From positions 1 through 39,204 of the forward strand of contig CALAOR010000059.1 of assembly GCA_937889595.1 (NCBI GenBank): a DNA stretch of 39,204 nt, in the 5' to 3' direction. The stretch comes from an uncultured bacterium. Lineage in GTDB: Bacteria > Oederibacteriota > PGYV01 > Palsa-1178. Of this stretch, positions 1-39,204 are shown piece after piece. Position numbers and translations under genes: made by a program. Every line of letters begins with the position of its first letter. Within the stretch, counting starts at the first letter, position 1. Below the pieces are notes generated by a model. It had not been told where the DNA came from. It saw only the letters and a list, made by a program, of their open reading frames with translations, and searched no databases.

Positions 1-84
1 CCGAACAAAACCACGGTTTTTATGAGCAAAGAACTCCTTGCCTTTGGAAACATTGATGATGGGTACAGCGGACGTATGAAATAG
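1..84 (+). CDS. C-terminal fragment of an unidentified protein
   Basis: Frame 1 is open from the window edge to a TAG at 82-84 and gives 27 residues ending in DDGYSGRMK. No family can be recognised from so short a tail. It lies in the same AT-rich sequence as the defence genes and on the same strand, so it may be the end of another island gene. It could also be a chance open frame. Confidence 0.35.
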   Translation, partial: PNKTTVFMSKELLAFGNIDDGYSGRMK

Positions 85-458
85 TGGAGGATTTAGTTAA
101 TAATTATCAACTCTCAATTCAAGGTGTGACCCCTTCAATCCTTAGCTGATTTAGTTCAATCGGCAAAAATGGGCATTTATGCGCAATAATTTTTAGGGCA
201 TATGACGAATGAAATATGAAAAATTGTAGTAAAAGTAAAAAAACATGCCGAGTAATTGCCGGATAATAATTTATAAACGCCGAAACAAAAAATAACAATC
301 CCGAGTTAAAAACCGAATAATAACCTAAAATTCTTTTAATAAAGAAAATTAAAAAACAATATCAGTTCATTTAGTATCAATGACTATCTCTTGTAATTAT
401 TACAGAATTTGTTAAAATGCAATTGATATAGGGCATGTCATAAATGAGGAGATGGGAA
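85..458. other. AT-rich intergenic region before the GHKL ATPase gene
   Basis: About 370 bases, very AT-rich, with stops in all frames and no RNA gene or clear hairpin that I can see. A weak promoter-like pair (TTGTAA at 391-396, 16 bp, TAAAAT at 413-418) lies just upstream of the next gene, but it is a poor match and not listed separately. A GAGGAG ribosome-binding site at 446-451 decides the start of the following CDS. Confidence 0.5.
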
Positions 459-2039
459 ATGGAACCAACAGGAAACCTTGATGCTACACCTTCCAAAAGA
501 GTATTTCTATCAATTATGGCAGATTACGATTTAAATACCGCCATATGCGAACTTATTGATAACGCACTAGATATTTGGATGCTAAATGGCAAAAAGGATT
601 TAATAAAGATAAATATAGAAACAGATCTAAATCAACAAAGAATTATCGTTAGTGATAATGCAGGCGGTGTAAGCGAGGAAGAACTTGAAGTCTTGGTAAG
701 CCCAGGCAGAAGCACGAATGATAACACGCAAGAAATAATAGGGATTTTTGGGGTGGGAACAAAACGCGCAGTCATCGCTCTTTCACAAGACATAAAGATA
801 ACTACAAGACATAATGATAATCAAACCTTTGCAATAATAATTGATGAAAATTGGTTGGCTTCTGAAGATTGGAAGTTACCAAAGTATAAAACTGACAGTA
901 TAAGTACTGGTAGTACTTTGATCGAAATGCAGAGATTAAGACTTGTGTTAGATAAAGAAAAAATCAGTGATTTGGAAAATCACATTGCCTATACCTATGC
1001 CCACTTTTTATCTAATAGTTTAGTTGACATTAGATTAAACAATAAAAAAATAAGTCCGATGTTTTTTGAACAATGGTCATTTCCGCCAGATTACACTCCC
1101 AAAAAGCAACATGGAACAATGCTTTTTAATTCAGAAGAAATCAAATTTGAAATAATGGCTGGTTTAAGTGAAGAATCAAGCGCAAGTGGAGACTACGGAG
1201 TATATTTTTATTGCAACGAACGATTAATTGCGAAAGCTGTAAAGGATTATGATGTTGGATTCACCAAAGGTGTAGCCGGTATGCCTCATCCATTAATTTC
1301 ATTAATGAAGGTGATTGTGAATTTGAATGGTAAGCCACATTTGATGCCTTGGAATAGTAGTAAGTCAAATATTGATTATAAAAATCCAGTATTTTCCATA
1401 TTGAGAAAGTATTTGTTAGAAGTAGTAAAAACTTATTCTTCATTATCAAGAAGGCTTTCTACAGGCGGCGGTTGGCCAGAAACTGTTTATAAGTATAAAA
1501 TCGGAAAAATTGATGAAATTGACTTGGGAGTTGTAAACGAAGATACGAAGTTATACTTACCGATTTTGCCAAAATCAAAACCAAGATATGCAGATTTAGT
1601 AGAAAGATCAAATAAGTCGGTGATTAAGAATAAACCATGGGCAAAAGGGCTTTGTGAGGGGATAGTTGCGGCAGACTTGATTTTTAAGCAAAAAAATATG
1701 GAACAAAAGAACAGGATCTCTTTGATTATTCTTGATAGTACTTTAGAAATAGCTTTTAAGGAGTACTTAGTTAATGATAGTGGGAATGCATATGGAAATG
1801 TCAAACTGTTAAATATTTTCAACAATAGACACGAGGTACATAAAGAAATAAAGAATTGTAAAGATATTAAAATTTCAGACGGGGATTGGAAAAAAATTGT
1901 GTATTTTTATAATATGCGTTGTAATCTTGTTCATGAAAAATCTAGCGTGGGTATTAACGATAATGAAATTCAAGATATGCATGCTTTAGCTTCAAAAATC
2001 CTCAATAAACTATTTAAGCTTAAATTGAATGATTTGTAA
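459..2039 (+). CDS. GHKL (MORC/MutL-like) ATPase with C-terminal HEPN-like motif
   Basis: A 526-residue putative defence ATPase. The N-terminal GHKL (HSP90/MutL/MORC) ATP-binding fold shows the N box ELIDNALD (E31, N35), the DNAGG box near residues 67-70 and the glycine lid GIFGVGTK near 95-102. The middle part (about 110-330) looks like the transducer region that follows the ATPase core in MutL/MORC proteins. The C-terminal part (about 400-526) is helical and contains RCNLVH (R487 to H492), the Rx4H signature of HEPN RNases and HEPN-like domains. Start: ATG 459 has GAGGAG seven bases upstream; an in-frame ATG at 444 lies before that site and is less likely. The gene ends 226 bp before a D12 methyltransferase, and MORC-like GHKL ATPases are known to occur in restriction-modification loci. 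I infer a sensor ATPase with an RNase or substrate-binding effector. The HEPN call rests on one motif and its helical context. Confidence 0.8.
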   Translation: MEPTGNLDATPSKRVFLSIMADYDLNTAICELIDNALDIWMLNGKKDLIKINIETDLNQQRIIVSDNAGGVSEEELEVLVSPGRSTNDNTQEIIGIFGVGTKRAVIALSQDIKITTRHNDNQTFAIIIDENWLASEDWKLPKYKTDSISTGSTLIEMQRLRLVLDKEKISDLENHIAYTYAHFLSNSLVDIRLNNKKISPMFFEQWSFPPDYTPKKQHGTMLFNSEEIKFEIMAGLSEESSASGDYGVYFYCNERLIAKAVKDYDVGFTKGVAGMPHPLISLMKVIVNLNGKPHLMPWNSSKSNIDYKNPVFSILRKYLLEVVKTYSSLSRRLSTGGGWPETVYKYKIGKIDEIDLGVVNEDTKLYLPILPKSKPRYADLVERSNKSVIKNKPWAKGLCEGIVAADLIFKQKNMEQKNRISLIILDSTLEIAFKEYLVNDSGNAYGNVKLLNIFNNRHEVHKEIKNCKDIKISDGDWKKIVYFYNMRCNLVHEKSSVGINDNEIQDMHALASKILNKLFKLKLNDL

Positions 2040-2081
2040 AAAGTAATTTTAGGTTATTTGAAAAACGCACTGTATAAACCA

Positions 2082-2110
2082 TTGACAACAAAGCATACAA
2101 AGTGTATAAT
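2082..2110 (+). promoter_or_regulatory. Consensus sigma70-type promoter before the restriction-modification genes
   Basis: TTGACA (2082-2087), a 17-bp spacer and TATAAT (2105-2110) form a perfect consensus promoter. Transcription would begin near 2117 and leave a leader of about 150 nt before the methyltransferase ATG at 2266. The downstream operon can thus be expressed independently of the GHKL gene. I see no C-protein box or obvious hairpin in the leader. Confidence 0.75.
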
Positions 2111-2265
2111 TGATTAAAGATGAGTTTGCTGATTAATGATGAAAAATTAAGTTTAACTTTATAATTACTAGAACAAAAACGATTGATTAATTGAATATTT
2201 AGTATAAACTATAGGAGTTTTGTATTTCTAGGATATTACAAACTACTTTAGATTACGGGTGAAAG

Positions 2266-3105
2266 ATGATAAAAAATGCACTAGCACAGCCATTTTTAAA
2301 GTGGGCAGGTGGAAAAAGATATTTGGTTCCAGAGATACGAAAGAGACTCCCCAAAGGTTATAAAACATATTATGAGCCTTTTCTTGGTGGAGGTGCCGTT
2401 TTTTTTGCATTACAACCCCCAAAAGCGGTAGTAAACGATTTAAACTCTGAAATCATCAACGTTTATAAATCCGTCAAAGATAATGTTGATAAATTAATAA
2501 TTGAATTGAAAAAACATAAGAATGAATCCGATTATTTTTACGACTTAAGGTGTCTTGATAGAGATGAAAAGAAATTTAGCAAGTTGTCAAGTGTTCAAAA
2601 AGCAGCTCGAATTATTTATTTAAATAAAACTTGCTTTAATGGGTTATTCCGAGTAAATAGTCAAGGACAATTCAACGCTCCATTTGCAAATTATAAAAAT
2701 CCTAATTTTGTTAATAAAGAAGTGTTAAAGGCTGTAAGTAATTTATTAAATACCAGCGAGATAGAAATTTGTAATGAAAGTTATGAAAAAATGATAGGTA
2801 AGATACAGAAAGGTGATTTCGTTTATATAGATCCACCGTACGATCCGGTTTCTGACACAGCTTCATTCACGGGTTATAATCTCGAAAGATTTGATAGAGA
2901 AGAACAAAAAAAATTGAAGTCTTTTTGTGATACTCTTGATGAAAAAGGCGCATATTTTTTACTTTCGAATTCTTCTACTAACTTCATTAAGAAACTTTAT
3001 TCAGCTTACACGATCGATCTTGTTAAAGTACCAAGGATGATCAATTCCGATGCATCAAAGCGCGGAAAAGTAGATGAAGTGTTAGTGAGAAATTATGAAG
3101 TCTGA
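2266..3105 (+). CDS. dam: D12-class (Dam/DpnM-type) DNA adenine N6-methyltransferase
   Basis: A 279-residue adenine methylase of the D12 class, a normal length for the family. The order is the alpha-class order. It shows QPFLKWAGGK at residues 8-17 (a SAM-binding feature of Dam-like enzymes), FLGGGAVF at about 39-46 (motif I) and the catalytic DPPY at 189-192 (motif IV), followed by FTGYN and the F-D-x-E-x-Q helix typical of Dam. The central part is the target recognition region. It transfers a methyl group from SAM to adenine N6. Many D12 enzymes methylate GATC, but specificity cannot be read off here. Its last 11 bp overlap the next gene, a PD-(D/E)XK endonuclease, so it is very likely the protective half of a type II restriction-modification system. 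Base composition is AT-rich like the rest of the island. Confidence 0.93.
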   Translation: MIKNALAQPFLKWAGGKRYLVPEIRKRLPKGYKTYYEPFLGGGAVFFALQPPKAVVNDLNSEIINVYKSVKDNVDKLIIELKKHKNESDYFYDLRCLDRDEKKFSKLSSVQKAARIIYLNKTCFNGLFRVNSQGQFNAPFANYKNPNFVNKEVLKAVSNLLNTSEIEICNESYEKMIGKIQKGDFVYIDPPYDPVSDTASFTGYNLERFDREEQKKLKSFCDTLDEKGAYFLLSNSSTNFIKKLYSAYTIDLVKVPRMINSDASKRGKVDEVLVRNYEV

Positions 3106-4381
3106 ACCAAAAAATGAATTATCTTGGAATGAGATATTTAGCGATCTTGATATATTAAATGAAATATTACAAAAAGGTAATTATGTTATAACATCAAAAC
3201 ATATTAACAAGTACAGAGAAAGCAGATTGATGACAAAATTTGACCACGAAGTAAATCTTCCAACAATTTTTAAAAAGAACAACCTGTCAATACTTCCTGT
3301 AAGTAGAGGCAGTTATGTAATAGCAAAATTTGAAGCTTATCAAAAAGTGAACTATTCAAAAATGGAACCAATCCCAATGCCAAAACGTGCGGATTTAGAA
3401 TCCCTCGATTATAATAATATTTATTCAGAAGCATCGGCTATTAATTGTGCATTTTTGAGTGGGATTTTATTCGATCTAATCGGGGAGGATTGTGAATTAA
3501 CGGTTAGCGGAAGGATGTCTAGTAAAAGTTTTGATTTTAATATAAAAACAAAAACGGTAGAACGATTTAGAAAAATGGAAATAAAGAATAGTCAATGTGA
3601 AATAGATGCCGGATTTGAAAGCAAATCGAAATTAATTATTTTGGAAGCAAAAAATGAGAAATGTAAAGATTTTTTAATAAGGCAAATTTACTACCCCTAC
3701 AGGCTTTGGAAAAGTAAAATAAAAAAACAAGTCATTCCAGTGTTTATGACATTCAGCAACGATGTTTACACATTCTTTATATACAAATTCACTGATGATT
3801 CTAATTATAATTCGCTAAAATTGATCAAGCAAAAAAGTTATACAATTGAGTCTGAACCGATTAATATAGAAGATATAAAAAGAATTTTAAAGACACTTAC
3901 AATTGAGCCGGAACCTGAGGTTCCATTTCCTCAGGCAGATAAATTTGAAAGGGTTGTGGATTTGCTTGGGTTGTTGATGGACAAAAACCTGTCAAAAGAC
4001 GACATAACTTCGAAATATAATTTTGACGAACGCCAAACAAGTTATTACACAACTGCTGCAAGATATCTTGGACTGATCAAGAAATATAAGGACAAAAAAA
4101 ATGTACTTCATTTTTCTTTAAATGAATCTGTAAGAAAAAAGCTTTTGTTGCCAAAAAAAAATAAGGATTTGGAATTTGTTAAAAGTATATTAATTCACAA
4201 ACCATTTAATTTAACCCTGAAGAAATACCTGGAGAATTCGCAACCTCCCAAAATACAAGATATAGTGAATGTTATGAAAGATAGTAATTTATACCAAGTT
4301 GATTCGGATGTAACATATCGAAGAAGAGCGCAAACTGTATTAAAATGGACGGAGTGGATAATTGGCTTATTTGATAATTGA
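3095..4381 (+). CDS. Type II restriction endonuclease, PD-(D/E)XK fold with C-terminal winged helix
   Basis: A 428-residue putative restriction enzyme paired with the upstream methylase. The nuclease centre is visible as D171 (in EIDAGFE) followed by a hydrophobic strand and E184-A-K186 in ILEAKNE, which is the D-x(n)-E-x-K arrangement of PD-(D/E)XK nucleases. Residues about 290-350 (SKDDIT, then RQTSYYTTAARYLGLI) look like a winged-helix DNA-binding domain, probably for target recognition. The start codon lies inside the end of the methylase gene (11-bp overlap), so the two are translationally coupled and the methylase is made first. No cleavage specificity can be assigned. Alternative: a nuclease of another conflict system that happens to lie next to a methylase; the overlap makes this less likely. 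Confidence 0.8.
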   Translation: MKSEPKNELSWNEIFSDLDILNEILQKGNYVITSKHINKYRESRLMTKFDHEVNLPTIFKKNNLSILPVSRGSYVIAKFEAYQKVNYSKMEPIPMPKRADLESLDYNNIYSEASAINCAFLSGILFDLIGEDCELTVSGRMSSKSFDFNIKTKTVERFRKMEIKNSQCEIDAGFESKSKLIILEAKNEKCKDFLIRQIYYPYRLWKSKIKKQVIPVFMTFSNDVYTFFIYKFTDDSNYNSLKLIKQKSYTIESEPINIEDIKRILKTLTIEPEPEVPFPQADKFERVVDLLGLLMDKNLSKDDITSKYNFDERQTSYYTTAARYLGLIKKYKDKKNVLHFSLNESVRKKLLLPKKNKDLEFVKSILIHKPFNLTLKKYLENSQPPKIQDIVNVMKDSNLYQVDSDVTYRRRAQTVLKWTEWIIGLFDN

Positions 4382-4442
4382 TAAAATAGGGGAAGATAAA
4401 TATTAGGCTTAAGCACTGATTGAAATGGATATGAGGTGTACA

Positions 4443-5288
4443 ATGAACATACGAACGTACCATTCAAGTGATGTTGTTAATGAAACTGCAAGCCCGAACC
4501 AATACGGTACGATTAAAAATACAGACAAAATTTATCTTGAAAATAATGAATTAGAGGACATTAAACTTGAACAAACTACGATTTGGTCATTTCCAAAGAG
4601 AGGTAATTGGTCGACGCATAAAGGAAATTTTCGCGGTAATTGGGCACCTCAAGTTCCTAGAAATTTAATTCTTATGTACTCAAACGAGAGAGAAACAGTT
4701 CTTGATCCCATGGTGGGTTCCGGAACAACTCTTATTGAGTGCAAACTTTTAAATCGTAACGCAATTGGTTATGATATCAACCCGGAAAATGTGCAATTAA
4801 CAAAACAAAGATTGAATTTTGAAGGTTCGGACTCAAATGTAATCGTTGAGGTTGGAGATGCGAGGAAGTTAAGCAAAATAGAAAATGAATCAATAGACTT
4901 AATTACAAATCATCCACCATATGCAAATATTATTCAATATAGTAATGGCATGCTTGAAGGTGATTTGTCAAATATAAGTGATATTAATAGATTTTGCGAT
5001 GAAATAGAGTTGGTGGCAATTGAGTTTTTTCGAGTATTAAAACCAGGCAAATTTTGCGCCATTCTTATTGGTTCTACACGTAAAAATGGGATGTTTATTC
5101 CAATTCCGCATATGGTGCTAGACAGATTTTTGAGAGTTGGATTTGTTTTGAAAGAAGAAATTATTAAACAACAGCATAATTGTGGTTCAAATCAGTACTG
5201 GGGCTCTCGGTCGGCAAGATTTAATTTTCTATTAATAATGCATGAACATCTATTTGTTTTTAAAAAAGGAGAAAAGAATGGAAAATAA
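4443..5288 (+). CDS. DNA methyltransferase (N4-cytosine/N6-adenine type), first gene of the MTase-ParB-PRTase module
   Basis: A 281-residue SAM-dependent DNA methyltransferase. It shows FPKRGNW and FRGNWAPQVPRNLI near 50-76, motif I DPMVGSGTT at 88-96, an acidic residue in GYDINPEN after strand 2, and motif IV as NHPPY at 156-160. The usual first residue of the (D/N/S)PPY motif is histidine here. That might be a family variant, because everything else is well kept. A GAGGTG site at 4432-4437 supports ATG 4443 over the in-frame ATG at 4425. The last 11 bp overlap the ParB-like gene, and the three genes 4443-7068 are contiguous with no room for promoters. It is unrelated to the D12 methylase upstream, so it probably modifies another sequence or serves the ParB/PRTase partners. 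Target base unknown. Confidence 0.85.
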   Translation: MNIRTYHSSDVVNETASPNQYGTIKNTDKIYLENNELEDIKLEQTTIWSFPKRGNWSTHKGNFRGNWAPQVPRNLILMYSNERETVLDPMVGSGTTLIECKLLNRNAIGYDINPENVQLTKQRLNFEGSDSNVIVEVGDARKLSKIENESIDLITNHPPYANIIQYSNGMLEGDLSNISDINRFCDEIELVAIEFFRVLKPGKFCAILIGSTRKNGMFIPIPHMVLDRFLRVGFVLKEEIIKQQHNCGSNQYWGSRSARFNFLLIMHEHLFVFKKGEKNGK

Positions 5289-6261
5289 CAATCATGAATT
5301 AGCAAATGTTGTCTATTCTGATTTAAAAGCAAATCCTTACAATCCACGTGAATTATTTGACCGGAAGGAAATAGACATTCTGAAAGATTCGATAAAAAAT
5401 GTTGGCGTATTGGTTCCTTTACTTGTATATAAAAGAAATAAAGATGCCAAACTTATTATTATGGATGGAGAAAGACGATGGAGATGTGTTCGTGAATTGA
5501 TAGAAGAATATCCGAGTGAAAAAAACAAGTGGGAAAAAATTCCAGTAAATATTATTCCGGAACCAGATATGGTAAATAATATTTTACGAATGTTTAATAT
5601 TCATAATGTTAGACAACCGTGGGAACTGATGCCGACAGCGCTCAAACTTGATGTAATAATGAATAAGTTAAAAGAAAGAAATGATGATAAGATTGCAAAA
5701 CTAACTGGATTGTCTCCGACTAATGTTAGAAGGTGTAAGATTTTATTAACTTTTTCCAATTCGTATCAAGAAATGATGATGCATCCAGATCCTGAAAAAA
5801 GAATCAAAGCAGATTTTTTTATAGAACTGTATCCATTGTTGTCATTGATTAGTAAAAATCTTCCAAACATCTCGCGAAAATATGATGGAGATAAAATAAC
5901 TCAAATTTTTCTTGATAAATATATTGCTAAAACATTTAGCAATGTTATTGGTTTTCGGGATTTAACCGATACCATTAGACAATTGAAGAATGGTTTGATT
6001 GGTTTACATGAATGTGAGAAGTTTTTTATTAGCATTTTAGAATCTGACGTTGAGATAAATAGTCTTGTAAAACAAAATTCTTCTAGTTTAAAGAAAGCGG
6101 AAAAATTTCAAAAAACGGTTGAAGCCATGAATAACGAAATTAAAATCTTTGATCCGCTGACAGTTAGAGAACGTGACAAAATTCAGGATTTGCTAGAAGG
6201 TTTGATGAAATCAATTCAAGCCAAGTTAGTGGAATTGGAACATTTTGAGGATAAAGATTAA
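5278..6261 (+). CDS. ParB-like nuclease/CTPase-domain protein
   Basis: A 327-residue protein with an N-terminal ParB/Srx fold. It begins with NPYNPRE near residue 21, continues through LVPLLVYK, and has the ParB box MDGERRWRC, the GERR motif used for CTP or nucleotide binding. Residues about 140-165 (KLTGLSPTNVRRCK) look like a KorB/ParB helix-turn-helix. The last 100 residues are helical and charged. The start is set by AAGGAG at 5266-5270 with ATG 5278. An in-frame ATG at 5242 lies inside the preceding gene and has no site. It overlaps the methyltransferase by 11 bp and abuts the PRTase gene with zero spacing. No ParA neighbour is present, so a chromosome or plasmid partition role is unlikely. 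A DNA-recognising partner in a defence module is the better inference. Confidence 0.85.
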   Translation: MENNNHELANVVYSDLKANPYNPRELFDRKEIDILKDSIKNVGVLVPLLVYKRNKDAKLIIMDGERRWRCVRELIEEYPSEKNKWEKIPVNIIPEPDMVNNILRMFNIHNVRQPWELMPTALKLDVIMNKLKERNDDKIAKLTGLSPTNVRRCKILLTFSNSYQEMMMHPDPEKRIKADFFIELYPLLSLISKNLPNISRKYDGDKITQIFLDKYIAKTFSNVIGFRDLTDTIRQLKNGLIGLHECEKFFISILESDVEINSLVKQNSSSLKKAEKFQKTVEAMNNEIKIFDPLTVRERDKIQDLLEGLMKSIQAKLVELEHFEDKD

Positions 6262-7068
6262 ATGATTTCGCATTCGTTCTGGGCGCAACACAATAGCGAG
6301 ATTGATCGTTTGCATTTTAGATTTGCATCATTTAGGGGCGTTACCAAAGAGTCAATAATCGCTTGGTTAATTCAATTTGAAAGTGATGAGCATGCTGCGA
6401 TTGGGTTGAAATTGCTAGGTGCTGTTGATTACTATAACCAAATGAGAGTTATGAGTTCTTTTCATGTTTTGCACGGTATGATTGAGAGTAAATTGAGCAG
6501 AGTGGAAAGATATTATTGCGGATTTGGATATTCTGGTGAAAGCGGTTCCTCTTTGGTTAGAGAATTCAGGCAGGCCATTAACGAATCGTCGGATGCTTAT
6601 CAATCAAAATATAAACATATGAACGACGTTCGTAATTTAAATACTGAATCCGAAGTTTATTTTATTATGATTGATGATGTTGTGGGCACCGGAGATCAAT
6701 CTAGAGGATATTTGGAGACACTGAAGGAAATCCTTCCAGATAACGTTAAATTGGTATTAGCACCTATTGTAATTCCGGCAGACACTGCTTATGCTCTTGA
6801 AAGTGATTATGAAGTAAAAATTATATCTCCGAATTATTTAGATGATACACATAAATTTTTTAGCAATCACTACACGTTGTTAACGGACGCGGAAAAAAGT
6901 GTTATTAAGTATTATTGTGAAAAGGCAGGCGAAATGCCAACGGGTTACGGTGACGCTCAACTCACCGTGGTTTTCTCTACGAAAATACCTGATAACACCG
7001 TGTCCGTTTTACGTTGTAATAATTCACGATGGAGAGGTCTCTTCACAAACGAGGTTTCATATTTTTAA
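6262..7068 (+). CDS. Phosphoribosyltransferase-like protein (PRTase-CE type)
   Basis: A 268-residue protein whose core is a type I PRTase fold. The PRPP-binding loop reads MIDDVVGTG (D138, D139, T143, G144), the hallmark (I/V)DDxxxTG. The tail SRWRGLF near the end resembles the conserved RW-x-LF close of PRTase-CE proteins, a class known from bacterial conflict systems. The N-terminal 100 residues lack similarity to nucleotide salvage PRTases, and no purine or pyrimidine gene is nearby. It starts with ATG directly after the ParB stop codon (TAAATG), so it is translationally coupled. It may ribosylate or sense a nucleotide or nucleic acid as effector of the module; this is inference. It is the last AT-rich gene before the base composition changes. 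Confidence 0.75.
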   Translation: MISHSFWAQHNSEIDRLHFRFASFRGVTKESIIAWLIQFESDEHAAIGLKLLGAVDYYNQMRVMSSFHVLHGMIESKLSRVERYYCGFGYSGESGSSLVREFRQAINESSDAYQSKYKHMNDVRNLNTESEVYFIMIDDVVGTGDQSRGYLETLKEILPDNVKLVLAPIVIPADTAYALESDYEVKIISPNYLDDTHKFFSNHYTLLTDAEKSVIKYYCEKAGEMPTGYGDAQLTVVFSTKIPDNTVSVLRCNNSRWRGLFTNEVSYF

Positions 7069-7180
7069 AATGTGGTTGAATGTTTTCAAGAAATACCACA
7101 TCGTTTGACAACCATTCTTTTAGCTGCCCCAAAAGGTTCAGCACCTCGTCCCGTCTGGCTCGCCATATATACAAAAAAGT

Positions 7181-7209
7181 CCTGGTGCCTGATCACCGGG
7201 GTTTTTTTC
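7181..7209 (+). terminator. Rho-independent terminator at the end of the defence island
   Basis: A hairpin formed by CCTGGTG and CACCGGGG with a short loop is followed by a run of seven T. It would stop transcripts of the MTase-ParB-PRTase operon. It also sits at the border where AT-rich island sequence gives way to GC-richer backbone. Confidence 0.8.
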
Positions 7210-7338
7210 ATATATGACAATATGCATATATAGGTATGGGAGAGGGATGATGCGCCGCGCACGGACCTGTTTTCTGGAACATTTGCATGTTATTTTCTGT
7301 CATATTGTTGTAATGTTATGATAATAAAAGGAGGAAAA

Positions 7339-10300
7339 ATGATTAATGGCAGGAAAATGGTTGGAACTGATATGGCCAAAAGGCATTTTTCCCGATCTTT
7401 AACTTATTCCCTGACAGCATGTTTTATATTGCTGTTTTGCCATATTTCCATGGCAGCTCCTGTCCGCGGGGTTGTTGGCGACAACTGGGCCGACATAGTT
7501 ATAGGACAGCCTGATTTCGGGCAGTCAAAGCCGAACGAGGCGGTAAACAACCGCGTTTTTGTGCCGGGCGGAGTGCTGGTGGACCGCTCATCCAGCCCCC
7601 AGCGCCTTTATATATGGGACGCGGGCAACAGCAGGGTGCTCGGCTTTTCAGACATTTACAATGCGGTGCACCAGTCCGGGGGAGCTTTGTGCCTGGGCTC
7701 AAACGCAGCTGCCGTAGCGCAGGGCGCGGACATAGTGCTTGGCCAGCCTGATTTTAAACATTGCGCCTGCAACGGGGACTCGAATTTCCAGAATTATCCT
7801 TTACCTACCCAGCCGAACGCCTCAACGTTATGCGGTATGCCGGCAGAGACAATATCGCCGCTTGAAACCCACTTGATGGCAAATATGGCTGTGGACGCGG
7901 CAGGGGACCTTTATGTTCCTGATTTCATGAACAACCGTGTTCTGAGATATAATGCGCCTGTCACGAGCGGCCAGGCTGCGTCGTATGTCTGGGGGCAGGG
8001 CGCGTCGCTTTCAAATTTCACCACCGGCTACAATACATGCGCAGCGCCTTCGGCGACAAGCTTTTGTTTTAATTCGTATTTGCCGGGTACCGGGGTCGGG
8101 GTGGATACTGTTGGAAATTTATGGGTGGCCGATACCGGCCATAACCGCGTGCTGAGGTTCCCGGTTGACGCATACGGGGTGCCCCAGGCCACGGCAGACC
8201 TGGTGCTCGGGCAGGCGAATTTTAATTCACAGGTTGCACCGTCAGGCACATCGGACATGACAAAAATGCAGTTCCCGCAGGCGGTCAGGGTCGACAGCGC
8301 GGGCAATGTTTATGTGGCTGATAATGTTTATGATCCTTCAAGCCCGTGCGGCTACCATGTGAGCGGCAGGATACTTGTTTACCATCCTCCGCTGACTACA
8401 GGCATGGCGGCAAGCGCCGCGTTTATAAATAATATGGGCTCGGCTGTCGGGCTTGAATTCGACCCCGCTGGCGGGTTGTGGGTAAATGATTTCTGCGCCG
8501 GGCAGCTGCTTCTTTTGGGCGTGAGCCCGGGAAGTCCGGATAATTTTACAGTAACCAAGATACTCCTCAGGGACAGTCCCACGAATACATATAATGGGGG
8601 AGAGACGGGCCTGACCGGCGATGGCCCTAATTTTAATTACGCCGCGGGCGGCGCCGGCGGGTCTTATTCCGGGAACATGGCGCCATGGGGAGGCATAGGG
8701 GTGGACAATGACGGCAATGTGTTCGTAACGCCGAGGGAGGTCCAGGAAATATGGAGGTTCCCGGCGCCCATTCCCACCATGAATCCGGCGCCAAACCTTA
8801 TAGCGCATTCGGCCGATGTGGCTTTATTTAAAACACCGCAGTGGGGCATATGGAACCACACGGGCATGATCGGGCTTTTAGGCATTGACGGCATAGGCGT
8901 TGCTGCCACAGGCGGACAGCTCATAGTAGCGGATGATTTTCACATGAGGTTCTGGAACATGCCGTCGGGCCCGGCAGGCCTTGCGAACGGGCAGGCATGC
9001 GACGGAATAGCCGGTGTTCCGACAGCATCTATTCCGTTTGAAATGCATCCGACTTTCAAGCACATACGCGAGGACCATGCCGCGCCCCAGCAGCATTTAT
9101 GGGTGCTCAGGGAGGCGCATAATATCAGAATAGAAGTGTACAACCTGCCTCTTACCAATATGCAAATGCCTTTTAAAACAATATACTCTCCGCTGCCTGT
9201 ATTGGGCGGCGGCAGTGTAAGCTGGACCGGGGTTGAAGGCGCTGTGCCCGATGATGCGGGAACCCATTTGTGGGTGGTTGACCAGCAGAACAGCAGGGTT
9301 TTCAGGATAAGGGACCCGCTGACATCGCCGGTGGTGGACATAGTCCTGGGCCAGCCGGATCTGTCGGGAGTATCGTGCAACCAGCCGTCGGGAACTCCAA
9401 GCTCGTCAAACCTATGCCAACCTGGAAATGCAAGACTTGATCACCATGGAAATCTTTATATATCCGACTCTTCGCTTGAAGCGTCGGGAAATTGGAGGCT
9501 GTTAAGGTGGGATAAAAGCACACTGCCTGACGCGCCTGCTGCCTGCGTTTTCGGCATAGCGGCGTCCGCAGTGTACGCGAGGAACGGGGATTTTACGACC
9601 GGTTCGGGCGGCTGCTTAAATCCGGCGGATCCGGCACTGAGAGCGTGCGGGCCGTGGGAACCGGCTTTTACCTCTGATGATTCTAAAATGGTTGTCGGTA
9701 TGAACGGTTACACAGGATCCAGGTTCCCGCTGATATTTACTGACCCTGCCTATTCAGATAATATATCGGGCAGGCTTTTTGATTACGGGTCCATGTTCTT
9801 TACCTCGACTTTTGACGAGCAGGATAATTACTATATTGCCGACCTGGACAGGGGAAGGGTGCTGATATACCTTCAGCCTTTTTCCACGCCCACGTACACG
9901 CAAACCGCCAGCCCCACGGCTACGGATACCATACCGGCGCCTACGCTTACGGACACGCCGGTTGATACGGCTACGCCGGCCGAAACCCGCACTGCCACGA
10001 TTACGTCGACCGTGACAGGCACAAGCACAGCAGCGCCTACCCAAACCTGCACTGCCACGGCTACTCAGACGGCTTTACCATGCGGGCAAAATAGCAAAAT
10101 TATTATTTTCCCGAACCCTGCGTTTGACACAACCGCGAAATTACGTATTGGAGTGTGCGATAATTCAGACGTAAAGCTTTGCATCTATACGCTGGCCATG
10201 AGAAAAATACGGGAAGAGTATTTCGGGCATGTAATGCCGGGTGATGACATTGTTTTCAGCATTACGGATAACAATGGCAGGGCTTTTGCCACGGGAATAT

Positions 10301-10386
10301 ATACCGTAACGGTGAAGATAAGCGCGACAGCGGACCCGAAGAAAACCAGGAAATGGATAGGGCAAATGGTTGTACTGAAGAAATAG
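7339..10386 (+). CDS. Secreted NHL-repeat beta-propeller protein with Thr-rich linker and FlgD-like tail
   Basis: A 1015-residue exported protein. AAGGAGG at 7328-7334 supports ATG 7339 rather than the in-frame ATG at 7318. A basic N-terminus, the hydrophobic run YSLTACFILLFCHI and MAAPVRG make a signal peptide. The body (about 45-840) holds NHL-type blades seen as recurring units: DIVLGQPDF-like strands and VDxxGNLxVADxxxNRVLRF strands near 200, 260 and 320, again near 660. A Thr/Ala/Pro linker (about 845-910) leads to a C-terminal Ig-like domain of the FlgD type (IIFPNPAFD, then IYTLAMRKIRE, ATGIYTVTVK). The same linker-plus-tail plan ends the next protein (10807-13698), suggesting a common anchoring or sorting signal. 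NHL propellers mostly bind protein, RNA or glycans; the ligand here is unknown. The GC-richer composition contrasts sharply with the island just upstream. Confidence 0.85.
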   Translation: MINGRKMVGTDMAKRHFSRSLTYSLTACFILLFCHISMAAPVRGVVGDNWADIVIGQPDFGQSKPNEAVNNRVFVPGGVLVDRSSSPQRLYIWDAGNSRVLGFSDIYNAVHQSGGALCLGSNAAAVAQGADIVLGQPDFKHCACNGDSNFQNYPLPTQPNASTLCGMPAETISPLETHLMANMAVDAAGDLYVPDFMNNRVLRYNAPVTSGQAASYVWGQGASLSNFTTGYNTCAAPSATSFCFNSYLPGTGVGVDTVGNLWVADTGHNRVLRFPVDAYGVPQATADLVLGQANFNSQVAPSGTSDMTKMQFPQAVRVDSAGNVYVADNVYDPSSPCGYHVSGRILVYHPPLTTGMAASAAFINNMGSAVGLEFDPAGGLWVNDFCAGQLLLLGVSPGSPDNFTVTKILLRDSPTNTYNGGETGLTGDGPNFNYAAGGAGGSYSGNMAPWGGIGVDNDGNVFVTPREVQEIWRFPAPIPTMNPAPNLIAHSADVALFKTPQWGIWNHTGMIGLLGIDGIGVAATGGQLIVADDFHMRFWNMPSGPAGLANGQACDGIAGVPTASIPFEMHPTFKHIREDHAAPQQHLWVLREAHNIRIEVYNLPLTNMQMPFKTIYSPLPVLGGGSVSWTGVEGAVPDDAGTHLWVVDQQNSRVFRIRDPLTSPVVDIVLGQPDLSGVSCNQPSGTPSSSNLCQPGNARLDHHGNLYISDSSLEASGNWRLLRWDKSTLPDAPAACVFGIAASAVYARNGDFTTGSGGCLNPADPALRACGPWEPAFTSDDSKMVVGMNGYTGSRFPLIFTDPAYSDNISGRLFDYGSMFFTSTFDEQDNYYIADLDRGRVLIYLQPFSTPTYTQTASPTATDTIPAPTLTDTPVDTATPAETRTATITSTVTGTSTAAPTQTCTATATQTALPCGQNSKIIIFPNPAFDTTAKLRIGVCDNSDVKLCIYTLAMRKIREEYFGHVMPGDDIVFSITDNNGRAFATGIYTVTVKISATADPKKTRKWIGQMVVLKK

Positions 10387-10529
10387 GAATGTCCTGCTTT
10401 TTTCTTACCTTTGCCCTTCACGATGATATTAACCTGTGCCTAATTAAGTTCTGTAAGTTGTCTCGTTTTGTCAGCTAAAATCAGCACAAACCCCACACAA
10501 AATCTTTCCGCTTCATGCCTTAACCGATT

Positions 10530-10736
10530 TATATACAACCACTATTGTTATTTCACAAATAGAACAAATATGTTTATATGTGTTTTTTAGAACTCGTAGA
10601 GAGGGGGCTTGTCCCCCTCTAAAATGCTGGCCCCAGTTATCCGCCCAGCCCAGATTGAGAAGGGGACGAGCCCCTTCTCTACGAAAATCGTTTTGTTTAT
10701 AACTATTGTGTTTAGTTACAATAGTGGTTGTATATA
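10530..10736. repeat. MITE-like element with perfect 19-bp terminal inverted repeats
   Basis: The 19 bp at 10530-10548 (tatatacaaccactattgt) recur as an exact inverted copy at 10718-10736, bounding a 207-bp non-coding element. Inside is a second nested palindrome, listed separately. This fills much of the 420-bp gap between the NHL gene and the GH18-GH16 gene; I see no gene in that gap. The right end lies 1 bp before the -35 box of the next gene's promoter. No transposase is present, so it would have to be mobilised in trans if it moves at all. Confidence 0.7.
10596..10682. repeat. GTAGAG...CTCTAC palindromic repeat, inner copy
   Basis: The element runs from GTAGAGAGGGGGCTTG to CCCCTTCTCTAC. 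Each half can itself fold (GAGGGGG-CTTGT-CCCCCTC; GAAGGGG-ACGAG-CCCCTTC), and the ends GTAGAGA/TCTCTAC pair with each other. It belongs to the same family as the two 107-bp copies at 26003-26246, though the middle differs. Confidence 0.7.
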
Positions 10737-10737
10737 A

Positions 10738-10766
10738 TTGACTTTGAGGGTTTATATATATATAAT
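10738..10766 (+). promoter_or_regulatory. Promoter of the GH18-GH16 gene
   Basis: TTGACT (10738-10743), a 17-bp AT-rich spacer and TATAAT (10761-10766) form a near-consensus sigma70 promoter. Transcription would start near 10773, giving a leader of about 34 nt before ATG 10807. The -35 box abuts the terminal repeat of the element at 10530-10736. Confidence 0.7.
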
Positions 10767-10806
10767 ATTGTCAAGCTTTTAGGGCAAATCTTACGAGGTG
10801 GATTTA

Positions 10807-13698
10807 ATGCGGTTGTGTTCAAAAATCGCGATTATGGTTGTTGGTTTTATCATATTTGCGTATTCGTTTTCATCCGCTGTCGCATGTTCAAAAAGGCTGC
10901 TCGCGTATTATCCATACTGGAATTCAAATTACCGCGCCGATAAAATACAATATACAAAACTTACACACATATGCCATGCGTTCGCCGCTCCACAGGCAGA
11001 CGGTTCCCTGTATGCCGATCCCGGCCCTCCTGCGCTGCTTGAACCTGCCCTTATAACAAACGCGCATGCAGCGGGCGTAAAGGTACTTATATCGATCGGA
11101 GGGGCATCTACGGCCGGGCAGCCACCGGATTCCACTTTCAGGACAATAGCCGGAAGCGCAGCCTTACGAACGGCATTCGCGAACAGTATCGAGGCGTTTT
11201 GCAGGACAAACGGTTATGACGGGGTGGATATGGACTGGGAAATGCCCGGGGCCATGGATCCCGGGAGCCCGGGCGCCACGGACAGGTCCAATTTTAATTT
11301 AATGATACAGGCGATAAGGACAAAATTCAATTCATCCGCGGCGCCCGCGCCTACATGGCTCATCTCGATCGCGGTTTCGTCGGGCAACTGGGGCGCGCAG
11401 TGGCTCGATTATCCTACTTTAAACAACTACGTTGATTTTTATAATGACATGACTTATGACATGCACGGCAGCTGGAACCTGACCATGGGATATAACGCGC
11501 CGCTGTATCAGGGGAATTACGCCGAGGACAACCTGTCGGATGCGTCAAGCATGGATTATATTTTAACGGCAAGGGCGGTTCCGCCGGACAAAGTAAACAT
11601 GGGAATGCCTTTTTACGGGCAGTATTATCCGGGCCCAAATTCGCTTTTTTATACCTGCGGCAATTGCTCAACAACACAGGCAAATTATAACGCAATAGCG
11701 CCTTTGATAGGCAACGGCTGGACATACCACTGGGACGCCGCGTCGCAGGTGCCGTACCTGACAAATGATGGCGGGACCGGCATATATTCATACGACGATG
11801 CCCAGTCCATAGGCGCGAAGGCCGACTACGCGCTTAATTCGATAAACGCGGGCGGTGTCTTCATGTGGGACCTGTCCGAGGATTATATTACAGGCAGCGA
11901 ACCCCTGCTGGACGCCATGTATTCCAAGGTCAGCGTTTTCTGTTCAGCCGGCTCCCCGACATTCACGCCGACATATACAAGGACGCTCACAGCCACGCCC
12001 ACTTTGACCGCCACAAGGACAAACAGCGCGACAGCCACAAGGACAAGCAACGTGACCCCTACTATCACGCCGACCACGGGCCAATGCTGGACGCTTGTAT
12101 GGTCCGATGAATTCAACGGCCCTTCTATAGACACCACAAACTGGAATTTTGAGACAGGGTGCACGGGATGGGGGAACAGCGAATATGAAAACTATACGAA
12201 CAATGCCGCAAATTCCTACACGCAGGGCGGCGACCTTGTAATAAAGGCGGTAGACCTGGGGACGGGAGGAGGCAATTGCGGATATACTTCCGCGCGTATG
12301 ACGACAAGGGGCAAAAGACATTTTACATACGGAAAGATAGAGGCCAGGATAAAGTGCCCTTATGGCCAGGGCATATGGCCGGCTTTCTGGATGCTGGGCT
12401 CTGATATCGACACGATAAGCTGGCCCGCGTGCGGTGAAATAGACATCCTTGAAATGATAGGCGGCGGGTCGGGCAGGGATAATGTGTGTTTCGGTACAGC
12501 TCACTGGGATAACGGCGGGAACCAGTCTGCCGGAGGCCAGCATTCGATTGTGTGGCCGGCGAAACTGTCGGATGACTACCATATTTACGACATAGAATGG
12601 GACGCTGTATCGATAAAATTTTTCATGGACGGCGTCAATTACAGCACAGTGAATACTACAGCGGCAGGCATGGAAGAATTCCAGGGAAAATATTTTTTTA
12701 TTTTGCTTAACGTGGCTGTAGGCGGCCCAGGCAGCTGGCCCGGGGCCCCGGACGGGACTACGGTATTTCCGCAGATGATGAATGTTGATTATGTCAGGTG
12801 GTACCAGATGCAGGCCTGTGTCGTGTCGCCGACAATAACCCCGACTATTAACGGCACGGCGTCCAGGACTCCCACGCCTTCTTTTTCAAGGACCATGACG
12901 CCTTCAATAACCGGGACCATGACCCGGACGTGCACAGGTACGCCTTCTTTTACCCCAACATATTCTTTTACCCGCACAGCTACAGGAACAATAACATTCA
13001 CAAATACCGCAACCCGCAGCGCGACGGCAGGCAGTACGCAGACTTTTACCATAACACCGACAAATATCGTGTCGCCAACGGCAACCCAAACATGGACCGG
13101 CACGCCGTTGATATTGACAAATACAGCGACAGCCTCCAGAACGCCATCATTTACGCCAACCTATTCTTCCACCAGGACATATACGCCGACGTTCTCATAT
13201 ACGGCAACTCGCAGCGCGATACCTTCTGCCACTGCCAGTTTCACTGCGTCTGTTTCGCCTTCAAATACTTATACATACACCGTGACCGGAACAATTACGG
13301 CCCTACCGACCCCGAGCGTGACAATAACGCCGTCTGCCACCGGCACTCTCCTGCCAAGTATTACACCGACTTTAACGGCAGTGGCGCAGGAAAAGCTGAA
13401 AGTGATAGATGTGCTGGTTTATCCAAATCCCGTACTTGCAGGCACAGACAGCTTAAACTTTGTTATTACTTCCACTGCTGCGCCGGACTCTGCCAGGATA
13501 AAAATATACACGAGGGCATTCAGGCTGATAAGGGATATAACCTTTACCTCGGGCCTGTCATATGAGAGCAAGGTCCGGCTTCCGCTGTCAATAACCTCCG
13601 GTCTTGCAAGCGGGGTGTATTATTATGACGTTATCCTGCACAACCCGCAGGGTGAACAGGCAAAGAGCAAAGCAGGCACGTTTATTGTTTTAAGGTGA
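10807..13698 (+). CDS. Secreted bifunctional glycosidase: GH18 chitinase plus GH16 beta-1,3-glucanase
   Basis: A 963-residue exported enzyme. A signal peptide (FIIFAYSFSSAVA) precedes a GH18 domain at about 27-375 with the chitinase catalytic motif DGVDMDWE (D138 to the acid/base E145) and the substrate strand SIGGAS. A Thr-rich linker follows (about 380-425). A GH16 laminarinase-type domain covers about 427-665, with the catalytic motif EIDILE (nucleophile E544, acid/base E549) and WPAFWMLG. A second, longer Ser/Thr/Pro linker (about 670-855) leads to a C-terminal FlgD-like Ig domain beginning VYPNPVLAG and ending GTFIVLR, like the tail of the NHL protein. GAGGTGG at 10795-10801 favours ATG 10807 over the GTG at 10798. 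GH18 would hydrolyse chitin or peptidoglycan-like N-acetylglucosamine chains, and GH16 beta-1,3-glucan. Together they suit attack on fungal cell walls or mixed detritus. Activity on either polymer is inferred from the motifs. Confidence 0.93.
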   Translation: MRLCSKIAIMVVGFIIFAYSFSSAVACSKRLLAYYPYWNSNYRADKIQYTKLTHICHAFAAPQADGSLYADPGPPALLEPALITNAHAAGVKVLISIGGASTAGQPPDSTFRTIAGSAALRTAFANSIEAFCRTNGYDGVDMDWEMPGAMDPGSPGATDRSNFNLMIQAIRTKFNSSAAPAPTWLISIAVSSGNWGAQWLDYPTLNNYVDFYNDMTYDMHGSWNLTMGYNAPLYQGNYAEDNLSDASSMDYILTARAVPPDKVNMGMPFYGQYYPGPNSLFYTCGNCSTTQANYNAIAPLIGNGWTYHWDAASQVPYLTNDGGTGIYSYDDAQSIGAKADYALNSINAGGVFMWDLSEDYITGSEPLLDAMYSKVSVFCSAGSPTFTPTYTRTLTATPTLTATRTNSATATRTSNVTPTITPTTGQCWTLVWSDEFNGPSIDTTNWNFETGCTGWGNSEYENYTNNAANSYTQGGDLVIKAVDLGTGGGNCGYTSARMTTRGKRHFTYGKIEARIKCPYGQGIWPAFWMLGSDIDTISWPACGEIDILEMIGGGSGRDNVCFGTAHWDNGGNQSAGGQHSIVWPAKLSDDYHIYDIEWDAVSIKFFMDGVNYSTVNTTAAGMEEFQGKYFFILLNVAVGGPGSWPGAPDGTTVFPQMMNVDYVRWYQMQACVVSPTITPTINGTASRTPTPSFSRTMTPSITGTMTRTCTGTPSFTPTYSFTRTATGTITFTNTATRSATAGSTQTFTITPTNIVSPTATQTWTGTPLILTNTATASRTPSFTPTYSSTRTYTPTFSYTATRSAIPSATASFTASVSPSNTYTYTVTGTITALPTPSVTITPSATGTLLPSITPTLTAVAQEKLKVIDVLVYPNPVLAGTDSLNFVITSTAAPDSARIKIYTRAFRLIRDITFTSGLSYESKVRLPLSITSGLASGVYYYDVILHNPQGEQAKSKAGTFIVLR

Positions 13699-13798
13699 GG
13701 GACAGGATTTGCTTATTGTTTATGGATTTAAAAAAATGTACAAGCCAGAGGATTATCTTCACCGCAAATTATTCACACGCACACCCGTCTGAAATAGC

Positions 13799-14056
13799 CG
13801 ATATTGTATATTATTGTGTGTAAATTATAGAACATACTTGTTCTTTTATAAAAACGCATTCCCCTTCCCCCTTGAAGGGGGAAGGTCCGGATGGGGGTGG
13901 AGTAGCGGCAAAAACCACTGCAAATAAAACAAACTATTGGTTACACGCTGGTCTATGGTGATATTCCCTTGCGCCGCTGCTTCACCCTCTCCCTGACCCT
14001 CTCCCTTCGAGGGAGAGGGGAAAATATCAATTTACACACAACGACGGACAGTATCG
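13799..14056. repeat. MITE-like element with imperfect 28-bp terminal inverted repeats
   Basis: The ends 13799-13826 and 14029-14056 are inverted copies matching at 22 of 28 positions, with the inner 13 bp (ttgtgtgtaaatt) perfect. Inside are two GC-rich hairpins: CCCTTCCCCC-TTGAA-GGGGGAAGG near 13862-13887 and CTCTCCC-TTCGA-GGGAGAG near 14000-14018. Such blocks are widespread as dispersed palindromes in environmental genomes. The 408-bp gap 13699-14106 holds this element and the toxin promoter, and nothing else that I can see. Confidence 0.6.
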
Positions 14057-14071
14057 AAATAACCCAGCATG

Positions 14072-14100
14072 TTGACATTAGGCACACATTGTGATATATT
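14072..14100 (+). promoter_or_regulatory. Promoter of the toxin-antitoxin operon
   Basis: TTGACA (14072-14077), a 17-bp spacer and TATATT (14095-14100). The expected start site, about 7 nt after the -10 box, falls on or next to the ATG at 14107, so the first gene may be read from a leaderless mRNA. There is no purine-rich ribosome site between the -10 box and the ATG. Confidence 0.7.
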
Positions 14101-14106
14101 TGTCAT

Positions 14107-14403
14107 ATGAGGGTATTTAATTGGAACAGGGACAAGAATGAAGAGCTGAAGAAAGAAAGGGGAATTTCATTTGAAACTGTGGTATTTTTAATAGAAAAAG
14201 GGCTGATACTTGATGATTATATACATCCCAATCAGAATAAATACCCCGGGCAAAAGATATTTGAAATATTGGTCAAAGAGTATGTTTTTCTTGTGCCATA
14301 TGTTGAAACGGACGGAGATATATTCCTTAAGACAATTATACCAAGCCGCAAAGCCAGACGAAAATATATAAAAGGAGCTGGTAAAAATGACAAAAAAGTA
14401 TAA
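14107..14403 (+). CDS. BrnT-like toxin of a type II toxin-antitoxin pair
   Basis: A 98-residue basic protein. It starts with FNWNRDKNEELKKERGISF, the BrnT-like opening (F-x-W-x-x-x-K, then a G-[IV]-[ST]-F turn), followed by a short beta-rich core (QKIFEILV, YVFLVPYV) and the basic end PSRKARRKY. BrnT toxins are RelE-like ribonucleases, so mRNA cleavage is the likely activity. The 17-bp overlap with the following gene and the order toxin then antitoxin match brnT-brnA. The promoter's predicted start coincides with the ATG, which may limit toxin translation relative to the antitoxin. It lies beside mobile-looking repeats. An uncharacterised BrnT-related subfamily fits better than classic BrnT. 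Confidence 0.75.
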   Translation: MRVFNWNRDKNEELKKERGISFETVVFLIEKGLILDDYIHPNQNKYPGQKIFEILVKEYVFLVPYVETDGDIFLKTIIPSRKARRKYIKGAGKNDKKV

Positions 14404-14665
14404 ATTCAATGACGAAGAAAAGGAAGTATTAAAAGCATATAAAAAAGGCGGGTTAAAATCCATAGATAACCTTGTTGAAGAAATAAGCAAAGCCCAGGAA
14501 TACGCTAGGAATACCATGAGACTTTTGCGGAAAAACAAGCGCGTTAATATCAGGATGTCAACTTATGATCTTGCCGGCATCCAGAGTATTGCCGCAGAAG
14601 AAGGCCTGCCTTATCAGACGCTTTTATCGAGCATAATACATAAGTACGTTAATGAACGCAGGTGA
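14387..14665 (+). CDS. Antitoxin with ribbon-helix-helix-like C-terminus
   Basis: A 92-residue partner of the toxin gene, which it overlaps by 17 bp. AAAGGAG at 14371-14377 precedes ATG 14387. The first half is charged and helical and would cover the toxin. The second half, KRVNIRMSTYDLAGIQ, then EEGLPYQTLLSSIIHKYV, has a short strand followed by two helices, as in CopG/RHH antitoxins that bind their own operator. This differs from BrnA in putting the DNA-binding part at the C-terminus after a long helical stretch. It probably represses the promoter at 14072-14100 together with the toxin. Confidence 0.75.
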   Translation: MTKKYKFNDEEKEVLKAYKKGGLKSIDNLVEEISKAQEYARNTMRLLRKNKRVNIRMSTYDLAGIQSIAAEEGLPYQTLLSSIIHKYVNERR

Positions 14666-14734
14666 ATTGGCCCCGGCGGAACTATCCAATCGCTAAAGCT
14701 TCGGCGTACTGGCAGGTTTGGAAGGCATTATGAG

Positions 14735-14894
14735 ACTGTCGGAAAAGCCCGCAAAGGGCGGGCAGCATGATATGCTGCCCCTACAAATGCAGGCAGATAT
14801 TTGTAGGGGCCGAATACGAAGTCCGGCAACACACAAAGTGTGTTGACAGGATTATTCGGCCCACAACGATGGCTTTTAGAGGATTTCCGAAAGT
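14735..14894. repeat. Nested palindromic repeat in the gap before the HEXXH/barrel gene
   Basis: The 336-bp gap 14666-15001 contains no gene but carries stacked inverted repeats: gggcagcat/atgctgccc (14760-14780), ctacaaat/atttgtag (14781-14806), aacaca/tgtgtt (14828-14844), the 10-bp pair gggccgaata (14807-14816) and tattcggccc (14853-14862), and outer arms actgtcggaaa (14735-14745) and tttccgaaagt (14884-14894, one mismatch). The TGTAGGGGC core is a common type of dispersed palindrome. I see no clear promoter for the next gene. Confidence 0.55.
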
Positions 14895-15001
14895 ATCATT
14901 GTTATTACACATTACTTTTACTTCCGCCCCACACAAAAACTTGCAAAAACCGCTTTATATGATAAACTTATTTCATGCGCATATAATATGGAAGGCGGAA
15001 T

Positions 15002-17905
15002 ATGAGAAAAACTATAATTTTTACGGTTTTAGCCTTGTTTTTGACATCTGTTTCTTCCTTTGGCATTAATAAGATACGCTGGAAAGAAATGGACTGGAAG
15101 ATTTACGAGACCGAACATTTTAAGATATATTATTACACAGGCGAGGATTTCCTTGCAAGGCTTACTGCGGTATACGCGGAAGAAGCCTACATACACGACA
15201 CCGCAGTGCTTGATTTCAAGCCTAAAAACCCCATACCTTTATTCATATATGAGAACCATATAGATTTTGCGTCCACCAACATAACCCTGTCACCTTTAAC
15301 TGAAGGGACCGGAGGCTTTACAGAGCCTTATAAGAACAGGGTTGTACTGCCCGGGACCGGGTCCTTAAAGCAGCTGCGGCAGGTGGTATTCCATGAAGTA
15401 ACCCATGCAGTGCAGTTTTCCATATTATACGGGGAAGGGCTGCGTTCATACAATGTTGTATATAAGGACTTATTTAACCCGCTTTGGGTCATGGAGGGCA
15501 TGGCCGAGTACTGTGCCGATGATCTTGATTCACAGGGCGAGATGGTCCTGCGCGACGCGGTCGTCAATGACAGGCTTGTGCCGCTGGACAAGCTTGACGG
15601 GTTCGCCCATCTTGAAGAAGTGTATCTTGCCTATAAGGAAGCGCAGTCGGTTTTTATGTATATGGAAAAGATACGCGGCCCGAAAGTCATATCGGAACTA
15701 ATTAAGGCTTCTGGGGAAGAGGCGGGCATGGACGGGCCCTTCAAAAGAATACTAAGAATGGACTTTGATTCGTTCAAAAAAGACTGGGAATTTTATTTAA
15801 GGCGCAAGTACTGGGCCCAGGTGCAGGGAAGGGACAATCCCGGGAAATACGGGCCGCGTTTGACCAAAAACACACGGGAGAACTTTACTTACGACCAGGG
15901 ACCCGTATTCTCTCCGGACGGCACAAAAATAGCCTTTATTTCCACCCGCGCTGGATATTACGCTTTATACGTTATGCACAGCGACGGCAAGGAGCAAAAG
16001 GAAGCCTTTTCTGGATTTGACGCCATATCCACGGAAGGCAAACCCATATCCTGGGCGCGGGATAATTCAACGGTTTATTTTGCGGCGACGGACAGGGGCA
16101 AAAGATATATATACAGGGGAAACACGGATACCGGTGCATTGCAAAAAATAGAGGTTCCCGGAATTTTTGACCTGTACTCGCCGGCAATATCCCCGGATGA
16201 AAAATTCATAGCCTTTACGGGAAACACGGAAGGCTTCTCGGACATATACGTATTGGATATCGCGGCCGGAAAAGCGGAAAAAGTGACGGATAATATTTAT
16301 GAAAATAACAGCCCTTCATGGTCGCCTGACGGGACACAGATGGCCTTTACCGAGGAAAGGGACGATTATATAAGGATTGCGGCCATAGACTTAAAGACGG
16401 GAAAAAAAAGGTACATAACAAAACCCGCGCATTATAACTATGTAACGCCTTCATTTATTTCAAATGATGAGCTTATATTTTCTTCCGATAAAAACGGCAT
16501 ATTCAACCTTTATAAGATCAAGACATCCGGTCTTGGCGAAACACAGCTTACAAATGTGATAGGCGGCGCGCTGTACCCGTCATATAACAACGGTTATGTG
16601 GTGTACAGTAATTATGAGGACGGATGTGAAAATATTTACAAGTACCTTGATGACAGAAAAAGGGATTTTCCCGAAATGCCGCTGTCTTATGACGCATCTC
16701 TGCTTACAAAGGCAGAGGAAAAAATCCCGGCTGCAAATGCCGCTGTTTCGCCTACCCCCGCTGTCTTGATTACCGCGGCGGCGCGCCCGGATGACACGGA
16801 CGACAGGAATAAAATAGAAGCACAAGCCCGTGAAATAATCGTAAAAAACGAAGAGTATTCCACAATGCTGACCCCGGACCTTCTTTTTGCCCTGTTCGGG
16901 TACGGGACAGACACAGGACTTGTCGGCGGAGGATACCTGACCGCGTCGGACATGCTGGGGAACCATAACCTGTCCCTGCTCGCAAATTTTGTGCCGGGAT
17001 ATTACTCGCAGTTTGAGCTTACATATCTTTATATGAGCCTGCCTGTTGATATAGGGCTGTCTTTATATTATGACCAGAATGTTTACCAGCTGTATGATAC
17101 TAATACAGGCAATTTTTTGTCGCAGCTTAACTCCACGCAGGTTGGAGGTGCCGTCTCGATCAAATACCCTTTTAACCTCTATACGAGCCTGGAATTGGAT
17201 ATACAGTCTTCGAAAAATTCCGATAATTACACGGATTTTCAGACGGCAAACGCCTATATCTTTGAGAATTCAAACGGCACCCAGGTATTAAACAGCCTGG
17301 GATTGAAGTTCTTGTATGACCATTCATCCTGGAGGGATTTTTGGCCATACTCGGGCGAAGTGATCACGCTTTACGCGGAAGCCGCGGACAGGTTTTTTGA
17401 CGGCACCGAGACGTACAGCCTGTATGAAGCTGATATAAAAAAGTATTTTGACCTTTCATTTATTACGGAAAAAAATCTGAACATATCTACACACTTGCTG
17501 CTTGCCTCAACGCAGGGGCCTGACAGGCCGCTTTTCCTTGTGGGCGGGCCGGATACGCTCAGGGGCCTGGAATACGGGGACCTCACAGGCGACTCTATCG
17601 CGCTTTTTTCCGCAGAGGTCAGGTACACCCTGGCCAAAAACATAAACGTGGATATATGGCCCCTGACTTTTATTATGCTGAAAAACATAAAGCTGGCGTT
17701 TTTTGACGATATGGGGCTGGTCAGGACGGGCAGCCTGAAGAACATAACCAATCAGGAACTGAAGAACGGCATAGGTTTATCCATGGTGCTGGATACGTTC
17801 CTGTTCCAGCGGCAGTTCATGCCTTTGAAGCTTGAGGTCGCGAAAAGGACCGACATAAGCGATAATATATGGAAGTTTTACTTTTCCATAAATACGGGAT
17901 TTTAA
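15002..17905 (+). CDS. Envelope protein: HEXXH peptidase-like domain, TolB-like propeller and Omp85-like barrel
   Basis: A 967-residue protein with a signal peptide (MRKTIIFTVLALFLTS). Residues about 25-290 form a gluzincin-like (peptidase MA) domain: HEVTH at 131-135 supplies two zinc ligands and the catalytic Glu, and E165 or E169 in MEGMAEY would be the third ligand. Residues about 300-570 hold TolB/PD40 propeller blades, each with an S-PDG-x-x-I/M-A-F core (FSPDGTKIAF, WSPDGTQMAF). After a low-complexity stretch near 580-600, the last 330 residues are alternating strands with a LRGLEYG turn near 855 and a terminal aromatic (NTGF), as in Omp85/BamA-type barrels. The protein is therefore probably anchored in the outer membrane with the protease-like part in the periplasm or outside. 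Substrate unknown. The combination of all three parts in one chain is distinctive. It is followed by a heptamer repeat and uppP. Confidence 0.85.
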   Translation: MRKTIIFTVLALFLTSVSSFGINKIRWKEMDWKIYETEHFKIYYYTGEDFLARLTAVYAEEAYIHDTAVLDFKPKNPIPLFIYENHIDFASTNITLSPLTEGTGGFTEPYKNRVVLPGTGSLKQLRQVVFHEVTHAVQFSILYGEGLRSYNVVYKDLFNPLWVMEGMAEYCADDLDSQGEMVLRDAVVNDRLVPLDKLDGFAHLEEVYLAYKEAQSVFMYMEKIRGPKVISELIKASGEEAGMDGPFKRILRMDFDSFKKDWEFYLRRKYWAQVQGRDNPGKYGPRLTKNTRENFTYDQGPVFSPDGTKIAFISTRAGYYALYVMHSDGKEQKEAFSGFDAISTEGKPISWARDNSTVYFAATDRGKRYIYRGNTDTGALQKIEVPGIFDLYSPAISPDEKFIAFTGNTEGFSDIYVLDIAAGKAEKVTDNIYENNSPSWSPDGTQMAFTEERDDYIRIAAIDLKTGKKRYITKPAHYNYVTPSFISNDELIFSSDKNGIFNLYKIKTSGLGETQLTNVIGGALYPSYNNGYVVYSNYEDGCENIYKYLDDRKRDFPEMPLSYDASLLTKAEEKIPAANAAVSPTPAVLITAAARPDDTDDRNKIEAQAREIIVKNEEYSTMLTPDLLFALFGYGTDTGLVGGGYLTASDMLGNHNLSLLANFVPGYYSQFELTYLYMSLPVDIGLSLYYDQNVYQLYDTNTGNFLSQLNSTQVGGAVSIKYPFNLYTSLELDIQSSKNSDNYTDFQTANAYIFENSNGTQVLNSLGLKFLYDHSSWRDFWPYSGEVITLYAEAADRFFDGTETYSLYEADIKKYFDLSFITEKNLNISTHLLLASTQGPDRPLFLVGGPDTLRGLEYGDLTGDSIALFSAEVRYTLAKNINVDIWPLTFIMLKNIKLAFFDDMGLVRTGSLKNITNQELKNGIGLSMVLDTFLFQRQFMPLKLEVAKRTDISDNIWKFYFSINTGF

Positions 17906-17910
17906 GAATT

Positions 17911-18013
17911 GTTCTCTGTTCTGTGTTCTCTGTTCTCTGTTTTGGTACACAGAACACAGAACACAGAACAAAGAACAAAGAACAAAGAACAAAGAACAGA
18001 GAACAAAGAACAG
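17911..18013 (+). repeat. Heptamer tandem repeat and matching inverted arm upstream of uppP
   Basis: Nine head-to-tail copies of AGAACAN (N = C, A or G) run from 17951 to 18013. Four copies of the complementary unit GTTCTNT occupy 17911-17938, so the two sides can fold into a stem of up to about 28 bp. The repeat ends against the ribosome-binding site GAGGAGGA of uppP (ATG 18026). It fills the gap after the barrel gene and may end its transcript as well as shape the uppP leader. Confidence 0.85.
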
Positions 18014-18025
18014 AGGAGGACTTAA

Positions 18026-18847
18026 ATGGATTACGTTCACGCGATATTTATGGGTATTCTGCAGGGGTTGACGGAATTTTTCCCGGTAAGCTCGACCGCC
18101 CACGTTGATATATACCCGCGTCTGCTTAAACTGACTTCGCCGGTATTGAACTCCCTGACTTTTGACGTGGCTTTGCATGCCGGGACGCTGGTTGCCCTGA
18201 TAGTTTTCTTTAGAAAAAGGATACTATCGCTCTTAACGGCATTCTTCAAAGGGCTCGCAGCCGCAAAATCCAGGGACACTGCGGAGTTTAAGCTTTCAAT
18301 TTATATTATTGTTGCCACCATACCCGCGGCGCTCGCCGGGGCGCTGTTTGAAAAACAGGCGGAAGAAAAATTAAGGGCCATAGCGATCGTGGCGGCTATG
18401 CTGATCATTTTTGCCGTAATATTGTATTTGGCGGACAGGTTCGGCGCCCGCAAAAAGGAAATCACGGCCATGAATTTCAAAGACGCTGTGATCATAGGGC
18501 TTGCCCAGGCTGTGGCGCTTATACCCGGGGTGTCGCGTTCCGGGGCCTCGATAACAGCCGGCCTGGCTGCGGGATATAAGAGGGAAGACGCGGCTGAATT
18601 TTCATTTCTCCTGTGTATCCCCGTAATACTCGGGGCGGTAATCTTAAAGCTCAAAGCCATAATCCATACGGCTTCTTCGGGGTCGGCCCTCGTCATAGCG
18701 CTGGGGTTCACGGCTTCTTTGATAGCGGGTATACTGGCGATAAAAGTGCTGCTGGGGTTTGTAAAAAATAACAGCTATCTGGTTTTTGTTGTTTACAGGA
18801 TAGCTCTCGGGGTCACACTGCTTATTTTTTTTGCGGGCAGGGTATGA
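18026..18847 (+). CDS. uppP: Undecaprenyl-diphosphatase UppP/BacA
   Basis: A 273-residue polytopic inner-membrane enzyme that hydrolyses undecaprenyl pyrophosphate to the monophosphate, regenerating the lipid carrier of peptidoglycan and other envelope polymers. It confers bacitracin resistance when abundant. Both family signatures are present: GLTEFFPVSSTAH at about 13-25 (catalytic Glu and Ser) and GVSRSGASIT near 170-179 (catalytic Arg). Length is standard. GAGGAGG at 18013-18019 sets the start at ATG 18026. Its stop overlaps the start of the next gene by 4 bp (ATGA). The heptamer repeat at 17951-18013 forms its leader and could vary its expression. Confidence 0.95.
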   Translation: MDYVHAIFMGILQGLTEFFPVSSTAHVDIYPRLLKLTSPVLNSLTFDVALHAGTLVALIVFFRKRILSLLTAFFKGLAAAKSRDTAEFKLSIYIIVATIPAALAGALFEKQAEEKLRAIAIVAAMLIIFAVILYLADRFGARKKEITAMNFKDAVIIGLAQAVALIPGVSRSGASITAGLAAGYKREDAAEFSFLLCIPVILGAVILKLKAIIHTASSGSALVIALGFTASLIAGILAIKVLLGFVKNNSYLVFVVYRIALGVTLLIFFAGRV

Positions 18848-19611
18848 AAATAAAATTCCTCGGGACAGGCACTTCGCACGGCGTGCCGCTCGTAAACTGC
18901 GGCTGCCACACCTGTACTTCCACGGACCCGAAAAACACCCGGTACAGGTCGTCCGTCTGGGTGCATGACAACGGCGTTGACATCATCATAGACACGCCTG
19001 CTGAATTCAGGTTAAGGACCCTTGAATATAAAATACCGAAAATTGACGCTATTTTAATGACTCACGCGCACGCTGACCACATAGCGGGGCTGGACGACAT
19101 ACGCATTTACAACGAGATACAGTCCGGCCCTGTGCCGCTTTACCTTGATGAAAAAACCAGGGAGGAAATCTTAAGCAGGTATTCCTATATTTTTAAGGAA
19201 ACCCAGGAAGGCGGGGGAAAGCCTAAGCTCCTGCTGGAGGGGATAGAACACGGGAATGTTTTTTCAATCAAGGGTATTCGTATAGAACCGCTTAAGGTAA
19301 GGCACGGGGGGCTTGAAATAACCGGGTTTTTGATAAACAATAAGTTTGCGTACATCACGGATTGTTCCTTCATGCCGGATGAAACGCTTGCCGCCATCAA
19401 AGGGGTAAAAGTCCTTGTATTAAACGCATTGAGGCACAAACCGCACCCGACACATTTCAACCTGGATGAAGCCATAGCCGCGGCTAAGAGATCCGGCGCA
19501 ATAACGTCATATTTTACCCATATAGCCCACGCCCTGGAACACAATATAACGGAAAAAGAGCTTCCTTTGGGCATAAAGATGGCATATGACGGATTGGAAA
19601 TTGAAATTTAG
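18844..19611 (+). CDS. MBL-fold metallohydrolase (PhnP-like phosphodiesterase)
   Basis: A 255-residue metallo-beta-lactamase fold hydrolase. FLGTGTSHGVP opens the fold, THAHADHIAG near 76-85 is the HxHxDH di-metal site, and TDCSFMP near 175 supplies a further metal ligand. CGCHTC near 18-23 resembles the Cys pair seen in PhnP-like cyclic phosphodiesterases, which cleave phosphoribosyl 1,2-cyclic phosphate or other cyclic phosphodiesters. No phn genes are nearby, so the substrate is open. Its ATG overlaps the uppP stop by 4 bp, making a two-gene operon. A housekeeping role in nucleotide or RNA clean-up is as likely as phosphonate use. Confidence 0.85.
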   Translation: MKIKFLGTGTSHGVPLVNCGCHTCTSTDPKNTRYRSSVWVHDNGVDIIIDTPAEFRLRTLEYKIPKIDAILMTHAHADHIAGLDDIRIYNEIQSGPVPLYLDEKTREEILSRYSYIFKETQEGGGKPKLLLEGIEHGNVFSIKGIRIEPLKVRHGGLEITGFLINNKFAYITDCSFMPDETLAAIKGVKVLVLNALRHKPHPTHFNLDEAIAAAKRSGAITSYFTHIAHALEHNITEKELPLGIKMAYDGLEIEI

Positions 19612-19741
19612 TTTTAAATGCGTTAAAAATTGTTGTTTTTTATGAAGCAGCCTCCCCAAAACCGGTCTCAAAATCCCCAAAAAAGCCTTTAAAAGCTACT
19701 ACTTTAGTGGTATTTAAGCCAAAAATAGTTTCCCGCCTTTC

Positions 19742-19769
19742 TTGACTTTGGGTATTTCTGTGCTATAAT
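19742..19769 (+). promoter_or_regulatory. Promoter of the YqzL-like microprotein gene
   Basis: TTGACT (19742-19747), a 16-bp spacer and TATAAT (19764-19769). Start expected near 19776, about 30 nt before ATG 19807, with AAGGATGAGG as a ribosome site at 19784-19793. Confidence 0.7.
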
Positions 19770-19806
19770 TTTAATGTTGAAACCAAGGATGAGGTGAATT
19801 AAAGAG

Positions 19807-19977
19807 ATGGAAAACATGCAGGAAAAAAAGGACAAATCAGGAAATTACGTCAATGCACTCTGGTCCACTTTTGAGAAGACAGGTTCGGTCAGCGCGTACC
19901 TTCTGTACAATGTTGTGAAAGAAAATGCTGAAAAAGGCCTGCAAACTAAGGAAGAAAATAATACTTTACAAAAATAA
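19807..19977 (+). CDS. YqzL-like microprotein (56 residues)
   Basis: A small gene with its own near-consensus promoter, a ribosome site and a terminator just downstream, so it is very likely expressed as a single unit. The core LWSTFEKTGSVSAYLLY resembles the short W-x-x-F-x-x-TG-x-[VI]-x-[AT]-YLL[FY] pattern of YqzL-family proteins, best known from Firmicutes and of unknown function. The N- and C-terminal arms are Lys/Glu/Asn-rich. The match is by eye over a short segment. An in-frame ATG at 19816 is a possible alternative start. Confidence 0.75.
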   Translation: MENMQEKKDKSGNYVNALWSTFEKTGSVSAYLLYNVVKENAEKGLQTKEENNTLQK

Positions 19978-20006
19978 ACTGATAAAGTATCATAGTTGCG
20001 TAAAAT

Positions 20007-20038
20007 AAAAATCCGGGCTTTTGCCTGGATTTTCTTTT
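20007..20038 (+). terminator. Rho-independent terminator after the microprotein gene
   Basis: AAAATCCGGGC and GCCTGGATTTT form an 11-bp stem (one G-U pair) around a TTTT loop, followed by T-rich sequence. The A-tract/T-tract symmetry would also allow termination on the other strand. Confidence 0.85.
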
Positions 20039-20119
20039 GACAGTTAGATTTGAGGAGCTTGCGCGACGAAAATCTTACTGTCAAAAGTCCCCGATCAAGT
20101 CTCCGGCTAAGCCGGAGAC
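20035..20119. repeat. Two inverted repeats upstream of pheS
   Basis: TTTTGACAGTTAGATTT (from 20035) pairs with AAATCTTACTGTCAAAA (to 20087) with one mismatch across a GC-rich loop. A separate hairpin GTCTCCGGC-TAA-GCCGGAGAC sits at 20099-20119. These lie in the leader or spacer of pheS. I looked for a T-box (AGGGTGGNACC) and found none. A short palindromic repeat or an attenuator are both possible. Confidence 0.55.
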
Positions 20120-20196
20120 AAGCGGGACAACTTAACATGCTTGGTTTAAAAGGTTTAAAAGGTATGATTTAAGGCATGACTAAACGAGGGGTTTAC

Positions 20197-21192
20197 ATGG
20201 AAGATCTAAAAAAGCAGATCAAAGCAGACGCGGAAGCCGTCAAAGACACGGTTGCGCTGTCACAGTTTAAATCAAAGTACAACGGCAAAAAGGGGATTGT
20301 AACCGAACTTTTTTCCACCTTAAAAGACGCCTCTGACAGGAAGGAAACAGGCAGGCAGATCAACGAACTTAAAGTATACGTGGAAACGCTGTTCGCGGAA
20401 AAAGAAACCGCGCTGCTAAACATAAAAAAATCGGAAGAACTTAAGGGCATGGATGCAACCCTTCCCGCATATGATGTGTCGACAGGCACACTGCACCCGC
20501 TTACAAAAGTCATGGATGATATAAAATCCATATTCACGCGCATGGGTTTTTCCGTAGAGGAAGGCCCGGAAATAGAAAAAGACTATTACAATTTTACGGC
20601 CCTGAATTTCCAGCCCGAGCATCCTGCGCGCGACATGCACGATACTTTTCATATCAATGACGAATACCTCCTGCGCACCCACACCTCCCCCATACAGGTG
20701 AGGACCATGGAAAAATATGCGCCGCCGCTTAAGGTGCTCGCTCCGGGCCGCGTTTACCGCAGGGACGCCATAGACGCTTCACACTCGACCGTCTTCCACC
20801 AGGTGGAAGGATTTATGGTGGATACAAACATAAAATTCAGCGACTTAAAGGGAGTCCTGGATCTATTCATGAAGGAAATATTCGGCTCTGATTTAAAAAC
20901 AAGGTTCAGGCCGAGTTTTTTTCCGTTTACGGAGCCGTCGGCCGAGGTTGACGTGCAGTGCGTTCATTGCCGCGGCAAGGGCTGCAATGTGTGCAAGCAC
21001 ACGGGCTGGCTGGAGATTTTAGGTTCAGGCATGATTCATCCTAACGTATTGAGGGCCGTCAGGATCGATCCCGAGAAGTACACCGGATTCGCGTTCGGTA
21101 TGGGAGTCGAAAGAATAGCCATGTTAAAATATCAGGTTGATGACATGAGGCTGTTTTTCGAAAACGATCTTAGGTTCCTCAAACAGTTCTGA
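20197..21192 (+). CDS. pheS: Phenylalanyl-tRNA synthetase alpha subunit
   Basis: A 331-residue class II aminoacyl-tRNA synthetase subunit that, with PheT, charges tRNA-Phe. An N-terminal coiled coil (about 1-80) binds tRNA; the catalytic core has motif 2 around FHQVEGFMVD and motif 3 GMGVERIAML near the C-terminus, plus CRGKGCNVCKHTGWLE, as usual in PheS. AGGGG at 20186-20190 favours ATG 20197; an in-frame ATG at 20176 has no site. pheT, which normally follows directly, is not here: four bases after the stop begins a tadB-like gene. pheT must lie elsewhere in the genome, outside this window. Confidence 0.95.
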   Translation: MEDLKKQIKADAEAVKDTVALSQFKSKYNGKKGIVTELFSTLKDASDRKETGRQINELKVYVETLFAEKETALLNIKKSEELKGMDATLPAYDVSTGTLHPLTKVMDDIKSIFTRMGFSVEEGPEIEKDYYNFTALNFQPEHPARDMHDTFHINDEYLLRTHTSPIQVRTMEKYAPPLKVLAPGRVYRRDAIDASHSTVFHQVEGFMVDTNIKFSDLKGVLDLFMKEIFGSDLKTRFRPSFFPFTEPSAEVDVQCVHCRGKGCNVCKHTGWLEILGSGMIHPNVLRAVRIDPEKYTGFAFGMGVERIAMLKYQVDDMRLFFENDLRFLKQF

Positions 21193-21196
21193 CGCC

Positions 21197-22033
21197 GTGA
21201 AGATCATATACGCGCTTTTTCTTTTCGCGGCCGCGGCGATCCTCGTCTACTATAACCGTGTGATCAGGCTCTATATCCTTTCAAAAATCAATGATTATAA
21301 ATCAGGCGTGAATTCCATCATCAAATCAAGCATCACGGGCATAAAAACAAGCGCCATCATCAGGCTTGAGATTTCAGTCGCCTTGTTAACGGCTTTTTTC
21401 GTAATGCTGACCGGCCAATGGCTTTTAATAATTTTCGGGGCGCCAATCATGCTTGTTATCCCGAAAATGTACGCGGTCAATGAAAGAAAAAAATACATAA
21501 GCCAATATTATGCCGGGCTCACGGGATTTCTGGAATCGGTTATCTCGGGGCTTAAGGCGGGTTTGAGTGTGGTAGCTGCTTTTCAGCAGATAGCTGCCAG
21601 GGATAAGGGCCCCATAGGCATGGAAATATCGCAGGTTTTGAAAAAAGTCGGCTTGGGCAAAAGCCTGCAGGAAGCGCTTCTGGAGCTTGCCGAAAAAATC
21701 CCGCTTAAAGAAAATGAAATAGTGGTATCCGCGGTAAATACCGCGATGGAGACCGGCGGCAATATAACGGAAGTGCTTTCAAATATACTGGATACGATCC
21801 GGAAAAGGGAAGAACTTGGGCGCGAGGTAAAATCGCTGACTTCACAGGGTGTTTTGTCCGGCATCATAGTCGGGCTGCTGCCTGTTTTCATGATAGTTGT
21901 GATTTCTTTCATGGATCCGTCTTACATAGAGCCGTTATTTAATACAGGCATAGGTCTGGCCGCGCTTGCGGCAGCGGTTGTAATGGAAATAACAGGAGCG
22001 GTGGTTATCGCAAGGATCGTGGACGTAAAATGA
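21197..22033 (+). CDS. tadB: TadB-like inner-membrane platform protein (T2SS F family)
   Basis: A 278-residue membrane protein with one N-terminal hydrophobic segment (about 1-20), a hydrophobic stretch near 60-90 and two C-terminal segments (about 220-275). The GspF/TadB cytoplasmic domain lies between, with YAGLTGFLESVISGLKAG, GLGKSLQEALLEL and METGGNITEVL, the usual TadB landmarks. It would form, with TadC, the inner-membrane platform of a Flp/Tad pilus or related secretion machine, pairing with a TadA ATPase that is not in this window. The start is GTG at 21197, 4 bases after the pheS stop; tadC follows after 13 bp. Confidence 0.85.
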   Translation: MKIIYALFLFAAAAILVYYNRVIRLYILSKINDYKSGVNSIIKSSITGIKTSAIIRLEISVALLTAFFVMLTGQWLLIIFGAPIMLVIPKMYAVNERKKYISQYYAGLTGFLESVISGLKAGLSVVAAFQQIAARDKGPIGMEISQVLKKVGLGKSLQEALLELAEKIPLKENEIVVSAVNTAMETGGNITEVLSNILDTIRKREELGREVKSLTSQGVLSGIIVGLLPVFMIVVISFMDPSYIEPLFNTGIGLAALAAAVVMEITGAVVIARIVDVK

Positions 22034-22046
22034 TTAAGGGGGTTTT

Positions 22047-22904
22047 ATGAAGGTTTTATTCACGGTGTTTTTATTCGCTGCCATAGCCTCGTTTGCGGGC
22101 GCGCTGGCGCTCATTGTTTACAGGCAGAAAGCAATGAGGGCGCTGCAGGGGCATAAAACACCGGAATTATACAAAAAAATCGGGGAGATATTCGGTTATC
22201 TGAAGGCTTATATTGTTAAAATGAACTTAAACCTTGTAAAAAACAAGAGATATAAAAACATCACCAGTCTGCTGGTAAGAATCAATTATGAGGACAAAAT
22301 CAGCCCGGAGTACTTTTTATTTATTGAGCAGACGGCTGTTATAGTGGTTTTGTGCGTTACTTTTGCCCTTTGCGGGGATTTACTTATAAGCTTTTTTATT
22401 GGCGTGTTTGCATTTTTCATCCCTGAACTTATATTGCGGTCAAAAGTCAGGAAAAAGCAGGATGAAATACTCAGGGAAATGCCTGATGCTTTTGACATCA
22501 TAGCCGCGAATATCGAGGGAGGCCTGTCGCTTAATGCTGCTTTGGGCAGGTATTCTACCAGGGTTAAGTGCTCTTTCGCGTCCGAACTGATGATTGTTAT
22601 AAAAAAGACACAGCTGGGAAAAAGTTTTAGTGAAGCCATGCTTGAGCTGGACGAAAAACTGTGTGTAAAAGAACTTTCCGGGTTTGTAAATGCTTTCATA
22701 CAGGCGGATAAAATGGGCGGCAACGTCAAGGAAATAATAAAGGGCCAGTCCGCGGAAATCCGCCAGAAAAGGTTCCAGTACTTAAAGAAAAAAGCCCACG
22801 AAGCCCCGGTAAAACTGCTCATCCCCCTGATGCTTTTCATATTCCCCGTCATATTTATTGTGCTTTTTGCCCCTATTGTGATAAAATTAATGCAGGGATT
22901 TTAG
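22047..22904 (+). CDS. tadC: TadC-like inner-membrane platform protein (T2SS F family)
   Basis: A 285-residue partner of TadB with the same plan: an N-terminal membrane segment, a double hydrophobic segment near 90-130, the GspF domain (EMPDAFDIIAANIEGGLSL, GKSFSEAMLEL, ADKMGGNVKEI) and a C-terminal membrane segment LIPLMLFIFPVIFIVLFAP. It has a GGGGG-rich ribosome site 6 bp before ATG 22047. No pilin, TadA or secretin lies nearby in the window, so the rest of the apparatus must be elsewhere. Confidence 0.85.
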   Translation: MKVLFTVFLFAAIASFAGALALIVYRQKAMRALQGHKTPELYKKIGEIFGYLKAYIVKMNLNLVKNKRYKNITSLLVRINYEDKISPEYFLFIEQTAVIVVLCVTFALCGDLLISFFIGVFAFFIPELILRSKVRKKQDEILREMPDAFDIIAANIEGGLSLNAALGRYSTRVKCSFASELMIVIKKTQLGKSFSEAMLELDEKLCVKELSGFVNAFIQADKMGGNVKEIIKGQSAEIRQKRFQYLKKKAHEAPVKLLIPLMLFIFPVIFIVLFAPIVIKLMQGF

Positions 22905-22954
22905 AAATACGGTTTAAACCGTAAGATCCTTAAAACCGTTGGTAAGGGACATAA

Positions 22955-23296
22955 GTGAAACTATTCAAAGGAAAAAAGCTGCTTTTAAAAAATATAACGA
23001 CAGCCTCCGGCCTTTTCGGCCGGTTCATGGGGCTTATGGGCAAAAAATCCATCCCTGCGGATTATGCCATGTATTTCCCGGCCTGTAATTCCATACATAC
23101 ATATTTTATGAAAATGCCGATTGATGTTATAATGCTCGACAGCAAAGGCCGGGTTGTTTTTACGCGGGAAAGCATGATGCCGTGGAAAATAGCCGCTTGT
23201 TTCAGGGCAAAAGACACCATAGAGATGAGATCCGGAAATGTGCGAAGGCTTGGATTGGCAATTGGCGATATTTTAACTGCTAAAAACAGGAGCTGA
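22955..23296 (+). CDS. DUF192 family protein
   Basis: A 113-residue DUF192 protein. The family marks are GRFMGLMGKKSIP near 22-34, FPACNSIHTYFMKMPIDVIMLD (about 45-66, shown here only in part by SIHTYFMKMPID), and a C-terminal E-x-R-x-G-x-x-x-x-LG-x-x-x-GD. DUF192 proteins are small beta-rich proteins often found beside tad or secretion genes; function is unknown. Start is GTG 22955 after AAGGGAC. No signal peptide is visible, unlike many members. The gene ends 1 bp before the cyclase-like gene. Confidence 0.85.
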   Translation: MKLFKGKKLLLKNITTASGLFGRFMGLMGKKSIPADYAMYFPACNSIHTYFMKMPIDVIMLDSKGRVVFTRESMMPWKIAACFRAKDTIEMRSGNVRRLGLAIGDILTAKNRS

Positions 23297-23297
23297 A

Positions 23298-25700
23298 ATG
23301 GAAGGAATAAGCCTTTTTTCAAAAAAATTGGACCTGAACTTTTACCACAAAGATTCCGAGGTCAATTACGACCCCACAAACAAATATTACCAGGCTACCT
23401 TTGACTTTGAATTTGAAAAGGAAATCAATGATTTCATGCATTCCTTCATACACGAAGCTGTTTTATCCGAGGAAAAGTTCAAGGATTTCGGGGCCCTGCC
23501 GCAGGACAAAAATATGGTTAATTTCTACTTCGACATTCTGGGGGATTTTAACAACGCGCAGTGGACGGATTTTAACGCGTGGTACTATAGCCACAAAGCC
23601 AGGCTTCAGGCAAAGATAAAACAGATCGTCTTAAACAGCATAATACAGCAGAAGGAACTGAAAATAGACGACCTGGAGTTTTTTACATGGACCTCCATAA
23701 TCACACTGATCGCGCTTATGTCCGAAGAATATTTTCAGAAACATTTTGACACGCTTAAGATAATGAGGGATACGCTTATAATCAGGCTCGGAATGGCTTT
23801 TGAGGTTATCTTAAGCGAGATTTTTTGTGACGAGGAAGTCAGGAGAAAACGGTCCGAGAGGACGGGACAGGACGGGAAAAAGATCGAGCCTTTGATCAAC
23901 CGTTACGTGATAATGTACGCGGATACGGCCGACATGACCCACGTGGAAAGGATAATATTCGCCCGTGACAGGGCCATATACACCGACAGGACTATTTTCA
24001 ATAAATTTAACGTTTTTTTTGAGGACATGGCCGGGTTTTCGAAAAGGATAAAGATAAATGACGGTTTTAAGAACATCCTGTCGGACATGGAGAGCATAAA
24101 GCTCATGCTTAAAAGTAAAAAAGACAGGCACATCCTCATGAAACTTATAGACAGGGACAGGGAATTTAAGGAAAAAATAACCGTTAAATACGAGAAAAGC
24201 AATATACGGAGGGTTTTAAAGGAGATAATAGCGGAAACCGGGAGCAGCGACCTTTTGAATTTTATACGGCACGACAATGTGATCGAGGATATTTTCAGCG
24301 AGAACAAAGTGAAAAATTATTTCATAAAACTGCTGAATATTATAGGGAATAAAAAATCAAAAGAACTGGCCCGTTATGCCGGATTTGCCTGCGACAGGGT
24401 TCAAAGAAGCGCAAAACCGTTCTTCGGCGGGCTCAGGGCAAAAGAGCTGGAAAAAATACTCACGGCCGGCATTGAGAACTTTTCCTACTGCCTGAGGCTT
24501 ATGAACAATTTTTATTCCATAAGGTCGAAGTACGGGAAGAAATCGGCGTACAGCGAGGAAATGCTCGGGATAAAAATAATGAGGCAGAGCATGCTGAAAA
24601 CCGGGACAGACCCTGACACGGGAAGGGAATCTATAGACTGCGTCAGCATAGCGTCCGACCAGAAAACACGCATAGAGAACCTTTTTGAGGAAGGCAATTT
24701 GTTCTATATCCGCGCGGAAGGGCCCATATACCGGGGAAGCGAAGGCGCTGTGAGGGGGAAGAAACTTTTTATGTTCGCGGACCTGCGCAACTCCACGGAA
24801 ACAACCATGAAACTTACGAAAGACACAGCCGGATTTTTGAGCCCTTACCTGAATACGGTTTATAAGACATCGATCGCCAACGGCGGAACCGAGATATATT
24901 TCGCCGGCGACGGATTTGCCGCGCATTTCGCGAAAGTAAGCGATTGTTTGAGGACGGCGTATATCATCCATAAGGAATTCGCGGCGCTCAGGCGCGAAGC
25001 TGAGGAAAAGATCAAGGCCAAAGAAAAGTCCGTCTTTAAGGAATTGGTCAGGATAGGCGCGATCACCACGGAAATGAACACAGGAAACCTGTCAAACATA
25101 GACCATAATGCCCAATCCGGTGAAGTAAGGGATTTTCTCGCGATGATAATAAGGAACCCTGGGATGAAGATAGAGGAGGGCCTGCATATTGTGGCCGGCG
25201 AGTATTCCATGCCGAGGGTGGAGATAGGCATAGGGATCACGGAGGGCGAGCTTTTTTTTGCGGTGATCGGCGAGGAAAATAACGTCAGGTTTAACATAGT
25301 ATTGTCCCCAAGCTTAACCCAGGCCGCGAGACTTTCTGGTTCTGCCGCTGAGGTTAAGGAATACCTGGAAAAGCTTTACGGCATCAGGAACATACCGCGC
25401 AAAGCCTATTCGCAGAATAAAAAGCTGTTTAACCAGGGAATAGTAATTACGTCGGACGTGTTTAATACGCTGAGGAACGAAGTCGATGTAAACATGGTCG
25501 AGGCGGCGAAAATAGAGCTTTCTTATAATGTGTATTATTATTTTGACCCGGTCCTGGAAAAATACATATCCCTTTCAAAACTTGAGCAGCCCATAGCCTT
25601 AAAAGGGATAGAAAAAGATGTGGAAGTCTTTGAAGTCTTCACAACCGCGACCCAGGTGGACGCGTATGTGAATAACTGGCTGAAAAAGCAGAAAAGATGA
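23298..25700 (+). CDS. Large protein with C-terminal class III nucleotidyl cyclase-like domain
   Basis: An 800-residue soluble protein. The first 480 residues are charged and mostly helical, with no family I recognise. Residues about 490-700 look like a class III adenylate/guanylate cyclase domain: FADLRNSTE holds metal-binding D495, FAGDGF holds the second Asp D538, and QAARL near 675-679 corresponds to the VNxAARL strand that carries transition-state Asn and Arg. The Asn position appears to be Thr (SLTQAARL), while R678 is kept. About 45 extra residues lie between the second Asp and this motif. ACAGGAGC precedes ATG 23298, 1 bp after the DUF192 stop. It may make cAMP or cGMP, or be a degenerate nucleotide sensor. 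It has no membrane segments. Confidence 0.7.
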   Translation: MEGISLFSKKLDLNFYHKDSEVNYDPTNKYYQATFDFEFEKEINDFMHSFIHEAVLSEEKFKDFGALPQDKNMVNFYFDILGDFNNAQWTDFNAWYYSHKARLQAKIKQIVLNSIIQQKELKIDDLEFFTWTSIITLIALMSEEYFQKHFDTLKIMRDTLIIRLGMAFEVILSEIFCDEEVRRKRSERTGQDGKKIEPLINRYVIMYADTADMTHVERIIFARDRAIYTDRTIFNKFNVFFEDMAGFSKRIKINDGFKNILSDMESIKLMLKSKKDRHILMKLIDRDREFKEKITVKYEKSNIRRVLKEIIAETGSSDLLNFIRHDNVIEDIFSENKVKNYFIKLLNIIGNKKSKELARYAGFACDRVQRSAKPFFGGLRAKELEKILTAGIENFSYCLRLMNNFYSIRSKYGKKSAYSEEMLGIKIMRQSMLKTGTDPDTGRESIDCVSIASDQKTRIENLFEEGNLFYIRAEGPIYRGSEGAVRGKKLFMFADLRNSTETTMKLTKDTAGFLSPYLNTVYKTSIANGGTEIYFAGDGFAAHFAKVSDCLRTAYIIHKEFAALRREAEEKIKAKEKSVFKELVRIGAITTEMNTGNLSNIDHNAQSGEVRDFLAMIIRNPGMKIEEGLHIVAGEYSMPRVEIGIGITEGELFFAVIGEENNVRFNIVLSPSLTQAARLSGSAAEVKEYLEKLYGIRNIPRKAYSQNKKLFNQGIVITSDVFNTLRNEVDVNMVEAAKIELSYNVYYYFDPVLEKYISLSKLEQPIALKGIEKDVEVFEVFTTATQVDAYVNNWLKKQKR

Positions 25701-25720
25701 AAACACGGGTCATTTTTTAG

Positions 25721-25749
25721 TTGCTTTAAAAAAGAGGATAATGTAAAAT
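25721..25749 (+). promoter_or_regulatory. Possible promoter of tRNA-Ala
   Basis: TTGCTT (25721-25726), a 17-bp spacer and TAAAAT (25744-25749), 47 bp before the tRNA. A moderate match. Confidence 0.4.
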
Positions 25750-25796
25750 TGTTTTACTTTGAAAAGCGTGAAAGTTAAAAAATTCCAGATAACTGT

Positions 25797-25872
25797 GGGG
25801 CAGTAGCTCAGCTGGGAGAGCATCAGGCTGGCAGTCTGAGGGTCGTCGGTTCAATCCCGATCTGCTCCACCA
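25797..25872 (+). tRNA. tRNA-Ala(GGC)
   Basis: A full 76-nt cloverleaf with CCA encoded. The acceptor GGGGCAG pairs with CTGCTCC and contains the G3-U70 wobble that identifies alanine tRNA. D arm GCTC/GAGC, anticodon stem TCAGG/TCTGA with loop CTGGCAG (anticodon GGC, reading GCC/GCU), and T arm GTCGG/CCGAT with loop TTCAATC. The strong hairpin directly after the CCA end acts as terminator. No other tRNA is adjacent. Confidence 0.97.
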
Positions 25873-25910
25873 TTTTTTCCGGCCCGGCTTTGCCGGGCCG
25901 GAAAAAATGG
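25870..25910. terminator. Perfect bidirectional terminator hairpin after tRNA-Ala
   Basis: The 19 bases from 25870 and the 19 ending at 25910 are exact reverse complements around a TTT loop. The stem includes CCGGCCCGGC, with T6 and A6 at its base. It starts on the CCA of the tRNA, so it would stop tRNA transcription immediately and could serve both strands. Confidence 0.85.
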
Positions 25911-26002
25911 AGATAGTAGAAAGTAGATAGTTGAGCAGTAGATTGTGGTAGGTAAAGCCTAAGGGCATTATATAACGGCTCTACAGGTTGTTTTTTTGAT
26001 TT

Positions 26003-26109
26003 GTAGAGAGGCTGCTTGCTGCCTCTCTGACGCGGGCTTTACAAACGCAGAACCATGCAAACGGCCGTTCCAAAGGCCGACGATGAGCGGCAGCAAGCAG
26101 CCGCTCTAC
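26003..26109. repeat. 107-bp GTAGAG...CTCTAC palindromic element, copy 1
   Basis: Runs from GTAGAGAGGCTGCTTG to AAGCAGCCGCTCTAC. The last 80 bp (26030-26109) are identical to the last 80 bp of copy 2. The left arm folds (GAGAGGC-TGCTTGCT-GCCTCTC) and the outer ends are complementary. No open frame is convincing here. Copies 1 and 2 fill most of the 407-bp gap 25911-26317. Confidence 0.85.
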
Positions 26110-26139
26110 AGATTTATTGAAGTTATTATTTTTGAATTT

Positions 26140-26246
26140 GTAGAGAGGGGGCTTGCCCCCTCTAAAACGCGGGCTTTACAAACGCAGAACCATGCAAACG
26201 GCCGTTCCAAAGGCCGACGATGAGCGGCAGCAAGCAGCCGCTCTAC
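26140..26246. repeat. 107-bp palindromic element, copy 2
   Basis: A second copy, 30 bp after the first, with 26167-26246 identical to 26030-26109. Only the left hairpin differs: GAGAGGGGGCTTGCCCCCTC instead of the GCTGCTTGCTGC version. That left hairpin almost matches the one at 10596-10620, linking the two loci. Confidence 0.85.
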
Positions 26247-26317
26247 GGATTTATAGAAGTAATAAATCCATTCCCGTCTTCATAGCCTTTATAAAACAAC
26301 TAAGGAGAAAATAAAAA

Positions 26318-27070
26318 ATGGTAGAAGCAATTCTTACAGTCTTAAGCCAGTTTGTACAGAATATGTTCATGTTTTTCGGGCCTTTTGGCATTGGTATAAT
26401 CCTGGCCATGGCTATTGAGAGCGCTTGTATACCTCTTCCCAGCGAGATCATCATGCCTTTTGCCGGATATCTTGTTATAACCGGCGGTTTGAACGGCGCG
26501 CCTTTTTATCATTTCGGCGGGCCGCAGATGACCATATTTGTCGTGGGGATGCTCGGCGCTTTGGGCTGCCTTGTGGGTTCCATAGCCGCTTACGCTTTGG
26601 GAATATACGGCGGCAGGCCTTTCCTTAACAAATACGGGAAGTACATGTTCATATCGCATCATGATATGGACCTGGCTGATAATTTTTTTAATAAGCACGG
26701 GGAATTAGCCATTTTTTTCAGCAGGCTCATGCCTGTTGTGAGGACCTTCATATCACTCCCTGCCGGGATCGCGAAAATGAACTTCTGGAGATTCTGTTTT
26801 TACAGCATGCTGGGTTCCATACCGTGGTGCTGGGCTTTGGCCTGGGTCGGATGGAAAGTCGGTTCACACGCCGGTGACATCACGGGTTATAAGGAAGCGC
26901 TGAAGCATTCCCTGGGAAAATGGCTGCACCTTGTTGACGCGGTAATATTGCTGCTTTTAATCGCGGGTGTTGTATGGTATGTCATGAGGCACTTGGGGCT
27001 CATGGAAAAGCAGAAACAAAAAGAAGCGGCTGAAGGCAAGACAACAAAAAAAATAAAAAAGAAAAGATAA
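26318..27070 (+). CDS. DedA family membrane protein
   Basis: A 250-residue inner-membrane protein of the DedA/SNARE-associated (VTT) family. It shows ESACIPLPSEIIMPFAG near 30-46 (the E and P-x-P-S-E motif of the first re-entrant loop), FSRLMPVVRTFISLPAGIAKM near 140-160 (the F-x-R-x-x-P-x-x-R-x-x-x-x-x-x-AG motif), and several hydrophobic segments. The C-terminus is strongly basic. DedA proteins act as membrane lipid scramblases or flippases; some return undecaprenyl phosphate across the membrane, which would tie in with uppP at 18026. GGAG at 26303-26306 precedes ATG 26318. Which lipid this member moves is not shown by the sequence. Confidence 0.9.
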   Translation: MVEAILTVLSQFVQNMFMFFGPFGIGIILAMAIESACIPLPSEIIMPFAGYLVITGGLNGAPFYHFGGPQMTIFVVGMLGALGCLVGSIAAYALGIYGGRPFLNKYGKYMFISHHDMDLADNFFNKHGELAIFFSRLMPVVRTFISLPAGIAKMNFWRFCFYSMLGSIPWCWALAWVGWKVGSHAGDITGYKEALKHSLGKWLHLVDAVILLLLIAGVVWYVMRHLGLMEKQKQKEAAEGKTTKKIKKKR

Positions 27071-27082
27071 AAGGAGCTTACT

Positions 27083-27964
27083 TTGCATTTTCAGGACCTG
27101 ATATTTACCCTGCAGGATTTTTGGAAGAAAAAAGGATGCATCATAGCGCAGCCTTATGACATAGAAAAAGGCGCGGCAACTTTCTCCCACTCCACTTTTT
27201 TCCGCTCGCTGGGGCCCAAGCCGTGGAATGCGGCATACATAGAGCCTTGCAGGCGGCCCAAAGACGGGCGCTACGGCGAGAACCCGAACCGTTTTCAGCA
27301 CTACTATCAGTACCAGGTTATCATGAAACCGGCGCCCGGGAACATACAGGAGATGTACCTGGAATCCCTGGAAGCCATCGGCATCAAAGTAAAGGAACAT
27401 GATATTAAATTCAATGAAGATGACTGGGAATCGCCCACGCTTGGCGCGTCGGGATTGGGCTGGCAGGTGTGGCTTGACGGTATGGAAATAACCCAATTCA
27501 CCTTCTTTCAGCAGATGGCCGGCATAACGCTAAACCCCATATCAGCGGAGCTGACATACGGGCTGGAAAGAATAGCCATGTACATACAGGGCGTGAACAG
27601 CGCCTTTGACATCAAGTGGAACGGCACGGTCACATACGGCGACGTGTTCCTGGAAAACGAGAAGGAATACTCGGCTTATAATTTTGAACACGCCGATACG
27701 GTCATGCTGCTTTCCACCTTGAATAATTTTTACAGGGAAGGCGAAAGGCTCTCGGGCCTTAACCTGCCCATACCGGCTTATGATTATGTGCTTAAAATAT
27801 CTCACTTGTTCAACCTTTTGGACGCGCGCAGGGCCATATCCATCGCGGACAGGCCGTCATTCATAAAAAAAATAAGGGACCTCGCGAAACTGTGCGCCGA
27901 TGGATACATGAAACTGACAAATCAGCCGGCGGAGAACCAGGATGCAAAGGCGGGCGGCAAATAA
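27083..27964 (+). CDS. glyQ: Glycyl-tRNA synthetase alpha subunit
   Basis: A 293-residue class II catalytic subunit of the bacterial alpha2-beta2 glycyl-tRNA synthetase. [10 protein letters not shown] opens the protein; [19 protein letters not shown] and GRYGENPNR form the active site with motif 2, and [14 protein letters not shown] is motif 3. Length is normal. It begins with TTG at 27083, supported by AAAGGAG at 27070-27076; no in-frame ATG lies near the conserved start. It follows dedA by 12 bp and its TAA stop shares one base with the glyS ATG. Confidence 0.96.
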
Positions 27965-30042
27965 TGTCAAAACTCATACTTGAAATAGGCGTAGAAGAAA
28001 TACCCGCGGATTATCTGGCTCCCGCCATAAACCAGCTCAAGGAAGAGGCAAAGAAGGCACTGGACGCAAAGCTTATAGGTTACAGTGAAATTTCCGGGCT
28101 GTATACCGTGCGCAGGTTCATACTTTTAATCGACGGTTTGGAAGACAAACAGAAGGACCTGTCATTTGAAAAAAAGGGACCCAGGTATGACATAGCCTAT
28201 AAAGACGGGGATATGACGGACATAGGAAAAACATTTCTGGCAAAAAACAATATAAATGAAAAAGAACTTAAAATAAAGGAAGAAAAGGGGCAAAAATACC
28301 TTTTTATCGATGTTTTTGAAAAAGGCCGGCCGGTGAAAAAAGTGTTATCCGAAATACTGCCGGAACTTATCCGGGGTATGCGTTTCCCAAAATCCATGGT
28401 ATGGGATGATAGCCTGGTAACTTTTGCCAGGCCCATCAGGTGGATACTGTGCATGCTCGATACTGAGGCCGTGCATTTTAATTTTGGCAGGATACAATCG
28501 GGAAATCTAACCAGGCTCCACAAGTTTATCCACGATAATAAGGCGGTGCCGGTAAAAGATGCCGACGATTATCTCAAACAAATGGTAAAAAACGGGATAA
28601 TCTTAAGCCAGGAAGCGCGCAGGAACGAGATACGTTTTAACGCGAACTCCCTGCTGAAAAAATCAGGCCTGGTCCTCATGGAAGACGATGACCTGCTTGA
28701 ATCCCTGGCAAGTTCGGTCGAGTCGGTTACCGCCATGACAGGAACGTTTGACGAGAAATTCCTTTTCCTTCCCAAAGAAGTCATAATAACCGCCATGCGC
28801 GAGCACCAGCGTTACTTTGCCGTGTCAAAAGAGGACGGGACATTTACCAACCGTTTTGTAAATATCCGCGACGGGGGCGATAAAAACAACGATTTCATCG
28901 CAAAACAGCATGCAAAGGTCCTGTATTCGCGCTTATACGACGCCGAGTTCTTCTATAAAGAAGACCTAAAAACACCGCTTGAAAACAATAATGAAAAACT
29001 GAAGGAAGCCATATTCATAACGGGCCTCGGCACCATGTATGAAAAAATGGAACGCTTAAAAATGATGGCCGCGCGGTCAAAGGACCTGTTCGGATACGCG
29101 GATCCGCAGATATTATCGGAGGCCGCCTCATTTTCCAAGGCTGACCTCATGACAAATATGGTGGGCGAAAAAGAATACGCAAGCCTGCGCGGTTTTATGG
29201 GCGGCGTATATCTGGCAAAGCAGGGCAAGGAAGAAAAAGTCTGGAAAGCCGTAAGCGAGCATTACCTGCCTAACATGGCGGGCGATAAGCTGCCTTCAAC
29301 CGCAGAGGGAGTTTATTTAAGCATGATAGACAAGATGGACAACATAGTAGGATTCTACATAGCGGGATTTAAGCCTACGGGAAGCAAGGACCCGTACGCG
29401 GTGCGACGTCAGGTCCTCAATATCATTTATACGGTCATGGAAAAGCAGATCAACCTGGACCTGGCCTTTTTCATATATGAAAATGCGCTTGCATACAAAA
29501 AACAGCTCGGGAAAGATACCGACACTGCGGAGATAATTGAATTTTTCAGGCAGAGGGAAATAAATTACTTCAGGGAAAAAGGCATAGACTACGATATAAT
29601 CAGCTCGGTTTGCCTGGGAAAAGTTATGAATATAAATGACGATTTTAAAAAGGCTGAGATGTTCATGGAGGACCGCAAGGACACAAAGGATTTTAACGCC
29701 ATAGTGTTCGCGGTAAGCCGCATGGCAAACATAGTGCCGGCAAAATATGAAACCGGAAAAACAGACAGATCGCTTTTTGACGCGCCTGAAGAAGGCGTTC
29801 TGTATGACAAGTTCACTGCGGAAAAAAACGCGGTTGAGAATATGATAATTGAAAAACGATACAAAGAAGCTTTTGACAGGATAGCGTCTTTCAAGCCGGC
29901 CATAGATGAATACTTCAACAAAGTAATGGTAATGGCCGAGGATATAACGAAAAAAAATAACAGGTTGAATATGATGGCGGAAATCAGGGACGTTTTTTAC
30001 AAACTGGCGGATTTTTCCAAAATCGTGGTGGATAGGAAATAA
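27964..30042 (+). CDS. glyS: Glycyl-tRNA synthetase beta subunit
   Basis: A 692-residue tRNA-binding subunit that works with GlyQ. LILEIGVEEIPADYL at the start is the family signature. Other marks are VTFARPIRWILCM, FLPKEVIITAMREHQRYF, an HD-like central region and DKMDNIVGFYIAG...SKDPYAVRRQ near 455-485; a C-terminal anticodon-binding domain follows. ATG 27964 overlaps the glyQ stop (TAATG), a classic coupled start. The frame is open upstream to 27892, but that part lies inside glyQ and is not real. Confidence 0.96.
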   Translation: MSKLILEIGVEEIPADYLAPAINQLKEEAKKALDAKLIGYSEISGLYTVRRFILLIDGLEDKQKDLSFEKKGPRYDIAYKDGDMTDIGKTFLAKNNINEKELKIKEEKGQKYLFIDVFEKGRPVKKVLSEILPELIRGMRFPKSMVWDDSLVTFARPIRWILCMLDTEAVHFNFGRIQSGNLTRLHKFIHDNKAVPVKDADDYLKQMVKNGIILSQEARRNEIRFNANSLLKKSGLVLMEDDDLLESLASSVESVTAMTGTFDEKFLFLPKEVIITAMREHQRYFAVSKEDGTFTNRFVNIRDGGDKNNDFIAKQHAKVLYSRLYDAEFFYKEDLKTPLENNNEKLKEAIFITGLGTMYEKMERLKMMAARSKDLFGYADPQILSEAASFSKADLMTNMVGEKEYASLRGFMGGVYLAKQGKEEKVWKAVSEHYLPNMAGDKLPSTAEGVYLSMIDKMDNIVGFYIAGFKPTGSKDPYAVRRQVLNIIYTVMEKQINLDLAFFIYENALAYKKQLGKDTDTAEIIEFFRQREINYFREKGIDYDIISSVCLGKVMNINDDFKKAEMFMEDRKDTKDFNAIVFAVSRMANIVPAKYETGKTDRSLFDAPEEGVLYDKFTAEKNAVENMIIEKRYKEAFDRIASFKPAIDEYFNKVMVMAEDITKKNNRLNMMAEIRDVFYKLADFSKIVVDRK

Positions 30043-30105
30043 AAGCAAAAAAAAGCAGGAGTGAGAAACGATAAATCTTGAAACTATACTTTACCGGAGG
30101 TTTTT

Positions 30106-30435
30106 ATGGGAAATTCAGTGGAAATTACGGACGCAAATTTTGATGTTGAAGTAAAACAGTCAGCTATCCCTGTTTTAGTGGATTTTTGGGCTGCTTGGTG
30201 CAATCCATGCAAGATGATAATGCCGATGATAGAAAGGTTGGCCGCGGAATACAGCGGAAAAATCAAGGTTGGCAAGATCGACATAGACGTGAATTCAAAC
30301 ACTCCTTCAACCTTCGGCGTCAGGAGCATACCGACTCTCCTGTTTTTTAAGAACGGCCAGATGGTGGAACAGATAATAGGCGTAGTGCCGGAAGCACAGA
30401 TTAAGAAAACAATTGAGAAGGTTTTGGCGCAGTAA
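30106..30435 (+). CDS. trxA: Thioredoxin with a CNPC active site
   Basis: A 109-residue cytoplasmic thioredoxin. FWAAWCNPCKM places the redox pair at C32 and C35, and SIPTLLFFKNG with the cis-Pro loop follows near 75-85. The usual CGPC is CNPC here: Gly is replaced by Asn between the cysteines, which should shift the redox potential and helix packing. GGAGG at 30095-30099 precedes ATG 30106. It follows glyS by 63 bp and could be co-transcribed. Otherwise a standard general disulfide reductase; its reductase gene is not in the window. Confidence 0.9.
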   Translation: MGNSVEITDANFDVEVKQSAIPVLVDFWAAWCNPCKMIMPMIERLAAEYSGKIKVGKIDIDVNSNTPSTFGVRSIPTLLFFKNGQMVEQIIGVVPEAQIKKTIEKVLAQ

Positions 30436-30486
30436 TCATATTATTTAATTTATATCCTATCTCGGTTTCCGGGCACCCCTAACAAG

Positions 30487-30515
30487 TTGACAAAAAACCT
30501 TACGCAGAGTATAAT
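30487..30515 (+). promoter_or_regulatory. Consensus promoter of the first DUF11 surface protein gene
   Basis: TTGACA (30487-30492), a 17-bp spacer and TATAAT (30510-30515), a perfect consensus. Start near 30522 gives a leader of about 68 nt before ATG 30590. Predicts strong constitutive expression. Confidence 0.8.
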
Positions 30516-30589
30516 TATAACAAGTACGGGTATATGGATTATTTATGCGGATTTTTATGCCCTAACCGCCAAATCAAACAGAGGTTAAA

Positions 30590-32395
30590 ATGCCGGACAA
30601 AAAAGTAAGATCAGGGTCAAAACAGACGCTTGTTTTTCTTGGTTTTATTTTAATGTCATTATTTATCTCAAGACCGTTGTTTTCAGCGTGGTGCACACCG
30701 ACTGCCGCCACTCTTTGTGTAGCCGCAGACGACATAGCTCAAGTATGGATAAATGACAATTTCGCGGGCTCATTCACATACGTAAACTGGGATCAAACCG
30801 GGGTTTACCCGAAGTGCATATCAATACCCGCCGCATGGATATTTGATTCGGTTCCCAATGTAATAGCCATAGACGTAAGAAACACCCGGTGCTGCGAAAT
30901 ATGGGGAAGCTGGACCATAGAATCTATGTGCCAGGACGGCACCCACTCGTGCTTATCCAGCGATGACCCGGGAATGATGCTGTACAACGCGCTGACCCCG
31001 CAGCCGACTCCGTCACCGCCGCCCCCTGACGGCAACGGCAAACTCTGGTGGCAGGTGCAATATACGGCTGTTGCGACGCCTATTTGGCAGTCCGCAGTTG
31101 TCGATAACGGGACTATTTACGGAAAACTTATTTATAACCCGTGTACGGGTAAAAGATTGCAGCCGCTGTCTTATAGCAGCGGAGGAAGCGGTCCTGTTCC
31201 AGAAAATCACATATACATGAGGCAGCCTTTCAGCATGAGCCCGGTTCCCACGCTGCCGCCCGCAAATTTTACCATATCAAAATCAATTGTGGGAGCGCCC
31301 CTTAACAATGTAAACACCGGCGACCGCGTGACATACCAGCTGCTGGTGTGCAACACCGGCCAGGCAGTTGTTGATTCGTCCGTGCTTCTTACCGATGACT
31401 ATGACAATGGATTTTCTTTTGACGGGCCTTACGGCGGCGACTGCGCGGGAAACGGCGACGGAAGCCCGTGCAGCCAGAATGGAACGGGCATATTCACTAC
31501 AAGTTGGATGCGGGGATTCCCTGGAATGACCTGCGTGACTATCACGGGAAAAGTTGTGGATTACTATGTAGACGGGAGCGAGTACTGCCAGTACAGGTCC
31601 AACTGGGCGGGTGTGCACTGGACAGGCGCGGTCAATGACGCCGTATCCAATACCGTAGTCGTGCGCATAACATGCCCCGGCACGCCGACATACACGAAAA
31701 CACTCACACCCACATTTACAATTTCAAATACAAATACTTTTTCCCCAACACAAACCGCCACACCCACAAGGACCAGAATATCCACGCTGACACAGACTTT
31801 ATCGTTCACCATAACACCCACAATAACATTGACATGGACAGTCTCGCAGACATGGACCCCGCACGCCGGGCTGAGCAACACATATACGCCGACTATAACC
31901 ATGACACGGACCCAGACAATAACATTGACGTCAACATACACGTACACGCCGACTTACACGCCTTCTATCACGGTTACACCTACGTCAACCATCACAAACA
32001 CGTGGGTCAATGCCGTAAATATATCAAAATCAGAGGACAAGACACAGGTGCCCATGGGTGACACTGTCCAGTACTGCATAACATTTACAAATGTGGGCGC
32101 AGGCCCGGCTACTTTTGACATATGGGACACCATACCGGACGTGACCAATTTCCTGTGGTGCACCGAAGGATGCACTGCGCCGTCTTCGGGAAGCCAGGGC
32201 AATACTTATGTTGTTGATTGGCACTTAACCAATGTTCCGGCGGGGGCTTCAGGAACGGTCTGCATGTGGGTTCAGCTTGAAAGATGGCCTTACTTCAGGC
32301 CGGGGAGGCTGAAGGAGTATTTTGCCGGGCTTAAGAACAGGCTAATGGCGTATTTCAGGAATGACGATTACAGTTTAAATTCTAATTACCAATGA
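30590..32395 (+). CDS. Secreted surface protein with Thr-rich spacer and C-terminal DUF11 domain
   Basis: A 601-residue exported protein. A signal peptide (TLVFLGFILMSLFIS) is followed by a Cys-rich N-terminal domain (about 35-145) of unknown type with paired cysteines. A Pro-rich hinge (TPSPPPPDG) comes next, then a DUF11-like Ig domain (about 220-360), a Thr/Ser/Pro spacer of TYTPTxT units (about 363-465), and a second DUF11 domain (about 468-565) with KSEDKTQVPMGDTVQYCITF and IWDTIPD. The tail after it (RLKEYFAGLKNRLMAYF) is amphipathic. The DUF11 tail is shared by the next two proteins. DUF11 proteins are stalk-like surface proteins; adhesion is plausible but unproven. TAA at 32393-32395. 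Confidence 0.8.
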   Translation: MPDKKVRSGSKQTLVFLGFILMSLFISRPLFSAWCTPTAATLCVAADDIAQVWINDNFAGSFTYVNWDQTGVYPKCISIPAAWIFDSVPNVIAIDVRNTRCCEIWGSWTIESMCQDGTHSCLSSDDPGMMLYNALTPQPTPSPPPPDGNGKLWWQVQYTAVATPIWQSAVVDNGTIYGKLIYNPCTGKRLQPLSYSSGGSGPVPENHIYMRQPFSMSPVPTLPPANFTISKSIVGAPLNNVNTGDRVTYQLLVCNTGQAVVDSSVLLTDDYDNGFSFDGPYGGDCAGNGDGSPCSQNGTGIFTTSWMRGFPGMTCVTITGKVVDYYVDGSEYCQYRSNWAGVHWTGAVNDAVSNTVVVRITCPGTPTYTKTLTPTFTISNTNTFSPTQTATPTRTRISTLTQTLSFTITPTITLTWTVSQTWTPHAGLSNTYTPTITMTRTQTITLTSTYTYTPTYTPSITVTPTSTITNTWVNAVNISKSEDKTQVPMGDTVQYCITFTNVGAGPATFDIWDTIPDVTNFLWCTEGCTAPSSGSQGNTYVVDWHLTNVPAGASGTVCMWVQLERWPYFRPGRLKEYFAGLKNRLMAYFRNDDYSLNSNYQ

Positions 32396-32750
32396 CCAAT
32401 TACTAATTATAAAAAAAAAACGATACTGCCTGTTCTGTTGAATCTTTGAAAACAAGAGTTTTACTCTGTTTAATTAGTAATTTGCAATTAGTAATTGTCC
32501 TTAATTGAACTGGTTCAAATTATTTTCCGCCAAAAATCCTCCCAAAAATAGAAATTTTGTCTATCCATTCGCCAAATTTGACCGCGAGTTCCCCCCCAAC
32601 ATATGTATATTATAGAAAGAATGTTAAAAAAAATCATTTTTACGTTGAATTGAATGCAAAAAAAATAGAAATTTTTGTAAAAACCATAAAATGCCATACA
32701 AATAAGGCAAAAAAACCATACATATTACTCAAAAACAGGTGCTTTGTAAA
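32396..32750. repeat. AT-rich gap with TAATTAGTAATT inverted repeats
   Basis: No gene is seen between the stop at 32395 and the promoter at 32751. caattactaatta (32397-32409) recurs inverted as taattagtaatt (32471-32482) and again as caattagtaattg (32485-32497), a loose hairpin that may act as a transcript end. The rest is A/T homopolymer-rich and unlike the surrounding coding DNA. Confidence 0.5.
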
Positions 32751-32779
32751 TTGACAAAATAGCTGTTTGTTTGTATACT
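32751..32779 (+). promoter_or_regulatory. Promoter of the beta-helix/DUF11 gene
   Basis: TTGACA (32751-32756), a 17-bp spacer and TATACT (32774-32779). Start near 32786 gives a leader of about 155 nt before ATG 32942. It probably drives the three genes from 32942 onward, which have tiny gaps between them. Confidence 0.75.
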
Positions 32780-32941
32780 TTAAGTAGGGAAATGGCTTGA
32801 GAATATAGAGTTTTTTAGAACAAGACAGTAGTGTCTATTAAGGCATTGTTCTGTACCTCGGAAAAGTGTGTTCAAAATGAAATGTATGTATTTTGTGAGG
32901 AACAAATACAGCTAAAAAAATTGTTGAGGAGACGGGAAAAA

Positions 32942-34357
32942 ATGAGAACAAAAATTAATAATACAGTGAATAGAAAACTGATAATATTAATTTTCGCGGT
33001 ATTTATTACCGCGTTTCCGGTTTCATTATTTTCAGCCACGCTCACGGTTTGCTCAAGCGCGTGTTCTTACACTACCCTGGCCCTGGCTATTGCGGGAGCG
33101 GCAAGCGGGGACACGATACAATTACAGCAAAACATCACGGAAGACATAACTTTGGATAGTTTCAGCAAAACTTTGACGATTACCAGCGACGGCACAAGAA
33201 GGACATGGACCAACAGCAGCGCCAGGAACCTGTATTTTACAAATACCGGCGGATATAACATAACCATCCAGAATTTAGACATGGTAAATACAGGCGGCAG
33301 TGAAACCGTACTTATGAATCAGGCCGGAAGCCTTTACTTCAGAAATGTGAAGATCTCAAATACCACGGGCAGCGGAAAGCTGGTATACATGCAAAACGGT
33401 GGCAACATGTATTTTTACCAGTCGGAATTAGTGGGCAACGCGCTCACCCCGGTCGGCATCCAGATAGCATCGGGCGTTAACTACCCGAGCGGTGTTTACG
33501 CGGAAAACACGATTTTCAGGGAAATAGGCAACGGCAATGCCGTTCAGTGCGATCAGAATTCGGGAAGCAACATGATGTACATATACAACTGCACGTTTGA
33601 AGGGAATAAAACCGCTTACAATTCTTTGTCGGCCGGGCTTATCAAGAACTCGCTTTTTATCAACAATACCGACGATGTCAGCGTTTCAGGCAGCGGGGCA
33701 TTGACTAATTTTACTTACTGCGGATTTTCCCAGCAGACAACCTTTAGCGGAACGACAGGAAATATATTCGGCCTTACACCCGTCAATGTGGTCGTAAACC
33801 TTTCCGGACATGACCTTCACCTGGTTTGCTCGGGTAACTCCGTGGTTGACGCGGGAACCGACATGTCGGCATTTTATACCGTTGACAAAGACGGAGTAAC
33901 AAGGCCGCAGGGGCCGGCTTATGACATGGGCGCGTACGAATGTCCGGTATTAAATTTGTCAAAGTCGGCAAGTTCCACATTTGCCTACCTCGGCGATACA
34001 ATAACTTACTGCCTGACATATACCAATTCTTCCTCTTCAGACAGGGATACGAACATATGGGATACGGTCCCCGCGAATACTTTGTACCTGGGATGCAGCG
34101 GCGGGTGCGACCTGGTGGGGGGCACCATAGTGCACTGGTTTTTGACGGTAGGCGCCGGTTACAGCGGCACGCTTTGTTTCTGGGTCAAAGTGACAGGGTA
34201 CCCGTTTATTAACGGGGAGAGCGGGTTCTTCGCGGACGCGGACTTAAGGAAATTACAGGCATCAGGCAGCACTCACTCAATCCTTGCGCTCGACGGCTGG
34301 AAGTTCTGGATGGCCGGGGCCGATGGTTATGTTAAAAAAAATAGGGAAGAAAGGTGA
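32942..34357 (+). CDS. Secreted right-handed beta-helix protein with C-terminal DUF11 domain
   Basis: A 471-residue exported protein. GAGGAGACGGG at 32926-32936 favours ATG 32942; the frame is open back to 32831 without a site. The signal peptide (KLIILIFAVFITAFPVSLFSA) is followed by a parallel beta-helix (about 35-340) with repeated short strands such as YNITIQNLDMVNT, GSLYFRNVKISNT and NMMYIYNCTFEGN, as in pectate-lyase-like adhesins. The end of this part has a typical VDAGTDMSAF and GAYECP close. A DUF11 domain follows (about 340-430) with KSASSTFAYLGDTITYCLTY and NIWDTVP. Such proteins bind or cleave polysaccharide; no lyase catalytic set is evident, so binding is more likely. Confidence 0.85.
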   Translation: MRTKINNTVNRKLIILIFAVFITAFPVSLFSATLTVCSSACSYTTLALAIAGAASGDTIQLQQNITEDITLDSFSKTLTITSDGTRRTWTNSSARNLYFTNTGGYNITIQNLDMVNTGGSETVLMNQAGSLYFRNVKISNTTGSGKLVYMQNGGNMYFYQSELVGNALTPVGIQIASGVNYPSGVYAENTIFREIGNGNAVQCDQNSGSNMMYIYNCTFEGNKTAYNSLSAGLIKNSLFINNTDDVSVSGSGALTNFTYCGFSQQTTFSGTTGNIFGLTPVNVVVNLSGHDLHLVCSGNSVVDAGTDMSAFYTVDKDGVTRPQGPAYDMGAYECPVLNLSKSASSTFAYLGDTITYCLTYTNSSSSDRDTNIWDTVPANTLYLGCSGGCDLVGGTIVHWFLTVGAGYSGTLCFWVKVTGYPFINGESGFFADADLRKLQASGSTHSILALDGWKFWMAGADGYVKKNREER

Positions 34358-34362
34358 TGAAA

Positions 34363-35193
34363 ATGTTTAAAAATAAATTTAACCCGCTTAAATCCGGAAT
34401 GATACCGGTTGTATTTGCGCTGATTTCATTTTTAATTTTATCATATCCGGTTCCGGTATATGCGGCTGCGTCATTAACGAGTTTTACATCCAACCCTGTT
34501 TTGCCTTGTGGTGCGGCCGGGCAGACTATAACAATCACCACCGTCGGAAAAGCCGCTGCCTATATGACCTTAAATTATGCAATTTTTTTCTCGGCAAATA
34601 CAACTGCCGGAGACGCTGGTGATGTCAGGGTGACTGGAAGCGCGTGCGGTCAGGGAGGGGTTGTCGGAGTAGAGGGAGCAACGTCTGTAGATATGACAAA
34701 AGTGGATGTTATTACAATCCCTGCAGGCACGTTTAATTATATTATTTTGACGCTGACTGAAAACAGTAGTTATGATTGCACAAATAAAGCCCAGCTTTCT
34801 TTTTCTACCGCCTGCGCAGGCAGCCCGATAACGGCTCAAAAGTCCGCGTCGCCAATGTCGGTTTGCGTGGGAAATAATGTTACATTCTGTATTACCGCCA
34901 CAAACACAGGCGGCTCGGCATACACGTTTAATATCTGGGATACGGTCCCGGCAGGTCTGACCTTTGTCGGGTGCGACAATTCATGCACACTGTCAGGCGG
35001 GGTTGTTTCCTGGACAATACCAAGTCTGGCCGCAGGCGGCTCCGTGACAAGGTGCTTCTGGGCATCCGCAAATACGGTGCCTTTTTATGAATTGCATAAA
35101 ATATTTCTTGCCAATAACAGCTGGAATCCATCAGTGGGAAAAAGATACAGCGTTCTTTACATGCTTGGAAATTATGATAGTTTTGAAAACTGA
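34363..35193 (+). CDS. Secreted protein with N-terminal CGAAG domain and DUF11 domain
   Basis: A 276-residue exported protein. Starts at GTG 34354, ATG 34357 and ATG 34363 are all in frame; AAAGG at 34350-34354 fits ATG 34363 best. The signal peptide ends near VPVYAAA. Residues about 28-145 form a beta-rich domain with SNPVLPCGAAGQTI, TTAGDAGDVRV and IPAGTFNYIILTLTEN, which is clearly duplicated in the next gene. A DUF11 domain (about 155-245) follows with FNIWDTVPAGLTFVGC. The gene begins 5 bp after the previous stop, so it is in the same operon. I cannot name the N-terminal domain. Confidence 0.8.
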   Translation: MFKNKFNPLKSGMIPVVFALISFLILSYPVPVYAAASLTSFTSNPVLPCGAAGQTITITTVGKAAAYMTLNYAIFFSANTTAGDAGDVRVTGSACGQGGVVGVEGATSVDMTKVDVITIPAGTFNYIILTLTENSSYDCTNKAQLSFSTACAGSPITAQKSASPMSVCVGNNVTFCITATNTGGSAYTFNIWDTVPAGLTFVGCDNSCTLSGGVVSWTIPSLAAGGSVTRCFWASANTVPFYELHKIFLANNSWNPSVGKRYSVLYMLGNYDSFEN

Positions 35194-35227
35194 AAACGGA
35201 ATATAAATCTAAAAAAGGAGCGACGGC

Positions 35228-38200
35228 ATGAAAACAAACAGGCTGTTCCCAGTGAAGAGCGGGATAGGCTTGTTTGTATTTTTAGCTGTTGTATTTTTGA
35301 TTTTCGTAAATCCGGAGTCAGTAAATGCGACTGCGTCCTTTGTAAGTTTTTCATCCAATCCATCGCCTGCCTGCGGAGCGGCCGGATCAACGATATCACT
35401 CACCAGCGTCGGACGATCCGCGGCGAATAGCACATTGTCCTATTCTATATGCTTTTCTGCGGATACTACCGCAGGAAACGCAGGAGATGTTTGGGTAATT
35501 GGAACAACGTGTTCAAATGGAAACGTGACTCTTGGAAGCGAGGGTGGGACGGTTGTAGATTTGACAAAAACAGATACGGTTACAATTCCGTCAGGTACGT
35601 TTAATTATATTCTTTTGAGACTAAATGAAAACAACGGGAATAATTGTACTATTGGTGGGCAACTTGCTTTTACTACAGTCTGCGGTGGCCCATCAAGCAC
35701 GGTTTCACCGACCATAACGCCGACCATAACGCAGACAGTGACGCGGACCGTGACGCAGACTGTGACGCGGACTATCACTCAGACCATAACGCAGACTATG
35801 ACGCAGACCATATTTCAGACTATAACGCAGACTCCCACAATAACAAATTCGCCGTCGTCGACTTTTACTCTTACGCCGACAAGGGTGTATATCAGCAATA
35901 TCGCAAAAGCAGACGGGGGAGATACAAATTCCGTTCTGATAGAGGTGCTTCCATATTGCGGGTCGCCGACGAATTCTCCGACCATGTCACCGACATGGAC
36001 GCTGTCATCCACGCTGACGGCGACCCTTTCACCGACGATTACAATAACAAATTCGCAGTCGCCTACTTATACGAATACTGCGGTTCCATCAAATACAATT
36101 TCGCCGACGTTAACCATGACTCCGACTTTTACAGCGACGGTTTTTTGCGCAATAAGGAACATCACGGGAAACGCGAGTGGCGGCATGCCTTATACGGATT
36201 GTAACGGGAACGTATGGTCCGCGGACCAGGCGTATTCCGCCGGAAGCTGGGGATATACGGTGTCCGGCGCGGCCACAAACCAGGGCGCTCCGACCGGAGC
36301 CTGCGCCGCCGATAATACAAATCTTTACAAACCTGAAAGATACGGCTCGACGGTTACTTATAGATATGACAACCTGCCCAACGGGACATACCAGATAATC
36401 CTGAAATTTAACGAAGCAGTCGACACCAGCGCGGGGTACAGGACCTTTGACATACAAATACGGGGTACGACCGTGGCGACGGCTTTTGATATATTTGCCG
36501 CTGCCGGGGGCCAAAATAAGGTCATAGATAAGGCGTACTACTATACGGTAACAGACGGTTATATCACAATAAGCCTGGTCAGGAACGGCGGAACAGATGC
36601 CAGCGCTAAAATAGACGCCATCGCCATATTGGGGGGGGCATGCCAGTTGACCCCGACTATTACAATGACAATTACGCCGACGTCTACAAATACAAATCTG
36701 CCGTCACCGACTTATACGGGAACCATAGCTCCATCAAATACAATAACACAGACCCCTACATTTACTTACACCCCTACATGGGGAGGGGGTTATATATATA
36801 ACACGGGTAATACTTCCTATGGGACGAGCAACCAGGTTGCGGTGGCTGTTTACAGCCCGCTTGGCACCGTGAGTTATACCCCCACATTTACCAAGACATA
36901 TACCGCTTCACCTACCGCCACAAAGACTGCCACGCTTACTTTCACATATTCCCCGACCGTAAGCCCTACCGGAGTGCAGAATGTCGCGGAATGGGATAAT
37001 GATTACTCAAACCATGTCGGTTTCATAGTAATAACCAATACGTTCACGCCAACCAATACCCCGACATATACAAGCACGGCCACCCCCACAAACACGCCTT
37101 CTTTTACCGCGACATTTACAAATACGCCTTCTTTTACCCCTACATTTACCTTTACCCTGACGGTAACCCAGACAATAACACAGACATCGACCAAGACTAT
37201 AACACAGACTGTAACGCAGACTGTGACGCAGACTGTGACGCAGACCGTAACACAGACCATAACGCAGACAGTAACACAGACCATAACGCAGACAGCAACA
37301 CAGACCATAACGCAGACAGCAACACAGACCATAACGCAGACTGTAACACAGACCATAACACAGACTGTAACACAGGCTATAACGCAGACATCCACTACGG
37401 CCCAGACTAATACATATACTGTGACAGTAACCCAGACAATTTCCCCGACAATAACGCCGACTAATACGCCGAGTATAACGCCTTCCATTACGAGTACTAT
37501 AACCCAGACCGTCTCTACAACAATAACCCAGACAATAACCCAGACAACGACGCAGACGATAACGCAGACGACAACACAGACGACAACGCAGACGATAACG
37601 CAGACGATAACACAAACGACAACGCAGACGACAACGCAGACGACAACGCAGACAGTCACGCAGACAGTCACGCCTACTATTACCAATACAACAACACCTT
37701 CTGTAACCCGGACAGCGACCCAGACTGTAACGCAGACAGTAACAAATACAACCACTCCTTCAGTGACGCAGACGGTTACGCAGACTGTAACTTCTACAAT
37801 AACCAATACAACCACCCCTTCGACAACACAGACAGTAACGCAGACCGTAACTCCAACAATAACAAATACAACAACTCCTTCAGTAACGCAGACAGTGACA
37901 CAGACTGTAACTCAAACTGTAACACCGACAATAACAAATACAACCACACCTTCAGTAACTCAGACAGTTACCCAGACGGTCACGCAGACAGTTACTCCGA
38001 CAATAACAAATACAACCACGCCTTCGGTGACGCAGACCATGACCCAGACCGTCACGCAGACAGTTTCAAGAACAGTAACGCAGACCATGACACAAACAAT
38101 AACACAGACTGTCACGCAGACTGTAACTCCTACAATAACAAATACAACCACACCTTCTGTAACTCAGACAGTAACGCAGACCGTGACACAGACGGTAACT

Positions 38201-39204
38201 CAAACTGTAACGCCGACAATAACAAATACAACCACACCTTCAGTAACTCAGACAGTTACACAGACGGTCACGCAGACAGTTACAAGCACAGTGACGCAGA
38301 CCGTAACGCAAACAGTAACGCAGACAGTGACACAGACCTCAACCCAGACAGTGACGCAGACCGTGACTAAAACTGTAACTCCTACAATAACAAATACAAC
38401 AACGCCCTCTGTAACGCAGACAGTAACGCAAACTGTGACGCAGACAATGACCCAGACAGTTACACAGACAGTAACGCAGACGGTTACACAGACGATCACG
38501 CAGACTGTAACTCCTACAATAACAAATACAACCACACCTTCGGTAACTCAGACAGTTACCCGGACGGTCACGCAGACTGTTACACAGACAGTAACGCAGA
38601 CGGTAACGCAAACCGTAACACAGACAGTGACGCAAACCGTGACACAGACAGTGACGCAGACTGTAACGCAGACCGTAACGCAAACAGTGACGCAGACAGT
38701 AACACAGACAGTAACGCCGACAATAACAAATACAACCACACCTTCAGTAACGCAGACAATCACGCCTACTATAACTAATACGACAACACCGACGGTAACG
38801 CAGACCGTGACGCAGACAGTAACCCAGACAGTAACACAGACAATAACGCAGACTGTTACACAGACAGTAACTCAGACCGTAACTAAGACGGTTACACAGA
38901 CAGTGACGCAGACAGTGACGCAGACAGTAACACAGACAGTAACACAGACAGTAACGCAGACCGTAACGCCGACAATAACAAATACAACCACACCTTCAGT
39001 AACGCAGACCGTAACTCAGACTGTAACGCAGACCGTGACACAGACGGTTACACAGACGGTAACACAGACAGTAACACAGACGGTGACGCAGACAGTGACG
39101 CAAACCGTGACCAGGACTGTAACTCAAACCGTGACGCAGACCGTGACTCAGACAGTAACGCAGACCGTAACGCAAACAGTGACGCAGACAGTGACACAGA
39201 CAGT
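35228..39204 (+). CDS. Giant secreted malectin-domain protein with extreme V/I-T-Q-T repeats, 3' end beyond the window
   Basis: The + frame is open from ATG 35228 (AAGGAG at 35215-35220) to the window edge: 1325 codons and no stop. A signal peptide (LFVFLAVVFLIFVNPESVNA) precedes a copy of the CGAAG domain of the previous gene (about 35-150). Thr-rich spacers (about 155-300) contain a short globular insert near 215-250. A malectin-like carbohydrate-binding domain sits at about 307-472 (GYRTFDIQIRG, VIDKAYYYTVTDGYITISL). After more Thr/Pro spacer and a small insert near 505-530, the chain from about 640 on is nearly pure VTQT/ITQT, broken by TPTITNTTTPSVTQ units. No hydrophobic anchor is seen before the edge. 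It probably forms a long, rigid, perhaps glycosylated stalk. Long opposite-strand frames here are shadows. Third-position variation among repeat units argues against an assembly artefact. Confidence 0.9.
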   Translation, partial: MKTNRLFPVKSGIGLFVFLAVVFLIFVNPESVNATASFVSFSSNPSPACGAAGSTISLTSVGRSAANSTLSYSICFSADTTAGNAGDVWVIGTTCSNGNVTLGSEGGTVVDLTKTDTVTIPSGTFNYILLRLNENNGNNCTIGGQLAFTTVCGGPSSTVSPTITPTITQTVTRTVTQTVTRTITQTITQTMTQTIFQTITQTPTITNSPSSTFTLTPTRVYISNIAKADGGDTNSVLIEVLPYCGSPTNSPTMSPTWTLSSTLTATLSPTITITNSQSPTYTNTAVPSNTISPTLTMTPTFTATVFCAIRNITGNASGGMPYTDCNGNVWSADQAYSAGSWGYTVSGAATNQGAPTGACAADNTNLYKPERYGSTVTYRYDNLPNGTYQIILKFNEAVDTSAGYRTFDIQIRGTTVATAFDIFAAAGGQNKVIDKAYYYTVTDGYITISLVRNGGTDASAKIDAIAILGGACQLTPTITMTITPTSTNTNLPSPTYTGTIAPSNTITQTPTFTYTPTWGGGYIYNTGNTSYGTSNQVAVAVYSPLGTVSYTPTFTKTYTASPTATKTATLTFTYSPTVSPTGVQNVAEWDNDYSNHVGFIVITNTFTPTNTPTYTSTATPTNTPSFTATFTNTPSFTPTFTFTLTVTQTITQTSTKTITQTVTQTVTQTVTQTVTQTITQTVTQTITQTATQTITQTATQTITQTVTQTITQTVTQAITQTSTTAQTNTYTVTVTQTISPTITPTNTPSITPSITSTITQTVSTTITQTITQTTTQTITQTTTQTTTQTITQTITQTTTQTTTQTTTQTVTQTVTPTITNTTTPSVTRTATQTVTQTVTNTTTPSVTQTVTQTVTSTITNTTTPSTTQTVTQTVTPTITNTTTPSVTQTVTQTVTQTVTPTITNTTTPSVTQTVTQTVTQTVTPTITNTTTPSVTQTMTQTVTQTVSRTVTQTMTQTITQTVTQTVTPTITNTTTPSVTQTVTQTVTQTVTQTVTPTITNTTTPSVTQTVTQTVTQTVTSTVTQTVTQTVTQTVTQTSTQTVTQTVTKTVTPTITNTTTPSVTQTVTQTVTQTMTQTVTQTVTQTVTQTITQTVTPTITNTTTPSVTQTVTRTVTQTVTQTVTQTVTQTVTQTVTQTVTQTVTQTVTQTVTQTVTQTVTQTVTPTITNTTTPSVTQTITPTITNTTTPTVTQTVTQTVTQTVTQTITQTVTQTVTQTVTKTVTQTVTQTVTQTVTQTVTQTVTQTVTPTITNTTTPSVTQTVTQTVTQTVTQTVTQTVTQTVTQTVTQTVTQTVTRTVTQTVTQTVTQTVTQTVTQTVTQTVTQT
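36631..36638 (+). repeat. G8 tract inside the malectin-domain gene
   Basis: Eight consecutive G lie in codons ttG-GGG-GGG-Gca at the end of the malectin-like domain. Gain or loss of one G would end or rescue the rest of the giant reading frame, as in phase-variable surface genes. In this read the frame is intact. Confidence 0.75.
37141..39204 (+). repeat. Degenerate 12-bp tandem repeat encoding (V/I)TQT, continuing past the window
   Basis: The unit is GTN ACN CAR ACN; wobble bases vary freely while the amino acids stay fixed. About 13 copies of a spacer unit encoding TPTITNTTTPSVTQ recur, beginning near 37674, 37737, 37796, 37855, 37922, 37999, 38128, 38212, 38383, 38512, 38716, 38769 and 38967. 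They divide the array into longer blocks of unequal length. The array has no stop in the + frame and is still running at 39204. Confidence 0.9.

Follow-up and report, generated by a model that had tools for sequence, protein, structure and literature searches.

Locus and gene layout

The stretch of DNA analysed here (the window, 39,204 bases) is the whole of contig C59, which belongs to a genome of the phylum Goldbacteria (Goldiibacteriota, FCPU426) assembled in 93 contigs (3.42 Mb, 99% complete). The placement in this phylum follows from PheS, which has 93% identity to the PheS of FCPU426 isolate palsa_1178, several of the next best matches also coming from FCPU426 or Goldbacteria genomes. 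The last gene of the contig starts at an ATG at position 35228 of the forward strand (which also carries glyS and the DUF11 genes described below) and is preceded by a Shine-Dalgarno-like AGGAG (35216..35220, read directly), 7 bases 5' of the ATG. The frame is free of stops up to 39202, where the contig end cuts it, so that the product comprises at least 1,325 aa. The initial annotation had described the frame as open to the edge, which was borne out, the window end being the contig end. It had also warned that ordinary gene lists could miss such a gene and give reverse-strand shadows in its place; reverse-strand ORFs of 114-270 aa are present, all five other frames contain stops, and ordinary lists would truncate the gene.

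The giant ORF comes after an operon-like row of secreted-type DUF11 genes located behind glyS (glycyl-tRNA synthetase beta, 27892..30042), a synteny landmark which is itself outside the system. The first of these genes (30590..32395) carries DUF11, the second (32831..34357) a weak DUF11 match, and the third (34354..35193), which overlaps the second by 4 bases, combines DUF11 with an N-terminal domain also found in the giant protein. In relatives, secreted genes of the 30590..32395 type likewise lie ahead of the giant ORF that follows glyS, and no relatives of the protein encoded at 34354-35193 were found in a scan of genome contigs. Elsewhere in the window, a single ORF combines GH18 and GH16 domains (10798-13698), two 7-bp tandem repeats (17910-18012) separate an ORF that stops at 17905 from the BacA gene (18026), and a 137-bp tandem repeat (two copies, 92% matches, 25993-26260) is placed just 5' of an ORF at 26318.

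The giant protein begins with a signal-peptide-like stretch (35228..35347, translation judged by eye), in which Lys/Arg are followed by GIGLFVFLAVVFLIFV. The next domain (35348..35692) is the one common to the preceding gene, with 58% identity within the domain by tblastn, and a Pfam search returned no match for it. A Thr/Pro/Ser linker that includes a short stretch of (T-x) (35693..36175) leads to a malectin-fold domain (36176..36652), after which another Thr/Pro linker, containing the short modules GGYIYNTGNTSYGTSNQVAVAVYS and GVQNVAEWDNDYSNHVGFIVIT (36653..37159), gives way to the stalk repeat (37160..39202). A module approximately 25 residues long, with the rough pattern (P)TG(V/I)(Q/H)N(I/V)(A/G)xxxxxxSNxVxFhhhT, recurs between the Thr-Pro linkers of giant proteins: copies lie at 36785-36856 and 36971-37036 of the window and in other loci (L158, L192, L202, L203, L271), nine distinct instances among the loci examined.

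The malectin-fold domain

That the gene encodes a giant surface protein bearing a malectin-like domain had been proposed from the outset, and the proposal, extended to a secreted protein, is supported. The domain is real: it matches Pfam PF11721 with 79 bits against a gathering threshold of 23 (E 5e-22), PDB sequence matches agree with this assignment, and its AlphaFold2 model (pLDDT 82) finds human malectin as its best PDB match by Foldseek, with a TM-score of 0.73. The model also matches the C-terminal domain of a Bacteroides beta-glucuronidase. No relatives of the folded part were detected among the phage records or viral contigs searched.

In Xenopus malectin, the residues contacting diglucose include Y89, Y116 and F117 (PMC7783096). 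The Y89 position is retained here (LYKPERY), while Y116/F117 are replaced by V/D, the alignment numbering having been counted by hand; the aromatic pair is retained in most Goldbacteria paralogues of the alignment. Because two ligand aromatics are replaced, binding of sugar by this copy appears doubtful.

The threonine repeat: composition and selection

The repeat spans residues 645-1325, that is, 681 residues of which 344 are Thr. Thr or Ser occupies 339 of 341 alternate positions, the others varying among Q, V, I, P, T and N. More than 650 residues of VTQT had been announced in the initial annotation; the length holds, whereas the purity does not, since twelve ITNTTTP blocks interrupt the prevailing TVTQ unit, always at spacings which are multiples of 4 residues. 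The pattern coding for TQTVTQTVTQ occurs 42 times and never in 100 dinucleotide shuffles. The stalk contains no tandem folded domains, and its sole domain match, DUF445 in Pfam, was taken as a low-complexity artefact. Ice-binding by TxT arrays was also considered and set aside, no turn spacing being seen.

The Thr register of the repeat is under purifying selection. Drift at wobble bases with conservation of the protein, as had been suggested, is evident in the Thr codons, in which the third position has an entropy of 1.2-1.8 bits and the first two positions 0.0-0.5, and third positions hold 306 of the 480 differences from the 12-base consensus. The proposed comparison of synonymous and non-synonymous changes was also carried out: adjacent repeat units gave a dN/dS of 0.16, compared with 1.02 (sd 0.13, minimum 0.71) in a simulated null which is a simple one, with uniform placement of differences and no tree, at a synonymous divergence that is nearly saturated (dS 1.4). 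When the same differences were placed at random, a mean of 13.8 stops appeared, while the real frame has none. Sister repeats of the same genome behave similarly, with dN/dS values of 0.02-0.11 in three stretches of C57 and 0.05 in C58.

The exact TQTVTQTVTQ pattern was found in 11 of the 14 genomes of the window's order and in none of the 31 other genomes of the phylum. It is most abundant in the window's own genome, with 330 matches as against 31 in the next, a comparison in which fragmentation of the metagenome-assembled genomes may depress the counts in the others. Some IMG/VR viral contigs (L303-L305, L307, L313, L319) likewise contain ORFs with Thr-rich (T-x) repeats, so this type of repeat is not unique.

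What such a sequence does is open to more than one reading. The repeat might form a mucin-like coat instead of a spacer, with putative dense O-glycosylation, short glycans being carried on Thr and the residues in between mattering little. The nearly invariable Thr or Ser at alternate positions and the variation at the others would suit this reading, which we regard as a serious possibility while leaning against it. Nevertheless, the positions between the Thr residues are also constrained, V or I being followed by Q in a strict 4-residue register to which the ITNTTTP blocks conform, and this counts against a coat because glycosylation alone does not demand it. Purifying selection on the strict register of 2 and 4 residues, together with the predominance of beta-branched residues, is compatible with a putative ordered beta structure having one Thr face and one Val/Gln face, such as a rod or an amyloid-like zipper joining cells. 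A solenoid, however, needs a turn signal at constant spacing, and none is present, the NTTTP blocks lying 16 to 68 residues apart; an ordered structure of this kind is considered unlikely. The favoured role for the repeat is that of a spacer in a putatively exported protein.

Proposed export: C-termini of sister proteins and relatives of the T9SS machinery in the genome

Six C-termini of sister (T-x) repeat proteins from the same genome were scanned, and the T9SS sorting domain TIGR04183 (cut-off 23 bits) was above cut-off in all of them: C58 (30.0), C24 (40.3), C34 (40.1), C57 (28.5), C16 (34.3) and the far end of C21 (26.3). The Pfam model Por_Secre_tail (cut-off 27 bits) was passed by four of the six (C58 27.4, C24 37.0, C34 36.8, C21 29.1), while C57 (16.9) and C16 (23.7) fell below it; C57 passes FlgD_ig (34.4) and C16 passes CHU_C (31.1). 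In a six-frame genome search with per-genome scoring, C34 came out just under the TIGR04183 cut-off, at 22.1, which indicates that the T9SS-type domains of the sister proteins are divergent. Moreover, the C-terminal domains typical of T9SS are similar to Ig domains of the FlgD type, and a match is therefore not a proof of export. In the genome as a whole, Por_Secre_tail has 54 matches, 46 of them above cut-off.

Relatives of the export machinery are also encoded. A SprA-like ORF of 2,131 aa (C76:18758-25153) matches TIGR04189 with 186 bits, the curated cut-off being 200 (E 5.5e-55), and SprA relatives occur in 40 of the 45 genomes of the phylum. A protein of the PorV/PorQ family (C21:5220-6218; NF033709, 155.8 bits, cut-off 90) is encoded by a gene that adjoins the repeat-protein C-terminus on C21. 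A C25 peptidase that itself bears a Por_Secre_tail (C10:36853-41343) reaches 84 of the 420 bits of the T9SS_sortase model, and could be another C25 cargo rather than a PorU-type signal peptidase. The GldM profile gave no match in 44 genomes and none in the control genomes either. These data suggest that an uncultured phylum exports proteins by a T9SS-like route; among the papers searched, the single one that contains both terms names T9SS only within a reference.

The gene could also stop soon past the edge and lack a sorting domain, its product then being released freely or anchored in another way. Such an outcome would agree with the genes next to it (32831-34357 and 34354-35193), which have no evident sorting domain at their ends; however, all six of the (T-x) repeat C-termini scanned bear a T9SS-type domain, and we therefore hold it to be improbable.

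Contig breaks and the missing 3' end

The C59 gene is not alone in being cut. Within the same genome, repeats of this kind are left 3'-open at the ends of C59, C21, C66 and C89 and 5'-open at the starts of C58, C24 and C34; at least four contigs break inside them. In other genomes, the giant ORF behind glyS is likewise 3'-open to the contig end (G042:C38, G043:C72, G039:C10). The frame disruptions in independent assemblies that would have told against the initial reading are absent from these three, in which the frame runs uninterrupted to the contig ends. The 3' end of the glyS-linked gene is missing in every assembly where the gene was found, even in G039, which consists of only 18 contigs and yet has it broken at the repeat. 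As regards the opposite ends, the C58-type C-terminus was found in nine genomes, in each of which a contig start leaves it 5'-open, and is located shortly 5' of parA and parB in most genomes read. This is, then, a protein class that short-read genomes systematically cut in two. It could be argued, from the ending of C59 and several other contigs in repeat, that assembly has produced the long repeat by collapse or chimerism and that the true gene is short or ordinary. This is nevertheless very improbable: four genomes independently place the gene at this locus, each with an open frame up to the end of its contig; the units differ at wobble bases near saturation, unlike the copies made by an assembler; and the sister gene on C57, which is complete, holds 1,026 (T-x) residues.

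Some of the broken pieces can be joined. C66 and C34 share a 42-base end overlap, and contig C11 of G039 carries C66-type and C34-type pieces together across masked sequence, so that C66 probably continues into C34. The end of C59 has no exact overlap with C58, C24, C34 or C69; its partner, and hence the true 3' end, is most likely C58 or C24. The pairing with C58 is weakened by G037 and G038, which have the C58-type gene and no giant gene in the stretch read behind glyS. In none of the 45 genomes of the phylum do glyS and parB lie on one contig, which carries no information on the pairing. G039 retains four unpaired repeat ends (C10 and C13 outgoing, C8 and C17 incoming), which do not allow a unique pairing, and mapping the partners of C21, C89 and C24 in relatives did not single out an assignment.

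Proposed nature of the protein

Taken together, the ORF probably represents the 5' portion of a gene whose product is fibrillar, exported by T9SS to the cell surface and equipped with a long threonine stalk. Since sister genes carry a sorting domain after such repeats, the giant protein is probably a long surface fibre: the C59 gene would also have a T9SS-type C-terminus, its product would be exported and held at the surface, and the repeat would act as a spacer. According to this scheme, the protein would undergo Sec export by means of its signal peptide, then pass the outer membrane via the SprA-like translocon using a C-terminal sorting domain encoded beyond the contig end, and finally be retained on the surface or released from it. 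The long Thr-rich (T-x) stalk would project the N-terminal and malectin-fold domains.

A bolder version is more speculative, and we would at present give it rather little credit: Goldbacteria would possess an unreported T9SS displaying lineage-specific fibres of several thousand residues, the stalk of which would be an ordered (T-x)n polymer kept by purifying selection, unlike stalks built from domains. If this were true, C59 and C58 would belong to a single gene, which would encode more than 3,200 residues and extend from glyS to parAB.

Comparison with known systems

The malectin-fold domain shares fold and family with malectin/CBM57 (PF11721), which includes animal malectin and the C-terminal domain of bacterial GH2 beta-glucuronidases, and differs from malectin in the V/D read in place of Xenopus Y116/F117. 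As regards the repeat, alternating Thr is likewise seen in the Thr-Pro linkers of Goldbacteria (of the TPTNTPTFTPT kind) and in viral (T-x) repeats, which in the cases examined were shorter or otherwise composed.

The proposed export route resembles that of T9SS cargo with a type A sorting domain (TIGR04183 / PF18962), of which the large T9SS-exported adhesins of Bacteroidota are an example: the sorting domain is present on sister proteins, and relatives of SprA, PorV and C25 peptidases are encoded in the genome. The differences are that the phylum here is Goldbacteria, that the sorting domain is known from the sister proteins alone, and that GldM found no match, controls included.

In overall architecture, close parallels are the fibrillar adhesins and Periscope Proteins (PMC8286594, PMC8201768). 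Their stalk is an array of folded domains, whereas here it is a 4-residue (T-x) sequence repeat, and adhesion is putative; in Periscope Proteins the DNA units are near-identical, while here they have diverged (dS 1.4); and their anchor is of the LPxTG type, where a T9SS anchor is expected in the present case. In common with them, the giant protein is long and probably secreted, places a domain of putative binding type distal to a repetitive stalk, is expected to have a C-terminal anchor, and contains a repeat that breaks short-read assemblies.
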